From assembly GCF_003574625.1 (NCBI RefSeq), contig NZ_QNUJ01000005.1:124001-188000 (forward strand): a DNA stretch of 64,000 bases. The letters are read 5' to 3'. A program made the translations under genes and the position numbers. The stretch comes from Shinella zoogloeoides. Lineage in GTDB: Bacteria; Pseudomonadota; Alphaproteobacteria; Rhizobiales; Rhizobiaceae. A model generated the notes under the pieces. That model saw nothing but the letters and a program-made list of their open reading frames with translations, searched no databases and was not told the origin of the DNA. Of the stretch, positions 1 to 64,000 are shown piece by piece (the stretch's first letter is position 1; every line of letters starts with the position of its first letter).

Positions 1-894
1 GTCGACGAATTCCTTCATCGTGTCGCTGGCAAGCTCCGGCGTGGAGGCGCCGCCGACGGAGATGAAGCCTTCGGCAAGTTCGCCGGCGCCTTCCTTGAGA
101 ACGGCCGCGTCCTGCGCCGTCTCGGTCGAGATGAGGCCGGTATAGCCGAGCTCGCGCGCCGAGCGGATGAGCTGTGGGGCGTTGGCCGGAGACACGCCGG
201 AGAGCACGAGGAGATCCGGCGCGGACTGGATGACCGGCAGGAGGACCGGCGTGAAGTCCGTCGTGTCAACCTGGTAGGTCACGTTGCTGGAGACCACGTC
301 GAGGCCGAGGGCCTGAGCGGCGGCGACGCCGGATTCACGCTGGCTGAGCGGGTCGGATTCGTTGGCCGCGACGAAGGCCACCTTCTTCACGCCCTTGTTT
401 TCCATCAGGTACTTATAGATGGCCGGGCCGGACTGGTAGTTCGCCACCATGCTGAGGATGGCGTTGGAGGCCGGCGGCGAGAAGAGCGCCTTCGGGAAGG
501 AATAGGGGAAATACATGATGCCGTTCTGCTCGGCGGCCGGGCGAACCGCCGCCGCGCCGTCGTCGACATTCGGGCCGACGACGTAGTGGACGCCGTCCTG
601 CGCCATCTTTTCCATGCCGGCGATGGCGCGCTTGGGATCCTTCTGGTCGTCGAAGGGGACGATCTCGATATTGTAGGTCTTGTCGCCGATCTTGACGCCG
701 CCGAGTTCGTTCAGCCAGGTCGCCCGTGCCTCCATCGAGCGCTGGTTGGAGATGCCCCAGGCCGCGGCCGGGCCGGAAGTGACGCCGACAAAGCCGACCT
801 TCAGCGTCGCGTTCTCGGCATGGGCCATCAGCGGCAGCGACAGGACGGTCGCTGCAGCGAGGGCGGAAAACTTCAGGAATGTGCGCTTGTGCAT
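1..894 (-). CDS. Branched-chain amino acid-type ABC transporter substrate-binding protein (3' end outside window)
   Basis: Periplasmic binding protein of the LivJ/LivK-UrtA class, which captures a small solute for an ABC importer. 298 codons are visible from the start at 894; the C-terminus lies beyond the left edge. Residues 1-25 form a signal peptide ending in MAHAE, and the mature protein opens with LKVGFVGVTSGP, the usual first strand of type I periplasmic binding proteins. The ANESDPLSQRE and TYQVDTTDFTP stretches also fit the family. It is divergent from a GntR regulator (1123) across a 228-bp gap. The transport genes would lie to the left. The ligand cannot be read from sequence; amino acids, amides and urea are all possible. 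Confidence 0.85.
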   Translation of the reverse strand, partial: MHKRTFLKFSALAAATVLSLPLMAHAENATLKVGFVGVTSGPAAAWGISNQRSMEARATWLNELGGVKIGDKTYNIEIVPFDDQKDPKRAIAGMEKMAQDGVHYVVGPNVDDGAAAVRPAAEQNGIMYFPYSFPKALFSPPASNAILSMVANYQSGPAIYKYLMENKGVKKVAFVAANESDPLSQRESGVAAAQALGLDVVSSNVTYQVDTTDFTPVLLPVIQSAPDLLVLSGVSPANAPQLIRSARELGYTGLISTETAQDAAVLKEGAGELAEGFISVGGASTPELASDTMKEFVD

Positions 895-1053
895 GATGTT
901 CTTCCTCTGGGCCATTGATCTTTATCGGTATAGGCACGCGGGCCGCGAGAGGCGGCCATATCGGCCTTGGCTTGAGCATTGAGCGTATTGTTAACGATCT
1001 TGTCAAGTGGTGTGAACAACGGCGAGATATGGCGTCGACGAAATTGACGCTTG

Positions 1054-1065
1054 TTGGTCAACCAA
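1054..1065. promoter_or_regulatory. Candidate GntR (FadR-type) operator
   Basis: The palindrome TTGGT-CA-ACCAA lies between the divergent binding-protein and GntR genes, 57 bp upstream of the regulator start. FCD-type GntR regulators such as FadR typically bind TGGT-N-ACCA-like sites, so this is a reasonable operator for the adjacent regulator. The assignment rests on sequence form and position only. Confidence 0.4.
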
Positions 1066-1122
1066 AACGGCCCTATCTAGGGGCTTACGAGGCAGAGAAC
1101 GCATGTAAAGGTCAATGCGGCC

Positions 1123-1830
1123 ATGGATGTAAGCACGCGGAACCCGGTGGCGGAATCGGACGAGATCGACGAGAGCGATATCGTCGAGCGCATTTTCGAG
1201 GCCGTTATCGAGCAGCGGTTGCCGCCGGGCACCAAGCTTTCCGAATCCGCACTTTGCGATGCCTTCGGCGTCGGACGGATGCGCATCCGCCGCAGCCTGC
1301 TGCTGCTTGCAAGCCGCGAGGTCGTCGAGCTGCATGCCAATCGCGGCGCCTTCGTCGCCTCCCCCACGGCCGAGCAGGCCCGCGAGGTCTTCGAGGCCCG
1401 TCTGGCGCTCGAGCCGAACATCGCGCGCCTCGCCGTCCAGCGTGCGACGGACGAGGATATCGCGACGCTGAACCTTCATCTGGAAATGGAGCATCTCGCC
1501 CACAAGGAGCGGCGTCGGCACGATGCGATCCGCCTGTCCGGCCAGTTCCATACGCTGATGGCGCAGGTCGCCGGCAATGCCGTGCTCCTGCGCACCATGA
1601 AGGAACTGGTGACGCGCACCTCGCTGATCATCGGCATTTTCGGCGCGCCCGGCGTCAGCAATTGTCGCGACGACGACCATGCGGCGATCGTCGGCGCGTT
1701 CCATACCCGCGACGCCGAAAAGGCGGCGTGGATGATGACGCAGCACCTGCGCCACATCGAGAGCCATCTCCAGCTCGGCGCCAAGGCGACGGACAGCGTC
1801 GACCTCGTCAAGCTCTTCGCCAAGCCCTGA
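1123..1830 (+). CDS. GntR family transcriptional regulator, FCD domain
   Basis: 235-residue DNA-binding regulator. The N-terminal winged helix (about residues 17-82) has the typical LPPGTKLSESALCDAFGVGR turn and the VELHANRGAFVAS wing. An all-alpha FCD effector domain follows (about 90-225), with the conserved FHTLMAQVAGN and metal-binding-type histidines (H-A-AIVGAF). In a standard GntR protein the recognition helix carries SRTPVREAL; here it reads GRMRIRRSL, so the reading head is unusual. It is divergent from the binding-protein gene at 894 and probably controls that uptake system. It converges with treY, 6 bp apart. Confidence 0.88.
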   Translation: MDVSTRNPVAESDEIDESDIVERIFEAVIEQRLPPGTKLSESALCDAFGVGRMRIRRSLLLLASREVVELHANRGAFVASPTAEQAREVFEARLALEPNIARLAVQRATDEDIATLNLHLEMEHLAHKERRRHDAIRLSGQFHTLMAQVAGNAVLLRTMKELVTRTSLIIGIFGAPGVSNCRDDDHAAIVGAFHTRDAEKAAWMMTQHLRHIESHLQLGAKATDSVDLVKLFAKP

Positions 1831-1836
1831 TCGTTT

Positions 1837-4458
1837 CTAGACGCTGAGGAGCAAGGCGACCGGCTCCTCCCCGAGGGCGTCCGCCACGGTAAGCGTCGCG
1901 CCCGGCGTGAGGGTGCGGCCATCGAGGACCGAGCGCAGTTTTCGCGCCTCGAAGCCGGCCGGAAGGGCGAGGCGGATATCGTCCAGCGTGCCCTCCAGCA
2001 ATTGCAAGCCATCCGGCGCGACCTTGCCGAATACCAGCCGCGGGACGACGGTGATGGCGAAGGCCTGCGGCGTGCCGCGCAGGAAGGCGAGGGCCTGCCG
2101 GCTTCCGTCCGAAAGTGCCAGCGGCAGGTAAGGGCCATCGAAGGGGGCGGGGTGCCGGTTGCGGGCGTCGAGCACCGTTGCCGCCAGCCATTGCTTGTAG
2201 GCCGCGAAATGCAGCCGTGAGGCCGCCGGCTTTTGCGGAATGTCGAGGCTTTCCACCTCCAGCGGCCGCCGGTTGTCGGGATCGACCAGCGAGAAATCGC
2301 CGCGCTCGCTGCCCTGGTAGATGTCGGGAATGCCGGGCGCCGTCAGCTTGACCAGCGTCTGCGCCAGCGAATTGACCAGCCCCGCATCGATGAAGGGCGA
2401 CAGCGTGGCGGCGAAGTCTTCGAGAAAGACGTTGTGCCCGAAGAGGCCGTCCACGAAACCGGCGACCTTTTCTTCGTAGTCGACATCCGGCAGGCTCCAG
2501 TTGGAGCCGAGCTTGGCCTCGCGCAGGGCCTTTTCGACATAGGGCCGCATGCGCGCCTTCAGCGCCGCCATGGCCGGTGCGTTCCCATGCCCCTCCAGCG
2601 GCCATGCGCCGGCAAGGGACTGATAGATGAGCCATTCCACGTCCGGCTCCGGCGCGATGCGTTCGGTATGCGGGCGGCGAAGACGTGCGTTGAGCGCCGC
2701 CCAGCGCCGCGTTGCCGCGATCCACAGGTCCGGGGCTTCGCCGAGGGTGTAGAGCCGCGCGCGGGCGTCCTCGCCGCGCTTCGTGTCATGCGTCGCGGTG
2801 GCCGAAAGGCCGCGCGGCAGGGTCTTTTCGCGCGCCTCCATGGCAGCGTGGAAGGCAACGGGCCCGCCCGTCGGCCGGCCCGGATCGCCGCCGACCTCGT
2901 TGAGGGCGATGAAGGCGTTCTCGCGGTAGAAGAGCGTATCCTCCAGCGCCTTCGCCATGATGGGGCCGCTGAGCTGCTGGAACCGCACGCGAAATTCCGG
3001 GCAGCCGGCGAGCGTGCCGCATGTCCTGTCGTCGACAAGCAATTCCCAGATGAAGTCGATCGCCTCGCGCACTTCGGGGCGGACGTCGGCCTGCGCCTGC
3101 TGGCGCGCGGCTGCGAGAAGCTGGCGGTCGTGCTCGTCCGCGCCGGCGGTGGCGGTCGTGTAGGTGCGGTAGACGGGAAGCGCCACGATCATGCCGCAGA
3201 TCGCCTCGGCCAGCGCGGGCCGGGAAAGATCGGCATTTGTCTCGTCCGCCATGGACTTCGCCAGCCGGGTGATGCGGTGGACTTCGCCCTCGAAATTGTC
3301 CGAAAGCATCTGCCGCTTGCTGGCGCGCCGCTCCTCCTCGTAGCTTCCCCGGTGCTCTTCGGATTTCAGGGGGCGGAAAGCGGCTGCAAGCCGGTCGCCC
3401 TCCTTCTCGTCGGCGAAGGCGTCGGCGAGGGAGGCGATGAATTCGTAGCCCGTCGCGCCCTCGACCGGCCAGTCGGTGCGAAAGGGCTCCTCCTTTTCGA
3501 GGATTTTCTCGACGACGATATGGACGTCGGGGCCGACGGCGGCGCGCAGGCGTTCGAGATAGGCTTTGGGATCGGCAAGCCCGTCGACATGATCGATGCG
3601 CAGGCCGTCCACGATCCCGTCGCGCACGAGATCGAGCACCAGCCGGTGGCTGTCGTCGAAAACCTTCGGGTCTTCGACGCGAAGGCCGACAAGGCCGGCG
3701 ATCTCGAAGAAACGGCGATAGCTGAGATGGCGGCTCGCCGTCTTCCAGTCGGTGAGCCGCCAGGGCTGGGCGGCGTGAAGCGCGGTGATCGCGGCCGGAT
3801 CGGCGGAGAGTTCGGCGAGGCGCCGTTCCAGCGCGGCGCGGGCGCCCGGCGCGGCGAGCGCCTGCGAGAGGATGGTCCTGCCATCCGGGTCTTCCTTCGG
3901 GCTTCCCTTCACCGCGAAGCCGTCCCCGGCGTCGAGTACCAGCCGGTAGGTGGCGGGATGCAAGGGGTAGCAGGTGTCATGATAGCAAAGCGCCAGGGCG
4001 TCCCGCTGCGGATCGAGCGTCAGGCGAAGGGCGCCGGCGGCCAGTTCCTCTTCGAAGCTCTTTCCCAGAAAGGGAAGCGTCAGCTTCTGCGACCAGTCGA
4101 TGTCGAAATGGCCGGAAAAGGGGCTTTCCGCCCCCCAGAGGACGATGCTGTACCACCAGGGATTTTCAAGGCTCGCCGCCATGTGGTTCGGCACGATGTC
4201 GAGGAGGATGCCCATGCCCTCTGCATGCAATTCCGCAGCGAGGCGAACAAGGCCTTCGCGGCCGCCCAGCGCCGGATCGATCTCGTCGGTGCGGGTGACG
4301 TCGTAGCCATGCGTGGAGCCGCTGACGGCGGTCATCAGGGGAGAGGCATAGAGATGGCTTATGCCGAGCCGCCTCAGATAGGGAACCAGCCGGCATGCTT
4401 TGCCGAAGTCCATGCCGTTGCGGAACTGGAGGCGGTAGGTCGAGCGGGGAGAGGTCAT
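1837..4458 (-). CDS. treY: Malto-oligosyltrehalose synthase (TreY)
   Basis: 873-residue GH13 enzyme that converts the reducing-end alpha-1,4 linkage of maltodextrins to alpha-1,1, giving maltooligosyltrehalose. Visible family features are STYRLQF at the N-terminus, ILLDIVPNHMA (about 83-94), the nucleophile strand GLRIDHVDGL (about 290), the acid/base VVEKILEKEE, and the third carboxylate in THDTKRGED. The ATG at 4458 was chosen because homologues begin with this STYRLQ segment; the frame stays open upstream to 5187 but overlaps the CBS gene. TreY works with TreZ (4952-6733) in the glycogen-to-trehalose pathway. The intervening CBS gene lies 65 bp upstream. Confidence 0.95.
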   Translation of the reverse strand: MTSPRSTYRLQFRNGMDFGKACRLVPYLRRLGISHLYASPLMTAVSGSTHGYDVTRTDEIDPALGGREGLVRLAAELHAEGMGILLDIVPNHMAASLENPWWYSIVLWGAESPFSGHFDIDWSQKLTLPFLGKSFEEELAAGALRLTLDPQRDALALCYHDTCYPLHPATYRLVLDAGDGFAVKGSPKEDPDGRTILSQALAAPGARAALERRLAELSADPAAITALHAAQPWRLTDWKTASRHLSYRRFFEIAGLVGLRVEDPKVFDDSHRLVLDLVRDGIVDGLRIDHVDGLADPKAYLERLRAAVGPDVHIVVEKILEKEEPFRTDWPVEGATGYEFIASLADAFADEKEGDRLAAAFRPLKSEEHRGSYEEERRASKRQMLSDNFEGEVHRITRLAKSMADETNADLSRPALAEAICGMIVALPVYRTYTTATAGADEHDRQLLAAARQQAQADVRPEVREAIDFIWELLVDDRTCGTLAGCPEFRVRFQQLSGPIMAKALEDTLFYRENAFIALNEVGGDPGRPTGGPVAFHAAMEAREKTLPRGLSATATHDTKRGEDARARLYTLGEAPDLWIAATRRWAALNARLRRPHTERIAPEPDVEWLIYQSLAGAWPLEGHGNAPAMAALKARMRPYVEKALREAKLGSNWSLPDVDYEEKVAGFVDGLFGHNVFLEDFAATLSPFIDAGLVNSLAQTLVKLTAPGIPDIYQGSERGDFSLVDPDNRRPLEVESLDIPQKPAASRLHFAAYKQWLAATVLDARNRHPAPFDGPYLPLALSDGSRQALAFLRGTPQAFAITVVPRLVFGKVAPDGLQLLEGTLDDIRLALPAGFEARKLRSVLDGRTLTPGATLTVADALGEEPVALLLSV

Positions 4459-4523
4459 GAGGCCCTGAAGATGGGGGTGGAAGCCGCTCCAGAACGCATA
4501 TCCTCCCGATTTGTTCCAAGGGC

Positions 4524-4895
4524 TCAAAGGCCGTGGCGGGCGAAGTCCGTTCGCGACACCACGCCTGTCAGCCGGCTTTGCCGGTCCAGCACCGCAAGGC
4601 GGCGTAGATGCAGCGACTGCATGTTGGCAAGGACGCCTTCCGCCTCCTCGTCGTCGTAGCAATAGGTGATGTTCGTCGTCATGATGTCGGAGACCCGCGT
4701 CGTTTCCGCATCCAGCCCCGGGGCGACGGCGCGCAGGATGATGTCGCGGTCCGTCAGGGTGCCGACAAGGCCGCTGGCATCGGCCACCGGCAGGAAGGCG
4801 ACGTCCCATTCCGCCATCAGGCTCGCGGCATAGTGCAGCGTCTCCTCCGGCCGGACCAGATGGACGTTGCGGGTCATGATCTCGCCGATATGCAT
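4524..4895 (-). CDS. CBS-domain pair protein inside the treZ-treY operon
   Basis: About 123 residues, almost entirely two CBS domains (MHIGEIMTRNVHLVRPEETL and RVSDIMTTNITYCYDDEEAE), which usually bind adenosyl nucleotides such as AMP, ATP or SAM and sense energy status. No other domain is attached. The start at 4895 has an AGAGG ribosome-binding site. An alternative ATG at 4955 overlaps the treZ stop as ATGA, would add 20 residues and also has an AAGG upstream, so translation may be coupled to treZ. The gene sits between treZ and treY on the same strand. A regulatory link to trehalose synthesis is an inference. Confidence 0.82.
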   Translation of the reverse strand: MHIGEIMTRNVHLVRPEETLHYAASLMAEWDVAFLPVADASGLVGTLTDRDIILRAVAPGLDAETTRVSDIMTTNITYCYDDEEAEGVLANMQSLHLRRLAVLDRQSRLTGVVSRTDFARHGL

Positions 4896-4951
4896 TTCGA
4901 CCTCTCGCTGAACGGTTTGCGGAAGAACCGCCGAGCGGCCGCTTGGTTCCC

Positions 4952-6733
4952 TCATGCCCTTTTCCGGTCGATGGCAACGACGATGGCGGGGCCCGCCGTT
5001 CCGCCCTGCGAAAGCTCGAAGATCGTCTCGCCCGCCACGTCCGGCCAGGGCCTTTCCGTATGGGTGAGGTTTGCGCGGATGCCGAGCGTTGCGGCGGGAA
5101 AGCGCCAGTCGATGGCAAGGACGCCATCCTCGCTGGAAAGCACATGCGGCTCGACCGGCCCGGGGCGCAAGAGCAGCGGCACGACATGGGCCTGCCGCAG
5201 CCGGATCAGGTCGCGCACAAGGCCATATTGACGGCGGCCATCGGGCGAAGCGGCGCGTGCCCAGTCGAGTTTGGACGTCAGGAAGGTCTCCTCGGCGGTC
5301 GGGTCGGGCAGGTCGCCCGTCTGCCTGCCCTGCGGCATGCCGCCGAACTTATCGGCCTCGTCCTTGCGGCCCTGCCTCGTCGTATGAGCGAGATCGCCTT
5401 CGAAATCGGCAAAGAAGCAGAAGGGACGCCGCTCGCCATATTCCTCGCCCATGAAGAGCATGGGCACGGCCGGCGCGAGGAGAAGCAAGGCCGTCATCGT
5501 GTTGAGGAGCGCGGGATCGGCGAGCACGGCGAGCCGTTCGCCGAAGGCGCGGTTGCCGATCTGGTCGTGGTTCTGCAGGAAATTCACGTTGACCACCGGC
5601 GGCAGCGGGTCCTGCGGCGCGGGGCCGATGCGGTCCTTCGAGCGGTCCCGGTGGACGAAGCCGCGGGCGGTCGCTTCCTTCAGGATGTCGTCCGGGGCTT
5701 CGGCAAAGGGCGCGTAGTGGCCCTGTTTCTCTCCGGTCGCGATGACATGCAGCGCGTGGTGGAACTCGTCGTTCCAGCCCGCGGTGTAGAGATGAGCGGC
5801 GCCGCCGTCCCGGTTGAGAAGGCCCTGCCGGCTCGTCTGGTCCTCGACGACGAGGTGGACATGGCGGTCCGGCGTCGCCCGGCGCAGCGTTTCGGCGAGC
5901 TCGATCAGCACATGCCGGTCGCTCTCGTCCTCGATCTCTTCCGTTGCATCGAAGCGCAGGCCGTCCAGCCGATAGTCGAGGATCCAGTGCAGCGCGTTGT
6001 CGATGAAATAGCGACGCACCGCCTCCTCCTCGAAGGCGAGCGCCGCGCCCCAGGGCGTATGCCGTTCGGGATGGAAGAAGGCGGGGGCGATGCGCGGCAG
6101 GTTGTTCCCGATCGGGCCGAAGTGATTGTAGACGACGTCGAGCAGCACCATGATGCCATGGCCGTGGGCGGCGTCGATCAGCGCCTTCAGGTCGTCCGGC
6201 GTGCCATAGGCATTGTGCGGCGCATAGTGCAGCACGCCGTCATAGCCCCAGCCGCGCCGGCCCGCGAAATGGGCGACCGGCATGATCTCGATGGCGGTGA
6301 TGCCGAGATGGGCAAGGTGCGGCAGGCGCTCGATGGCGGCGCGGAAGGTGCCTTCCGGCGTGAAGGTGCCGATGTGCAATTCGTAGAGCACGGCCTCCTC
6401 CCACGGCCGGCCCTTCCAGCCGATATTGCGCCAGGCATAGCCTCGGTGGTCGACGACCACAGACGGTCCGTCGATGTCGTTCCATTGGGCATGGGAGGCG
6501 GGGTCGGGAATTTCGGTGCCGTCGGCAAGGCGGAAGCGATAGGGCGTGCCGGGGCCGGCGCGGTCCGTTTCTGCCTCGTGCCAGCCTCCACCCGCCGCGT
6601 TCATTGCGATGTCCCTGTCGCCGGCAACCAGCGTGACGGCCGTTTCGGCGGGCGCCCAGAGGCGGAATTGCACCCTGCCATCCTGCAGAATGCGTGGTCC
6701 CCAGCTCTTCTGGCTCGACGATGGTCGTGTCAT
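4952..6733 (-). CDS. treZ: Malto-oligosyltrehalose trehalohydrolase (TreZ)
   Basis: 593-residue GH13 enzyme that releases trehalose from maltooligosyltrehalose made by TreY. An N-terminal CBM48-like beta domain (about 15-110, QFRLWAPAETAVTLVAGD) precedes the barrel. The barrel shows VLLDVVYNHFGP, the nucleophile strand DGLRFDATEEI (about 261), the acid/base region LVVEDQTSR and FLQNHDQIGNRA. The ATG at 6733 follows a GAGAGGAAGC ribosome-binding site. The stop overlaps an in-frame ATG of the CBS gene. It is divergent from glgX, 157 bp away, and this gap holds the presumed promoters for both directions. Confidence 0.95.
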   Translation of the reverse strand: MTRPSSSQKSWGPRILQDGRVQFRLWAPAETAVTLVAGDRDIAMNAAGGGWHEAETDRAGPGTPYRFRLADGTEIPDPASHAQWNDIDGPSVVVDHRGYAWRNIGWKGRPWEEAVLYELHIGTFTPEGTFRAAIERLPHLAHLGITAIEIMPVAHFAGRRGWGYDGVLHYAPHNAYGTPDDLKALIDAAHGHGIMVLLDVVYNHFGPIGNNLPRIAPAFFHPERHTPWGAALAFEEEAVRRYFIDNALHWILDYRLDGLRFDATEEIEDESDRHVLIELAETLRRATPDRHVHLVVEDQTSRQGLLNRDGGAAHLYTAGWNDEFHHALHVIATGEKQGHYAPFAEAPDDILKEATARGFVHRDRSKDRIGPAPQDPLPPVVNVNFLQNHDQIGNRAFGERLAVLADPALLNTMTALLLLAPAVPMLFMGEEYGERRPFCFFADFEGDLAHTTRQGRKDEADKFGGMPQGRQTGDLPDPTAEETFLTSKLDWARAASPDGRRQYGLVRDLIRLRQAHVVPLLLRPGPVEPHVLSSEDGVLAIDWRFPAATLGIRANLTHTERPWPDVAGETIFELSQGGTAGPAIVVAIDRKRA

Positions 6734-6890
6734 GCTTCCTCTCCTTCGGTTGCCGGGTTCGAACCGGGAGGCGGGGGCAATTGTTCCGGAACAATGCGTC
6801 GCATTTCGCGTTGCCCCACCGCTTTCAAGAGCCCGTTGGATATGGCCGTCAGGCCTTCCGGCTGGTGTTCACCCAAGGGGACCCGCCCGC

Positions 6891-8975
6891 ATGAGCTATT
6901 CGTTTTCGGAACTCGATTTCATAAAGCCGGAACTCGGCGCCGAGTTCACCGGCGAGGGCACGCATTTCGCCGTCTTTTCCGCCCATGCCGAAGAGGTCGA
7001 GCTCTGCCTCTTCAGCGAGGACGGCAGCGAGGAGGTCGCCCGGCTGCCCCTGCCCAAGCGGGAGGGCGATGTCTGGTCGGGCTATATCGCCGGCCTCAAG
7101 CCGGGCACGGTCTACGGCTACCGGGCGCATGGGCCCTACGAGCCGAATGCCGGTCATCGCTTCAACCCGAACAAGCTGCTGCTCGATCCCTATGCCAAGC
7201 AGGTCGTCGGCGCCCTCGAATGGGACGACGCGCTCTACGGCTACCGCATCGGCGATCCGGGGGAGGACCTTTCCTTCGACGAGCGCGACAGCGCGCCCTT
7301 CATGGTCAAGGGCGTGGTGCAGGATCCCGATTTCGACTGGGCTGGAGACCAGGCGATCCGCCGGCCCTGGACGGAGACGATCATCTACGAGGCGCATGTG
7401 CGCGGCATGACGATGACGCATCCCGGCGTGCCGGAGGACCTGCGCGGCACCTTCATGGGCATGGCGAGCGACCCCATCGTCGAGCATCTCGTCGATCTCG
7501 GCATTTCCGCCGTCGAGCTGCTGCCCATCCAGTATTTCCCCGACGACCGCTATCTCCTGGAAAAGGGCCTGCGCAACTATTGGGGCTACCAGACGCTCGG
7601 CTTCTTCGCCCCGCAGCCGCGCTTCCTTTCTAGCCGCGCCATCACCGAGTTCAAGACCATGGTCAAGCGCTTCCATGCCGCCGGCATCGAGGTGATCATG
7701 GACGTGGTCTACAACCACACCGCCGAGGGCTCGGAGCGCGGGCCGACGCTGAGCTTCCGTGGGCTCGACAATCTCAGCTACTACCGCCTGTCGCCGGACG
7801 ATCCGCGCCACACCTACGATACGACGGGCACGGGCAACACGGTCAACATCGCCCATCCCATGGTGCTGCGCATGGTGCTCGACAGCCTGCGCTACTGGGT
7901 GGGCGTCATGCATGTCGACGGCTTCCGCTTCGACCTTGCGAGTACCCTCGGCCGCACCCGACACATCGAATTCGACCGGGAGGGCACGTTCTTCGACGCG
8001 ATCCGGCAGGATCCCATCCTCTCCGGCGTAAAGCTGATCGCCGAGCCGTGGGATGTCGGCGACGGCGGCTATCAGGTCGGCGGCTTCCCCTATCCGTTCC
8101 GCGAGTGGAACGACAAGTATCGCGACGACGTGCGGCGGTTCTGGAAGGGGGAGGGCGGGCTCGTCGCGGGGCTTGCCTCTCGCCTTGCCGGATCTTCCGA
8201 GCAGTTCAACCATTCCGACCGCGGCGCCACCTCCTCGGTGAACCTCATCAGCGCGCATGATGGCTTTACCCTCATGGACACCGTCTCCTACAACGACAAG
8301 CACAACGAGGCGAACGGCGAGGAGAACCGCGACGGCCATTCCGACAATTACTCGGACAATATGGGCGCGGAGGGGCCGACCGACGACGACGGCATCCGCT
8401 CGGCGCGGGACCGGCGCCGGCGCAACATGATCGCGACGCTGATGCTGAGCCAGGGCGTGCCGATGCTGCTCGGCGGCGACGAGCTCGGCAACAGCCAGCA
8501 GGGCAACAACAACGCCTATTGCCAGGACGACGAGATCGGCTGGACCGACTGGAGCGGCCTCGACGATCCGTTCCTTAATTTCTGCAAGGGCGCGATCGCC
8601 TTCCGCAAGGCACATCCGGCGCTTCGCCAGGAACGCTTCCTGACGGGCGAGGCGGCCGAGGACGGCACGATCGAGATCGCCTGGTACCGGCCGGACGGCG
8701 CCGTCATGGACGAGGAGGCGTGGAACGACGGCGACCTGCGGACGCTCGGCCTCTTCCTTTCGAAGCCGGCCAACGGGGAGGGGGCCGATCAGCTCTTCCT
8801 CGTCTGCAATGCGGGCGGGGATTGCAGCGTGACATTGCCCGAGGTGAACGGCATCACGGCATGGAGGCGGGTGCTGGATACCGGCGCGGCGGATGATGCC
8901 TTCTCTGTTCACCCGGCCGAAAATCCGGCCATGGTCTACGGCGCCAGTATCGCCGCCTTCGAACCGGCGGCATAG
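6891..8975 (+). CDS. glgX: Glycogen debranching protein GlgX (isoamylase type)
   Basis: 694-residue cytoplasmic GH13 enzyme that cleaves alpha-1,6 branches of glycogen limit dextrins. An N-terminal CBM48 domain (about 10-110) contains GTHFAVFSAHAEEVELCLF. Catalytic features are VVYNHTAEG, the nucleophile in DGFRFDLAS (about 345), the acid/base in EPWDVG (about 385) and the third carboxylate in AHDGFTLMD (about 455). YNDKHNEANGEENRDGHSDN is the typical GlgX/TreX loop. The ATG at 6891 was chosen over upstream in-frame codons because it begins the conserved domain and has AAGGGG upstream. It supplies linear maltodextrins for TreY/TreZ on the opposite strand. Confidence 0.94.
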   Translation: MSYSFSELDFIKPELGAEFTGEGTHFAVFSAHAEEVELCLFSEDGSEEVARLPLPKREGDVWSGYIAGLKPGTVYGYRAHGPYEPNAGHRFNPNKLLLDPYAKQVVGALEWDDALYGYRIGDPGEDLSFDERDSAPFMVKGVVQDPDFDWAGDQAIRRPWTETIIYEAHVRGMTMTHPGVPEDLRGTFMGMASDPIVEHLVDLGISAVELLPIQYFPDDRYLLEKGLRNYWGYQTLGFFAPQPRFLSSRAITEFKTMVKRFHAAGIEVIMDVVYNHTAEGSERGPTLSFRGLDNLSYYRLSPDDPRHTYDTTGTGNTVNIAHPMVLRMVLDSLRYWVGVMHVDGFRFDLASTLGRTRHIEFDREGTFFDAIRQDPILSGVKLIAEPWDVGDGGYQVGGFPYPFREWNDKYRDDVRRFWKGEGGLVAGLASRLAGSSEQFNHSDRGATSSVNLISAHDGFTLMDTVSYNDKHNEANGEENRDGHSDNYSDNMGAEGPTDDDGIRSARDRRRRNMIATLMLSQGVPMLLGGDELGNSQQGNNNAYCQDDEIGWTDWSGLDDPFLNFCKGAIAFRKAHPALRQERFLTGEAAEDGTIEIAWYRPDGAVMDEEAWNDGDLRTLGLFLSKPANGEGADQLFLVCNAGGDCSVTLPEVNGITAWRRVLDTGAADDAFSVHPAENPAMVYGASIAAFEPAA

Positions 8976-8983
8976 CGATCCAG

Positions 8984-10039
8984 ATGGCGCCGGACAATCT
9001 CAAGGAAACCGGCCTCGTCTATGTCTCGGACAGCGAGCCCGGCATTCGCCGGCAGCGCGCCGGCCGCAGCTTCTGCTATCGCCTGCCCGACGGATCGCTC
9101 CTTCGCGATGCGGCGGTGAAGGCGCGGATCGCCGCCCTCGGCCTGCCGCCCGCCTACGAGAATGTCTGGATATGCCTCGACGAGAACGGCCACCTGCAGG
9201 CGACGGGCTACGATGCGCGGGGCCGCAAGCAATACCGCTACCATCCCGGCTGGCAGGCGCTGAAGAGCGGCGACAAGTTCGACCAGCTGATCGCCTTCGG
9301 CCGGGCGCTGCCGAAACTGCGCCGCACGGTGCGGCGCGACCTCGACGGGGCGCCGGGCACGGTCGAGACCATGCTGGCGGCGATTACCGTGCTGCTCGAC
9401 GAAGCGCATCTGCGTGTCGGCAACCGGGCCTATGCGGTGGAGAACAAGACCTATGGCGCGACGACGCTCCTGAAACGGCATGTCTGCCTCGGCGACGGGC
9501 GGATCGAGCTGAGGTTCACCGCAAAGGGCGGCAAGCGCGTGCGCCGCACGCTGAAGAACCCGCGCCTCCAGCGCCTGCTGGAGGATTGCGCGGACCTTCC
9601 CGGCCGGCAGCTCTTCGTCTGGCGGGACGAGAACGACGTCGCCCGGCCCGTCGATTCCGGCCGACTCAACACTTATCTCGCCGACATTTCCGGCATCGCC
9701 GTCTCGGCCAAGACGTTCCGCACCTGGGCGGGCAGCCTTGCCGCCTTCTCGCTGGCCCGGCAGGCCATAGAGGAGGGCGGAAGGCCGACTATCAAGGGCA
9801 TGGCGCAGGCGGCGGCCGAGGTGCTGCACAACACGCCCGCCATCGCCCGTTCGAGCTATATCCATCCGGACATCATCGCGCTTGCGGACGCGCTGGAGCC
9901 GCTGCGCGTGGCGCTGCATCGCCCGCCGCGTTCCACTTCCGGGCTGCGGGCGGAGGAGGAGCGGCTGCTGCGGTTTCTGGAAAGCCGGCGGAATGCCCGC
10001 CGCCGTACCCGCCGGCGCGGCGCGGCGGCAGCGCCCTAG
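8984..10039 (+). CDS. Type IB DNA topoisomerase
   Basis: 351-residue bacterial/poxvirus-like topoisomerase IB, which relaxes supercoils through a 3'-phosphotyrosine intermediate. The N-terminal beta domain (1-90) is followed by an alpha-helical catalytic domain with the Arg of LRVGNRAYA, the NKTYGATTLLKRHV segment, the Lys of FTAKGGKRV, the Arg of KTFRTWAGSLAA and the nucleophilic Tyr in ARSSYIHP (about 291). The C-terminus ends in an Arg-rich tail (RRNARRRTRRRG). It starts 8 bp after the glgX stop, so it may be co-transcribed. The pairing probably has no functional meaning, although non-homologous end joining and stress genes are frequent neighbours of this family. Confidence 0.93.
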   Translation: MAPDNLKETGLVYVSDSEPGIRRQRAGRSFCYRLPDGSLLRDAAVKARIAALGLPPAYENVWICLDENGHLQATGYDARGRKQYRYHPGWQALKSGDKFDQLIAFGRALPKLRRTVRRDLDGAPGTVETMLAAITVLLDEAHLRVGNRAYAVENKTYGATTLLKRHVCLGDGRIELRFTAKGGKRVRRTLKNPRLQRLLEDCADLPGRQLFVWRDENDVARPVDSGRLNTYLADISGIAVSAKTFRTWAGSLAAFSLARQAIEEGGRPTIKGMAQAAAEVLHNTPAIARSSYIHPDIIALADALEPLRVALHRPPRSTSGLRAEEERLLRFLESRRNARRRTRRRGAAAAP

Positions 10040-10084
10040 CGTCGGAAATGTTCGGGAAATGGGGGCGGCCTTATGGCGCGGCTG

Positions 10085-10348
10085 CTACGATGTCCACGAA
10101 TTCACGCGAAAACCGGCCTCCCTCGCCGCTTCGATGAAGGCCCGGCGGGCGAGGGTCGGATCGTCGTCGCTTGACAGCCCTTGCTTGCAGGTACGCCTTG
10201 CCGTCGATGCGGCGGGACCATCCTCCAGCGGCCAGTGGTTCTTCAGGCAAAGCAGGGCATCGCGCGTGCTCTGCACGCGGAGTACCTGCCGGTCGCCCTC
10301 GAGCACGACGGCCTCGTCCCAGAGACGATCGGTTGCGAAAATGGTCAT
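10085..10348 (-). CDS. DUF982 domain protein
   Basis: 87-residue small protein of the DUF982 family, which is largely confined to Rhizobiales and has no known biochemical role. Matching features are LWDEAVVLEGDRQVLRVQSTRDALLCLKNHWP and ARRAFIEAAREAG near the C-terminus. The start overlaps the stop of the upstream CBS gene as ATGA, so the two are translationally coupled. There is no signal peptide or membrane segment. Confidence 0.75.
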   Translation of the reverse strand: MTIFATDRLWDEAVVLEGDRQVLRVQSTRDALLCLKNHWPLEDGPAASTARRTCKQGLSSDDDPTLARRAFIEAAREAGFRVNSWTS

Positions 10349-10734
10349 TGGCCTTCCTCCGCTCGCCTCTCGGCCGGAAGGTCGACGAGGCTGACGAGGC
10401 CGACCACCCGGCGGTCGTCACGCACCACGACGAGGCGGCGCACGCCGAGCGCGCGCATGCGGGCGGCCACGGCCGCCGTGTCGTCGGCCTCGTTGCACAC
10501 TTCCGGCGAGACGGTCATGAATTCGGCGATGGTGGTGGAGGTGGAAAGGCCCTTGCCGAGCACCGAGGCGACGATGTCACGGTCGGTGATGATGCCGACG
10601 ATGGCGCCGACGCCGGGGACTTCCACCGGCAGGGCGCCGACCTCGGTTTCCAGCATCAGCCGCGCGGCGGACTGGGCGGTATCGTTGGGCGAGACCGTCA
10701 CGATCTGGGCGGACATCACGTCCTTCACGCGCAT
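10345..10734 (-). CDS. CBS-domain pair protein
   Basis: 129-residue protein made of two CBS domains (MRVKDVMSAQIVTVSPNDTA at 1-20 and TTIAEFMTVSPEVCNEADDT at about 67-87), each with the IVGIITDRDI / VVGLVSLVDL signature strand. Such stand-alone CBS proteins usually sense adenosyl nucleotides. The ATG at 10734 has a strong AAGAGGAG ribosome-binding site 9 nt upstream, so I prefer it to the in-frame ATG at 10764. It precedes and overlaps the DUF982 gene. It is a second, divergent copy of the architecture found between treZ and treY. Confidence 0.85.
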   Translation of the reverse strand: MRVKDVMSAQIVTVSPNDTAQSAARLMLETEVGALPVEVPGVGAIVGIITDRDIVASVLGKGLSTSTTIAEFMTVSPEVCNEADDTAAVAARMRALGVRRLVVVRDDRRVVGLVSLVDLPAERRAEEGQ

Positions 10735-10750
10735 CTGCGTCCGCTCCTCT

Positions 10751-10948
10751 TCAGAGCCGTCCATTGGCGAGGCTGCGGCCGTTCGGGGCGGCGGGTACGG
10801 CCACCTCCTCCCGCTCCGTGCGCGGGAGCGGCAGGTCCACCTGATGCGGCACGATAACCTGCGGCTCCCAGGAATTGCGGCGTTTTCTCCTGCTGGTATC
10901 CGGCGCGGCGTCGGGCTTTCGGGCTAGCGGCTTCTTTTTCTGGCGCAC
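10751..10948 (-). CDS. Small basic hypothetical protein, GTG start
   Basis: 65-residue Lys/Arg-rich protein (RQKKKPLARKPDAAPDTSRRK) with a C-terminal hydrophobic/proline segment (EPQVIVPHQVDLPLP). I do not recognise the family. The GTG at 10948 is preceded by AGGAGG with ideal spacing, which makes it more likely than the ATG at 10993. The gene lies 16 bp upstream of the CBS gene on the same strand and probably leads the operon (basic protein, CBS, DUF982). It could be an orphan conserved small protein of Rhizobiaceae. Confidence 0.6.
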   Translation of the reverse strand: MRQKKKPLARKPDAAPDTSRRKRRNSWEPQVIVPHQVDLPLPRTEREEVAVPAAPNGRSLANGRL

Positions 10949-11073
10949 GTCGGACCTCCTGCGAACTGACTTCGTCACAAGCCCAAACGCCACTCCTTCC
11001 CGTTGGTTCCGAAAAAACGGGAACCGGGCGGCCCGCCGGACATTCCTGCCGGACCCGACGGATGGAGATGCCC

Positions 11074-11856
11074 ATGCTCTTTGCTGGAAAGGTTGCCCTC
11101 GTGACCGGTGCCGGGTCCGGCATCGGCAGGGCCACGGCGCTGGCCTTCGCCCGCCATGGGGCGAGCGTCGGCGTGCTCAGCCGCACCGCCGAGGAGGTGG
11201 CGGAGGTGGCGAAGGATATCCGCGCGCTCGGCGGTTCGGCGCTGGCGCTTGCCGCCGATGTCGCCGAGGAGGCGCCGATGCGGGCGGCCGTCGAGCAGCT
11301 TGCCGGCGCCTTCGGCGGGCTCGACATCGTCGTCGCCAATGCGGGCATAAACGGCGTCTGGGCGCCGATCGACGATCTCACGCCGGAGGAATGGGACGCC
11401 GCCATCGCCGTCAACCTGCGCGGCACATACCTGACGCTGCATCTTGCGGTGCCCCATCTCAAGAAGGCGGGCGAGGGCGCCATCGTCGTCGTCTCCTCGA
11501 TCAACGGCACGCGCACATTCACGACACCGGGCGCGACGGCCTATTCGGCCACCAAGGCGGCGCAGGTGGCGATGGTGCAGCAGCTCGCGCTGGAGCTCGG
11601 CAAGGCCGGCATCCGCGTCAATGCCGTCTGCCCCGGCGCCATCGAGACGAGCATCGACGAGAACACCGACCAGCGGGGTGCAGGCGAAGCCGGCATTCCC
11701 GTGCTCTGGCCGGAGGGCGACATACCGGTGACGCAGGGCAAGCCCGGCACGGCCGACGAGGTGGCGGACGCCATTCTCTTCCTCGCATCTTCCAAGGCGC
11801 GCCATATCACCGGAACGCCGCTGTGGATCGACGGCGGGCAGGGGCTGCTTCGCTGA
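11074..11856 (+). CDS. SDR family NAD(P)-dependent oxidoreductase
   Basis: 260-residue classical short-chain dehydrogenase. The Rossmann motif TGAGSGIG lies near residue 11, NAG appears in VVANAGIN, the catalytic Ser in VVVSSING and the YxxxK pair in AYSATKAA (about 155). VCPGAIETSI follows and the C-terminus ends WIDGGQGLLR. The ATG at 11074 has GGAG six bases upstream; the ATG at 11062 is also in frame. It precedes matB by 66 bp on the same strand. The substrate is unknown. The neighbour suggests a route that produces malonate or malonate semialdehyde, but this is an inference. Confidence 0.88.
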   Translation: MLFAGKVALVTGAGSGIGRATALAFARHGASVGVLSRTAEEVAEVAKDIRALGGSALALAADVAEEAPMRAAVEQLAGAFGGLDIVVANAGINGVWAPIDDLTPEEWDAAIAVNLRGTYLTLHLAVPHLKKAGEGAIVVVSSINGTRTFTTPGATAYSATKAAQVAMVQQLALELGKAGIRVNAVCPGAIETSIDENTDQRGAGEAGIPVLWPEGDIPVTQGKPGTADEVADAILFLASSKARHITGTPLWIDGGQGLLR

Positions 11857-11922
11857 CAGGTTCCTCTGGCGTCCCGGCCATGCCCTGTGACAAGGTGCAG
11901 CAAGAGCGAAGAGGAGACAGCC

Positions 11923-13425
11923 ATGGCCAACCATCTTTTCGATCCCATCCGCGCTGCCGCGGCGCCGGAGGCGGTGTTCATCGAAACGGCCGAGGGGCGC
12001 CGCTGGACCTATGGCGACATGATCCGGCTTTCCGGCCAGTTGGCGCATGCGCTGGCAAGGCGCGGCGTGACGCCCGGCGACCGCGTGGCCGTGCAGGTGG
12101 AAAAAAGCCCGGAGGCGCTGATGCTCTATCTCGCCTGCCTGCGGGCGGGCGCCATCTACCTGCCGCTCAACACCGCTTATACGCTGGCGGAACTCGGCTA
12201 TTTCCTCGGCGATGCAACGCCCGCGCTGGTGGTCGTCGATCCGAAGGTCCGCGACAGCGTCGTGGAGATCGCGGGCGGCGCGGTCGAGACGCTGGATGCG
12301 ACGGGCGGCGGCAGCCTTCTGCAACTGGCCGGGGCGGAGGAGGCGGATTTCTCCGATATCGAGCGCGGGCCGGACGATCTTGCGGCGATCCTCTACACAT
12401 CCGGCACGACGGGCCGCTCCAAGGGCGCGATGCTGACCCATGACAACCTCCTGTCGAATGCGCTGACGCTGCGGGACCATTGGCGCTTCACGGCCGCCGA
12501 CCGGCTGATCCACGCCCTGCCGATCTTCCACACGCATGGCCTCTTCGTCGCGTCGAACGTGACGCTCCTTGCCGGCGCCTCGATGTATCTCCTGCCGAAA
12601 TTCGACGCCGACGAGGTGTTCCGGCTGATGGAAAGCGCGACGGTGCTGATGGGCGTGCCGACCTTCTATGTGCGGCTGGCGCAGCATCCCGGCCTGACGC
12701 GCGAGGTTGCCGCCGGCATGCGGCTTTTCGTCTCCGGTTCGGCGCCGCTGCTTGCCGAGACCCATCGCAGCTTCTCGGAACGGACCGGCCACGCGATCCT
12801 CGAACGCTACGGCATGACCGAGACCAACATGAACACCTCCAACCCCTATGACGGCGAGCGTGTCGCCGGCACGGTGGGCTTCCCGCTGCCCGGCATCTCG
12901 CTGCGCGTCACCGATCCGGAGAGCGGCAAGCCGCTGCCGGACGGTGAGACGGGCATGATCGAGGTGAAGGGGCCGAACGTCTTCACGGGCTACTGGAAGA
13001 TGCCGGAAAAGACCGCCGCGGAATTCCGCACGGACGGCTTCTTCATCACCGGCGACCTCGGCAAGATCGACGGGCGCGGCTATGTGCACATCGTCGGCCG
13101 CGGCAAGGACCTCGTGATCTCCGGCGGCTACAACATCTATCCGAAAGAAGTCGAGACCGAGATCGACGGCATGGCGGGCGTCGTGGAGAGCGCCGTCATC
13201 GGCGTGCCGCATCCCGATTTCGGCGAGGGCGTGACGGCGGTCGTGGTGCGGCAGAAGGGCTCGACGCTCGACGAGAAGACGGTGCTCGGCGGGCTGCAGG
13301 ACCGGCTGGCGCGCTACAAGCAGCCCAAGCGCGTGCTCTTCGTCGACGACCTGCCGCGCAACACGATGGGCAAGGTCCAGAAAAACGTCCTGCGCGAGAC
13401 CTATGCCGATCTCTACAAGGCCTGA
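11923..13425 (+). CDS. matB: Malonyl-CoA synthetase (MatB-like acyl-CoA ligase)
   Basis: 500-residue ANL-superfamily enzyme that activates malonate (or methylmalonate) to the CoA ester with ATP. The P-loop is ILYTSGTTGRSKGAML (about 155), followed by ERYGMTETNMNTSNPYDGER, TGDLGKIDGRGY, and the C-terminal catalytic lysine in GKVQKNVLR. The RYGMTETNMN motif and length fit rhizobial MatB rather than long-chain ligases. The start at 11923 follows GAAGAGGAG. No malonyl-CoA decarboxylase (matA) or dicarboxylate carrier (matC) is adjacent, unlike the classical mat operon. The 3' end overlaps the convergent LysR gene by 13 bp. Confidence 0.85.
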   Translation: MANHLFDPIRAAAAPEAVFIETAEGRRWTYGDMIRLSGQLAHALARRGVTPGDRVAVQVEKSPEALMLYLACLRAGAIYLPLNTAYTLAELGYFLGDATPALVVVDPKVRDSVVEIAGGAVETLDATGGGSLLQLAGAEEADFSDIERGPDDLAAILYTSGTTGRSKGAMLTHDNLLSNALTLRDHWRFTAADRLIHALPIFHTHGLFVASNVTLLAGASMYLLPKFDADEVFRLMESATVLMGVPTFYVRLAQHPGLTREVAAGMRLFVSGSAPLLAETHRSFSERTGHAILERYGMTETNMNTSNPYDGERVAGTVGFPLPGISLRVTDPESGKPLPDGETGMIEVKGPNVFTGYWKMPEKTAAEFRTDGFFITGDLGKIDGRGYVHIVGRGKDLVISGGYNIYPKEVETEIDGMAGVVESAVIGVPHPDFGEGVTAVVVRQKGSTLDEKTVLGGLQDRLARYKQPKRVLFVDDLPRNTMGKVQKNVLRETYADLYKA

Positions 13426-14276
13426 TCGGCATCCTTCGAGAAGCGCCGCTTGAGGATGTCGAGCACCTCGCTCGCCAGCTCGCCGACGATGCCGCTGCGC
13501 TCCCAGGAATAGAGAGAGGCGACGACGGGCGGCTCCGGGCCGAATTCGGCGAAGGGCCGGACCCGCCAGCCTTTCGTGGCATCGACCGGCAGCAGGGAAA
13601 GGCCGAGCCCCGCCTCTATGGCCATCAGCACGTTGCGCAGGCTCGCGGAGGTGAAGGCGACGTACCAGCGCCGGCGTTCGCGCTCCAGCCGCTCGAACAT
13701 GGCGTCGCGGTAGAGCCCGCCGGGCGGGAAGGTGACGAGCGGCACGGGGTCGGGCAGGGCCGCCGCCGCATCCCCGGCGGTGAACCAGGCGATGGGTTCC
13801 TCGAAGCTCGCCCAGGCGTCGGCGCTCGGCGTGTCCTCCTTCAGCACCACGATATCGAGTTCGCCGGCGCGGTAGCGCCGCGCCAGGTCCGAGCGAAGGC
13901 CGGTGGTGACGTCGAGCCGGGCCTCCTTGTGGCGCTTGGTGAAGGCGGCGAAGGCGCGGGCTATTTCGGGCGTGGCGATATCGTCCGGCATGCCGATCCG
14001 CACGGAGGTCGTGCCGGAGGTCTCGGCCACCAGCGTCAGTGCCTCGCTCTGCAGGGAAAGGATGCGCCGGGCGTGGCCGAGCAGGCGCTCGCCCGTCACG
14101 GTCAGCCGCACCGGCCGCGCGGCGCGATCGACCAGCTCGCGCCCGATCGCCTCCTCCAGCCGGGCGATCTGCTGGCTCATCGTCGACTGGGTCATGTGCA
14201 GGCGATCGGCGGCGGCCGTGAAGCTGCCGGAATCGGCGATCGCCACGAAAGCCCTGAGCAGGCGCGGGTCGAGCAT
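13413..14276 (-). CDS. LysR family transcriptional regulator
   Basis: 287-residue regulator. The N-terminal winged helix-turn-helix (about 4-62, FVAIADSGSFTAAADRLHMTQSTMSQQIARLE) is followed by a periplasmic-binding-like effector domain (about 90-280). The ATG at 14276 has GGAG six bases upstream. It converges with matB and is divergent from the CynX/NimT-like MFS transporter at 14410, which is its most likely target by usual LysR logic. An ATAG-TAG-CTAT dyad at 14299-14309 lies just upstream. Confidence 0.9.
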   Translation of the reverse strand: MLDPRLLRAFVAIADSGSFTAAADRLHMTQSTMSQQIARLEEAIGRELVDRAARPVRLTVTGERLLGHARRILSLQSEALTLVAETSGTTSVRIGMPDDIATPEIARAFAAFTKRHKEARLDVTTGLRSDLARRYRAGELDIVVLKEDTPSADAWASFEEPIAWFTAGDAAAALPDPVPLVTFPPGGLYRDAMFERLERERRRWYVAFTSASLRNVLMAIEAGLGLSLLPVDATKGWRVRPFAEFGPEPPVVASLYSWERSGIVGELASEVLDILKRRFSKDADQAL

Positions 14277-14298
14277 GGCATCTCCATCGAAAACCGGA

Positions 14299-14309
14299 AT
14301 AGTAGCTAT
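14299..14309. promoter_or_regulatory. Short dyad in the LysR/MFS divergent region
   Basis: ATAG-TAG-CTAT is a perfect 4-bp dyad located 23 bp upstream of the LysR start. LysR sites are usually T-N11-A dyads, so this is only a candidate operator. Confidence 0.25.
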
Positions 14310-14409
14310 CTAAACATGTAATTTGCGCATGATTCAAGCTGGTGATAGCGATAGCGGACAATCGACGGGCATTCCTGCCCGCCAAACCCCGTTTCAGCAT
14401 GAAAGTCGA

Positions 14410-15600
14410 ATGATGACGGATACGCGCCCCGGCCGCGATTGGGCCATGCTTGCACTGGTCGTTCTGGTCGGCCTCAACCTTCGGCCCTTCCTTGCCGCCC
14501 CCGCTCCGATCCTCGCGGAGATCGTTGCCGATACCGGCCTCGGCTATAGCGGCATCGCAATGCTCACGCTGCTGCCGATGTTCCTGATGGGCCTCGGTGC
14601 CTTCGTGGCGCCGGGCATCCAGATGCGGATCGGCACCCGGCGCGGCCTTCTCCTCGCGCTTCTCATCCTGCTTGCCGGTTCGGCGCTGCGGGTCGTCGCC
14701 TCCGGCGGGCTGGCGCTAATCGCGACGGCCGCGCTTTGCGGCATCGGCGTCGCCTTCATCCAGGCGGCCTTTCCCGGCATCATCAAGGCGCGTTTCCCGA
14801 ACAGCGTGCCGGTGGTGACGGGCCTCTATTCCGCGATGATCATGGCCGGCGGAGCGTTCGGGGCGCGGCTGATGCCGATGCTCGTCCATGCCGGCTACAG
14901 CTGGCGGGCGGCGCTCGCCTGGCTGGCGCTGCCGGTGGCCGTGGCGCTGGCCGCCGCATGGCGCATCCTTTCCGATGTGGAGGCCAGCAAGCCGGACGGC
15001 GCGCTGACGCGCCAGCTTCTGCGCCGGCCGCGAACCTGGGTGCTGATGGCCGCCTTCGGGCTGGTCAATACCGGCTATACCTCGATGATCGCCTGGCTTG
15101 CGCCCTACTATCAGGCGCAGGGCTGGACGAGCGCCGACAGCAGCGGTCTCGTCGCCGTCATGGCGGTCTGTCAGGCAACGGCCGCACTCGGCCTTCCCAT
15201 CCTCGCGCGCCGCAATATCGACCGCCGCGGCTGGCTGTGGCTCACCATCCTCTTCCAGGGCATCGGCTTCTTCGGCCTTGCGACGGCCCCCGGCCTTGCG
15301 CCCGCCGCCTGGGCGGGGCTCTGCGGCGCGGGCCTCGGTGGCAGCTTCGCGCTCGCCATCGTCACGGCGCTCGATCACCTGCCGCGGCCCGAGCAGGCCG
15401 GAGCGCTCGCCGCGCTGATGCAGGGCGGCGGCTTCCTGCTTGCCGCCATCGGGCCCTATGCGATGGCGGTGCTGCATGACTGGACGGGCGGTTTTGCCGC
15501 CGGCTGGATGCTGCATTTCGGCTGCGTGCTGGTGACGGCGCTGCTCTATATGCGCTTCAACCCGCGCCGCTATCCCGAGGCCATGGCCCTTGCCGCATGA
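14410..15600 (+). CDS. MFS transporter, CynX/NimT family
   Basis: 396-residue inner-membrane major facilitator protein with about 12 hydrophobic segments. The opening LVGLNLRPFLAAPAPILAEI and MLTLLPMFLMGLGAF are characteristic of the CynX/NimT group (cyanate, 2-nitroimidazole and related small anions). A basic loop RIGTRRG follows TM3. Two adjacent ATGs (14410, 14413) are possible starts; the frame stays open upstream to 14323 without hydrophobic content. It is divergent from the LysR gene and ends at a bidirectional terminator. The substrate is unknown. Confidence 0.87.
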   Translation: MMTDTRPGRDWAMLALVVLVGLNLRPFLAAPAPILAEIVADTGLGYSGIAMLTLLPMFLMGLGAFVAPGIQMRIGTRRGLLLALLILLAGSALRVVASGGLALIATAALCGIGVAFIQAAFPGIIKARFPNSVPVVTGLYSAMIMAGGAFGARLMPMLVHAGYSWRAALAWLALPVAVALAAAWRILSDVEASKPDGALTRQLLRRPRTWVLMAAFGLVNTGYTSMIAWLAPYYQAQGWTSADSSGLVAVMAVCQATAALGLPILARRNIDRRGWLWLTILFQGIGFFGLATAPGLAPAAWAGLCGAGLGGSFALAIVTALDHLPRPEQAGALAALMQGGGFLLAAIGPYAMAVLHDWTGGFAAGWMLHFGCVLVTALLYMRFNPRRYPEAMALAA

Positions 15601-15640
15601 AAAAACCCGCGCCGGCCGGGTGCGGGTTTCTAAAAAAAGG
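15598..15640. terminator. Bidirectional rho-independent terminator
   Basis: The stem AACCCGC/GCGGGTT (15604-15610 with 15622-15628) is flanked by an A-run on the left and by TTTC then a further A-run on the right. It can therefore end both the MFS gene on the plus strand and the ureidoglycine aminohydrolase gene on the minus strand. Confidence 0.75.
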
Positions 15641-15656
15641 CCTGAGCGAATGCCGC

Positions 15657-16493
15657 CTAGCGGCGCGCGCCGAAGGGCTTCAGCGCCATGTGGCGGTTGA
15701 CGTCCTTGTAGAGCAGGTAGCGGAACGGCTCCGGGCCGCCGGCATAGCAGGCCTGCGGGCAGAAGGCGCGCAGCCACATGAAGTCGCCGGCTTCCACTTC
15801 CACCCAGTCCTGGTTGAGACGGTAGACGGCCTTGCCCTGCAGCACATAGAGGCCATGCTCCATGACATGGGTCTCGGCGAAGGGAATGACGGCGCCCGGC
15901 TGCAGCGTGACGATGGTCACATGCATGTCGTGGCGAAGGTCGGAGGGATCGACGAAGCGCGTCGTCGCCCACCCGCCATTGGTGTCGGGCATCGCGGCCG
16001 GGGAGATGTCCTTTTCGTTGAGGATCAGCGGCTCGGGATGCGGCAGGCCGTCGACGGCCTCGTAGGCCTTGCGGACCCAGTGGAAACGGGCATGGGCGCG
16101 CGAGCGGTTATGGAGCGACCACTTGAGGCCCGGCGGCAGGAAGGCGTAGCCGCCCGGCTGGAGCGTGTGCTTGCCGGTCGGCAGGGTCAGTTCCACTTCG
16201 CCGTCGACGACGAAGAGCACGCCTTCGGCCTCCGGGTCCTGCTCGGGCCTGTCGCTGCCGCCGCCCGGGGCGACTTCCATGACGTACTGCGAGAAGGTCT
16301 CGGCGAAGCCGGAAAGCGGGCGGGCGATGACCCAGCAGCGCGTGTCGTTCCAGAACGGCAGGTAGGAGGTGACGATGTCCTGCATCACCCCTTTCGGAAT
16401 GACCGCATAGGCCTCGGTGAACACGGCGCGGCCGGTCAGCAGGTCGGTCTGCGGCGGGTGGCCGCCGAGGGAGGAATAGTAGCTTCTTTGCAT
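15657..16493 (-). CDS. allE: (S)-ureidoglycine aminohydrolase
   Basis: 278-residue bicupin (YlbA/AllE family) that hydrolyses (S)-ureidoglycine to (S)-ureidoglycolate and ammonia in purine/allantoin breakdown. The N-terminal RSYYSSLGGHPPQTDLLTGRAVFTEAYAVIP and the C-terminal cupin with ETHVMEHGLYVLQGKAVYRLN (Mn-binding His/Glu residues) are diagnostic. The ATG at 16493 begins the conserved region. The gene is 46 bp downstream of an exported ankyrin protein on the same strand. No other ureide genes are present in the window. Confidence 0.9.
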   Translation of the reverse strand: MQRSYYSSLGGHPPQTDLLTGRAVFTEAYAVIPKGVMQDIVTSYLPFWNDTRCWVIARPLSGFAETFSQYVMEVAPGGGSDRPEQDPEAEGVLFVVDGEVELTLPTGKHTLQPGGYAFLPPGLKWSLHNRSRAHARFHWVRKAYEAVDGLPHPEPLILNEKDISPAAMPDTNGGWATTRFVDPSDLRHDMHVTIVTLQPGAVIPFAETHVMEHGLYVLQGKAVYRLNQDWVEVEAGDFMWLRAFCPQACYAGGPEPFRYLLYKDVNRHMALKPFGARR

Positions 16494-16539
16494 CGTCTCA
16501 GGCCCTTTGTCTTGAGTGTTTCCGATAGTCCGTGCGGTG

Positions 16540-17214
16540 TTACTTCGCCCCAGCCTTCTCCAGGAGGGCGACGATTTCGCCCTGGCCGCGGCCGCGGGCA
16601 TGCTGGAGGGGCGTCACGCCGTCATTGTCGGCAAGGTCGACCTTCGCGCCGGCCCTGATCAGCAGGGCGACGATCCTCACATGGCGCGGTCCCCCGTCGC
16701 CGAGAATGATCGCTTCGAGAAGCGCCGTCCAGCCGAGGCGGTTCACATGGTCGACGTCGACGCCGGCCTTGATCAGCGTATCGACGGTCTCGACATGGCC
16801 GCGCTCGCTGGCGGGGATGAGCGCGGTGCCGCCGTAGCGGTTGGTGCTCCTGAGGTCCGCGCCGTGGCTGAGCGTCAGCTTGAGGATGTCGAGATGGCCG
16901 CGCGCGCCGGCATAGAGATAGGGGCTGTCGCTGATCTGGTCCTTGGCATTGACGTCGGCGCCGGCCTCGATCAGGGCCCGGGCGGCGTTCACCTTGTTGC
17001 CGTGGGTGGCGACCAGCAGCGCCGTCGCGCCGCTCGCATCGCGCGCGTCGATCTCCGCGCCCTTCGAAAGCAGCGTCCTTATGGCGGCGACGTCGTCGGC
17101 CGCGGCCGCCTTGTGCAGTTGGATATTCATGGTGTCATCGGCAGCAAAAAGGGGAGGGCAGAGGGCCGTGAGGACGAGCCAGGCCGAGAGAAAAGCGAGT
17201 TTCAGCATGCGCAT
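16540..17214 (-). CDS. Exported ankyrin-repeat protein
   Basis: 224 residues. A signal peptide (about 1-25, LKLAFLSAWLVLTALCPPLFAAD) precedes six ankyrin repeats (IQLHKAAAADDVAAIRTLLSKGAEIDARD and onwards). Repeats with the GATALLVATHGN, GGTALIPASERGH and GVTPLQHARGRGQ signatures fill the protein to its C-terminus. It is a periplasmic protein-interaction scaffold of unknown partner. The start is 17214 or 17208 (MRMLK). It lies upstream of allE on the same strand and downstream of the pseudoazurin terminator. Confidence 0.82.
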   Translation of the reverse strand: MRMLKLAFLSAWLVLTALCPPLFAADDTMNIQLHKAAAADDVAAIRTLLSKGAEIDARDASGATALLVATHGNKVNAARALIEAGADVNAKDQISDSPYLYAGARGHLDILKLTLSHGADLRSTNRYGGTALIPASERGHVETVDTLIKAGVDVDHVNRLGWTALLEAIILGDGGPRHVRIVALLIRAGAKVDLADNDGVTPLQHARGRGQGEIVALLEKAGAK

Positions 17215-17321
17215 CCCGTTGGTGTGTGGGGGCAAACTAGCAGGCGGCAGCCTCATTAGAAAATTAAATGTGCAAATCAGCATCATGCAGAAGATGGAAC
17301 TTGGCGGCTTACAGAACGCGG

Positions 17322-17360
17322 GCAAAGGAAAACCCGGGACGGATTGCTCCGTCCCGGGTT
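17322..17360 (-). terminator. Rho-independent terminator of the pseudoazurin gene
   Basis: A perfect 13-bp stem (AACCCGGGACGGA with its complement, 17331-17360) has a 4-nt loop. On the minus strand it is followed by TTTTCCTTT. It lies 78 bp past the pseudoazurin stop. Confidence 0.85.
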
Positions 17361-17437
17361 CCTGCCCCCGCCCCTGAAAGGGAAGCTCTACGCAATTCCG
17401 GACGCAAAACCGCTGCGCACTTTTGCTGGAACTTGCT

Positions 17438-17884
17438 TTACAGCCCCGCTGCCGCGATGGCGGCGTCCAGGCGCTCGCGTGCCTTCTTCGGCAGCTTGCC
17501 GGTCTTGACCGCATCGATATTGGCCGGCGCGTCGCCGACGACGACGAGGCCCACCATGCCCATGCCGACATGCGGCGTGCACTTGACGCCATAGGCGCCG
17601 GCCTTGTCGAACGTGACCTTGTAGTGCTCGTTCATCTTGCTCTTGAAGGCTTCCGCGCCTTCCGGGATCATGTCCTTGATCGTCTCGACATTATGCCCCT
17701 TGTCGGTGGGGATGAAGGTTACGGTGTCGCCGGGCGCGACCTTCACGAAGGCCGGCTCGAACACCATGGCGCCCTCGGCGCCCTTGTTGAGCATGTGCAC
17801 CTCGAAATCTGCCGCCGCTGCCGGAAGCGCGAGCGCCAGAATGACCGCTGCCGCGCCGACGATGCTCTTTGCCATGATACGCAC
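17438..17884 (-). CDS. Pseudoazurin (type I blue copper protein)
   Basis: 148-residue periplasmic cupredoxin that carries electrons, typically from cytochrome bc1 or c to nitrite or nitrous-oxide reductase in denitrifiers. A signal peptide ends at LALPAAAA (about 25), and the mature domain starts [11 protein letters not shown]. The type I copper ligands are visible: His in DKGHNVE, then Cys, His and Met in [14 protein letters not shown] at 17884 is chosen because GGAGAA lies 7 bp upstream; the ATG at 17875 has no ribosome-binding site. An FNR/FixK-type box sits 70 bp upstream. No nitrite reductase gene is in the window. Confidence 0.92.
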
Positions 17885-17954
17885 TGGAGTTCTCCTTGAT
17901 GACGAACGTCTCACGTTCATGAGGAGGAAGTAGACCCGCCGGGCCGCTCCTTCT

Positions 17955-17968
17955 TTGACTTTAATCAA
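17955..17968 (-). promoter_or_regulatory. FNR/FixK/NnrR-type anaerobox upstream of pseudoazurin
   Basis: On the minus strand the site reads TTGAT-TAAA-GTCAA, a match to the CRP/FNR-family half sites TTGAY-N4-RTCAA used by FixK, FnrN and NnrR in rhizobia. It is 70 bp upstream of the GTG start, a typical position for activation. Low-oxygen or nitric-oxide control of pseudoazurin is therefore likely. Confidence 0.7.
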
Positions 17969-18019
17969 ACAAGGGCGCGGGATCGTGCGTGGCGTCCTGT
18001 CGCAGTACGAGCAAATGTC

Positions 18020-18733
18020 TCAGATGACGGTGACGGCGATGCCGCCGAGTCCGTCGATCTGCGCGTGCATCGTGTCGCCCCTCCTGACCGCGCCGACGCC
18101 GGCGGGCGTGCCGGCGAAGATCAGGTCGCCCGGCGCGAGCGTGAAGAGGCGGGAAAGGCAGGAAATCATCTCCGGGACTTTCCAGATCATCTGGTCGAGG
18201 TTTCCCTCCTGCCGGATCATGCCGTTGACCGTCAGCCGGATCGTGCCGGCCGCCGGATGGCCGACGGTAGCGGCGGGATGGATCGGCCCGCAGGGCGCGG
18301 CATGCTCGAAGGCCTTGGCGACCTCCCAGGGCCGCCCCAGCTTCTTCGCCTCAGCCTGCAGGTCGCGGCGGGTCATGTCGATGCCGATGGCGTAGCCGTA
18401 GACGCAGCCGAGCGCCCGCTCGACCGGAATGTCGCTGCCGCCCTCCTTCAGCGCGACGACCAGCTCGACCTCGTGATGCACGTCGCTGCTGGCGGGCGGA
18501 TAGGGAAAGCCGCGTTCCGGCGCGACGAGCGTGTCGGGATTCTTCTGGAAGAAGAAGGGCGGCTCCCTGTCCGGATCGTGGCCCATCTCGATGGCGTGGT
18601 CGGCAAAGTTGCGGCCGACGCAATAGATGCGGTGGACCGGGAAGAGCGCGGCGCTCCCTTCGATGGGCAAAGCGGGAACGGGGGCCGGCGCGAAGACATA
18701 GCTGCGGTCGGTCCTGGTGTTTTCGGCGGGCAT
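18020..18733 (-). CDS. Fumarylacetoacetate hydrolase family protein
   Basis: 237-residue FAH-domain enzyme, most similar in layout to fumarylpyruvate/acylpyruvate hydrolases (NagK type), which cleave C-C bonds of ring-cleavage products. Key segments are RIYCVGRNFADHAIEMG, FFQKNPDTLV, HHEVELVVAL (metal-binding Glu residues), GYAIGIDMTRRDLQ and FAGTPAGVGAV. The ATG at 18733 is preferred over the upstream 18775 because the extra N-terminus is not typical. It is divergent from a MarR regulator of the HpaR type. Confidence 0.88.
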   Translation of the reverse strand: MPAENTRTDRSYVFAPAPVPALPIEGSAALFPVHRIYCVGRNFADHAIEMGHDPDREPPFFFQKNPDTLVAPERGFPYPPASSDVHHEVELVVALKEGGSDIPVERALGCVYGYAIGIDMTRRDLQAEAKKLGRPWEVAKAFEHAAPCGPIHPAATVGHPAAGTIRLTVNGMIRQEGNLDQMIWKVPEMISCLSRLFTLAPGDLIFAGTPAGVGAVRRGDTMHAQIDGLGGIAVTVI

Positions 18734-18848
18734 GGCTGCACTTTCGCTGGCTGGTGTTCGGCGTGAGGCTAGCATGGGGCGTCGCTGCGATCATCCGTTC
18801 TTCCCGCCTTTCCTTGCACGGGCCGGAAAAATCGCGGATAGGGGAACG

Positions 18849-19340
18849 ATGAGGAACAGCGACCCGCCAGAGAAGAGCACTCCCGAGACGGCGAAAGACG
18901 CGCCGCAGGGCGCGTGCCGGCGCTCGCTGCCGATCGGCCTCTTGAAAGCGCGCGAGGCGGTGATGCGCCATTTCCGGCCCATCCTCGTCGATCACGACGT
19001 GACCGAGCAGCAATGGCGCGTCCTGCGCGTGCTTGCCGACGAGGGCATGGTGGATGCGTCGGAAGTGGCGGAGAAGGCCTTCATCCTCGCGCCGAGCCTC
19101 ACGCGCATGCTGCGCTCGCTCCAGCAGCGCAAGCTGATCTTTCGCCACAAGGACAAGGAGGACAAGCGCCGCGTCCTCCTGACGCTGGCGCCGGCGGGGC
19201 AGGCGATGATCGACGAGGTGATGCCGGACGCCCTGCGCGTCTATGCGGAGATCGACGCGCGCTTCGGGGCGGAGAGGATCGATATCCTTCTCGACATGCT
19301 GGAGGAACTCGCCGCCTTGAAGCTGGGCGGCGAGGAATAG
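18849..19340 (+). CDS. MarR family regulator, HpaR-like
   Basis: 163-residue winged-helix repressor. The region RSLPIGLLKAREAVMRHFRPILVDHDVTEQQWRVLRVL matches HpaR, the repressor of homoprotocatechuate degradation operons. The wing DKEDKRRVLLTLAPAGQAMID is also typical. It is divergent from the FAH-family hydrolase (115 bp apart), which fits control of an aromatic-catabolic gene. The ATG at 18849 follows GGGGA. Confidence 0.85.
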   Translation: MRNSDPPEKSTPETAKDAPQGACRRSLPIGLLKAREAVMRHFRPILVDHDVTEQQWRVLRVLADEGMVDASEVAEKAFILAPSLTRMLRSLQQRKLIFRHKDKEDKRRVLLTLAPAGQAMIDEVMPDALRVYAEIDARFGAERIDILLDMLEELAALKLGGEE

Positions 19341-19376
19341 CACCGATCGCCATTCAGCCCATGCCGGCCTGCAAAC

Positions 19377-19445
19377 GGCACTTTTCCGGGCTTCCGGTGC
19401 TCACGTACCGAAAGTACGCTGCGCTCCGGATCCCGGAAAAGCACC
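19377..19445. repeat. Palindromic intergenic repeat
   Basis: A long imperfect hairpin has outer arms CTTTTCCGGG and CCCGGAAAAG, and an inner CACGTACC/GTACGCTGCG segment of the kind found in dispersed bacterial repeats. It lies between the MarR gene and the convergent DUF2218 gene, and an ATTTTT run follows on the plus strand, so it may also act as a terminator. Dispersal in the genome is inferred from its form. Confidence 0.5.
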
Positions 19446-19491
19446 ATTTTTCGGCTCAGCCTGAACTGAATGTCGATCGGTCCCAGGCCGG

Positions 19492-19782
19492 TCAGGCGTC
19501 CTGCCAGTCCACCTGCAGTTCCTCGCGGAAGGCGAAGCGGACGAGGTGGCGGATCACCACGTCCTTCAACTGCTCCATGTCCTCCGCCTTGGGCGCGGCA
19601 AGGTCGATATGCAGCGCCGCGCCGTCCGCCTTCAGCCGGCATTCGCCGATGGAGAAGGTGATCTCTCCGTCATGCTCGTCGAACTTCACGGGCAGCTTGT
19701 GGGCGAAATGCTTGCAGAGCTGCTGCAGGTAGCGGCTTGCCTGTTCGGTGGCGATGGCGGTCTTGCTCGTTGCGGCGGTCAT
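19492..19782 (-). CDS. DUF2218 domain protein
   Basis: 96-residue soluble protein of the DUF2218 family. Typical features are the N-terminal helix ASRYLQQLCKHFAHKLPVKFD and the strands GEITFSIGECRLKADGAALHIDL, followed by LKDVVIRHLVRFAFREEL. The function is unknown; the family is often found next to iron-related or PadR genes. Its ATG overlaps the padR stop (TGATG), so it is the second gene of a padR operon. Confidence 0.85.
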   Translation of the reverse strand: MTAATSKTAIATEQASRYLQQLCKHFAHKLPVKFDEHDGEITFSIGECRLKADGAALHIDLAAPKAEDMEQLKDVVIRHLVRFAFREELQVDWQDA

Positions 19783-20354
19783 CAGCTTTTCTCCACGGTC
19801 TGGGCGGCAAGGTCGAGCGCGGCGGCGATGGCGGCTGCCGCCTCCTCGCTCACGTCTCCCCGGCGGAGGCGAAGCCGCATGGCGAGTTTCAGGTTTTCCA
19901 TGGCGCGCACGACCGGGGCGGGCACGCCTTCGCGGCCGCGCGGTCCGCCGCTGCCGGCGCGCGCCATGAGCTCGTCGATGGCCGCGCGGTTGGCAGCGAG
20001 GAAGGCCTTGCCTTCCGGCGTGATGCTGTAACGCTTGCGGCCGCCTTCGGCCGGTTCGATCACGGCATAGCCCATGTCATCCAGCCAGGAGAGCGTCGGA
20101 TAGATGACGCCCGGGCTCGGGCTGTAGCTGCCGCCGAAGCGTTCCTCGATGGTCTTGATCAGCTCATAGCCATGGCTCGGCGCATCGGCGATGATGGCGA
20201 GCAGCAAGAGGCGCAGCTCGCCGTAGTCGAAGAGGCGTCCGCCGTGGCGGCCACCCCGGCCGGGGCCATGATGGCGGCCGCGATGGAAGGGACCCGAACG
20301 ATCGTCGGGCGGTGAAAAGTGGCGGTGAGGGCCGCATCCCATTCTGTGTCTCAT
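19782..20354 (-). CDS. PadR family transcriptional regulator
   Basis: 190-residue regulator. A His/Gly-rich N-terminus (1-40: HRHFSPPDDRSG, HRGRHHGPGRGGRHGG) precedes a PadR winged helix (about 42-115, LRLLLLAIIADAPSHGYELI, SYSPSPGVIYPTLSWLDDMG) and a C-terminal dimerisation helix. The His-rich tail suggests metal sensing, as in several PadR proteins. A near-perfect 19-bp inverted repeat lies just upstream and is its likely autoregulatory operator. Confidence 0.9.
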   Translation of the reverse strand: MRHRMGCGPHRHFSPPDDRSGPFHRGRHHGPGRGGRHGGRLFDYGELRLLLLAIIADAPSHGYELIKTIEERFGGSYSPSPGVIYPTLSWLDDMGYAVIEPAEGGRKRYSITPEGKAFLAANRAAIDELMARAGSGGPRGREGVPAPVVRAMENLKLAMRLRLRRGDVSEEAAAAIAAALDLAAQTVEKS

Positions 20355-20361
20355 GGTCCCG

Positions 20362-20408
20362 ATATAAATCCCGATATATCTGGAATCAAGATATATCGAG
20401 ATTTATAT
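20362..20408. promoter_or_regulatory. 19-bp inverted repeat, probable PadR operator
   Basis: Left arm 20362-20380 and right arm 20390-20408 are inverted repeats matching at 18 of 19 positions, with a 9-bp spacer. The core GATATATC occurs in both arms. The site is AT-rich against a GC-rich background and begins 7 bp upstream of the padR start. It lies between padR and the divergent trmO gene, so the regulator could control both directions. Confidence 0.72.
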
Positions 20409-20471
20409 CTTTAAAAAGTTTTCGGCGGCCGCTAACGTCGTATTTTAGAAAATATAACGATGGAGATGAGC

Positions 20472-20993
20472 ATGGTCCGGCTGAACGAAATCCGCAGGAA
20501 CGAGGTCGCGATCACGCCGCCGGAAACGGCGGATGCGCAGCTCGTCTTCATCGGCCGGATTTCGACGCCCTGGACCGCACGCATGGAAACGCCGCGGCAG
20601 GGGCGTCATGACGGACCGGTCTGCACTATCGAGATCTTCGAGCCCTGGGTGCAGGCCTTGACGGGTGTCGAGCGGTTCGAGCGGCTGGAAGTGCTTTACT
20701 GGCTGCACCAGTCGCGCCGCGACCTCGTGCTGCAGAGCCCGGCGTCGAACGGCGAGGTGCACGGCACCTTCTCGCTGCGTTCGCCCGTGCGGCCGAACCC
20801 GATCGGAACCTCGATCGTCGTGTTGGAGAAGATCGAAGGCAATCGCCTCTTCGTGCGCGGCCTCGATTGCCTCGACGGCACGCCGTTGATCGACCTGAAG
20901 CCGGACCGCACGCTCTTCAAGCCGATCGCACCGCCCCAGCCGGGCGATTTCGAGACCGGCCAGGCGCAGATGTGCAGGAAGGCCGGCGATTAG
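20472..20993 (+). CDS. trmO: tRNA (N6-threonylcarbamoyladenosine37-N6)-methyltransferase TrmO
   Basis: 173-residue TsaA/YaeB-family protein, a beta-barrel SAM-dependent methyltransferase that methylates t6A37 in tRNA-Thr. The features are FIGRISTPW, CTIEIFEPWVQALTGVERFERLEVLYWLHQSRRDLV, the SAM-site segment FSLRSPVRPNPIGTS, and the conserved GTPLIDLKP. The ATG at 20472 has GGAG six bases upstream; 20460 and 20466 are in-frame alternatives. The stop overlaps the convergent mop stop. Confidence 0.9.
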   Translation: MVRLNEIRRNEVAITPPETADAQLVFIGRISTPWTARMETPRQGRHDGPVCTIEIFEPWVQALTGVERFERLEVLYWLHQSRRDLVLQSPASNGEVHGTFSLRSPVRPNPIGTSIVVLEKIEGNRLFVRGLDCLDGTPLIDLKPDRTLFKPIAPPQPGDFETGQAQMCRKAGD

Positions 20994-21202
20994 TCGTCGA
21001 CGGCGACCATCACGTCGGAGGCCTTGACGACCGCATAGGCTTCCTGCCCGGCGGCAAGGCCGAGCTCGTTGACGGCTTCGTTGGTGATCGAGGCGGTGAT
21101 GATCGAACCGCCGCCGACATCGATGCGGACATGGGCGGTGGTCGCGCCGAGAGTGACTTCGACGATCTTGCCCTTGAGGCGGTTGCGCGCGCTGATCTTC
21201 AT
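20990..21202 (-). CDS. mop: Molybdenum-pterin-binding protein (Mop, single TOBE domain)
   Basis: 70-residue molbindin. It opens MKISARNRLKGKIVEVTLGATTAHVRIDVG and contains SIITASITNEAVNELGL and YAVVKASDVMV, the standard single Mop/TOBE domain. These proteins assemble into hexamers that store molybdate or tungstate oxyanions. The gene stands alone between trmO and the thi operon; no mod transport genes are nearby. Confidence 0.9.
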   Translation of the reverse strand: MKISARNRLKGKIVEVTLGATTAHVRIDVGGGSIITASITNEAVNELGLAAGQEAYAVVKASDVMVAVDD

Positions 21203-21278
21203 GCAATGCTCCTGTGGTTGCTACCTGCAAACTAGCATCGCGGCGCCGAAAGGAAAGGTCCGTAACCGCAGCCGGCGA

Positions 21279-21884
21279 TCATCGCCAGCGGGCGGTGCGC
21301 TCGATCCATTCTCGGGTACGGGCCTCCGGGTCGGCATTCAGCGTGATGTCGGTGACGACGGCGGCGCTGTCGGCGCCGTTCTCGAAGACAGCGGAGAGGC
21401 GATCCGGATTGAGGCCGCCGATGGCGACGAGGGGAAGCGGCGCGATGCGGGCCTTCCAGTCGGCGAGGCGCTCGACGCCCTGCGGCGCCCATTTCATCTT
21501 CTTCAGGATCGTCGGCCAGACGGGGCCGAGCGCAATGTAATCGGGCCGTGCGGCGAGCGCCGTTTCAAGCTCCGCCGCGTCATGGGTGGAAAGGCCGAGC
21601 TTCATGCCGCTCGCGCGGATGGCGGCGATGTCGGCCCCGGCAAGGTCCTCCTGCCCGAGATGCACGAAGTCGCAGCCCTCCTCGATGGCGATTTGCCAGT
21701 AATCGTTGACGATGAGCTGGCAGCCCCCGGCGGCGCAGGCCGTTTTCGCGCGGCGGATTTCCGCGCGCAGGCGATCCTCCGGCAGGTCCTTCATGCGTAG
21801 CTGCACGAGCCTGACGCCGAGTGGCACGAGCCGCTCGATCCAGTCGGCGCTGTCGACGATGAGGTAGAAGGGATCGAGCTTCAT
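21279..21884 (-). CDS. thiE: Thiamine phosphate synthase (ThiE)
   Basis: 201-residue TIM-barrel enzyme that joins HMP-pyrophosphate and thiazole phosphate to make thiamine phosphate. Visible features are [14 protein letters not shown] (diphosphate/Mg region), [43 protein letters not shown], and VAIGGLNPD. The start overlaps the thiG stop as ATGA. It is the last gene of the thiC-O-S-G-E operon. Confidence 0.93.
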
Positions 21885-22654
21885 GAAAAGACGGCCTTTC
21901 CGATGACGGGAGTGGAGGGGACGGCCATGTCGCGCGGCTCGAGCGGCACCGCCGCATGGGCGAGGCGGCCGGCCGCAATGGCGAGCGCAAAGGCTTCCGC
22001 CATGGCGGCGGGATCGCCCGCGCCGGCGACGGCGGTGTTGAGCAGCACGGCATCGTAGCCGTGCTCCATGACGGTGGCGGCATGCGATGGGCGGCCGATG
22101 CCGGCATCGACGATCAGCGGAATATCCGGGAAATGCGCGCGGAAGGCGCGCAGCGCCATCGGGTTGACCGGCCCCATGGCCGAGCCGATGGGCGCGCACC
22201 AGGGCATCAGCACCCGGCAGCCGGCCTCCAGCAGCCTTTCGGCGACGACAAGGTCGTCGGTCGTATAGGGGAAGACCTGAAAGCCTTCGCCGGTCAGGAT
22301 GCGCGCCGCCTCGACGAGGCCGAAGACATCGGGCTGGAGCGTGTCGTGATGGCCGATCACCTCCAGCTTGATCCAGTCGGTGCGGAAGACCTCGCGCGCC
22401 ATCTTCGCCGTCAGCACGGCTTCCTTGACGCTGTGGCAGCCGGCGGTGTTGGGCAGCACGCGCACGCCGAGCTCCCCGATCAGTTCGAAAAAGGCGCCGC
22501 CCGCCTTGCCGCCGGCATTTTCCCGGCGCAGGGAAACCGTGACGATCTCCGCCTTCGAGCGCCGCACAGCCTCCGCGAGAATGGCCGGGGAGGGGTAGCG
22601 CGCGGTGCCGAGCAGCAGCCGGGAGCCGACCTCGGCATCGTAGAGTTTCAGCAT
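21881..22654 (-). CDS. thiG: Thiazole synthase (ThiG)
   Basis: 257-residue enzyme that builds the thiazole phosphate ring from dehydroglycine, deoxyxylulose phosphate and ThiS thiocarboxylate. The Schiff-base lysine is in [16 protein letters not shown] (about 98). The phosphate-binding segments [15 protein letters not shown] and [11 protein letters not shown] are typical. The start lies 1 bp after the thiS stop, so the two are tightly coupled. Confidence 0.95.
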
Positions 22655-22655
22655 G

Positions 22656-22853
22656 TCAGCCTCCCTGCATGGGGGAAAGGATCTCGACGCGGTCGCGCTC
22701 GCCGAGCGGGAAGGCGGCGCGGTCCTCGCGGTGCACCAGCTCGCCGTTCACTGCCGTCGCCAGCCAGTCGCCTTCGTAGTCGAGGGCGGAGAGGAGATCG
22801 GCGAGCGTCGCGGCGGCGACTTCCTGTTCCTCGCCGTTGATGATGAGGGTCAT
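22656..22853 (-). CDS. thiS: Sulfur carrier protein ThiS
   Basis: 65-residue ubiquitin-fold carrier. It ends in the obligatory C-terminal Gly-Gly (SPMQGG), which is adenylated and thiocarboxylated to donate sulfur to Thi[13 protein letters not shown] at the N-terminus and the internal [12 protein letters not shown] match ThiS. The ATG overlaps the thiO stop. Confidence 0.94.
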
Positions 22854-23827
22854 GATGCCTTCCTTTCGAATTGCCTCTGGCGAAGGAGGATGCGGGCGAC
22901 CTCGCCGGCCATGGCGGGCGCCAGCAGGAAGCCGTGCCGGTAGAGGCCGTTCACATGGATGGTCTCGCCATCCTCGCTCACGCGTGGAAGATTGTCGGGA
23001 TAGGCCGGGCGGATGCCCGCGCCGGTCTCCACGAGCCGCGCCTCGCCGAAGGCCGGATGCAGGGCATAGGCGGCGTTCAGCAGCTCCATCAGCGAGCGGG
23101 CGGTGACGGGGCCGGCATCGTCGCTCTCGATCATCGTCGCGCCGACCATGAAGCGGCCCGCCTCCCGCGGCACAATATAGATCGGATGGCGGGGGTGGAG
23201 CAGGCGGACGGGGCGGGACAGGCGAATCTCGGCGGTTTCGAGGCCGAGCATTTCGCCGCGCACGCCCCGCAGGCCCGGCAGGCGGCCGATCCGCGCCGCG
23301 CCGGTGCAGTCGATCACCCGGTCATGGCCACCGGCCTTGCCGCCCGCGCCGAAGAGGAAGCGCATGCGCGCCTCCTCGAGGCTGGCGGTCAGCGCCGCCA
23401 GCGCCTGCCGCGGATCGAGATGGGCTTCCTCGCGGAAGAACAGCGCCCGGCGGAAGCGGCCGGCAAGGTCCGGCTCCAGCGCGGCGATGGCCGCCTCGTC
23501 CAGCCATTCCCAGCCGCTCGTCCGTCCGGCGAAGCGTTCGAGCTCGCCGGCATCGCGGCCGGCGGCGACGACCAGCGTGCCCTTGCGATGCACATGGCCG
23601 GGGAGCGCGGCTTCCCACCAGTCGGCGGCAAGGCGGCCGAGCGCCAGCACCTCTTCCTCGGCGCTTTCCCGCTCGCACCAGGGCGCGAGCATGCCGCCGG
23701 CAAAGCCGGAGGCGCCGAGGCCCGCCCTTTCCCGGCTTTCCGAAATGGTGACGTCGAAGCCGTGGCGGTAGAGCTGCCAGGCGGTGGCAAGGCCGGCGAC
23801 GCCGGCGCCCTTGACGAGGATGCGCAT
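22850..23827 (-). CDS. thiO: Glycine oxidase ThiO
   Basis: 325-residue FAD-dependent amine oxidase of the DAO family that converts glycine to the dehydroglycine used by ThiG. The N-terminal FAD site is RILVKGAGVAGLATAWQL with the acidic strand end at VTISES. ASGFAGGMLAPWCE and the C-terminal NGLYRHGFLLAPAMA complete the signature. The start at 23827 has GGGAGA about 6 bp upstream; an ATG at 23833 would overlap the thiC stop but lacks spacing. ThiO in place of the anaerobic ThiH indicates oxygen-dependent thiazole synthesis. Confidence 0.93.
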   Translation of the reverse strand: MRILVKGAGVAGLATAWQLYRHGFDVTISESRERAGLGASGFAGGMLAPWCERESAEEEVLALGRLAADWWEAALPGHVHRKGTLVVAAGRDAGELERFAGRTSGWEWLDEAAIAALEPDLAGRFRRALFFREEAHLDPRQALAALTASLEEARMRFLFGAGGKAGGHDRVIDCTGAARIGRLPGLRGVRGEMLGLETAEIRLSRPVRLLHPRHPIYIVPREAGRFMVGATMIESDDAGPVTARSLMELLNAAYALHPAFGEARLVETGAGIRPAYPDNLPRVSEDGETIHVNGLYRHGFLLAPAMAGEVARILLRQRQFERKAS

Positions 23828-23829
23828 GG

Positions 23830-25842
<2,013 letters not shown>

Positions 25843-25941
25843 GAATGTCCCAAGCAAAGACGCTGCGTGGAGATTTGTCAACGGGGTAATTTGCGTAAGT
25901 TATTTCTTACGTTTTGTTGCGCCGCATTCTGTCTTTTCCTG

Positions 25942-26028
25942 CGTCATGCTCGGGCCTGTCCCGAGCATCTGCCAACGTCCCGGGTTTTGATGCGTTGGTA
26001 GATTCTCGGCTCAAGGTCGAGGATGACG
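25942..26028. repeat. Palindromic intergenic repeat (rhizobial type)
   Basis: Two roughly 36-bp inverted halves begin CGTCATGCTCGGG and end GAGGATGACG, meeting near CCAACG/CGTTGG. The left half contains its own hairpin (TGCTCGGG/CCCGAGCA). This CGTCAT-bounded form resembles elements scattered through Rhizobiales genomes. It lies in the 484-bp gap between thiC and the BI-1 gene; apart from it, the riboswitch and a terminator I see nothing else there. Confidence 0.6.
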
Positions 26029-26052
26029 ACGGTAAGTGTGGAGCGGTTGATG

Positions 26053-26086
26053 GCAAAAAGAAACGGCGGGGTCTTGCCCCGCCGTT
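26053..26086 (-). terminator. Rho-independent terminator of the BI-1 gene
   Basis: The stem AACGGCGGGG/CCCCGCCGTT (26062-26086, 5-nt loop) is followed on the minus strand by TTTCTTTTTG, 40 bp after the BI-1 family stop codon. Confidence 0.88.
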
Positions 26087-26125
26087 CCCTTCGAGCCGCT
26101 GATTAAGAGTCAGCTGCTCTAACGA

Positions 26126-26842
26126 CTATTCGCGCTCGCCGGTGAAGTTCAGCAGGAGCTGGAAGATGTTGACGAAGTTGAGGTAGAGCGACAGCGCGCC
26201 GAACACGGCCATCTTCTGCTGCGACTCGTGGCCGATATTTTCCGCATACTGCTCCTTGATGTTCTGCGTGTCCCAGGCGGTGAGGCCGACGAAGACGAGG
26301 ATGCCGATCACCGAGACGGCGAACTGCAGGGCGCTGGAGCCGAGGAAGATGTTGACGATGGAGGCGATGATCACGCCGATGAGACCCATCATCAGAAACG
26401 AGCCGAACTTCGAGAGATCGCGCTTCGTCACGTAGCCGTAGAGGCTGGTGGCGCCGAACATGGTGGCGGCGATGAAGAAGGTGCGGGCGATGCTCATGCC
26501 GGTGAAGACGAGGAACACCGAGGCGAGCGACAGGCCCATGACGGCGCAGAAGGCCCAGAAGGTCATCTGCGCGGCGTTGGCCGACATGGTCTGGATCTTG
26601 AACGAGAAGAACAGGACGAAGGCGAGCGGGGCCAGCATCACCACCCATTTCAGCGGCGAGGAGAAGATCGGCACGTAGAGCGCCGGCGTCGAGCCGACGA
26701 CGAAGGCGATGAGACCGGTGATGACGAGGCCGGCGCCCATGTAGTTGTAGACGCGCAGCATGTGCTGGCGCAGGCCCTCGTCGAAGAGGGCGGCCGACTG
26801 CGCCTGGGCGCCATAGCCGAAACGCTGTTGTACGGGTTCCAT
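26126..26842 (-). CDS. Bax inhibitor-1/YccA family membrane protein
   Basis: 238-residue inner-membrane protein with seven predicted hydrophobic segments. The N-terminal GLRQHMLRVYNYMGAGLVITGLIAF, the central ATMFGATSLYGYVTKRDLSKFG, and the C-terminal TAWDTQNIKEQY with ALSLYLNFVNIFQLLL fit the BI-1 (UPF0005) family. These proteins are proposed pH-sensitive calcium leaks or regulators of membrane proteolysis. The ATG at 26842 follows GGAGA. It lies 31 bp downstream of the anti-sigma gene on the same strand. Confidence 0.9.
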   Translation of the reverse strand: MEPVQQRFGYGAQAQSAALFDEGLRQHMLRVYNYMGAGLVITGLIAFVVGSTPALYVPIFSSPLKWVVMLAPLAFVLFFSFKIQTMSANAAQMTFWAFCAVMGLSLASVFLVFTGMSIARTFFIAATMFGATSLYGYVTKRDLSKFGSFLMMGLIGVIIASIVNIFLGSSALQFAVSVIGILVFVGLTAWDTQNIKEQYAENIGHESQQKMAVFGALSLYLNFVNIFQLLLNFTGERE

Positions 26843-26873
26843 CGAGAATCTCCTTCGGTCTGGAAGCGGTTGA

Positions 26874-27647
26874 TCAGTGGAGCGTGCGGGAAAGGTCCCG
26901 TGCGGTGTCCGCCAGGTCGTCGGCCTTGCGGCTTTCCGACACCAGCGCATAGGCGGCGTCGCCGATCTGCCAATAGGCGGCCCGGGCGTTGTCGGCATGG
27001 AAGAGCAGGACGTGCTGCACGGCGAAGGAACCGGGGCGCACGGCGAAGAGCGACAGGCGCTCCCCCTTCGCCGGTTCCAGCACCAGCTCGACGCTCGGGC
27101 CGTAGGCGGAGGGGAAGACCTGCGTGTCGATGACGGTCCAGCCCTTCGGCAGGTCCGGCAGCACGATGGCCGTCGCCGAGCGGATCTCCGCCGGGTCGAA
27201 GGTCTCGATTTCCGGCTGCGAGGTCATGCTGTCGCGCAGCAGCGTCGTCCGGTGCGCGCGCACGGCCTCCTCGACGAAGGCGGGCGGCGGCGTGGAGGCG
27301 ACGACCTGCGTCGCGCCGAAGGGCCCGAGCGCCGCATGGGCGACCCAGCCTGCCGCGATGAAGAGCGCGATGGCGGCGGCGCGGCGGAAGACGGAGAAGA
27401 CGCGGCGATGCGACAGCGCCCGCTCGAGAAGCCGCGCGGCCTCGCGGGTTTCCTGCCGTGTCACGGTGCGATGGTCGGCGAGCGCGAGGCGCAGTTCGTC
27501 GCGCACGCGCAGGTCCTTCATGATCTGTGCGGCCACTTCCGGCCGTTCGGAGAGATAGGCCTCGACCTCGATGCGCCGGCCGACGGCGAGCTGGTCGTCG
27601 ACATAGGCGTTGAGGTCGGTTTCGAGGATGGGGTCATTGCTTGTCAT
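26874..27647 (-). CDS. Anti-sigma factor-like membrane protein
   Basis: 257 residues. The N-terminal cytoplasmic part (LETDLNAYVDDQLAVGRRIEVEAYLSERPEVAAQIMKDL) has the layout of anti-sigma domains. A single membrane segment lies at about 95-112 (AAAIALFIAAGWVAHAAL) and a periplasmic domain follows. The start at 27647 has GGAGG eight bases upstream and overlaps the sigma factor gene by 14 bp. It should bind and hold the ECF sigma factor encoded just upstream. No zinc-binding HxxxCxxC motif is visible. Confidence 0.85.
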   Translation of the reverse strand: MTSNDPILETDLNAYVDDQLAVGRRIEVEAYLSERPEVAAQIMKDLRVRDELRLALADHRTVTRQETREAARLLERALSHRRVFSVFRRAAAIALFIAAGWVAHAALGPFGATQVVASTPPPAFVEEAVRAHRTTLLRDSMTSQPEIETFDPAEIRSATAIVLPDLPKGWTVIDTQVFPSAYGPSVELVLEPAKGERLSLFAVRPGSFAVQHVLLFHADNARAAYWQIGDAAYALVSESRKADDLADTARDLSRTLH

Positions 27648-28179
27648 CGCCGGTGCCTCCGACAATCCTGAGATGGGTGACGGGTGCGGCGCTGCCGCCC
27701 TGTTCGAAGCTGCGCAGCCGCTGGCGGGCGCGGGCGACGCGCGACATCAGCGTGCCGACCGGGATGCCGAGCGTATCGGCGGCCTCCTGATAGGAAAGCT
27801 CCTCGATGGCGACGAGATGCAGCGCCGCGCGCTGCTCCTCCGGCAGGCCGAAGAAGGCGTCGCGCAGCTGGGTGAGCCGCACCGAATGATCCTGATTGGC
27901 CGGCGCGGAGGTCTCCGCGATCTCGGCCGCCGCATCGTGGCGGCGCTGCTGCGAGCGGCGCTGGCGCAGGCGGTCGATATGGGCATTGTGCAGGATCGAC
28001 ATCAGCCAGTTGCGGACATTCGCGCCGGTGCGGAAGGTCGACTGCCGCTCATAGGCTTTCACCAGCGCGTCGTGCACGAGGTCTTCCGCCTCGTCCGGAT
28101 TGCGGACGAGCGACAGGGCGTAGCGCCTCAGCGCCGCAAGCTGTCCGATCACGTTGAAGCCGGGTGTCTTTCCGTTCAT
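27634..28179 (-). CDS. ECF-type RNA polymerase sigma factor
   Basis: 181 residues. Sigma region 2 (about 17-80, LRRYALSLVRNPDEAEDLVHDALVKAYERQSTFRTGANVRNWLMSILHNAHID) and region 4 (about 115-170, FFGLPEEQRAALHLVAIEELSYQEAADTLGIPVGTLMSRVARARQRL) are both clear. The start at 28179 is chosen as the ATG of the conserved region. It overlaps its anti-sigma gene downstream, the classic pair. A GGAAT-N17-CGTAT promoter-like sequence lies directly upstream. Confidence 0.93.
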   Translation of the reverse strand: MNGKTPGFNVIGQLAALRRYALSLVRNPDEAEDLVHDALVKAYERQSTFRTGANVRNWLMSILHNAHIDRLRQRRSQQRRHDAAAEIAETSAPANQDHSVRLTQLRDAFFGLPEEQRAALHLVAIEELSYQEAADTLGIPVGTLMSRVARARQRLRSFEQGGSAAPVTHLRIVGGTGDDKQ

Positions 28180-28187
28180 GCCCCAAT

Positions 28188-28214
28188 ATACGAGCACCGG
28201 GCGACGCTCATTCC
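28188..28214 (-). promoter_or_regulatory. Candidate ECF-type promoter of the sigma factor gene
   Basis: On the minus strand, GGAAT (28210-28214) and CGTAT (28188-28192) are separated by 17 bp, close to the GGAAC-N16-17-CGTT form of alphaproteobacterial ECF promoters. The -10 lies only 8 bp before the ATG at 28179, so the transcript would be almost leaderless. Confidence 0.45.
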
Positions 28215-28233
28215 ATCGCCTTGCGAAAAAAGT

Positions 28234-28671
28234 TCAAAGCCAGTGCAGCACGACGGCGGCAAGCGCGATGTAGCGGCCGAACTTGGCGAGCGAGACGACG
28301 AGGAGGAAGCGGCCGAAGGGCTCGCGCATGATGCCGGCCGCGACCGTCAGCGGATCGCCGATGACGGGCATCCAGCTGAGTAGCAGGCTCCACCAGCCAT
28401 AGCGGCGATACCAGTTTCCGGCGCGCTCCAGGGATTTCTCGGAGACGGGAAACCAGCGGGCATCGCGAAAGCGTTCGATACCCCGGCCGAGCAGCCAGTT
28501 GATCACCGAGCCCAGCACGTTGCCGATGCCGGCGACGAGAATGAGCAGGGCGGGCGTGTAGCTCTTCGATGCCAGCAAGCCGGCCAGCACCGCCTCCGAC
28601 TGGGCGGGCAGGATGGTGGCGGCGATCAGGGCGGCGAGAAAGAGGCCGCCATAGGCGGCAAGCGCGCTCAC
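28234..28671 (-). CDS. YqaA family membrane protein
   Basis: 145-residue DedA/SNARE-associated-type inner-membrane protein. TILPAQSEAVLAGLLASKSYTPALLILVAGIGNVLGSVINWLLGRGIERF and the WYRRYGWWSLLLSWMPVIGDPLTVAAGIM segment are typical of YqaA. Three or four hydrophobic segments are visible. The function is unknown; the family is related to lipid or proton-homeostasis transporters. Confidence 0.88.
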   Translation of the reverse strand: MSALAAYGGLFLAALIAATILPAQSEAVLAGLLASKSYTPALLILVAGIGNVLGSVINWLLGRGIERFRDARWFPVSEKSLERAGNWYRRYGWWSLLLSWMPVIGDPLTVAAGIMREPFGRFLLVVSLAKFGRYIALAAVVLHWL

Positions 28672-28885
28672 CGCCGGTCGGCGGCCTGGCCGCTCCGTTG
28701 TTCCCTGCTGTCCATGCCGCCTCCGCCTTGGTCCGGCAGCTTTCGTAAACGGTGCCGTCCTATGGAGGAAGGGGAGGATGGTCTTTTGCTGGCATCAGCG
28801 GCAATCGGTAGCGGCAAAGGTGCTCTGCCGCACGCGATATTGAAGGCCCTGTCCGCACTATCGTTGAAACGGTCGCGAGGATCGG

Positions 28886-28912
28886 CGGCGGCCCGCCTGG
28901 TTCGGGCCGCCG
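28886..28912. other. Stem-loop in a 284-bp non-coding stretch
   Basis: CGGCGGCCCG and its complement flank a 7-nt loop. It is 44 bp beyond the stop of the 74-residue protein on the minus strand but lacks a U-run. It may be a weak terminator or a chance GC-rich hairpin. Otherwise I see nothing between 28672 and 28955. Confidence 0.3.
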
Positions 28913-28955
28913 ACGCGATCGGCGCCGTGGAGGAACGGCGGCCGGCTTCAGCCGG

Positions 28956-29180
28956 TCAGCAGAGCGCCGACCGGTTCATCAGCATGATGTCGTTCGTGGT
29001 CAGCGTCATGCGGGACGGTTCGTCGATCTCGTCCAGCACGGCCCGCAATGCCTTGTCCAGGCAGAATTCGACGATTTCGGCATCCAGCGTCTTCGCCGAT
29101 TCCAGCGCGAAGGCGACAAGACGCGCCAGCGCCATCAGTTCGTTGCCCCGGTCTTCGACCTCGTTCGTTTCGATTCTCAT
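28956..29180 (-). CDS. Small conserved-type hypothetical protein
   Basis: 74-residue acidic, helical protein (EDRGNELMALARLVAFALESAKTLDAEIVEFCLDKAL). There is no signal peptide or known domain. Codon use matches the neighbourhood and the ATG at 29180 is a natural start. It lies 107 bp downstream of tfuA on the same strand. It could be the last gene of the peptide cluster or an independent gene. Confidence 0.65.
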   Translation of the reverse strand: MRIETNEVEDRGNELMALARLVAFALESAKTLDAEIVEFCLDKALRAVLDEIDEPSRMTLTTNDIMLMNRSALC

Positions 29181-29287
29181 GTCTTGCGCCCCCGCAATTT
29201 CTCAAGCCCTGCACAAAGTATAGGCGTGACGCGCCCTTTTCGCGCGTGACTCAGGCGTGACACACGCGGAATGGGAAATTGCACGTT

Positions 29288-30004
29288 CTACTGCGTTTTG
29301 GGTTGATGGGCGGCGGTGCGCCAGAGCGAGGTGGCCCGGAACGTCCAGTCCGCGTGTTTTGCAGGGCTTTGCGGCTGGAAATCGTGAAGGGCCTGCAGCA
29401 GGGCGAGGGCATCCTCGCGTTTCCGGTTCACCGTTTCTACATGGAAAAGTTGCAGGAAATCCTTGCGGAACGCGGCCAGTCCGGCCCTTTCCACGATCGC
29501 CGCCCAGGTCCGGTCCTTGTAGAAGAGAGCGGATGCGGCTGCGCGCAGGCTTGATATGTGAGCCTTATCAATAGCCTGGAGATCGCCGAGGCGATCCAGC
29601 GTCGCATCGACATTGACCATGGGTAGCGAAAGGGCGGGATAGCCGAGTTCGGCCGGGCCGTGCAGCAGGGCGACATCCGCGTCGTCGATGCGCCGGCCGC
29701 TGGCATAGTCCTCGTAGATGCGGCCGATGCCGACCATGCCGAAGCCGTCGCATTCGGCCGCGCGGAGCGCGCCCATGCTCGCCGCGCCGAAGACGGCGAC
29801 GCCCGTCTCCAGCGCGTGGAGGATTTCCTTGTGCCAGACGGGGGCGACATGTTCGAAATTGCCGTCGATCAGGCCGATGGCGGCGGCCCCGGCCCTTGTT
29901 GCCGAGAGGACGTCGCCATGGGCCGCGGGCGGGCGAACCTCGATGCCGTGGCCGCAAAGCGTGGCGGCATCCGGCAGGCTGGGGCCGACGAAGACGATCT
30001 TCAT
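29288..30004 (-). CDS. TfuA-like protein, YcaO partner
   Basis: 238-residue TfuA-family protein. The conserved core covers about 1-170: KIVFVGPSLPDAA, IGLIDGNFEHVAPVWHKEILHALETGVAVFGAASMGALRAAEC, GMVGIGRIYEDYASG and DADVALLHGPAELGYPALSLPMV. TfuA was first linked to trifolitoxin in Rhizobium leguminosarum. In characterised YcaO-TfuA pairs it helps supply sulfur for peptide backbone thioamidation, as in methyl-coenzyme M reductase thioglycine. The start overlaps the YcaO stop as ATGA, so both are made together. This is the final clear gene of the RiPP-like operon. Confidence 0.9.
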   Translation of the reverse strand: MKIVFVGPSLPDAATLCGHGIEVRPPAAHGDVLSATRAGAAAIGLIDGNFEHVAPVWHKEILHALETGVAVFGAASMGALRAAECDGFGMVGIGRIYEDYASGRRIDDADVALLHGPAELGYPALSLPMVNVDATLDRLGDLQAIDKAHISSLRAAASALFYKDRTWAAIVERAGLAAFRKDFLQLFHVETVNRKREDALALLQALHDFQPQSPAKHADWTFRATSLWRTAAHQPKTQ

Positions 30005-31188
30005 GGCATTGCGAACAGCATGCGCGAGAGGGCGCGCGGGCCGACGGCATGCCGGCGCGCGCCCTCGGGGTTCTCAAGCGCCGGCACGATCATCTTGACC
30101 ACGGAAACGGGCAGCGACGCATCGCCGAGCGGCACCGCCACGACCGGCGCGATGCTGCTGGCGGCGAGTTTTTTGAGGCACCATTCAAGCAATCCGGCGG
30201 CATCGCCTTCCGGCGCCGGATAGGTTGGGGCGGCGCCGGGCGCTGCCTCGAAAAGGGCGCGGGTTTCCGCCGCGAGCGGTCGGCTGAAGGTCTCGGCGAA
30301 GAGATCGTCCCGCGCGCCGCTGATATAGGTGAGGCGCGATTGCGCGACTTCCGTCAGCGCGCGGATGACGGCGCGCGCCGCGACGGGATGGGTGCCGTAG
30401 CCGATCGTCACGTCATGGAACAGCGGCTGCCTGCGGGCAAGGATGCCGGCTTCGGCAAGCACCGCCGCATAGGTGGGCACGGCAAGGTCGCTGGTGATGT
30501 CGAAGAGGCGAAGGTCCAGCCCCGCTTCCCTAAAGCGCGCGACAAGCGCTTCGGCGACGGGGTCCGCGATATGCGCCGGGTCTATCGCCGCCGCAAGACG
30601 CTTTTGCCGGGGAAGCAGACGCCACAAGCGATCGGCATCGCGCTCGATGCGCTCCAGCAGGCCATGCAGGATCGCCTCGGTTTCCGAATTGCCGGAGGCC
30701 AGGCCATCCGAGGATTGCCAGAAACGCGGCGTTTCCTCCGTGCGGTCGAGGATCACCGCCTCGCGCGGCACCCAGATGCGCTCGCCCGTCGCGACGTCGT
30801 GTCCTGCCAGCCAGTCGATCACCTCGTCCTCGCCGACGAAGGGCTGGCCGGCCGCTATGAAGATGTCGAGCGGCAGGCACGTTTCCCCTGCCTCAGAGAA
30901 GGCGCGGCGGCAGGAACGGCGTGCGCGCACGAGCGGGTCGCCGGCGACGGCCCGCTCCAGCGCCTCCATGGCGGCGGAGACTTTCGCGTCGATATCCGTG
31001 ATGCCCTTGCCCTGGTTGATGACGATCGAGCGGGCATTGGGGCTCACCGCATTCCAGACCGGGATGCCGAGGCGGTCGAGCCCCGTCAGGCGGGAAAGCC
31101 GGGTGATGCCGAACCGAGGCAGCAGCGCCCCGATCCGGCTCCAGGTCTCTTCCGGGCCGCAGATCCGGTCGGAACAGGGCCGGCTCAC
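30001..31188 (-). CDS. YcaO-family ATP-dependent peptide cyclodehydratase/thioamidase
   Basis: 395-residue stand-alone YcaO protein without a fused E1-like or ocin-ThiF domain. ATP/Mg-binding features include DIDAKVSAAMEALERAVAGD (SxxxExxER type, about 70), GNSETEAILHGLLERIERDADRLW (about 170) and ISGARDDLF. YcaO enzymes phosphorylate a peptide-backbone amide to form azolines, thioamides or amidines; pairing with TfuA points to thioamide. The start is GTG at 31188, overlapping the TGA of the repeat-bearing peptide gene (GTGA). This places the likely substrate directly upstream and translationally coupled. Confidence 0.92.
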   Translation of the reverse strand: MSRPCSDRICGPEETWSRIGALLPRFGITRLSRLTGLDRLGIPVWNAVSPNARSIVINQGKGITDIDAKVSAAMEALERAVAGDPLVRARRSCRRAFSEAGETCLPLDIFIAAGQPFVGEDEVIDWLAGHDVATGERIWVPREAVILDRTEETPRFWQSSDGLASGNSETEAILHGLLERIERDADRLWRLLPRQKRLAAAIDPAHIADPVAEALVARFREAGLDLRLFDITSDLAVPTYAAVLAEAGILARRQPLFHDVTIGYGTHPVAARAVIRALTEVAQSRLTYISGARDDLFAETFSRPLAAETRALFEAAPGAAPTYPAPEGDAAGLLEWCLKKLAASSIAPVVAVPLGDASLPVSVVKMIVPALENPEGARRHAVGPRALSRMLFAMP

Positions 31189-31445
31189 TTGTCCATGAAG
31201 CCGCCGGAAGCGTCCATGAATCCGCCCGAGACATCCATGAAACCGCCGGAAACCGCATCCGCCGAGGAGGCGAGGGCGGCAAGGTTCACGCCCTTGGTGA
31301 TCGTCGCGCCGGCCTTGCGCAGGTCGTCCGCGGCCTTCAGCGCGCCGCCCGAGGGAACGCCGATCTGCGTCACCGTGCCGGCGTCGAGGTCCGCGACCCA
31401 GAGCCCGTCATCTCCCTCAATGCCCAAAACAACCAGTCGCGCCAT
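31185..31445 (-). CDS. Putative RiPP precursor peptide with three SGGFMD core repeats
   Basis: 86 residues. The leader-like region 1-64 (ARLVVLGIEGDDGLWVADLD, then VPSGGALKAADDLRKAG and NLAALASSADA) precedes three tandem heptads (V/A)SGGFMD at residues 65-71, 72-78 and 79-85, and ends in a single Lys. It lacks Cys. A strong AGGGAGG ribosome-binding site precedes the ATG at 31445. The stop overlaps the YcaO start. Position, small size, leader/core layout and partner genes suggest it is the YcaO-TfuA substrate. No family is recognised, and peptide modification has not been shown. Confidence 0.78.
   Translation of the reverse strand: MARLVVLGIEGDDGLWVADLDAGTVTQIGVPSGGALKAADDLRKAGATITKGVNLAALASSADAVSGGFMDVSGGFMDASGGFMDK
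31191..31253 (-). repeat. Three 21-bp in-frame repeats encoding the heptad core
   Basis: Units at 31233-31253, 31212-31232 and 31191-31211 encode (V/A)SGGFMD. The amino acids are conserved, but third codon positions differ: second Gly GGT/GGA/GGC, Ser TCC/TCG/TCC and Asp GAT/GAC/GAC. The repeats are therefore held at protein level rather than being a fresh DNA duplication. Confidence 0.9.
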
Positions 31446-31475
31446 GTTCAGTCCCTCCCTCGTTCGGTTGAATTC

Positions 31476-33284
31476 TCAGAACCCCGCCTTTTTCAGGCCT
31501 TCATAATACTGCTGTCGTTGCCACTCTTCCTTGAAGGGGACGATCTTCATCCAGGCCTCGACGTCGAAGTTCGGATGGACGACGTAGGTGCGGCGCACGA
31601 AATGCCGCGCTTTCTTCATGTCCCCGAGCATGCTCCAGCAGGCGGCCGAAAGACGGTCGACCGGCGTGCGGTCCTTCATGCGGGCGATATAGTCGAGCGC
31701 CTGCTCATAGAGGCCGAGCGAATAGCTGGCACCGGCGGCGGTCCAGAAATATTCGTCGGGGGAGAGCGGGTTGAGGTCGATGGCGTGCTCGATCTTCCGG
31801 AGGCCGAGATCGGGCCGGGACGCCTGCACCAGCGTATCGGCATAGCTCGCGATGACATTGGCATGGTGCGGGCTCAGTGCCTCGGCCTGGTCGAGATAGG
31901 CGGCGCTTTCGTCGAACTGGCGGGCGTAGAGCTTCACGACGCCGAGCTCGCGGTAGCCGGAGGGCAGCCGCTCGTCGGTCCTGATGGTCTGCGCCGCATA
32001 GTCCTCCGCCTGCTGCAGCAATTCGCCGTCGCCGCGCGCGGTCACCAGCCATTCGAGGAAGTAGCTGCGCGCGAGGCCGCCGAGGGCGGGTGCGAAATCG
32101 GCGCTCGTCTGCAGCGCCTCGCGGAAGCTCTTGCGGGCGCGGCGGATGTCGCGCAGGTCGAGGTTCTTCAACTGACCCTGGCCGACGAGGAAGGTGCGGT
32201 AGGCATCGGCGTTGCGCTCGTAATCGCCGCGCACCAGCTCGTTGTGCTCGATCTCCGTGGCGATGGCACCGGCGATCTGGTGGGCGATCATCTGGCGGGA
32301 GCGGGCGAGCCCCTCGGCCGACAGCGGAAAGCGCTCGGCCCAGATGACCTCGTCGCTGCCGAAGAAGATGAGCTGGGCGAAGAGCGTGTGGCCGTCGCCC
32401 TCGTCGCGCAGGCGCGTTTCCAGGATATAGCTGATCTTGTGGCGTTCGTAGGTGGTGGCCCGGTCCGCCTGCCGCGAGATCTGCGCGGCGGTATGCGGCG
32501 CGATGATCGAGATCGAACGCAGCGCGCAGAGCCCGATCGTCACGTCCTCGATCAGGGCCTCGGCAAAGCGCGCCGCCGCGCGCGAGCCATGCGCCGTGGC
32601 CGGCGGCAGCAGCACGACGCGGGGCGGGTTCTGCCGCGGCAGCGCGATGCCGGCTTCATCCGGCGTCAGGATCTGCATGGACGGCTGAACGGTCATGAGC
32701 GCCGCCGGCGTTGCCGGCCGGCCGGTGAGAACCGCCCGCACCTCCTCGTCCTGCGGATTGGCCTCCAGCAGGCGGAGGGCGGCGGACGAGCGGACCTGCC
32801 GTGCGGCGCCGCTGTCGGCCGCCCTGTCGAGCAGGGCCTGGCGCAACAACGCCATATGGGCCGTCCGCTGCAGCGCGATCCAGTTGACGAGCGCGCGGTT
32901 GACCGGCTTGACGTGCTTGAGGAAATCCTCGGTAAGGAGGCCCGCCAGAATGGCAAGGCCCGCATCCTGCCGCAGCTTTGCGACATCGCTTTCGACCGGA
33001 TCCGGCCCGAGCGCGATGGCGGCGTCGGTGAAGGCGAGATAGGCGCGGCCGAGATCGCGCTGCCGCTTCTGGGCGCGCGAGACGGTCTGCCGCAGGCTGG
33101 CAAAGGCGGCGGCAGCGTTGCCGTCGTCCCAGAAAAGGCTCGCCGCGTCGGCCCTCGGCATTTCCGTCAGGCCGCGCGTCTTGAGATAACAGAGAATCAG
33201 CAGCGCCTTTTCGGGAAAGACGATGTCGTTACCGCCCTCGTCGAGCAGGCGAAGATGGCCCAGCGTCTGAAGCTGCGCCGGCAT
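31476..33284 (-). CDS. SARP/BTAD-like regulator with TPR repeats
   Basis: 602 residues. The N-terminus (about 1-95, QTLGHLRLLDEGGNDIVFPEKALLILCYL, DGNAAAAFASLRQTVSRAQK) is the OmpR-like winged helix found in SARP proteins. A BTAD-like helical region (about 100-180) follows. A TolB/adenylate-cyclase-associated alpha/beta section comes next (about 220-330, PRVVLLPPATAHGSRAAARFAEALIEDVTIGL), and then TPRs to about 560. Such proteins often activate secondary-metabolite clusters. The gene is 30 bp upstream of the precursor gene and 6 bp downstream of an XRE regulator. No ligand or target is visible. Confidence 0.78.
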   Translation of the reverse strand: MPAQLQTLGHLRLLDEGGNDIVFPEKALLILCYLKTRGLTEMPRADAASLFWDDGNAAAAFASLRQTVSRAQKRQRDLGRAYLAFTDAAIALGPDPVESDVAKLRQDAGLAILAGLLTEDFLKHVKPVNRALVNWIALQRTAHMALLRQALLDRAADSGAARQVRSSAALRLLEANPQDEEVRAVLTGRPATPAALMTVQPSMQILTPDEAGIALPRQNPPRVVLLPPATAHGSRAAARFAEALIEDVTIGLCALRSISIIAPHTAAQISRQADRATTYERHKISYILETRLRDEGDGHTLFAQLIFFGSDEVIWAERFPLSAEGLARSRQMIAHQIAGAIATEIEHNELVRGDYERNADAYRTFLVGQGQLKNLDLRDIRRARKSFREALQTSADFAPALGGLARSYFLEWLVTARGDGELLQQAEDYAAQTIRTDERLPSGYRELGVVKLYARQFDESAAYLDQAEALSPHHANVIASYADTLVQASRPDLGLRKIEHAIDLNPLSPDEYFWTAAGASYSLGLYEQALDYIARMKDRTPVDRLSAACWSMLGDMKKARHFVRRTYVVHPNFDVEAWMKIVPFKEEWQRQQYYEGLKKAGF

Positions 33285-33290
33285 GTGCTA

Positions 33291-33734
33291 TCAGATCCGC
33301 AGTTCCGATGCGCTGTCCGCACGTTCGCCCGCTTCCGCTCCGGCGCTCGCCTTGGAGAGCGCGGTCGCCAGCGCGATGATCGACTTGCGCACGCCGGCAT
33401 CGTCGATCTTCAGGAAGGCGCGGTTGAGGTCGAGGCCTTCCTTGGAGGAGACGAAGGTGGAGACGTCGCCGGTCTCGTGGGCGACGCCTGCGGTCGGAAC
33501 GGCGTTCTCGTCGTCCTGGAAGAAGAAGCTCGGCGGCACGCGGAAGACGTCGGAGATCGCCTGCAGACGGCTCGCGCTGATGCGGTTCGTGCCCTTTTCG
33601 TATTTCTGAACCTGCTGGAAGGTCACGCCCAGGCGATCGGCGAGCGCTTCCTGGCTCATGCCGACCATCAGGCGGCGCAGGCGCACGCGGGAGCCGACGA
33701 AGACGTCGATCGGGTTCGGTGTTTTCTTGGTCAT
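33291..33734 (-). CDS. XRE-family transcriptional regulator, PraR/SinR-like
   Basis: 147 residues. A helix-turn-helix (about 9-70) contains NPIDVFVGSRVRLRRLMVGMSQEALADRLGVTFQQVQKYEKGTNRI, the form shared by rhizobial PraR-type quorum and biofilm regulators. A variable C-terminal region with two helices follows. The start at 33734 has GGAGA upstream. It is the first gene of the minus-strand run that continues into the SARP-like gene, the peptide, YcaO and TfuA. Confidence 0.88.
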   Translation of the reverse strand: MTKKTPNPIDVFVGSRVRLRRLMVGMSQEALADRLGVTFQQVQKYEKGTNRISASRLQAISDVFRVPPSFFFQDDENAVPTAGVAHETGDVSTFVSSKEGLDLNRAFLKIDDAGVRKSIIALATALSKASAGAEAGERADSASELRI

Positions 33735-33874
33735 GATACTTTCTCCCCTAGAGGGCATGCCGGGGCATACGATATCGGAATATGCCTTCACTGTGCTCGA
33801 ATACCCGGCTCGATGCAACTGCCGCGGACCGGATTTCATCGCTACCGTAACGTGAGGCTGCGTGTACGCCGCCG

Positions 33875-34636
33875 CTATATGTCGTAGCTTTGCGGCGCGC
33901 TGAGCGAGGCGATGAACTTCTTCGTCCTATCCCGCTGGGGTGTCGAGAAGATGGCGCGGGGCGGGCCCTCCTCGACGATCACGCCGCCGTCGAGAAAGAC
34001 GACGGCATCGGCGACGCGCGAGGCAAGGCGCAGGTCGTGGGTCGCCATCACCATGGTCGTTCCCTCACGGGCAAGGCGGCTCAGGACCTCCACGACTTCC
34101 TCGGCAAGCTCGGGGTCGAGCGCCGACGTCGGCTCGTCGCACAGCAGGACGCGTGGCGAGGGCGCGAGCGCCCGGGCGATGGCGACGCGCTGCTGCTGGC
34201 CGCCCGAAAGCGTCGCCGGCCAGGCATCCGCCTTGTGCGCCATGCCGACCTTTTCGAGAAGCTCCATCGCGCGGGCCCGGGCCTTGTCGGCCGGCCATTT
34301 CAGGACGGTGACGAGGCCTTCCATGACGTTGGCGATGGCGGTCTGGTGCGGGAAGAGCTGGAAGTTCTGGAAGACCATGCCGGTCTGGCGGCGCAACTTC
34401 TGGATCGCGTCCCAGCCGACCTTGCGGTCGGGGGCGAAATCGATCTTCTCCTCGCCGAGGCGGATCGAACCCGCGGTCGGGATTTCGAGCAGGTTGATGC
34501 AGCGCAGAAGCGTGCTCTTGCCGCCGCCGGAAGGGCCGACGAGGGCCGTCACGGTGCCTTCGGCCAGCCGCAGGCTGATGTCGCGCAGCACGACATTGTC
34601 GCCGAAGCGTTTCTCGATATGCGTGAGTTCGATCAT
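33875..34636 (-). CDS. Polar amino acid ABC transporter, ATP-binding protein
   Basis: 253-residue ATPase of the GlnQ/HisP/TcyC type. Walker A is GPSGGGKST (about 34-42), the Q-loop is VFQNFQLFPH, the signature is LSGGQQQRVAIARAL, Walker B is VLLCDEP, and MATHD gives the H-loop. ALDPEL follows. Its start overlaps the permease stop as ATGA. It energises uptake by the adjacent permease and binding protein, encoded in the order binding protein, permease, ATPase. Confidence 0.94.
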   Translation of the reverse strand: MIELTHIEKRFGDNVVLRDISLRLAEGTVTALVGPSGGGKSTLLRCINLLEIPTAGSIRLGEEKIDFAPDRKVGWDAIQKLRRQTGMVFQNFQLFPHQTAIANVMEGLVTVLKWPADKARARAMELLEKVGMAHKADAWPATLSGGQQQRVAIARALAPSPRVLLCDEPTSALDPELAEEVVEVLSRLAREGTTMVMATHDLRLASRVADAVVFLDGGVIVEEGPPRAIFSTPQRDRTKKFIASLSAPQSYDI

Positions 34637-35349
34637 GTGCGGGCCTCCAGGAAGCCGCCATAGCGGGCGAAGCGCTTTTCGAGCCGCACCTGCAGGGACG
34701 AGAGCACCGAGCTCAGCGCGAGATAGATCAGCGCCGCCTCGATATAGAGGATCAGCGGCTCGTAGGTGGTGGCGACGATGCGCTGGGCCGTCTGGAAGAG
34801 TTCCGGCACCGTGACGGCGGCGGCGAGCGAGGTGTCCTTGACCAGCGAGATGAAGGTGTTGGACAGCGGCGGCACGGCGACGCGCGTCGCCTGCGGCAGG
34901 ATGGTGCGGCGCATCGCCTGCGACCAGCTCATGCCGATCGAATAGGCCGCTTCCCACTGGCCGCGCGGCACGGAGGAGATGACGGCGCGGATAATCTCCG
35001 ACGTATAGGCGCCGACATTGAGCGTGAAGCCGATGAGGGCCGCCGGGAAGGCGTCGAGCAGGATGCCGACGCTCGGCAGGCCGTAGAAGATCACGAAGAG
35101 CTGTACCAGGAGCGGCGTGCCGCGGATCACCCAGACATAGAACCGCGCGACATCCGAGAACGGCCGCGGGGCGAAGAGCCGCACGACGGCGGTCAGCAGG
35201 CCGAGCGCGAGGCCGAGCACGAAGGAGGCGAGGGTGAGCGGAATGGTGAAGACGAGCGCGGCCCAGAGCAGGGGGGCAAGCGAGTCCAGCATCAGTTGAA
35301 GCCAGGGCGGCACGGGGGCGATCCTCCGAAATGCGGCTGGCCGGGTCAT
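34633..35349 (-). CDS. Polar amino acid ABC transporter, permease
   Basis: 238-residue membrane protein of the HisM/TcyB family with about five hydrophobic segments. VIRGTPLLVQLFVIFYGLP and GAYTSEIIRAVISSVPRGQWEAAYSIGMSWSQAMRRTILPQA are the family signature and the EAA coupling loop. It is probably a homodimeric permease, since only one is encoded. The start at 35349 lies 66 bp after the binding-protein stop. Confidence 0.93.
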   Translation of the reverse strand: MTRPAAFRRIAPVPPWLQLMLDSLAPLLWAALVFTIPLTLASFVLGLALGLLTAVVRLFAPRPFSDVARFYVWVIRGTPLLVQLFVIFYGLPSVGILLDAFPAALIGFTLNVGAYTSEIIRAVISSVPRGQWEAAYSIGMSWSQAMRRTILPQATRVAVPPLSNTFISLVKDTSLAAAVTVPELFQTAQRIVATTYEPLILYIEAALIYLALSSVLSSLQVRLEKRFARYGGFLEART

Positions 35350-35415
35350 CCCCGGCCAGTTCGTCGGTCTATCTATATGTCAGGAACAGGCCGGCGCGAA
35401 GCGGCCGGTCGAAGA

Positions 35416-36189
35416 TTACTTCGAGACGTCCTGGCCGAAATACTTGTCCGAAATCGCCTTGTAGGTGCCGTCGGCCTTGATCTCGGCGAGTGCCTTGTTG
35501 ATCGCGTCCAGCAGTTCCGGCTCGCCCTTGCGGATGATGATGCCGGAATAGTCGGCGCCTTCCTGTTCGGCGGCGATCTTCACATTGGCGTCGGGCTTGT
35601 GCTTCTTGAAGTCGAGGAAGGACAGGCTGTCGTTGATCGTCGCGTCGGCGCGGCCGGTCAGGACGAGCTGGATCGACTGGTCGAAGCCGTCGGTGCCGAC
35701 GAGCTCGGCGCCCGATCCTTCAGCGAGCTTGCCGAAGTTGCTGGTCAGCGACTGGGCGGACTTCTTGCCCTTGAGGTCGGCGAAGCCCTTGATGCTGTCG
35801 TCGTCGGCGCGCACGATCAGCACGGCCTTGGAGGCGATATAGGGCTCGGAGAAGTCGTATTTCTGCTTGCGCGCCTCGGTGATGCCGACCTGGTTGATCA
35901 CGGCGTCGTAGCGGTTGGCGTCGAGGCCGGCGATCAGGCCGTCCCACTTGCCTTCCAGGAATTCGGCCTTCACGCCAAGCTTCTTGGCGACCGCCTCGCC
36001 GATCTCGACGTCGAAGCCGACCAGCTTGCCGTCCGTGTCATGGTAGGTGAAGGGGGCGTAGGTGCCTTCGGTGCCGATCTTCAGCGCGCCGGCCGACTGG
36101 ACGGCGGCGAGGTTTTCACCGGCAAAGGCAGGGGCGAGAGCGGCGGCCTGCAGGGCCGCGGCGGCGGCAAGGGTCTTCAACCAGTTCAT
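35416..36189 (-). CDS. Polar amino acid ABC transporter, substrate-binding protein (cystine-like)
   Basis: 257-residue type II periplasmic binding protein. A signal peptide (1-23, ending LAPAFA) is followed by LKIGTEGTYAPFTYHDTDGKLVGFDVEIGEAVAKKLGVK, the SBP-bac-3 entry. EGKWDGLIAGLDANRYDAVINQVGITEARKQKYDFSEPY resembles cystine-binding FliY/TcyJ. Ligand specificity is inferred only from this resemblance. It is the first gene of a three-gene importer. Confidence 0.9.
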   Translation of the reverse strand: MNWLKTLAAAAALQAAALAPAFAGENLAAVQSAGALKIGTEGTYAPFTYHDTDGKLVGFDVEIGEAVAKKLGVKAEFLEGKWDGLIAGLDANRYDAVINQVGITEARKQKYDFSEPYIASKAVLIVRADDDSIKGFADLKGKKSAQSLTSNFGKLAEGSGAELVGTDGFDQSIQLVLTGRADATINDSLSFLDFKKHKPDANVKIAAEQEGADYSGIIIRKGEPELLDAINKALAEIKADGTYKAISDKYFGQDVSK

Positions 36190-36474
36190 CTTGGGGACTC
36201 CGTTTCTGGCTCACATGTTCGATGGGCGATCAATCGCAGAAATCCATGAAAAACGATGGGCAGAAAACTGCGATTTATTTGGGCGAATGCAAATATTTTT
36301 CTCATCGGCGGCCGCTTACAGGCGGCGCCGGCGGCTTTTGAGCCCTTGCACGGTGACAATCGATAGACGGGACGAAGGATGAAAGATCGTCGAGGAAGGG
36401 CCGATGAATGCCATTTTCAGCGCGCCGCGGGAGGCTTATACCAAGACGCTGAAACTAGAAACGCAGGAGACGGG

Positions 36475-37614
36475 ATGGCCGAGAGCCGCTTGCCGCATAT
36501 CGTGCTCTTTTCGGGCGGCACCGCCTGCCGCACGACCAATCTGGCGCTTCTTTCCAAGCCGGTGCGGCTGACCCGCATCGTGCCGGCCTGGGATAGCGGC
36601 GGCAGTTCGAAGGTGATCCGCGAAAGCCTCGGCGTGCTCGCCGTCGGCGACATCCGCCAGGCGCTGATGACCATGGCGCATGGCGAGGGCCGCGCCGGCG
36701 ACGTGGTGAAGGTGTGCAATGCCCGCCTGACCAGCGGCGCGCAGGAAGATGCCCGCACGGAATTCGCGCTCTATGCCGAAGGCCGCCATCCGCTGCTGGA
36801 GCGCATGGAGCCGGGGTTGCGCGGCGCCATCCTCAATTACCTGCGCACCTTCCGCGCGGCGATCGGCGGGGATTTCGATTTCCGCAACGGCAGCATCGGC
36901 AATTTCATCCTCACCGGCGCGCATCTCGCGCATAACAGCGACATCAACACCGCCATCTTCGTCTTCCGCAAGCTCTGCGACATTGCCGGCCATGTCTGGC
37001 CGTCGACGGCGGAGGGCGGGGTCGACCTTTCCGCCATCCTCAACGACGGCACGCGCATCGAGGGCCAGCACCGGGTGACGGCGCTGGAGGAGGAGGCCGG
37101 GCGGACCGGCATCCGCGACATCACGCTTTCGGCGGCGGGCGGCGGCGTGGCGGCCAACGACGCCGTGCTCGAAAGCCTCGAAAGCGCCGACGCCATCGTC
37201 TTCGGGCCGGGCAGCTTCTTCACCAGCGTCCTGCCGCATTTCCATGTCGAGGGCATCGTTCCGACGATCGCCCGCAACGTGCATGCCCGCCGCGTCTTCA
37301 TCGGCAATATCCTGCAATGCCGGGAGACCCGCGGCTTCGACCTTGCCCGCATGCTCGATATCGCCGGCGCATTGTGGCAGGCGCGCGGCGGGGCGGATGC
37401 GCGCCCGTTCACCCATGTGCTGGCGAACCGCCAGCTCCTGCCCTTCGAGAAGACTGTCGGGGCCTTCGCCTATCTCGGCAACGGTGCGTTGGCGGAGACC
37501 TGCCTGCGGCTCGGCGCGGAGGCGGTGGTCGAGGAATTCGAGGATCCCTGGCAGCGCGGACAGCACGACGGCCGCACGGTCGCTGACGTCCTCAGCTCGC
37601 TCTTGCCGGCGTAG
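36475..37614 (+). CDS. CofD/YvcK-like protein
   Basis: 379 residues of the 2-phospho-L-lactate transferase CofD/YvcK superfamily. Nucleotide and phosphate features are VLFSGGTACRTTNLALL, WDSGGSSKVIRESLGVLAVGDIRQ, NGSIGNFILTGAHLAHNSDINTAIF, AAGGGVAANDAVL and IVFGPGSFFTSVLP. This form resembles CofD-like proteins of unknown role rather than true F420-pathway CofD. No other F420 gene is near. The ATG at 36475 follows GCAGGAGA; the frame is open to 36379. Its last 23 bp overlap the convergent GGDEF-EAL gene. Confidence 0.83.
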   Translation: MAESRLPHIVLFSGGTACRTTNLALLSKPVRLTRIVPAWDSGGSSKVIRESLGVLAVGDIRQALMTMAHGEGRAGDVVKVCNARLTSGAQEDARTEFALYAEGRHPLLERMEPGLRGAILNYLRTFRAAIGGDFDFRNGSIGNFILTGAHLAHNSDINTAIFVFRKLCDIAGHVWPSTAEGGVDLSAILNDGTRIEGQHRVTALEEEAGRTGIRDITLSAAGGGVAANDAVLESLESADAIVFGPGSFFTSVLPHFHVEGIVPTIARNVHARRVFIGNILQCRETRGFDLARMLDIAGALWQARGGADARPFTHVLANRQLLPFEKTVGAFAYLGNGALAETCLRLGAEAVVEEFEDPWQRGQHDGRTVADVLSSLLPA

Positions 37615-40252
37615 GGTTCGCCGGCATCCAGGCGCGTGCCGTGGCGAAGGCGAGGAAATCGTCTGAGGCCATCGGGCGCGCGAAGGCGTAGCCCTGCAGG
37701 ATATCGCAGCCGAGGCGGCGCAAGAGTTCGGCATGCTCCATCGTCTCGACGCCTTCCGCGACCGTCTCGATGCCGCGCACCTTGCCGATATCGACGATGG
37801 ACTGGACGAGGCTTTGCTGCGCGGCCGATTCCAGCAGCGGCTGCACCAGCCGGCGGTCGATCTTCAGCCGCTTGGGCGAGAGTTCGAGGAGGCTGACGAT
37901 GGAGGCGTGGCCGCTGCCGAAATCGTCGATCTCGATGTCGATGCCGAGCGCCTTGATCTCTTCGATCACCCGCTTGAGCCCGTCATCCGCGGCATCGAAG
38001 GAGATCGATTCCAACAGCTCGAAGGTCAGCGAGCCGGGGCGGATGTTCATCGCTCTCAGCTTCTCGACCAGCCCGTCGTCGTGCAGGCGCTGGCAGGAGA
38101 CGTTGACGGAGACGCGCGGGATATCGAGGCCGAGGCCCTCCCAGCGGATGGTCTGGAACAGCGCCTGCTCGAGGATCGCCTCGTCGATCCGCGCCACGAC
38201 GTTGAGGCTTTCGGCGACGGGCAGGAAGACGTCGGGCGGCACGAAGCCGCGCGTCGGATGCTCCCAGCGGGCCAGCGCCTCGACGCCGACGATCTCCAGC
38301 GTTTCGGCATCGAACTGCGGCTGGAAGAAGGGGCGGAACTCCTGGCGCTCCAGGCCGCGCAGGATCTCGTCGCTGAGGCGCTTCACCTCGACGGTGCGCA
38401 GGCGCAATTCGTCGTTGAAGGCTTCCACGCGGTTGCGGCCGCGGCGCTTGGCCTCGTAGAGCGCGATGTCGGCATTGACGAGAAGCTGCTCGGCGGATTC
38501 CTCCGCGTCGTTGCGCGTGGCGATGCCGATGCTCGCGCCGATGCGACAATCGTGACCCTCGATCGCCATGGGCTCGCTGATCGCCTCGATGAGGCGGGCG
38601 GAGAGGGTGGGGAAATCGGCTGCGGCCGGATCGCGGTGCGACAGGAGCACGAATTCGTCGCCGCCGATGCGGGCGATGAAGTCCTCGGCAGGCACATGCG
38701 CGCGCAGCACGCCGGCCGCCTGTTTCAGCACCTCGTCGCCGGCGGCATGGCCGAGCGTGTCGTTGATGTCCTTGAAGCGGTCGAGGTCTATATGCAGCAG
38801 CGTCAGCGGGCGGTTGTCGTCGCCGGCAAGGGCGAGCTGCTGGTCGAGGAAGCGGCGGTTGGGCAGGCGGGTCAGCGCGTCGTGCAGGGAGTTGTGCTCC
38901 ATGGCGCGGCGGGCGTCCTCCAGCGCGCGGTTCTGCGCCTCGGCCGTCAGCTTGGCCTTCAGCAGCTCGGCCTGCAGCTCGATGTCCTCCGTCACGTCCC
39001 AGTTGGCGCCGACGATGCGCTTGGCGCCGGAGGAAGCGCGATAGGTCATGCCATGGGCGCGGATATGGCGGATGACGCCGTCCTTCGCGAGCACCCGGAA
39101 TTCGGTGATATAGGGCTGTTCCATCTCGATCGCCGTCGCGAAGGCCCGCTCGGCCTCCTTGAGATCGTCGGGATGGAGCGCCTTGCGCCAGTCCTCGTAG
39201 CGACAGACCGGCTGGGAGGGGGGAACGCTGTAGAGTTCGCGCATGCGCTGGTCCCAGGCAAGGACCCCGCTTTCGCAATCGTATTCCCAGACGCCGACGC
39301 GCGAGGCGTCGAGCGCGAGCTGCAGGCGCTGTGAGACGGTCTCGAGCCGCTCCTCCCGGTCCTGCAGCGCAATGATGTGGCGGTGGCGGTCCTTCATCAG
39401 GTAGCCGACCCAGAACATCGGCGCGACGATGATGACGGCGAGCAGCGCAAGGCCGGCGCGGAAGGCCCCGAGGCTCGCCGAAGGCTGGCGCCAGCCCTTG
39501 AGGGGCGCGGCCGAAACCGTCCAGACCTCATGACCGATATCGATGGTCATCACCACCGGCTCCGTATCAACCGGGGCCGGAGTGCTGAAGAAGGTCCGAG
39601 CGTCTCCGCCCTCGTGCGACCGGCTGGAGATCGACACGGCAAGGCGCATGTCGTCCTTGAAGCCGCTGCCGGCGAGCAGCTTGTCGAGGTCGATCACGGC
39701 GGAGGCGATGCCGAAAAAGGCATTGTCCGTGCCGGCATGGATCGGATAGCGCGCGATGACCCCGCGGCCGCCCTGCACGAGATCGACCGGGCCGGTGACG
39801 ATCAGCCGATCGAGCGCCCGCACCTGCAGCGCGGCGGCGCGCTGGCGCTCGTTCTTGCGGTAGTCGAGGCCGACGCTGCGCTCGTTGCCCTTTTGCGGAT
39901 AGACGAGCGAGACGACGAAATCCGGCGCGATGGCGAGATTGCGCAGCTCGGTGCCGTCGCGGAAGATGCGGCCGGCAAGGTCGGAGAAGCGCTGCTGCGA
40001 CATGCCGGGCTCGGTCGAGAAGGTCGCGATGAGGCCCTCGACCAGCTTGACGTTGCCGAGGATATTGCCGAGGAGCCGGGAGCGCAGCAGGCCGAGCTGT
40101 TCGGTGGTGGAGGAACGCAGATATTCCTCCTCGAGCCGGCGCTTCTGCACGTCGGCGAGGAAGGTGGCGGCGAGCACGGCAAAAGCGACGACGATGGCGG
40201 GGATATAGTATCCCAGCCCCCGGAAGGAGAAATGCGCATTCCGGTCCGTCAT
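37592..40252 (-). CDS. CHASE-PAS-GGDEF-EAL cyclic-di-GMP signalling protein
   Basis: 886 residues. One membrane segment (about 12-33) precedes a periplasmic CHASE-type sensor (about 40-280); a second membrane segment (about 300) leads to a cytoplasmic PAS/PAC domain (about 330-460), GGDEF (about 470-630) and EAL (about 645-880). The GGDEF motif is intact (RIGGDEFVLL) and the EAL motif is intact (GVEALARWEHP). The product-inhibition site is degenerate: the segment before GGDEF reads PAEDFIAR, without the RxxD arginine. Both synthesis and breakdown of c-di-GMP are possible. Confidence 0.92.
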   Translation of the reverse strand: MTDRNAHFSFRGLGYYIPAIVVAFAVLAATFLADVQKRRLEEEYLRSSTTEQLGLLRSRLLGNILGNVKLVEGLIATFSTEPGMSQQRFSDLAGRIFRDGTELRNLAIAPDFVVSLVYPQKGNERSVGLDYRKNERQRAAALQVRALDRLIVTGPVDLVQGGRGVIARYPIHAGTDNAFFGIASAVIDLDKLLAGSGFKDDMRLAVSISSRSHEGGDARTFFSTPAPVDTEPVVMTIDIGHEVWTVSAAPLKGWRQPSASLGAFRAGLALLAVIIVAPMFWVGYLMKDRHRHIIALQDREERLETVSQRLQLALDASRVGVWEYDCESGVLAWDQRMRELYSVPPSQPVCRYEDWRKALHPDDLKEAERAFATAIEMEQPYITEFRVLAKDGVIRHIRAHGMTYRASSGAKRIVGANWDVTEDIELQAELLKAKLTAEAQNRALEDARRAMEHNSLHDALTRLPNRRFLDQQLALAGDDNRPLTLLHIDLDRFKDINDTLGHAAGDEVLKQAAGVLRAHVPAEDFIARIGGDEFVLLSHRDPAAADFPTLSARLIEAISEPMAIEGHDCRIGASIGIATRNDAEESAEQLLVNADIALYEAKRRGRNRVEAFNDELRLRTVEVKRLSDEILRGLERQEFRPFFQPQFDAETLEIVGVEALARWEHPTRGFVPPDVFLPVAESLNVVARIDEAILEQALFQTIRWEGLGLDIPRVSVNVSCQRLHDDGLVEKLRAMNIRPGSLTFELLESISFDAADDGLKRVIEEIKALGIDIEIDDFGSGHASIVSLLELSPKRLKIDRRLVQPLLESAAQQSLVQSIVDIGKVRGIETVAEGVETMEHAELLRRLGCDILQGYAFARPMASDDFLAFATARAWMPANPTPARAS

Positions 40253-40393
40253 CGCGTCTCGCTCGTCTCCGCGCGCTTGCCCTCTCGCCGGACTTTTACA
40301 CCCGCCGGTCAGGGACGATGGCAGACGCAACTTAATATTTGCTGACGAGGCGATGCCCGGTTTGCAGGATGCCGGGGCGCCGGGCAGGGCGTT

Positions 40394-41767
40394 TCAGTCC
40401 GCCGGGCGCATCTCGCCGAATACGGTCGGGATCAGTTCCGAGACGGTGGGGTGGATGTGCATGGCGTGGGTGATTGTGGTGTAGGGCTTGCCTGCATATA
40501 TCACGTCCAGAATGCTTTGCACTGCCTCGTCCCCGCCGGTGCCGAGGATCGAGGCGCCGAGGATTTCCCCGGTGCCGGCATCGGCGATTACCTTCATGAA
40601 GCCGAGCGTTTCCCCCTTTTCCTTCGCGCGGCCGACGCGTGTCATCGGCCGCGTGCCGACGAGGAGCCTGCGGCCCGTCCCGCGCGCCTCCGTCTCGCTC
40701 ATGCCTGCGCGGCCGAGCGGCGGATCGATGTAGAGCGCATAGGTCTGGATGCGTTCGCTCACCTTGCGCGGCTCGCTGTCGAGCAGATTGGCGGCGACGA
40801 TCTCGAAATCGTTGTAGGCCGTGTGGGTGAAGGCCCCGCGGCCATTGCAGTCACCCATGGCGAAGATGCCCGGCACATTGGTCTCCAGCCGGTCGTCGAC
40901 GATGACGTAGCCGCGTTTGTCGGTCGCCACTCCGGCCGTGTCGAGGCCGAGATCGTCGGTGTTGGGCCGCCGGCCGGTGGCGAGCAGGATATGCGAGCCG
41001 ATGATCTCGGGCGCCCCTTCCGCGCAGTCGACGCCGACACCGACATCCTTGCCGCTCCTGACGAAGCGAATGCATTCCGCCCCGGTGCGGATGGCGATGC
41101 CTTCGCGTTCGAGGATGTCGCGCACGGCGTCGCTGACATCCTCGTCTTCCCGCGAGATCAGCCGCGGTCCCTTTTCGACCACCGTCACCCTGGAGCCGAA
41201 GCGGCGGAACATCTGGGCGAATTCCAGCCCGACATAGCTGCCGCCGACGATGACGAGGTGCGCCGGCAGGCGGTCGAGCTCCATCATCGAGGCATTGTCG
41301 AGATGCGGCACCTCGCCGACACCCGGAAAGTCCGGCACGACGGCGCGGCCGCCGACATTGAGGAAAATCTGCCCGGCCGAAAGCCGCTCCTCGCCGACGC
41401 GGATGGTCTTCGGGCTTTCGAAGCGGGCATGGCCGCGGATGAAGGTGAGGCCCTTCATGCCCGCCAGCCAGTCCTCGTTGGCCTTGCGGGCGTCGAAACG
41501 CACCTTGTCCTTGCGCGCCATGACCCTCGCGAAATCCACGGAAACGTCTCCGGTCACCACGCCGTATTCCGCGCCGCGGCGGGCAAGGTGGGCGGCATAG
41601 GCGCTCGCTACCATGGCCTTGGTCGGCATGCAGCCGGTGTTGACGCAGGTACCGCCCACGAGCTTCCGCTCGATGAGCGCCACGGTCCTTCCGGCAGCCG
41701 TCAGCCGGCCGGCAAGGGAGGGGCCGGCCTGGCCTGCACCGATGATGATGGCGTCGAATGTGCGCAT
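40394..41767 (-). CDS. Mercuric reductase-like FAD-dependent disulfide oxidoreductase
   Basis: 457-residue class I pyridine nucleotide-disulfide oxidoreductase. The FAD site is AIIIGAGQAGPSLAGRL, the redox disulfide is GGTCVNTGCMPTKAMVAS (Cys pair about 44/49), the NAD(P) site is IVGGSYVGLEFAQMFRRFGS, and the ATGRRPNT and GIFAMGDCNG motifs are present. The C-terminal dimer domain ends HAMHIHPTVSELIPT, the His-containing active-site helix. Absence of an N-terminal HMA domain or a C-terminal Cys pair argues against true mercuric reductase. The substrate is unknown. Confidence 0.88.
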   Translation of the reverse strand: MRTFDAIIIGAGQAGPSLAGRLTAAGRTVALIERKLVGGTCVNTGCMPTKAMVASAYAAHLARRGAEYGVVTGDVSVDFARVMARKDKVRFDARKANEDWLAGMKGLTFIRGHARFESPKTIRVGEERLSAGQIFLNVGGRAVVPDFPGVGEVPHLDNASMMELDRLPAHLVIVGGSYVGLEFAQMFRRFGSRVTVVEKGPRLISREDEDVSDAVRDILEREGIAIRTGAECIRFVRSGKDVGVGVDCAEGAPEIIGSHILLATGRRPNTDDLGLDTAGVATDKRGYVIVDDRLETNVPGIFAMGDCNGRGAFTHTAYNDFEIVAANLLDSEPRKVSERIQTYALYIDPPLGRAGMSETEARGTGRRLLVGTRPMTRVGRAKEKGETLGFMKVIADAGTGEILGASILGTGGDEAVQSILDVIYAGKPYTTITHAMHIHPTVSELIPTVFGEMRPAD

Positions 41768-41851
41768 GATGCCTCTCCATGAAATACCTGCGGCGCGGGG
41801 CTCCACGCGGCGATATGGAACGAAGCTCGCGCCAGAGTGTGGGATGCGTTT

Positions 41852-41884
41852 GGCGATTGCAACGTGTTTCTATTGCCAATCGCC
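41852..41884. promoter_or_regulatory. Inverted repeat upstream of the osmoprotectant operon
   Basis: GGCGATTG (41852-41859) and CAATCGCC (41877-41884) form a perfect 8-bp dyad with a 17-bp spacer. It lies between the divergent oxidoreductase and binding-protein genes. It may be an operator, but the regulator is unknown. Confidence 0.3.
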
Positions 41885-42053
41885 GCTCTTCGCGCGATCC
41901 TGAAAATGCTTTGGCCGCGCGCGCTTAATCGTGTTCGCGCGGCCTATTTTTTGCGATTGCCTGCCATATATGAAATGCCTTGCCCCGACGGGCCGTTCCA
42001 AACGTGGTGAAAATACCATTCTGGATTTCCCGCACAGCACGAAAGGTCATCCC

Positions 42054-42965
42054 ATGCGTCCAGCCGTCAAATTCCTCGGAGCTACCCTCGCGCTCGGTCT
42101 TGCCGCCGGCGCCGCCCAGGCCCAGGTCGTCGTCTCCTCCAAGATCGACACCGAAGGCGGGGTGCTCGGTAACATCATCCTTGCCGTGCTGAATGCCAAT
42201 GGCATCCAGACGACGGACCGGGTGCAGCTCGGCGCGACGCCGGTCGTGCGCAAGGCGATCATTGCCGGCGAGATCGACATCTATCCGGAATATACCGGCA
42301 ATGCCGCCTTCTTCTTCGAAAGGGCCGACGACCCGGCCTGGAAGGATGCGACCAAGGCCTACGAGCTTGCCAAGACGCTCGATTTCGACGCCAACAAGAT
42401 CGTCTGGCTGACGCCGTCGCCGGCCAACAATACCTGGGCGATCGCGCTGCGCAAGGACGTCGCCGAACCGAACAAGCTGGCGACGCTGACGGATTTCGGC
42501 AAATACGTCTCCGGCGGCGGCAAGGTGGTGCTCGCTGCCTCGTCCGAATTCGTCAATTCGGCCGCGGCGCTTCCGGCCTTCCAGACGACCTACAGTTTTA
42601 CCTTGAAGCCCGATCAGCTCATCACCCTTTCGGGCGGCGACACGGCCGCGACCATCTCGGCGGCCGCCAACCAGACGAACGGCGCCAATGCCGCCATGGT
42701 CTACGGCACCGATGGCGGCATCGCCCCGTCCGGCCTCGTCGTGCTCGAGGACGACAAGGGCGTCCAGCCGGTCTACCAGCCGGCGCCGATCATCCGCGAA
42801 GCCGTGCTGAAGGACAATCCGCAGATCGAGGACCTCCTGAAGCCGGTCTTCGAGAAGCTCGATCTCGTCACGCTGCAGGACCTGAACGGCCGCGTCCAGG
42901 TGGGCGGCGAGCCGGCCAAGGCCGTTGCCGAGGACTTCCTCAAAAAGAACGGCTTCCTGAAATAG
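42054..42965 (+). CDS. Osmoprotectant ABC transporter, substrate-binding protein (OsmF/YehZ type)
   Basis: 303-residue periplasmic binding protein for quaternary-amine osmoprotectants (glycine betaine, choline). The signal peptide ends at GAAQAQ (about 23). The mature domain has SSKIDTEGGVLGNIILAVLNANGIQT and IIAGEIDIYPEYTGNAAFFF, the YehZ/OpuAC-like signature. It is followed by permease, ATPase and permease genes in an apparent operon. Confidence 0.9.
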   Translation: MRPAVKFLGATLALGLAAGAAQAQVVVSSKIDTEGGVLGNIILAVLNANGIQTTDRVQLGATPVVRKAIIAGEIDIYPEYTGNAAFFFERADDPAWKDATKAYELAKTLDFDANKIVWLTPSPANNTWAIALRKDVAEPNKLATLTDFGKYVSGGGKVVLAASSEFVNSAAALPAFQTTYSFTLKPDQLITLSGGDTAATISAAANQTNGANAAMVYGTDGGIAPSGLVVLEDDKGVQPVYQPAPIIREAVLKDNPQIEDLLKPVFEKLDLVTLQDLNGRVQVGGEPAKAVAEDFLKKNGFLK

Positions 42966-43015
42966 CCGGCCTTGCCCTTCGCCTTTCGTGGCGAGGGGCC
43001 TTTCGAAAGGCATTC

Positions 43016-44176
43016 ATGACGTTCAGGATCGACAAGCTCGGCGTGGTGATCGCCGCATTGCTGGCCTACGGCGCCTTTCTGGCGCCCTTCGCCAGTTTCC
43101 GGGCCAACCGCATCGTGCCGGGCGAGGGCCGGCCGATCCTCGAGGCGCTTCCCGGCGGGCTCGGGCCCGCGCTTCTCGCCTTCGTCGCCGTTGCCATCGT
43201 GATCGTCGTCCTGAAGACGCCGACGATCCTGCGGCTCCTGCTCGGCTTTGCCGCCATTCTGGCGCTCGCCGTCCTGGTCGGCCTTTCCGCCGACCATCTC
43301 ACGCCGCCGGAAAACAGCTATGCCCGCGTCGCGCCGGCCTCCGGCTTCTGGCTTACAGGCTTTGCCTTCGCGCTTCTGGCCGCCGATGCGCTCACCCGGC
43401 TGAGGCTGTCGCCCTATGCCCGTATCGCGCTGCTTGCCGCCGTCGTGCTGGCGGCGGCGGTGCTCCTGATGTCCGGCGCCTGGGACGGCCTGTCGCTCAT
43501 GAAGGAATATGCGAACCGCGCCGATACGTTCTGGCTGGAGGCGGGGCGGCATGTCGTGCTGGCGCTCGGCTCGCTTGCCGCCGCCACGCTCGTCGGCCTG
43601 CCGCTCGGCATCCTCTGTCACCGGGTGGAGGCGCTGAGGGCGGGCGTGCTCAATGTGCTGAACATCATCCAGACGATCCCGTCGATTGCGCTTTTCGGCC
43701 TGCTGATCGCGCCATTAGGCTGGATCGCGTTGCATGTGCCGGGGGCGGCGGCCATCGGCATTCGCGGTATCGGCGCCGCGCCCGCCTTCGTCGCGCTGTT
43801 CCTCTACTCGCTGCTGCCGGTGGTCGCCAATACGGTGGTCGGCCTTGCCGGCGTGCCGCGCGATGCCGATGACGCCGCCCGCGGCATCGGCATGACGGGT
43901 CGCCAGCGGCTCTTCGGCGTCGAGCTGCCGCTAGCCTTCCCGGTCATCCTCACCGGCATCCGCATCGTGCTCGTGCAGAATATCGGGCTTGCGACCATCG
44001 CCGCCCTCATCGGCGGCGGCGGCTTCGGCGTCTTCGTCTTCCAGGGCATCGGCCAGACGGCGATGGACCTCGTTCTGCTCGGCGCGGCGCCGACCGTCGC
44101 GCTCGCTTTCGCCGCCGCCGTCCTGCTCGATGCCGCGACGGAAATCTCCAGCAACAAATCCGGCGGGGCCGCATGA
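43016..44176 (+). CDS. Osmoprotectant ABC transporter permease (YehY type)
   Basis: 386-residue permease, longer than usual because of an N-terminal multi-helix region (about 1-150) before the transmembrane transport domain. The EAA-type coupling loop is DADDAARGIGMTGRQRLFGVELPLAFPVILTGI. NIIQTIPSIALFGLLIAPLGW and NIGLATIAALIGGGGFGVFVFQGIG fit YehY. The stop overlaps the ATPase start by 4 bp. Confidence 0.9.
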   Translation: MTFRIDKLGVVIAALLAYGAFLAPFASFRANRIVPGEGRPILEALPGGLGPALLAFVAVAIVIVVLKTPTILRLLLGFAAILALAVLVGLSADHLTPPENSYARVAPASGFWLTGFAFALLAADALTRLRLSPYARIALLAAVVLAAAVLLMSGAWDGLSLMKEYANRADTFWLEAGRHVVLALGSLAAATLVGLPLGILCHRVEALRAGVLNVLNIIQTIPSIALFGLLIAPLGWIALHVPGAAAIGIRGIGAAPAFVALFLYSLLPVVANTVVGLAGVPRDADDAARGIGMTGRQRLFGVELPLAFPVILTGIRIVLVQNIGLATIAALIGGGGFGVFVFQGIGQTAMDLVLLGAAPTVALAFAAAVLLDAATEISSNKSGGAA

Positions 44177-45111
44177 TCGAGATCGACAGCATCACCAAGC
44201 GCTATGGCGATACGGTCGTCGTCGACAATGCCTCGATGACCATCGCCCCGCACACGATCACCGTCATCGTCGGCACCTCCGGCGCCGGCAAGACGACGCT
44301 GATGCGCATGATCAACCGCCTCGTGGAGCCGAGCTCGGGCGAGATCCGCATCGACGGCGCGCCCAACACCGCCATTCCCGGCTACGAGCTGCGCCGCCGC
44401 ATCGGCTACGCCATCCAGGGCCACGGTCTCTTCCCGCACCGCACGGTCGCTGAGAACATCGCCACCGTGCCGGCGCTGCTCGGCTGGGAGAGGGCGCGCA
44501 TCGAGGCCAAGGTCGAGGAGCTGCTATCGCTCTTCCAGCTCGATCCCGCCGCCTTCGGCCCGCGCTATCCGCATGAACTCTCGGGCGGCCAGCAGCAGCG
44601 TGTCGGCGTCGCCCGGGCGCTTGCCGCGGAGCCGAACATCCTCCTGATGGACGAGCCCTTCGGCGCGCTCGATCCCGTCATCCGCGCCAAGGCGCAGGAT
44701 GACCTGCTGGCGATCCAGAAACATTTCGGCACGACCATCGTGCTCGTCACGCACGACATGGGAGAGGCGTTCCACCTCGCGGACAGGATCGCGGTGATGG
44801 ACGATGGGCGGATCGTGCAATATGCCAGACCCGAGGAAATGCTGGTGAAGCCCGCCTCCGGTTTCGTGGAGACGCTGATCGGCGCGGTTGAGCGGCCCTT
44901 CCGGTTGCTGTCCATCGGCACGGTGGGCGACGCCGTGGAAAGCGGCACAGCCGAAGGCGAGCCGCTTGCGGCCGGGACGAGCCAGCGCGATGCCCTGTCC
45001 GCGCTGCTCTGGTCCGGCCGGGAGGTGCTGCCCGTCGTCGGGCCCGATGGCGCGCCCATCGGCCGCGTCACGCTTGCCGGCCTTGCCCGCCGCGCCGCGA
45101 GGCCGGAATGA
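44173..45111 (+). CDS. Osmoprotectant ABC transporter, ATP-binding protein (YehX type)
   Basis: 312-residue ATPase. Walker A is GTSGAGKTT, the signature is LSGGQQQRVGVARALAAEP, Walker B is ILLMDEPFGALDP, and LVTHDMGEAF follows. The C-terminal extension (about 240-312) resembles a degenerate CBS region (LPVVGPDGAPIGRVTLAGL), as in OpuA-type proteins. It overlaps both neighbouring genes by 4 bp. Confidence 0.92.
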   Translation: MIEIDSITKRYGDTVVVDNASMTIAPHTITVIVGTSGAGKTTLMRMINRLVEPSSGEIRIDGAPNTAIPGYELRRRIGYAIQGHGLFPHRTVAENIATVPALLGWERARIEAKVEELLSLFQLDPAAFGPRYPHELSGGQQQRVGVARALAAEPNILLMDEPFGALDPVIRAKAQDDLLAIQKHFGTTIVLVTHDMGEAFHLADRIAVMDDGRIVQYARPEEMLVKPASGFVETLIGAVERPFRLLSIGTVGDAVESGTAEGEPLAAGTSQRDALSALLWSGREVLPVVGPDGAPIGRVTLAGLARRAARPE

Positions 45112-45851
45112 GGCGCTTGCTGCCCAATCTGCTGCGTTTCGCGGTGCTTGTCGTGCTGGTCACGTTCCTCGTGCAGCCGGCGCTTTTCGAGCCGCTGCTG
45201 AAGCCGCTGGTGCAGGCCAATGCGCCGGCGGTCTACAATCAGGGCAGCCTCCTGTCGCTGACGCTGTCGCATCTCGCCACGGTCTTCATCGCCACGCTGG
45301 CCGCGACCATCGTCGCCGTCGGCCTTGCCATTCTCGTCACGCGGCCGATCGGCGCGGAGTTCCTGCCGCTCTCGCGCAGCCTCGTGAATATCGGCCAGAC
45401 CTTTCCGCCGGTCGCCGTGCTGGCGCTGGCCGTGCCCGTCATCGGTTTCGGCGAGAAGCCGACGCTGATCGCGCTCTTCCTCTACGGCCTTCTGCCGATC
45501 TTCGAGAATGCCATGACCGGCCTTTCCACCCTGCCGCCCGCCATCATGGAGGCGGCGCGCGGCACGGGCATGACGGCCCGGCAGCGGCTAACCAAGGTGG
45601 AACTGCCGCTCGCCCTGCCGGTCATCCTCGCCGGCATCCGCCTTTCGGTGACCATCAGCCTTGCGACGGCCACCATCGGCTCGACGGTGGCGGCGAGGAC
45701 CCTCGGCGAGGTCATCATCGCGGGCCTGCAATCGAACAATCTCGCCTTCGTGCTGCAAGGCGGCCTCGTCGTCGCCGCGCTGGCGGTGCTGATCTACGAT
45801 GCCTTCTCCGCACTTGAGCGCGTTCTTTCGCGGCGGGTAGGCCGGGTCTAG
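45108..45851 (+). CDS. Osmoprotectant ABC transporter permease (YehW type)
   Basis: 247-residue membrane permease. Features are FPPVAVLALAVPVIGFGEKPTLIALFLYGLLPIFENAMTGL and the coupling loop ARGTGMTARQRLTKVELPLALPVI. It pairs with the larger permease to form a heterodimeric channel. It shares its stop region with the convergent Dabb gene: a CTAG tetranucleotide ends both reading frames. Confidence 0.92.
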   Translation: MRRLLPNLLRFAVLVVLVTFLVQPALFEPLLKPLVQANAPAVYNQGSLLSLTLSHLATVFIATLAATIVAVGLAILVTRPIGAEFLPLSRSLVNIGQTFPPVAVLALAVPVIGFGEKPTLIALFLYGLLPIFENAMTGLSTLPPAIMEAARGTGMTARQRLTKVELPLALPVILAGIRLSVTISLATATIGSTVAARTLGEVIIAGLQSNNLAFVLQGGLVVAALAVLIYDAFSALERVLSRRVGRV

Positions 45852-46165
45852 TCGTCGGTTTCGAGATCGTAGACGAGGATGCCGGCGACCCCGCCTTCCG
45901 CGGCGGCGACGAGCCGGGCGCCGGTTTCCCTGTGTCCGGGGTCTTCCAGATAGGCGTCACGGGAGAAGCTATCGGCGAAGTCGACGATGAAGCCGTCGCT
46001 GAAGCCCTTGTCCATGCCCGTTTCCGGGCTGACATTGGTGCCGATATGCACGGCGACCATGCCCGGCAGGCGATCCTTCAAAGCGTCGATCTCATTGAAG
46101 AGTTCGGTCTTGTAGGCGACGGAAATGGTCGGCTTGAAGCGGATGAAGACGCAGTGGCGGATCAT
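45848..46165 (-). CDS. Dabb family (stress-responsive alpha/beta barrel) protein
   Basis: 105-residue ferredoxin-like fold protein of the Dabb family: MIRHCVFIRFKPTIS at the start, then LKDRLPGMVAVHIGTNVSPETGMDKGFSDGFIVDFADS. Family members act as small dimeric enzymes or stress proteins; the role here is unknown. It is the last gene of the minus-strand operon containing two GMC oxidoreductases and an SDR, 9 bp after the preceding gene. Confidence 0.85.
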   Translation of the reverse strand: MIRHCVFIRFKPTISVAYKTELFNEIDALKDRLPGMVAVHIGTNVSPETGMDKGFSDGFIVDFADSFSRDAYLEDPGHRETGARLVAAAEGGVAGILVYDLETDD

Positions 46166-46174
46166 GGCAAACCC

Positions 46175-47830
46175 CTATCGGATATCGGCGCGGGCACGCG
46201 GGCGCGTGTCGTTGCGCTCATATGAGAAGACCTGCGCCGGCAGCGCCGGCAGGCCGCGGATGATGTCGGCGCCCTTCTCGCCCACCATGATGGTCGGCGC
46301 ATTGGTGTTGCAGGAGGGAACGCGCGGCATGACGGAACTGTCGCAGACGCGCAAACCTTCAAGTCCGTGCACCTTCAGGTCCAGCCCGACGACCGCATCC
46401 GCGCCCGTGCCCATCTTGCAGGTGCCGACCGGGTGGTGGTCGGTCTTGGCATTGGCGCAGCCGTATTCGAACAGGTCCTCGTCGGTGGCGAATTTCGGTC
46501 CGGGCAGGCGCTCGGCCATGACATAGGGTTTTAGCGCGGCCTGCTGCATGATCTCGCGGGCGATCTTCAGCCCCTCGATCGACATCTTCCGGTCGTGCGG
46601 GTCTTCCCAGTAGTTCGGGTCGATCAGCGGCGCGGCCGAGGGATCGGCGGAGGCAAGGCGCACCGTGCCTTTCGAGCGGGGGTGGAGATAGGCGGAATTC
46701 AGTGTCACGCCGGCATTTTTCAGCCGCTCCACGCCCGCCTCGATGCCGGAGCCGAGGCCGAGATGGAACTGGATATCCGGCGAGCGGGCCTGCGGGTCGG
46801 CATACCAGAAGCCGCCCGTCTCGAAGAGCGAGGAGGCGACGGGACCGGAGCGGAAGAGCACATATTGCAGGCCGGCCCAGAGCGTGCGGTGCAGCTTCGC
46901 GACGCCGTCATAGGTGTGGTCGCCGGTGCATTCGCAGATGACGAAGAGGTCGAGATGGTCCTGCATGTTCGAGCCGACGCCCGGCAGGTCGTGCTTCACC
47001 TCGACGCCGACGGATCGCAGATGATCGGCCGGGCCGATGCTCGATTGCTGCAGCAGCTTGGGCGAGCCGATGGCGCCCGACGTGACTAGCACCTCGCGCT
47101 CCGCCCGGATCGTCTCGACGCTGTTGCCCGTCACGACCTCGACGCCGACGGCGCGGGTTCCCTCCAGCACGATGCGGGCCACGCGGGCGCCGGTGCGGAT
47201 GGTGAGGTTCTTCCGCTCCCGGATCGGCGAAAGATAGGAAAGCGAGGCAGAGGAGCGGCGTCGGTTGCGTTGGGTGAGCTGGTAGAAGCCGACGCCGGCC
47301 TGCTGGCTTCCGTTGAAATCGTGGTTGTAGGGAATGCCGAGCTCCTGGCCGGCGCGGATATAGGCGTCGCAGATCGGCAGGGCCGAGACAGGCATGGAAA
47401 CGCCGAGCGGTCCGCCATAGGCATGGTAGTCGTCGGCGAAGCGCTGGTTGTCCTCGGCGCGCTTGAAATAGGGCAGGATCTCCCGGTAGCTCCAGCCCTC
47501 GCAGCCGTCCTCGCTGGCCCAGAGATCGTAGTCCGCCGCGTTGCCACGGGTATAGAGCTGGGCGTTGATCGAGGAGCCGCCGCCGATGACCTTGGCCTGC
47601 GTATAGCGCAGCACGCGGCCCTTCATGTGCTTCTGCGGCACGGTCTCCCAGCCCCAGCTCGCCACGCCCTTGGTCATCTTGGCGAAGCCCGCCGGCATGT
47701 GGAACAGCGGATTCCAGTCACCGCCGCCGGCTTCCAGCAGCAGCACGCGGATATCAGGGTCTTCCGAGAGCCGGTTCGCCAGCACGCAGCCCGCCGGTCC
47801 CGCGCCGGTGATGATATAGTCGTAGGTCAT
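46175..47830 (-). CDS. GMC family oxidoreductase, choline dehydrogenase-like
   Basis: 551-residue FAD-dependent alcohol oxidoreductase. The FAD site is DYIITGAGPAGCVLANRLSEDPDIRVLLLEAG, GMC signature 1 is near GGGSSINAQLYTRG, and signature 2 (GAIGSPKLLQQSSIG) is present. The active-site His-Pro-Val-Gly segment is DHHPVGTCKMG (about 485). It resembles BetA but sits in a sugar-transport operon, so a sugar or polyol alcohol is an equally likely substrate. Confidence 0.88.
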   Translation of the reverse strand: MTYDYIITGAGPAGCVLANRLSEDPDIRVLLLEAGGGDWNPLFHMPAGFAKMTKGVASWGWETVPQKHMKGRVLRYTQAKVIGGGSSINAQLYTRGNAADYDLWASEDGCEGWSYREILPYFKRAEDNQRFADDYHAYGGPLGVSMPVSALPICDAYIRAGQELGIPYNHDFNGSQQAGVGFYQLTQRNRRRSSASLSYLSPIRERKNLTIRTGARVARIVLEGTRAVGVEVVTGNSVETIRAEREVLVTSGAIGSPKLLQQSSIGPADHLRSVGVEVKHDLPGVGSNMQDHLDLFVICECTGDHTYDGVAKLHRTLWAGLQYVLFRSGPVASSLFETGGFWYADPQARSPDIQFHLGLGSGIEAGVERLKNAGVTLNSAYLHPRSKGTVRLASADPSAAPLIDPNYWEDPHDRKMSIEGLKIAREIMQQAALKPYVMAERLPGPKFATDEDLFEYGCANAKTDHHPVGTCKMGTGADAVVGLDLKVHGLEGLRVCDSSVMPRVPSCNTNAPTIMVGEKGADIIRGLPALPAQVFSYERNDTRPRARADIR

Positions 47831-47853
47831 GCTCTGTCCTCAGAATGCGCGGC

Positions 47854-48633
47854 CTAAAGCCGCCCGATGGCGAGGCCGCCGTCGAGATTGATCACCGAGC
47901 CGGTGGCGAAGGCGAACTTGCCGGCGGCGAGCGCCGCCGCGGCGTTGCCGATATCGCCAGGCTCGCCCCAGCGCTTCATCGGCACGAGGCCGCTTTCGAT
48001 GAGCGCGTCGTATTTCGCCGAGACGCCGGCCGTCATTTCGGACCGGATGATGCCGGGGCGGATCTCGAAGACGGAGATGCCGGTCTCCGCCAGCCGCAGT
48101 GCCAGCCCTTGGCTGAAGGCGGCCAGTCCCGCCTTGGTCATGCAATAGTCGAGCCGTTCGGGCGAGGTGAGGCCGGCCGAAATCGAGGTGATGTTGATGA
48201 TGGAGCGCGGGCCGCTCGCCTGTTTCGAATGCAGCATCGCCTTCAGCACGGCCTGGGTGAAGAAGACGGTGCCGCGCAGGTTCGTCGCGACGATGGTGTC
48301 GAAATTGTCGGGTGCGAGATCGAGGAAATCGCCGCGCACGACCGAGGCGATGCCGGCATTGTTGACGAGGCAACCGATAGCGCCGAGCCGGTCTTCGATG
48401 CTTGCTACGGTCGCCGCATGGCCGGAAACGTCGGCAAGGTCGCCTTTCAGGTAGATCGCCCGGGCGCCGAGCGCGCCAAGTTCGCCGAGCATGGCGTCGG
48501 TCGCAGCATCCGCCTCGCCGATGCCGGTAATGGCGATATCGAAGCCTTCGGCGGCAAGGGCCCTGGCGATGCCGAGGCCGATGCCGCGGCGGCCGCCGGT
48601 GACGATGGCGACGGGGCGTGGTGTGGTCGTCAT
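47854..48633 (-). CDS. SDR family oxidoreductase (3-ketoacyl-ACP reductase-like)
   Basis: 259-residue classical SDR. The dinucleotide motif is TGGRRGIGLGIA (about 13), the NNAG motif is in LVNNAGIAS, the Ser is in INITSISAG, and the YxxxK is DYCMTKAGLAAF (about 160). The C-terminal NLDGGLAIGRL fits the ketoreductase group. The start overlaps the preceding GMC gene as ATGA. A sugar or polyol dehydrogenase role is plausible from context. Confidence 0.88.
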   Translation of the reverse strand: MTTTPRPVAIVTGGRRGIGLGIARALAAEGFDIAITGIGEADAATDAMLGELGALGARAIYLKGDLADVSGHAATVASIEDRLGAIGCLVNNAGIASVVRGDFLDLAPDNFDTIVATNLRGTVFFTQAVLKAMLHSKQASGPRSIINITSISAGLTSPERLDYCMTKAGLAAFSQGLALRLAETGISVFEIRPGIIRSEMTAGVSAKYDALIESGLVPMKRWGEPGDIGNAAAALAAGKFAFATGSVINLDGGLAIGRL

Positions 48634-50138
48634 GCGGCAAGGTCCCTCGATTGGATGTGGTTCGCCACCCGCAGCGCCTGCGCGGCGACCGTCAGCGCGG
48701 GGTTCACCGCGGCCGAGGTGGGCAGATAGGAGGCGTCGACCACGAAGAGGTTCGGATGGTCATGGGCGCGGCACCAGATGTCGAGCGGTGCATCCTTCGG
48801 ATCGTTGCCGATGCGCACGGTGCCGCACTGGTGCGAGGGCGTGCGCTTGTCGAAAGCGCGCGCGAGTACGATCGGGAAGCCTGCCTTCTTCAGCGCGCCC
48901 TTCAGTTTCGCCACGAGGTCGAGGTGGGCCTGCCAGTTGGTGCGGGTCCATTTCATGACGATGCGGTCGCGGTCGACCATGATGCGGCTTTCGGGATGCG
49001 GCAGGTCCTCGCTCATCGCGTAGAAATCGATGGCGCGGCTTGCCACCTGCTCCAGCAGCCATTCCGGCACGGAGGGCATGTTGGCCTTCAGGATCTTTCC
49101 CGAGACGCGGCCGAGAAGCTGCACATTGCCGAGCGGCGGGCCGCCGTTGCCGTCCGAGAGGTAGTAGTCGTTGAAGCCGAAGCTCTTCTGGTAGACCGAG
49201 GTGTTGCGGTAGAAGGGCGAGAGGCCGATCACGGCGCTCGAATTGTGGTTCATGAAGTTGCGGCCGACCTGATCGGAGCTGTTGGCAAGCCCCTTCGGGA
49301 AGGCCTCCGAGGCAGAGCGCAGCAGGAGCACGGCCGATTGCACCGCGCCGGCCGAAAGGATCACCAGCTTCGGCGAAAGGCTTTCCGCTGTGTCGCCACG
49401 CTTGTAGTGCACGGTCGAGATGGTGCGGCCATGCGGAGCGGTGGCGAGCCGTGTCACCCGGCAATTGGTGCGAAGCTCGACATTCGGATGTTTCAGCGCT
49501 TCGGCAAGCGCCGTGCTTTCCGCATCCATCTTGCCGTCATTGCAGTTCGGATGCGCATCCCACGGCGTCTTCGCCTTGGCGAGCCAGCGGTCGATATCGA
49601 CACCGAGGGGCAGGGAATAGGGGTGCAGCCCGTTCGCCCTCATCTTCGCGCGGACTGTCGCGATGGCCGGCTCGTCCGGCACGGGCGAAAAGGGGTAGGG
49701 CGCGGAATGATGCGGTTCGGTCGGGTCTTCGCCGAGCGTGCCGCGCACGTTGTAGAGCTTTTCGGCTGCGGAATACCATGGCTCAAGCTCTTCATAGGGG
49801 AAGGGCCAGGCGGGGGAGATGCCCTCGCGGTGGCGCATCTCCTCGAAATCTTCCTTCCGGTAGCGCACGAGAACTGCGCCGTAGAATTTCGAATTGCCGC
49901 CGACATTGTAGTAGTTGCCGGGGTTGAAGGCGGTGCCGTCGGCCTCGTACCACATCTCCTTCGGGCGGAAATGGCCGCGCTGGAAGATCGCGCGCTGGTC
50001 GCGGTTCTCCGGGCGGTCGGGCAGGTGGTCGCCCGCTTCGAGGATGACGATCCTTGCGCCCGTCGGGGCGAGTGCGGCGGCCATGGTGGAGCCGCCGATG
50101 CCCGATCCGATGATGACGATGTCCGGCTGCGTGGTCAT
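48630..50138 (-). CDS. GMC family oxidoreductase
   Basis: 502-residue FAD-dependent oxidoreductase, distinct from the other GMC protein in this operon. The FAD site is DIVIIGSGIGGSTMAAALAPTGARIVILEAG. Further features are NYYNVGGNSKFYGAVLVRYR, SAGAVQSAVLLLRS, SHQCGTVRIG and NLFVVDASYLPTSAAVNPALTVAAQALRVA. The start at 50138 lies 8 bp after the ATPase stop. The substrate is likely related to the sugar imported by the transporter. Confidence 0.88.
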   Translation of the reverse strand: MTTQPDIVIIGSGIGGSTMAAALAPTGARIVILEAGDHLPDRPENRDQRAIFQRGHFRPKEMWYEADGTAFNPGNYYNVGGNSKFYGAVLVRYRKEDFEEMRHREGISPAWPFPYEELEPWYSAAEKLYNVRGTLGEDPTEPHHSAPYPFSPVPDEPAIATVRAKMRANGLHPYSLPLGVDIDRWLAKAKTPWDAHPNCNDGKMDAESTALAEALKHPNVELRTNCRVTRLATAPHGRTISTVHYKRGDTAESLSPKLVILSAGAVQSAVLLLRSASEAFPKGLANSSDQVGRNFMNHNSSAVIGLSPFYRNTSVYQKSFGFNDYYLSDGNGGPPLGNVQLLGRVSGKILKANMPSVPEWLLEQVASRAIDFYAMSEDLPHPESRIMVDRDRIVMKWTRTNWQAHLDLVAKLKGALKKAGFPIVLARAFDKRTPSHQCGTVRIGNDPKDAPLDIWCRAHDHPNLFVVDASYLPTSAAVNPALTVAAQALRVANHIQSRDLAA

Positions 50139-50146
50139 GGAAGTTC

Positions 50147-51262
50147 TCAGGCGATGCGAAGCTGGCTGGCCGGATCGAAGAACACGGCCTTGTCGAGGTT
50201 GAAGGCAAGGCGCGCGGTCTGGCCGGCGGATATCCGCACATCGGCACGAAGCCGCGCGACGATCTCCTTGCCGCCGAGCTGGGTGACGGCGAAGGTATCG
50301 GCGCCGGCCGGCTCCACCACTTCGATCAGGCAATCGCCTTCGGCCACGGTGCGGGCATTGCGGTCCGCGCCATCAGGGTCGGTCAGCGCTTCAGGGCGGA
50401 TGCCGAAGATGATTTCCTTGCCGCCGTAGGCCGAAAGGCTGGCCGGGGCATTCGGCACCGAGAGCACCAGCGGCTCGGCCTGATGGCGGGCGAGCGAGAC
50501 GGCAAGGCCGGAGCCGTTGTTCTCGACCTTGCCCTTGAGCAGGTTCATCGCGGGCGAGCCCATGAAGTCGGCGACGAAGGTGTTGGCCGGGTTGTTGTAG
50601 ATCTCCGCCGGCGTGCCGAACTGCTGCAGCACACCGTCCTTCAGCACGGCGATCTTGGTGGCGAGCGTCATCGCCTCGATCTGGTCGTGCGTCACATAGA
50701 CGATGGTGGTCTTCATGCGGTGGTGCAGGCGCTTGATTTCCGTGCGCATGTCGACGCGCAGCTTGGCGTCGAGGTTCGACAGCGGCTCGTCGAACAGGAA
50801 GAGTTTCGGGTCGCGCACCAGCGCCCGGCCCATGGCGACGCGCTGGCGCTGGCCGCCTGAGAGCTGGCCGGGCTTGCGGTCGAGCAGATGGCCGATCTGC
50901 AGCATGTCGGCAACCTGCTTGATCGCCTTGTCGCGCTCCTCCTTCGGAACGCCGCGGATCTCCATGCCGAAGGCGATGTTCCCGGCTACCGTCATGTTCG
51001 GATAGAGCGCATAGGACTGGAACACCATGGCGATGTCGCGCTTGGACGGGTGCAGGCCCGCGACCGAGCGCCCGTCGATGGCGATGTCGCCCGAGGAGAT
51101 CGGCTCCAGCCCGGCGATGGTGTTGAGCAGCGTGGACTTGCCGCAGCCGGAGGGGCCGACGAGCACGAGGAAGCCGCCCTGCTCGATCTCCAGGTTGATG
51201 TCCTTCAGGATTTCCAGCGCGCCGTAGGACTTGCGCAGATTGCTGATCTTGAGGAACGACAT
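50147..51262 (-). CDS. Carbohydrate ABC transporter, ATP-binding protein (UgpC/MalK type)
   Basis: 371-residue ATPase: Walker A GPSGCGKST (about 37), Q-loop VFQSYALYPN, signature LSGGQRQRVAMGRAL, Walker B FLFDEPLSNLD and VTHDQIEAM. The C-terminal MalK-type beta domain (about 245-371) is complete. Such ATPases often serve several sugar transporters. The gene is 5 bp after the second permease. Confidence 0.93.
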   Translation of the reverse strand: MSFLKISNLRKSYGALEILKDINLEIEQGGFLVLVGPSGCGKSTLLNTIAGLEPISSGDIAIDGRSVAGLHPSKRDIAMVFQSYALYPNMTVAGNIAFGMEIRGVPKEERDKAIKQVADMLQIGHLLDRKPGQLSGGQRQRVAMGRALVRDPKLFLFDEPLSNLDAKLRVDMRTEIKRLHHRMKTTIVYVTHDQIEAMTLATKIAVLKDGVLQQFGTPAEIYNNPANTFVADFMGSPAMNLLKGKVENNGSGLAVSLARHQAEPLVLSVPNAPASLSAYGGKEIIFGIRPEALTDPDGADRNARTVAEGDCLIEVVEPAGADTFAVTQLGGKEIVARLRADVRISAGQTARLAFNLDKAVFFDPASQLRIA

Positions 51263-51267
51263 GAGCG

Positions 51268-52149
51268 TTATCCTTTCACGGCGCCGGACATCAGGCCGCG
51301 CACGAAGTAGCGTCCGGAGACGATGTAGACGATGAGGGTGGGCAGGGCCGCGAGGATCGCGCCGGCAAAGTGCACGTTGTATTCCTTCACGCCCGTCGAG
51401 GAGGAGACGAGGTTGTTGAGCGCCACCGTCATCGGCGTCGTGTCCGCGCCGGAGAAGGAGGCGCCGAACAGGAAGTCGTTCCAGATATTGGTGAACTGCC
51501 AGATGACCGAGACGACGATGATCGGACCGGAGGAGGGCAGCAGGATGCGGTAGAAGATCTGGAAGAAGCTCGCCCCGTCGATCTGTGCCGCGCGCACCAG
51601 CTCGGTCGGGAAGTTCTCATAGTAGTTGCGGAAATAGAGCGTCGTGAAGCCGAGACCGTAGATGATGTGCACGAAGGTCAGGCCCCAGATCGAGCCGGCC
51701 AGCCCGATCATGCCGAGAATGCGCGCCATCGGGATGAGCACGATCTGGAACGGAATGAAGCAGGAGAGCAGCAGCAGGCCGAAGAAGACGTTCGAGCCCC
51801 TGAACTGCCACTTGGTCAGCACGTAGCCGTTCAGCGCGCCGATGATCGTGGAGATCGCGACGGCCGGCACGACCATCAGGATCGAGTTGATGAAGAACGG
51901 GCGCAAGCCCGTCGGCTGCACGCCGATCTGCGCCGTCGACCAGGCCGAGATCCAGGGTTCGATCGTCCATTGCTGCGGCAGGTTCAGCATGCCGCCCTGG
52001 CGGATTTCCTCCAGCGGCTTCAGCGAGTTCACCAGCATCACATAGAGCGGCAGCAGGTAGTAGAACGCGAAGAGGGTGAGGGCGGTGTAGATGAGGGCGC
52101 GCGTCAGCTTGCCGTGGGTGATGATGTTGTCGGGGCTGGGAGCGCTCAT
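51268..52149 (-). CDS. Carbohydrate ABC transporter permease (MalG type)
   Basis: 293-residue permease with about six hydrophobic segments. The coupling loop is ELVRAAQIDGASFFQIFYRILLPSSGPIIVVS. The N-terminal LTLFAFYYLLPLYVMLVNSLKPLEEI is the standard MalG entry. The start at 52149 overlaps the first permease stop (ATGA). Confidence 0.93.
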   Translation of the reverse strand: MSAPSPDNIITHGKLTRALIYTALTLFAFYYLLPLYVMLVNSLKPLEEIRQGGMLNLPQQWTIEPWISAWSTAQIGVQPTGLRPFFINSILMVVPAVAISTIIGALNGYVLTKWQFRGSNVFFGLLLLSCFIPFQIVLIPMARILGMIGLAGSIWGLTFVHIIYGLGFTTLYFRNYYENFPTELVRAAQIDGASFFQIFYRILLPSSGPIIVVSVIWQFTNIWNDFLFGASFSGADTTPMTVALNNLVSSSTGVKEYNVHFAGAILAALPTLIVYIVSGRYFVRGLMSGAVKG

Positions 52150-53027
52150 CGGCCTTTGCCTCCGCGGATTTCGGAATAGAGATAGGGGATGATGATCGAG
52201 AAGATCATGACCAGCATGATGATCGCCGAGGAGGCGCCGATGCCCATCTGGTTGCGGGTGAAGGTGTAGGAATACATGAAGGTCGCCGGCAGTTCGGTCG
52301 CCTGTCCCGGCCCGCCGCCGGTGAGCGCCACGACGAGGTCGTAGGCCTTGATGGCGAGGTGGGCGAGCACGACGAAGGCGGAGAGGAAGACGGGGCGCAT
52401 CAGCGGAATGATGATGCGGCGGTAGATGGTGCCCGTTGTCGCGCCGTCGATCTGCGCGGCCTTGATGATCTCGTTGTCGACGCCGCGCAGGCCGGCGAGG
52501 AACATGGCCATGACGAAGCCGGAGGATTGCCAGACGGCGGCGATCACCACGCAGTAGATGGCGTAGTTGCGGTCCTTGATCCAGTTGAAGGCGAAGCTTT
52601 CCCAGCCCCAGAGATGCATGGTGTTCTCGAGGCCGATGCCGGGGTCGAGGAACCATTTCCAGGCGGTGCCCGTCACGATGAAGGAGAGCGCCATCGGGTA
52701 GAGGTAGATCGGTCTGAGGATGCCTTCCGCCCGGATCTTCTGGTCGAGCAGGATGGCGAGCGCCAGGCCCAGCACCGAGCAGATGACGATGTAGAGCGAG
52801 GCGAAGATCGCAAGGTTGGAGATCGCCCGCCACCAGTGCGGCAGCGCCCAGAGCTTGGAATAGTTGCTCAGTCCCACGAAATTGTAGGAGGGCAGCATCT
52901 TGCTGTCCGTCAGCGACAGGAAGCCCGTATAGGCGATGAAGCCGTAGACGAAGACGAGCACGATGAGGAAACTGGGTGCCAGCACGAGCTTCGGCAGAAG
53001 CTCCTGCAGCCGGCTTCGGCTATCCAT
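52146..53027 (-). CDS. Carbohydrate ABC transporter permease (MalF type)
   Basis: 293-residue permease with about six hydrophobic segments. The coupling loop is EIIKAAQIDGATTGTIYRRIIIPLMRPVFLSA, and PSFLIVLVFVYGFIAYTGFLSLTDSK is the N-terminal TM and periplasmic start. The ATG at 53027 is chosen over a GTG at 53039. A 159-bp gap with a palindromic repeat separates it from the binding-protein gene. Confidence 0.92.
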   Translation of the reverse strand: MDSRSRLQELLPKLVLAPSFLIVLVFVYGFIAYTGFLSLTDSKMLPSYNFVGLSNYSKLWALPHWWRAISNLAIFASLYIVICSVLGLALAILLDQKIRAEGILRPIYLYPMALSFIVTGTAWKWFLDPGIGLENTMHLWGWESFAFNWIKDRNYAIYCVVIAAVWQSSGFVMAMFLAGLRGVDNEIIKAAQIDGATTGTIYRRIIIPLMRPVFLSAFVVLAHLAIKAYDLVVALTGGGPGQATELPATFMYSYTFTRNQMGIGASSAIIMLVMIFSIIIPYLYSEIRGGKGR

Positions 53028-53070
53028 GGTCGATACCACCGTTAGTGTGTGTTTGCGGCGGCGGGGCCGC

Positions 53071-53180
53071 GCCCCTCATCCGCCTGCCGGCACCTTCTCC
53101 CCGCAGGCGGGGAGAAGGATGTTGCCGTGACCTCTCCGTCTGCCTCTCCCCGTGAACGGGGAGAGGGTCGGGTGAGGGGC
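53071..53180. repeat. Palindromic intergenic element with two hairpins
   Basis: Outer GCCCCTCA/TGAGGGGC ends enclose two perfect stems: 53094-53117 (CTTCTCCCCG core) and 53143-53166 (CCTCTCCCCG core). This resembles rhizobial intergenic mosaic elements. It lies between the binding-protein and permease genes of one operon, where hairpins could tune mRNA levels. Confidence 0.7.
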
Positions 53181-53186
53181 AGTTGC

Positions 53187-54437
53187 TTACTTTGCAGCCT
53201 CGACGGCGGCCTTCAGTTCCGTCACGGCTTCCTCGGAGGAAAGCTCGCCGTTGAACTGGCGGGTCACGACGTCATAGATCGCGTTCTTGACGGAGGCCGG
53301 GTTGGCGTGGCCGTGCGCCATGGAGCCGAACAGCGTGCCGTTGGTGTTGGCTTCGGCCAGGTCCTTGATGGCCTTCTTGCCGCAATCGTCGAAGGCCTCG
53401 TCCGAGACGTCCGTGCGGGCCGGGGCCGAGCCCTTGACCACGTTGAAGGCCGACTGGAAGACCGGGTTCTCGATGGCCGAGGCCATGGCGAGCTGGGCCG
53501 GAACCTTGTCTTCGGCAACCTTGAACATCGCGAACTGGTCGGAGTTGAAGGTCACGGAGCCCTGCGTGCCGGGGAAGCGCATGCAGACGAAGTCGCCGCC
53601 CGGCTTCTTGCCGGCCTTGATGAACTCGCCCTTCGCCCAGTCGCCCATGAACTGCAGGCCGGCCTTGCCTTCGATGACCATGGCGGAAGCAAGGTTCCAG
53701 TCACGACCCGAGAAGTTGTCGTCCACGTAGGAGCGCAGCTTCGTCATGCGGTCGAAGGCTTCCTTCATCTGGGCGCTGCCCAGCGTTTCCGGATCGAGGT
53801 CGATGAAAGCCTTCTTGTAGAAGTCGTTGCCGAAGGAGAGCACGACCGCGTCGAAGATCGTCGCGTCCTGCCACGGCTGGCCACCATGGGCGACCGGCGT
53901 GATGCCCTGTTCCTTGAACTTGTCGAGAAGGGCGACGAGTTCATCCCAGTTCTGCGGTTCCTTGCCGCCGGCCTTGTCGAGCGCGACCTTGTTGATCCAC
54001 ATCCAGTTGGTGGAGTGGACGTTGACCGGGGCGGCGATCCAGTGGCCGTCATACTTCGAGAACTGCTGCAGGGCGGTCGGGATTACCTTGTCCCAGCCTT
54101 CCTTGGCGGCAACTTCATCGAGATTGCCGAGCGCGCCTTCCTTGGCCCAGTCGAGAATGTCGAAGCCGAGCATCTGCACCGCGGTCGGTGCGTTGCCGGC
54201 CGTAACGCGGGCGCGCAGGACGGTCATCGCTTCCGTGCCGCCGCCGCCGGCAACCGGCATGTCGGTCCAGGTGATGCCCTTGGATTCGAGGTCCTTCTTG
54301 AGAACGTCGAGCGCGGCGGCTTCACCGCCCGAAGTCCACCAGTGGAGGACTTCCACGTTTTCGGCTGCGCGGGCGGCGGTGCCACCCATGCCCATCAGCA
54401 CCGCAATCGCTGCAGTGGTCGTCAGAAACTTGCGCAT
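53187..54437 (-). CDS. Carbohydrate ABC transporter, substrate-binding protein
   Basis: 416-residue family 1 extracellular sugar-binding protein. A signal peptide (1-24, ending TAARAAE) precedes [81 protein letters not shown] is also typical. Similarity in layout to glucose/mannose-type binding proteins is only suggestive. It is the first gene of the operon, divergent from the LacI regulator across a 332-bp region with two LacI-type palindromes. Confidence 0.9.
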
Positions 54438-54544
54438 CGTATTCCTCCCGTTTGCAAGTTCATGGGCGAGAGCCTCCTCCCGCCGATTTCCCCGAGGCCC
54501 GAAGGCGCGTCGGAATTTGGTCCATGGCTCAAAGCGCCGCGCCA

Positions 54545-54562
54545 ATTTAAAACGTTGTAAAT
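54545..54562. promoter_or_regulatory. LacI-type operator-like palindrome (site 1)
   Basis: ATTTAAAACGTTGTAAAT is an imperfect 18-bp palindrome centred on AACGTT, the central-CG form bound by LacI-family repressors. It lies about 108 bp upstream of the sugar-binding protein gene, within the 332-bp divergent region (54438-54769). Confidence 0.6.
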
Positions 54563-54671
54563 TTGCGGAGTCAAGCCGGGATGGAGCGCGGTGAAGGCTC
54601 TCTTGATAAATGCGGTAAATTCCGGAAGTGCAGGCAGGTAAGCCGTTCCGAACGGCTTTGTGCGACGCACT

Positions 54672-54688
54672 GAAATCGTTTTAAATTC
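54672..54688. promoter_or_regulatory. LacI-type operator-like palindrome (site 2)
   Basis: GAAATCGTTTTAAATTC shares the AAACGATTT-like centre with site 1 and lies 82 bp upstream of the LacI gene start. Paired sites would let one repressor control both the transport operon and itself. The rest of this 332-bp gap shows no other feature. Confidence 0.55.
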
Positions 54689-54769
54689 TGTGCGGCGCAA
54701 GATTGCCGAATGCCGGGCGCGTCGATATGGTGCCGCCCATTGACTGACGCCATCCGAAGAAGCGTATCC

Positions 54770-55822
54770 GTGTCCCGCATCGACAAGCCCGCCGACAACG
54801 ATCCCGCCCGCAACATGCTTCGAGCCGGCAAGCCGACGCTGAAGACCATTGCGGAAATGACGGGACTTGCCATTACCACGGTTTCCCGCGCGCTCGGCAA
54901 TGCGCCGCAGATTTCCGAGGCGACGCGCCGCCGGGTCCACGAGGTCGCCGCCGAGATCGGCTACCTGCCGGACCGCGCGGCCCAGCGCCTCAAGACCGGC
55001 CGTACCAATGTCATTTCCGTGCTGCTCGACCCGCATGAGGAAATCCTCGGCTTCGGCACGTCCATCATGCATGGCCTGGCGCGCGCCCTGCAGGCGACGC
55101 CCTACCACCTCATCGTCACGCCGAATTTCCTCGACGGCAGCAATGTCGATGCGGTCAACTACATCATCCGCAACGGCATGGCCGATGGCCTGATCTTCTC
55201 GCGCACCGAGCCGTTCGATCCGCGCGTGCGGCTGCTTCTGGAAAACGGCTTTCCCTTCGTCACCCACGGTCGCACGGAATTCTCCACCCCGCATGCCTTC
55301 GTCGACTACGACAACTTCGCCTTCGCCTACGCGGCGACGAAGCGCCTGATCGCCAAGGGACGGCGCAAGGTGACGATCATCCTGCCGCCGAAGCGACTGA
55401 CCTTCCACCAGCACATGCTGCACGGCTTCATGACCGCCGTGCGCGAGGCCGGCGTCGCCTATGAGATTCCCGATACGCTCGACCTCGACAGCCCCGCCGA
55501 TACGATCCGCGACACCATGCGCCGCCGCAGCGGCGAACCCGACCCGCCTGACGGCATCACCTGTCCCGGCGAAGTCTCCGCACTCGCGACCATTACCGGC
55601 ATGAGCGACAACGGGCTTTCGCTCGGCGTCGAATACGACATCGTCGGCAAGCAGACCTCGCGCCTGCTCAGCCAGATCCAGCCGAAGGTCGAGACCATCC
55701 ACGAGGACCTGCCGGCGGCAGGGGAGGCCATGGGCCGGCTGCTGCTGCGGCGCATCGCCGGCGAGCCGGTGGAGGATCTCACCCTGCTGCAAAGCCCGCA
55801 ATTCAGCTTCCCGACGCCGTGA
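54770..55822 (+). CDS. LacI family transcriptional regulator
   Basis: 350 residues. The helix-turn-helix (about 20-75) reads LKTIAEMTGLAITTVSRALGNAPQISEATRRRVHEVAAEIGYLPDRAAQRLKTGRTN, including the hinge. A sugar-binding-protein-like domain follows (about 75-345). The GTG at 54770 is taken as the start; the ATG at 54815 is the nearest alternative. It is divergent from the sugar transporter operon and probably its repressor. Confidence 0.9.
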   Translation: MSRIDKPADNDPARNMLRAGKPTLKTIAEMTGLAITTVSRALGNAPQISEATRRRVHEVAAEIGYLPDRAAQRLKTGRTNVISVLLDPHEEILGFGTSIMHGLARALQATPYHLIVTPNFLDGSNVDAVNYIIRNGMADGLIFSRTEPFDPRVRLLLENGFPFVTHGRTEFSTPHAFVDYDNFAFAYAATKRLIAKGRRKVTIILPPKRLTFHQHMLHGFMTAVREAGVAYEIPDTLDLDSPADTIRDTMRRRSGEPDPPDGITCPGEVSALATITGMSDNGLSLGVEYDIVGKQTSRLLSQIQPKVETIHEDLPAAGEAMGRLLLRRIAGEPVEDLTLLQSPQFSFPTP

Positions 55823-55843
55823 GGCACAGCGGTTGGCGCCTGC

Positions 55844-55986
55844 CGATCTCCCCCCTTGTGAGGGAGATGCCCGGCAGGGCAGAGGGGGGTGGAGCTTACC
55901 GTCTTCTGAAACGGTTCGGTTTGCCGCGCCGCCGCTACCCCCCTCTGTCGCCTTCGGCGACATCTCCCCCACAAGGGGGGAGATCG
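55844..55986. repeat. Palindromic intergenic element (RIME-like)
   Basis: Left arm 55844-55869 and right arm 55961-55986 are 26-bp inverted copies with a single mismatch (CGATCTCCCCCCTTGTG core). Inner partially complementary segments AGAGGGGGGT/ACCCCCCTCT lie inside. The form is that of a rhizobial intergenic mosaic element. It fills most of the gap between the LacI gene and the convergent aldehyde dehydrogenase gene. Confidence 0.75.
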
Positions 55987-56043
55987 AGCGGCGCTTGCGG
56001 CGCTGCTCAATTTCCTCGCCTTTAATGGAGAAGATGTTTCGGT

Positions 56044-57549
56044 TCATCGCGGCATCCACCAGCCGGTGCGCGCGCCCATATGCATGTTGAGCGTCTTGGT
56101 TTCCGTATAGTCCTCCACCGCATGGCGGCCGAGTTCGCGGCCGAGGCCGGACTGGCGGTAGCCGCCGAAGGGCAGCTCCGACGCGCCGTCCATGAAGGTG
56201 TTCATCCAGACCGTGCCGGCGCGCACCTTGCGGCCGATGGTCAGGCACGTATCGAAATCGCGGCTCCAGACGCCGGCCGAAAGGCCGTAGTCGATGGCGT
56301 TGGCGATGCGGATCGCCTCGTCCGTCGTCTCGAAGGTCAGCACGGAGAGGACCGGGCCGAACACTTCCTCGCGGGCGACCGCCATGTCCGGCTTCACGCC
56401 CGACAGGATCGTCGGGGCCATGAAGTGGCCGAGGCCGAGATCGAGTGCAGTCCCGCCGAGCGCGACGGATGCCCCGGCCTTCGCCGCGCCATCGACATAG
56501 GTGCCGATCTTTTCGAGATGCTGCGGCGTGATGATCGCGCCAACCTGCGTCGTCGGGTCGAGCGGATCGCCGACCTTCACCTTCTTCGCCAGTTCCGCCA
56601 CGCGCGCGGTCACGTCCGCCGCGATGGACTTGTGCAGGATCAGCCGCGAGCCGGCATTGCAGCATTCGCCAGCATTGAAATAGGCGCCGAAGACGGCGGC
56701 GTCGATGAACTCGTCGAGATTGGCGTCGGGGAAGACGATCTGCGGGTTCTTGCCGCCGAGTTCCAGCGACACCTTCTTCAGGGTCTGGGCGGCGTTCGCC
56801 ATGGTCAGGCGGCCGACGCCGGTGGAGCCGGTGAAGGAGACCATGTCGACATCGGGATGCGTCGTCATCGGCGCGCCGACCTCCGGGCCGGTGCCGGTGA
56901 CGATGTTGACGACGCCAGCCGGCACGCCGGCCTCGATGAGGATTTCACCGAGAAGAAGCGTCGAGCCTGACGTCAGCTCGGAAGGCTTGACGACCGTCGT
57001 GCAGCCGGCGGCGAGCGCGAATGGTAATTTCTGGCTTACGATCAGGAAGGGGAAGTTCCAGGGCGTGATGATCGAGACGACGCCGATCGCCTCGCGCAGC
57101 ACGACGCCGAGCGTGCCTTCGCCGAGCGTGTTGTAGCTCTCGCCGTGGAGATCACGCGCCAGCGCCGCGGCATAACGCCAGATATCGGCCGCGCCGCCAA
57201 GCTCGCCCTTGGCCTGGCTGATCGGCTTGCCGCTTTCGATGCAGTCCAGGAAGGCAAGCTCGTCGGCCTTCGCCGCGATGAGATCGGCGGCCCTCAGCAG
57301 GATATTGGAGCGCTCCGCACCCGTCATGCGCGGCCACGGACCGTTATCGAAGGCCTTGCGGGCGGCGGCGATGGCGCGCTCGGCATCGGCCTTCGTGCCA
57401 GCCGGATAGCGGCTGACGACGACGCCATGGCCTGGCGCGACGCGTTCGAGCGCGCTGCCGGTGCCTTCCGTCCACACACCGTCGATCAGCATGCGGAAAT
57501 CGCGCGCCTTGAAGTCGTCGAGCGCCTTGGGTTTCACATGCGCGGTCAT
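56044..57549 (-). CDS. Aldehyde dehydrogenase family protein
   Basis: 501-residue NAD(P)-dependent aldehyde dehydrogenase. The catalytic Glu is in VSLELGGKNPQIVF (about 266), the nucleophilic Cys in FNAGECCNAGSRL (about 300), and the cofactor segment is SFTGSTGVGRLTM. The start at 57549 has GGGAGA seven bases upstream; 57555 is an alternative. It overlaps the enoyl-CoA hydratase stop (TAATG). It is the last gene of the LacI-led operon and probably oxidises an aldehyde intermediate of that route. Confidence 0.92.
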   Translation of the reverse strand: MTAHVKPKALDDFKARDFRMLIDGVWTEGTGSALERVAPGHGVVVSRYPAGTKADAERAIAAARKAFDNGPWPRMTGAERSNILLRAADLIAAKADELAFLDCIESGKPISQAKGELGGAADIWRYAAALARDLHGESYNTLGEGTLGVVLREAIGVVSIITPWNFPFLIVSQKLPFALAAGCTTVVKPSELTSGSTLLLGEILIEAGVPAGVVNIVTGTGPEVGAPMTTHPDVDMVSFTGSTGVGRLTMANAAQTLKKVSLELGGKNPQIVFPDANLDEFIDAAVFGAYFNAGECCNAGSRLILHKSIAADVTARVAELAKKVKVGDPLDPTTQVGAIITPQHLEKIGTYVDGAAKAGASVALGGTALDLGLGHFMAPTILSGVKPDMAVAREEVFGPVLSVLTFETTDEAIRIANAIDYGLSAGVWSRDFDTCLTIGRKVRAGTVWMNTFMDGASELPFGGYRQSGLGRELGRHAVEDYTETKTLNMHMGARTGWWMPR

Positions 57550-58328
57550 TACCATTCTCCCTTGAAGTCTGCGGGGCGTTTTCCCGTGAAGGCGGCGACG
57601 CCTTCCTTGAGGTCCCCGGTCTTGGCGACGAGGATGGAGCCGAGGGCTTCCACCGCCGCGCCGTTGTCCTCGCCATTCGCCACCGAAATCATCAGCTTGG
57701 AAATCTCCGTCGCCGCCGGCCCGCGTGAGGCGATGCGCGCCGCGTAGGTCCGGGCGGCTTCGACGGCCGTTCCGGTCTCAACGACCTGATCGACGATGCC
57801 GAGCGTTGCCGCTTCCGCTGCCGTCAGCACCTCGCCGCCCAGCAGCATGCGCCGCACCGCCTGCGCGCCGAAACGCTTCACCAGCCGCTGCGTGCCGGAC
57901 CAGCCGGGCACCATGCCAAGGCCGGCTTCCGGCAGGCCAATCTTCACCTGCGTCTCGGCAATGCGGATATCGGCGGCGGCAGCCAGTTCCAGGCCGCCAC
58001 CCAGCGCATGGCCGTTGACGGCGGCGACCAGCGGCATGCGCAGCGTCGCCAGCCGCTCGAAGACGCGGTGGCCGAAGCGCACCCAGGCATGACCGAATTC
58101 GTTGGCTTCCATACCCGCCCAGGCGCGGATGTCGCCGCCGGCGGAAAAGGCCTTGCCCTCGCCGGTGAGGATGGCGACGCGCACGGCCGCATTGGCCTCC
58201 ACCGTGTCGCAGGCGGCGGAAAGCTCCTTCAGCATGTCGATGTCGAAGGCGTTCAGCTTTTCCGGCCGCGCGACCGATATCGTCGCGACGGAGCCGTCGA
58301 TTGCGATGCGGATGCGCGGCTCAGCCAT
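57549..58328 (-). CDS. Enoyl-CoA hydratase/isomerase family protein
   Basis: 259-residue crotonase-fold enzyme. The first oxyanion-hole loop is GEGKAFSAGGDIRAW, and the second is LVAAVNGHALGGGLELAAAADIRIA. It then has GLPEAGLGMVPGWSGTQRLVK with the acid residue of active hydratases. It overlaps both its neighbours. A CoA-ester hydration or isomerisation step after the CoA-transferase is likely. Confidence 0.9.
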   Translation of the reverse strand: MAEPRIRIAIDGSVATISVARPEKLNAFDIDMLKELSAACDTVEANAAVRVAILTGEGKAFSAGGDIRAWAGMEANEFGHAWVRFGHRVFERLATLRMPLVAAVNGHALGGGLELAAAADIRIAETQVKIGLPEAGLGMVPGWSGTQRLVKRFGAQAVRRMLLGGEVLTAAEAATLGIVDQVVETGTAVEAARTYAARIASRGPAATEISKLMISVANGEDNGAAVEALGSILVAKTGDLKEGVAAFTGKRPADFKGEW

Positions 58329-59934
58329 GGTTTTTCCCCGTAAGCCGGCGCGGCGCCTTTTCCGGCAATGTCAGGCCGATCGGCGCATCCGTGAAGAGGC
58401 GTGCATCCATCACCTTGAGGTCCGGCGAGACGATCAGCGGGAACTCCGACTGGTCAAGGATATGCGTCTTGAGGTCGACGCCCGGCGCGATCTCGGTGAG
58501 CACGATGCCTTCGGGCGTCAGCTTCATCACGCAGCGCTCGGTGACATAGGTGATGTCCTGTCCCTGCGCCACGCCGCGCGGGCCGGAGAAGGTGACGTGC
58601 TCGACCGCGTTGACCAGCTTCTTGAGCTTGCCTTCCTTTTCGATAACAAGCCTGCCGTCCGCTATAGTGAGCTTCGCGCCGGCATTGAACATGCCCGAGA
58701 AGACGACCTTCTTCGCCCGCGCCGTAATGTCGACGAAGCCGCCGCAGCCGGCCGTCACATGCGGGCGGAAGGAGAGTTTGGAGACATTCACCGACCCGTC
58801 CCTGCCGATCTCCAGGAAGGAGAGCAGCGAGGCGTCGAAGCCCGCGCCCTGGAAATAGGTGAACTGGTAGGGCGAGGGCATGAAGGCGTCGGCATTGGAG
58901 GCGCAGCCGAAGGCGAAGTCGAGCAGCGGCACGCCGCCGACGGCACCCTGTTCGATCACCCAGGTCACGGCGCCGTGCAGGCCCTCTTCCATGAGGATGC
59001 GCGGCACGTTGGCGGAAATGCCGAAGCCGAGATTGACGGCGCTGCCGGCCTCGAGCTCCTCAGCCACCCGGCGGGCGATGACCTTCTGGATGTTGAATTC
59101 CGGCACGCGGAAACTGTCGAGTGGCCGGAAGATCTCGCCCGATATGGCGGGATCGTAGAGTGTCTGCGTCGTCTGCTTCTGCTCGGGATCGACGACGATG
59201 TAATCGACGAGGACGCCCGGCACGCGCACGTCATGCGGTTTCAGCGAGCCTTCCTTGGCGAGACGCTTGACCTGCGCGATGACGATACCGCCATTGTTGC
59301 GCGCGGCGAGCGCCTGGTCGAGACCGCCGAGATAGGCGCCCTCATGTTCATAGGTGAGATTGCCGCGCTCGTCCGCGGTGGTGGCGCGGATGATGGCGAC
59401 CTGCGGCGCGATGGCCTTGAAATACAGCCACTCCTCGCCGCCGAAGGTGATCTTCTCGACGATAGCTTCGGCCGCCGCCTTGTCGTTCATCGCGCAGCCC
59501 TCGCGGCTCGGATCGACGAAGGTATCGAGCCCGACCTTGGTGATGACGCCGGGGCGTTTTGCGGCGGCTTCGCGATGCATGTCGAAGAGGATGCCGGAGG
59601 GGATGTTATAGGCGGGAATCTCGTTGCCGGTGATCATCTGCCAGATCAGCGGCGGCTCGGAGGAGGACGGGCCGGACGGATAGGAGCCGGCCAGCACCTT
59701 GGCGAGCAGGCCCTGCTTGGCGATGTAGTCGATGCCCTTGATGCCGCTCATGTCGCCGGCCGCGATGGGGTGCAGCGTCGTGATGTTCCGCGGGTGGCCG
59801 GTCTCGTCGAAGCGCTCGCCGATGGCTTTCAGCGTCAGGTCCGGGCAGCCAAGGCCGGAGGAGGAGGAGACCGAGACGACGGCCCCGTCGGGAATGAGGT
59901 CTGCGGCCTGGCGCGGGGTGATATGCTTGCTCAT
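58321..59934 (-). CDS. Acyl-CoA:acetate/3-ketoacid CoA-transferase
   Basis: 537-residue class I CoA-transferase with fused alpha and beta parts (YdiF/propionate type). The N-terminal half has AVVSVSSSSGLGCPDLTLKAIGERF, and the C-terminal half carries the catalytic Glu in VIEQGAVGGVPLLDFAFGCASNADAFM. NLGFGISANVPRILMEEG is also typical. The gene starts 6 bp after the Gfo/Idh stop and overlaps the hydratase by 8 bp. Confidence 0.91.
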   Translation of the reverse strand: MSKHITPRQAADLIPDGAVVSVSSSSGLGCPDLTLKAIGERFDETGHPRNITTLHPIAAGDMSGIKGIDYIAKQGLLAKVLAGSYPSGPSSSEPPLIWQMITGNEIPAYNIPSGILFDMHREAAAKRPGVITKVGLDTFVDPSREGCAMNDKAAAEAIVEKITFGGEEWLYFKAIAPQVAIIRATTADERGNLTYEHEGAYLGGLDQALAARNNGGIVIAQVKRLAKEGSLKPHDVRVPGVLVDYIVVDPEQKQTTQTLYDPAISGEIFRPLDSFRVPEFNIQKVIARRVAEELEAGSAVNLGFGISANVPRILMEEGLHGAVTWVIEQGAVGGVPLLDFAFGCASNADAFMPSPYQFTYFQGAGFDASLLSFLEIGRDGSVNVSKLSFRPHVTAGCGGFVDITARAKKVVFSGMFNAGAKLTIADGRLVIEKEGKLKKLVNAVEHVTFSGPRGVAQGQDITYVTERCVMKLTPEGIVLTEIAPGVDLKTHILDQSEFPLIVSPDLKVMDARLFTDAPIGLTLPEKAPRRLTGKNHG

Positions 59935-59940
59935 GATGCT

Positions 59941-62049
<2,109 letters not shown>

Positions 62050-62196
62050 TCAAGCGTGAATTCGGGCGATGGCGTGCCGGCTTCGACTGCTTTCCATCTC
62101 CCCTTCGCTCATGCAGATCCGCCGGCCTCGGCGGCGCCCTTGGCGTATTGATCTTCTCCGTGCGCCGAGCGCTGCCCTCAAAATCACCCTTGAAAT

Positions 62197-62210
62197 TTGG
62201 AACGATCTAA
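62197..62210. promoter_or_regulatory. LacI operator-like palindrome upstream of DUF993
   Basis: TTGGAACGATCTAA matches the reverse complement of the 62031 site at 13 of 14 positions. It lies 33 bp upstream of the DUF993 start, in promoter range. The repeated site in both orientations indicates control of both divergent units by one LacI-type repressor. Confidence 0.7.
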
Positions 62211-62243
62211 ATTATTGCCCTTCCAAACCCTCGGGAGGACTCC

Positions 62244-63410
62244 ATGCCGATCAGCCTTTCCCTGCCGCGCGCCGATGGTGGCGTCGAAGCCTATGCGCTC
62301 GTGGGCACGCCGACGGAGCGTCCCGCCGCCGCACCGCGTTTCAGCCGCATCGCCTATGCCGCCGCCCATGTGGTTTCCGATCCGCGCCGCGACACGCGCC
62401 CATGGGAAGCGCCGGCCGTCGACTGGGAACGCACGATGGCCTTCCGGCATCATCTCTGGTCGCTCGGTTTCCGCATCGCCGAGGCGATGGACACCGCGCA
62501 GCGCGGCATGGGGCTCGACTGGGCCGGCGCGCAGGAGCTGATCCGCCGCTCGCTTGCCGAAGCGAAGACGGTGCCCGGCGCGGATCTTGCCTGCGGCGCC
62601 GGCACGGATCACCTCAACCCCGCCGATGCCCGCTCGCTGGATGACGTCGTCAGGGCCTATGAGGAGCAGATCGGCTTCGTCGAAAAGCACGGCGGCCGGG
62701 CGATCATGATGGCGAGCCGCGCGCTGGCCCGCATCGCGCAGTCGCCGGACGATTACCGCAAGGTCTATGGCCGCATTCTCGGCCAGGCGAAGGACAAGGT
62801 CGTGCTGCACTGGCTCGGCGATATGTTCGATCCGCAACTTGGGGGCTATTGGGGCTCCGACACCTTCGAGCCGGCGCTCGATGCGGTGCTTTCGATCATC
62901 GAGGAGAACCGCGATAAGGTCGAGGGCATCAAGATCTCCCTGCTCGACAACGCCTGTGAAGTGGCGCTGCGCAACCGGCTGCCGGAGGGCGTGCTCTGCT
63001 TCACCGGCGACGATTTCAACTATGCCGAACTGATCGAGGGCGACGGGCGCAGGTACAGCCACGCGCTGCTCGGCATCTTCGATGCGGTCGCGCCGCAGGC
63101 CTCCAGGGCGCTGGCGTCTCTGGCGGCGGGCGATGTCGCCACCTTCCGCGCCGTTATCGAGCCGACCGTGCCGCTGTCGCGGAAAATCTTCGAGGCGCCG
63201 ACGCAGTATTACAAGGCGGGCGTCGTGTTCCTGGCCTGGCTGAACGGCCATCAGGATCATTTCACGATGCCGGCCGGCATGCAGTCCGCCCGCGGTGTCA
63301 CGCATTATGCCGATGTCTTCCGCCTGGCCGACAAGGCGAATGTGCTCGACAAGCCCGACCTTGCCGCCGCGCGCATGAAAAACCTCATGGCGGTGCTCGG
63401 CGTCGCCTGA
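62244..63410 (+). CDS. DUF993 family protein
   Basis: 388-residue protein of the DUF993 family, distantly related to dihydrodipicolinate-synthase-type TIM barrels. Typical features are RIAYAAAHVVSDP, FRHHLWSLGFRIAEAMDTAQRGMGLDW, GAGTDHL, VRAYEEQIGFVEKHGGRAIMMASRALA, and LHWLGDMFDPQLGGYWGS. No reaction is established. A strong GGGAGG site precedes the ATG. It is divergent from the LacI gene of a sugar/CoA catabolic operon and carries a matching palindrome upstream. Confidence 0.85.
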   Translation: MPISLSLPRADGGVEAYALVGTPTERPAAAPRFSRIAYAAAHVVSDPRRDTRPWEAPAVDWERTMAFRHHLWSLGFRIAEAMDTAQRGMGLDWAGAQELIRRSLAEAKTVPGADLACGAGTDHLNPADARSLDDVVRAYEEQIGFVEKHGGRAIMMASRALARIAQSPDDYRKVYGRILGQAKDKVVLHWLGDMFDPQLGGYWGSDTFEPALDAVLSIIEENRDKVEGIKISLLDNACEVALRNRLPEGVLCFTGDDFNYAELIEGDGRRYSHALLGIFDAVAPQASRALASLAAGDVATFRAVIEPTVPLSRKIFEAPTQYYKAGVVFLAWLNGHQDHFTMPAGMQSARGVTHYADVFRLADKANVLDKPDLAAARMKNLMAVLGVA

Positions 63411-63489
63411 GATTAGCTGTGGATGACCGGCGGTTTGGCCGGCCCTTGCCGCCGTGCGGCGCTAAACTCTCCCCGTCAAGGAGAGCACG

Positions 63490-64000
63490 ATGGCAGCGAC
63501 GGATATCAAAATCGGCGAGAGCTGGAAGGCGCCGCTGGCGGCGGAATTCTCCAGCCCCTACATGGCCGATCTGAAGAGCTTCCTTCTGGAGCAGAAACAG
63601 GAGGGGCGGCGCATCTTCCCGAAAGGCGCGGAATATTTCCGCGCACTCGACCTGACGCCGCTCGACGAGGTGCGCGTCGTCATCCTCGGGCAGGATCCCT
63701 ATCATGGCGAGGGGCAGGCGCATGGGCTGTGCTTTTCCGTGCAGCCGGGCGTGCGCACCCCGCCCTCGCTCGTCAACATCTACAAGGAAATGCAGTCGGA
63801 CCTCGGCATCGCGCCGGCCCGCCACGGTTTTCTCGAACATTGGGCAAGACAGGGCGTGCTGCTGCTCAACAGCGTGCTGACGGTGGAGATGGGCCGCGCG
63901 GCCTCCCATCAGGGGCGTGGCTGGGAGCGCTTCACGGATGCGGTCATCCGTGCGGTCAACGAGCAGGAAAAGCCCGTCGTCTTCATCCTCTGGGGCTCCT
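63490..64000 (+). CDS. ung: Uracil-DNA glycosylase, 5' part (runs off window)
   Basis: The first 170 codons of a family 1 uracil-DNA glycosylase, which removes uracil from DNA in base-excision repair. The catalytic water-activating motif [18 protein letters not shown] is present (about 62-79), then [11 protein letters not shown] and [23 protein letters not shown]. The reading frame is open at the window end. Confidence 0.96.

Follow-up and report, generated by a model that had tools for sequence, protein, structure and literature searches.

A putative thioamide-type RiPP module of Rhizobiaceae, with repeated SGGFMD cores in a small precursor beside a YcaO-TfuA pair

The window, by which we mean the whole stretch of 64,000 nucleotides of Shinella zoogloeoides that was analysed, carries on its minus strand an 86-aa ORF (31185-31445) with an ATG start and a tail that reads V-SGGFMD-V-SGGFMD-A-SGGFMD-K. 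The three SGGFMD units are seen directly in the sequence at 31233-31250 (residues 66-71, also placed by alignments), 31212-31229 and 31191-31208, the last one followed by the C-terminal Lys. On the basis of its homologue family and an AF2 model, the ORF is regarded as a putative RiPP-type precursor, with a leader of about residues 1-60 and a core tail of residues 65-86. Its stop overlaps the GTG start of a stand-alone YcaO of 395 aa (30001-31188; Pfam PF02624, E=2.1e-65), which is predicted to be thioamide-forming, and ycaO in turn overlaps by 4 nt (ATGA) the gene of its TfuA partner, a protein of 238 aa (29288-30004; Pfam PF07812, E=3e-42). All of this agrees with the preliminary description of the locus. 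The range given there, 29288-31445, holds precursor, YcaO and TfuA, and it leaves out a conserved regulator, an XRE-HTH gene and a small ORF of the same strand.

The regulator is a BTAD/TPR-type transcriptional regulator of 602 aa (31476-33284), assigned from profiles, an AF2 model and its position, and 30 nt separate its end from the precursor. The XRE-family HTH protein is encoded at 33291-33734 (HTH_3, E=3.4e-15), its start having been placed, as likely from homologues, within a longer ORF of 33291-33839. The small ORF, o74, encodes 74 aa (28956-29180), has no match in Pfam or NCBIfam at E<=1, and has a homologue downstream in 33 of 64 precursor loci, L080 included. The full module is therefore larger than the range above and consists of XRE-HTH, regulator, precursor, YcaO, TfuA and the small ORF, and in some genomes it is split over two places. 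The C-terminal tail of the o74 homologues is variable, often with Cys or His as last residue. In the same window, minus-strand ORFs at 26874-28197 resemble an ECF sigma factor and an anti-sigma factor by reading of their translations.

Pfam returned nothing for the 86-aa protein at E<=1, NCBIfam gave just two noise hits, and by this measure the precursor family is new. There were 85 homologues at E<=0.001, and the closest precursors among named records belong to Shinella. By a pattern count, 48 of the 85 have one C-terminal unit, 26 have two and 11 have three; the variable repeat number that the preliminary description had proposed to look for is thus found, and it extends to four units in L124 and up to eight in distant loci. 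In an alignment of 35 sequences, Trp16, Asp19, Gly23, Arg43 and Gly46 were invariant and the core Gly68 was kept in at least 90%, while Gly68 was also invariant in an alignment of 27 sequences. The residue after the core Gly was F in 122, H in 46 and Y in 23 of 207 core units (191/207 together). Because the Gly and the final Asp/Glu are set in advance by the search pattern behind these 207 units, those columns of the unit counts are no evidence, and the alignments serve instead. Judged from these sequences, the precursor is laid out as a conserved leader of about 60 residues and a tail of one to four short SGGFMD-like cores.

Distant members keep the leader and swap the core. L124 has four FSGKLE-like units and L131 three GLHEVA-like units, a RSDPSDRAFSF-like core is present in six copies in L146 and in four in L149, and an Afifellaceae MAG (L087:8001-8714) encodes a 237-aa precursor relative with eight HHYFP-containing repeats. 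In place of the Gly core, the distant members thus show cores such as RSDPSDRAFSF, HHYFPNRG and LSFSN. Precursor genes stand in tandem pairs in L026, L036, L063, L076, L146, L148 and L149. Cys was absent from the 144 unique precursors (L080 and L087 excluded), and it was present in five of 20 further sequences, namely L087 and more distant or later-added ones, in L149 inside a repeat. The Cys in L153 and L197 may come from a start codon set too far upstream.

The AF2 model of the precursor (35 sequences) had a mean pLDDT of 66, with strands at residues 4-8, 15-19 and 24-28, a helix at 34-44 and the rest unstructured; with moderate confidence, it predicts a folded leader and a flexible core tail. 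A structure search of the PDB with the leader fold gave no match at E<=0.001. The repeat in the window precursor is more than chance: in 20000 shuffles of its residues, some 6-mer occurred even twice in just 32, and the real protein has one three times. We also compared pairwise the hexapeptide copies within 11 multi-repeat genes (the window, L024-L031, L002 and L010), and among these within-gene pairs, which are not independent, 53 codons differed silently and 4 non-silently. The single-base changes possible in the window hexapeptide are 11 silent against 43 non-silent, and so the amino-acid repeat looks as if it is held by selection.

Co-occurrence was determined genome-wide for precursor and YcaO. 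The window's family was covered by 247 genomes; 39 of them were matched by the precursor profile and 71, at E<=1e-20, by the window YcaO. The top 39 YcaO genomes by E-value are exactly the 39 precursor genomes, with an E-value cut for the YcaO clade that was chosen after the ranking was seen, and the next-ranked YcaO (7.4e-64) belongs to a genome with no precursor match. Some misses are possible because both searches scored part of the first-look candidates. In 38 of the 39 genomes the two genes were on the same contig, with the precursor 9-719 nt from YcaO (in G022 and G332, with two precursor matches each, the YcaO-adjacent one was taken), and in G352 they were on different contigs. A further comparison took 19 genomes of the window's genus, with G011, G012 and G015 shared between the two sets. 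YcaO is present in the 15 whose precursor match covers at least 76 residues and absent from the remaining four, one of which, G005, has a 48-residue match. The association with YcaO and TfuA that the preliminary description had proposed to search for therefore holds as clade YcaO in 39/39 precursor genomes, and together with the leader/core layout and the variable repeats it gives good support to a RiPP reading of the locus.

These numbers bear directly on whether the ORF could be an unrelated small gene that stands beside YcaO by chance. It is true that a precursor is missing beside certain YcaO loci of the clade, but the searched ones belong to genomes that carry a precursor elsewhere, and with 39/39 co-occurrence, 38 of them nearby, this explanation is extremely improbable; the precursor as a chance neighbour of YcaO is rejected on that co-occurrence. 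YcaO/TfuA loci lacking the ORF had been named beforehand as an argument against the RiPP reading. Such loci exist, yet they were reached from genomes that have precursor and regulator at another place.

Gene order was counted over 64 precursor loci gathered from genome contigs by precursor search. The regulator is directly upstream of the precursor in 64/64, with aligned-end gaps of 17-265 nt (median 30). YcaO is linked in 46/64, and 43 of these linked loci have XRE-HTH upstream of the regulator; all six genes are present in 32/64. Regulator and precursor with no linked YcaO were found in 17/64, six of them with a divergent tfuA upstream. When 13 of these 17 genomes were searched, a clade YcaO was found elsewhere in 13/13. 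At 11 of the 13 remote places an HTH gene precedes YcaO and there is no precursor or regulator match within 1.5 kb; in R. johnstonii 3841 the remote YcaO has its own precursor, and at one place the regulator is present and no precursor was seen. In the genomes with tfuA next to the precursor, no tfuA lies next to YcaO (6/6), which stands apart with HTH. L080 lacks core, YcaO and TfuA altogether and keeps regulator, HTH and o74, but it is not independent evidence of coupling because one deletion fits.

In a YcaO tree of 118 leaves (FastTree, midpoint root), the module clade comprises 90 leaves with support 1.0. It is nested in a clade of 101 leaves (0.989), whose other 11 members also have a related regulator. 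The split loci are scattered over this tree, which suggests that the module may have been split repeatedly. A shared operator between split loci was looked for in 12 genomes, in nine of which the HTH start was located, and no match that differed at fewer than 3 of 16 positions was obtained.

Genomes reached via Rhizobium-type loci also contain a second YcaO-TfuA-regulator system (L198-L206). In three of four such loci (L198, L202, L203 and L204) an ORF of 47-61 aa ending in THALRFR or VHALKFR, unlike the window precursor, lies just upstream of YcaO. In another family, L102 (G077; 1033-1443) has a 136-aa ORF between a TPR regulator and YcaO-TfuA, and tblastn with the window precursor gave no match to it at E<=0.01.

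By sequence and structure matches, YcaO and TfuA of the window are of the TfuA-linked kind. The best NCBIfam model for the window YcaO was TIGR03266 (E=2e-62, 211.3 bits, under the cut-off of 365), and for TfuA it was NF033432 (171.7 bits, under the cut-off of 235.2). YcaO matches the solved MJ1094 YcaO (PDB 6pe3, E=4.6e-38), and TfuA matches a TfuA structure (PDB 6xp8, E=4.2e-26). As a control, TIGR03266 was the best model for 8/8 other TfuA-linked YcaOs, of which L090, L091, L092, L096 and L108 score higher than the window YcaO. Since the control shows this match to be generic to TfuA-linked YcaOs, a Gly site deduced from the TIGR03266 match was dropped. Three features expected of a YcaO-TfuA RiPP are seen: a stand-alone YcaO adjoins TfuA, with a split in some relatives, a short precursor has a conserved leader and a variable C-terminal core, and the precursor accompanies YcaO across genomes. 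The precursor is strongly indicated as the substrate, and thioamide formation is the likely chemistry.

As for the position, the near-invariant Gly, with F, H or Y as the usual next residue, is like the Gly-Phe of McrA, so thioglycine is predicted at Gly68 and in the two further repeats. Thioamidation at the core Gly of each repeat is our best guess, drawn from the substrate and not from the enzyme models, which do not point to Gly, and this rule cannot cover the whole family because distant members have cores without this Gly.

If YcaO instead cyclodehydrated the core Ser to oxazoline, the product would be an azole-type RiPP. In 187/207 units one of the two residues preceding the core Gly is a Ser, and trifolitoxin of rhizobia, which is azole-type, also involves a tfuA gene as far as the available accounts of it go. 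However, 19/207 units have no Ser, Thr or Cys at those two positions and 10/144 precursors have none of them in the last ten residues. The window YcaO reaches 211 bits with TIGR03266 against 106.3 bits with the SagD azole model TIGR03604, which is under its cut-off of 219.25, and ORF clustering over 26 loci revealed no further azole-type gene family among the recurring neighbours. Azole chemistry is therefore disfavoured, and we consider it improbable.

The sulfur would come from a ThiS-like carrier via TfuA, as reported in PMC13063428 (from the text available). A search of the window's genome for the ThiS family gave three matches. A TPP riboswitch (RF00059) lies at 25733-25849 on the minus strand, upstream of thiC-thiO-thiS-thiG-like ORFs. 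A link of the module with this thiamine operon was rejected: in the window the thi genes lie downstream at a distance of about 3.4 kb, yet they are within 8 kb in only 3/64 loci. A link with sulfur genes was likewise rejected, as cysteine-desulfurase-like, persulfide-dioxygenase-like and TauE-like genes follow soon after the precursor in only 3/64 loci (L052:8423-11673, L055 and L056; the names come from reading of translations).

Neighbouring ORFs of at least 100 aa were clustered over 26 diverse loci. After YcaO, regulator, TfuA, HTH, precursor and opposite-strand frames, the biggest groups, named by reading, were ABC-ATPase-like and ABC-permease-like ones in 4 loci each, and no recurring exporter or protease/peptidase was among these ORFs. 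An antibiotic reading is not favoured because of this. A secreted, bacteriocin-like antibacterial peptide would have parallels among rhizobia, whose azole-type peptides phazolicin and trifolitoxin are antirhizobial according to the available part of PMC9670871, but with no recurring exporter past the ABC-type groups it appears quite unlikely here. The same absence from the clustered ORFs would fit a product acting within or close to the producer cell, and an internal or regulatory role is somewhat more likely on the present gene content.

It is a tentative possibility that the precursor is a small protein complete in itself, whose thioamidated C-terminal tail stays attached as in McrA or ribosomal uL16. 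The conserved leader with its predicted fold is consistent with it, as is the finding of no recurring peptidase or exporter nearby, and thioamidation of whole proteins is demonstrated for McrA and uL16 in the accessible text of PMC5589413 and PMC13063428. Against a retained tail, core sequence and repeat number vary widely behind one leader, as in the thiovarsolin precursors so far as their published description is available.

TPR_2 was found in 28 of 29 members of the regulator's family, BTAD in 2 (best E 6.8e-12) and Trans_reg_C in 2 (best E 0.01), and the profile matches of the window regulator itself are mainly to TPR-type models. Its AF2 model (mean pLDDT 84) is mixed alpha/beta at the N-terminus, with a helical part and, at the C-terminus, a helical array. 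Foldseek matched it in the PDB to TPR proteins and to the sensor domain of CadC, and the highest 19-residue hydropathy was 1.58. TPR-receptor/peptide pairs are present in Gram-positive bacteria. Because the regulator is fixed upstream of the precursor in every locus, the 17 without linked YcaO included, and no exporter or protease recurs nearby, the modified peptide or tailed small protein might be an internal or re-imported signal read by the BTAD/TPR regulator. We consider this specific role unlikely; if true, it would mean a Gram-negative rhizobial peptide-regulator pair, built like the Gram-positive ones, with a sulfur-modified ligand.

Taken as a whole, a thioamide-type RiPP module of Rhizobiaceae is the explanation we prefer, with a probability of roughly 0.65. 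The ribosome would produce a small precursor whose leader is folded and whose tail is flexible, and YcaO would recognise it. With ATP and TfuA-delivered sulfide, YcaO would then swap a backbone oxygen for sulfur. The second glycine in each SGGFMD core is the most likely position, so that the window precursor would gain three thioamides of +15.977 Da apiece, which would take its calculated mass (N-terminal Met retained) from 8425.20 to 8473.13 Da. Regulator and HTH gene would control the module. The cores might afterwards be excised, as in thiovarsolin, or retained as a modified tail, and the product would act inside or near the producing cell, plausibly in regulation.

A substrate is now proposed across a bacterial family. 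The family also offers a natural series of one leader with many core sequences and repeat numbers, split arrangements included. It makes approachable how a bacterial YcaO-TfuA pair selects the residue to be thioamidated, and which role thioamidated peptides have in Gram-negative bacteria with no evident dedicated exporter.

The McrA substrate is one residue in a large enzyme and not a repeat peptide behind a leader. The methanogen YcaO-TfuA pair thioamidates McrA at Gly465, before Phe466, so that the substrate has Gly then Phe like most cores here (PMC5589413, from its available text). TIGR03266 and NF033432, the closest curated models for the window enzymes, represent the McrA pair, with a YcaO match that is common to other TfuA-linked YcaOs. 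The YcaO of E. coli that acts on uL16 likewise carries out backbone thioamidation of a ribosomally made protein, though in that system, within the text available, there is no TfuA encoded and the target is folded and has no repeats (PMC13063428).

A literature search, with most subscription papers outside its scope, turned up no description of such a precursor or of its product. The strings SGGFMD, GGFMDG, SGHYDG, SGHVDG, SGGFLD and SGGYMD were absent from the same literature. A genome mining study counted more than 500 TfuA clusters in Rhizobium (PMC8120280), and as a guess these probably include the module of the window. The precursors named in the available text of that study are CCRG-2-, berninamycin-, albusnodin- and Nif11-like, and none of them resembles the SGGFMD precursor, while its supplements may list the family.

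The nearest characterised system is thiovarsolin (varA-varY-varT of Streptomyces varsoviensis; PMC6511847), which shares the YcaO-TfuA pair. We compared the precursors by description and from the available text of that paper. The thiovarsolin core is APR/GPR and actinobacterial, unlike the SGGFMD-like core of rhizobia, some clusters of the type add heme oxygenase, amidinotransferase or ATP-grasp genes, and a BTAD/TPR regulator pairing as in the window module is not described in that text. Thiovarsolin-type precursors carry up to five imperfect repeats, and some are non-repeating, which resembles the variable number found here, and in that system precursor, YcaO and TfuA alone gave the thioamidated product (PMC6511847).
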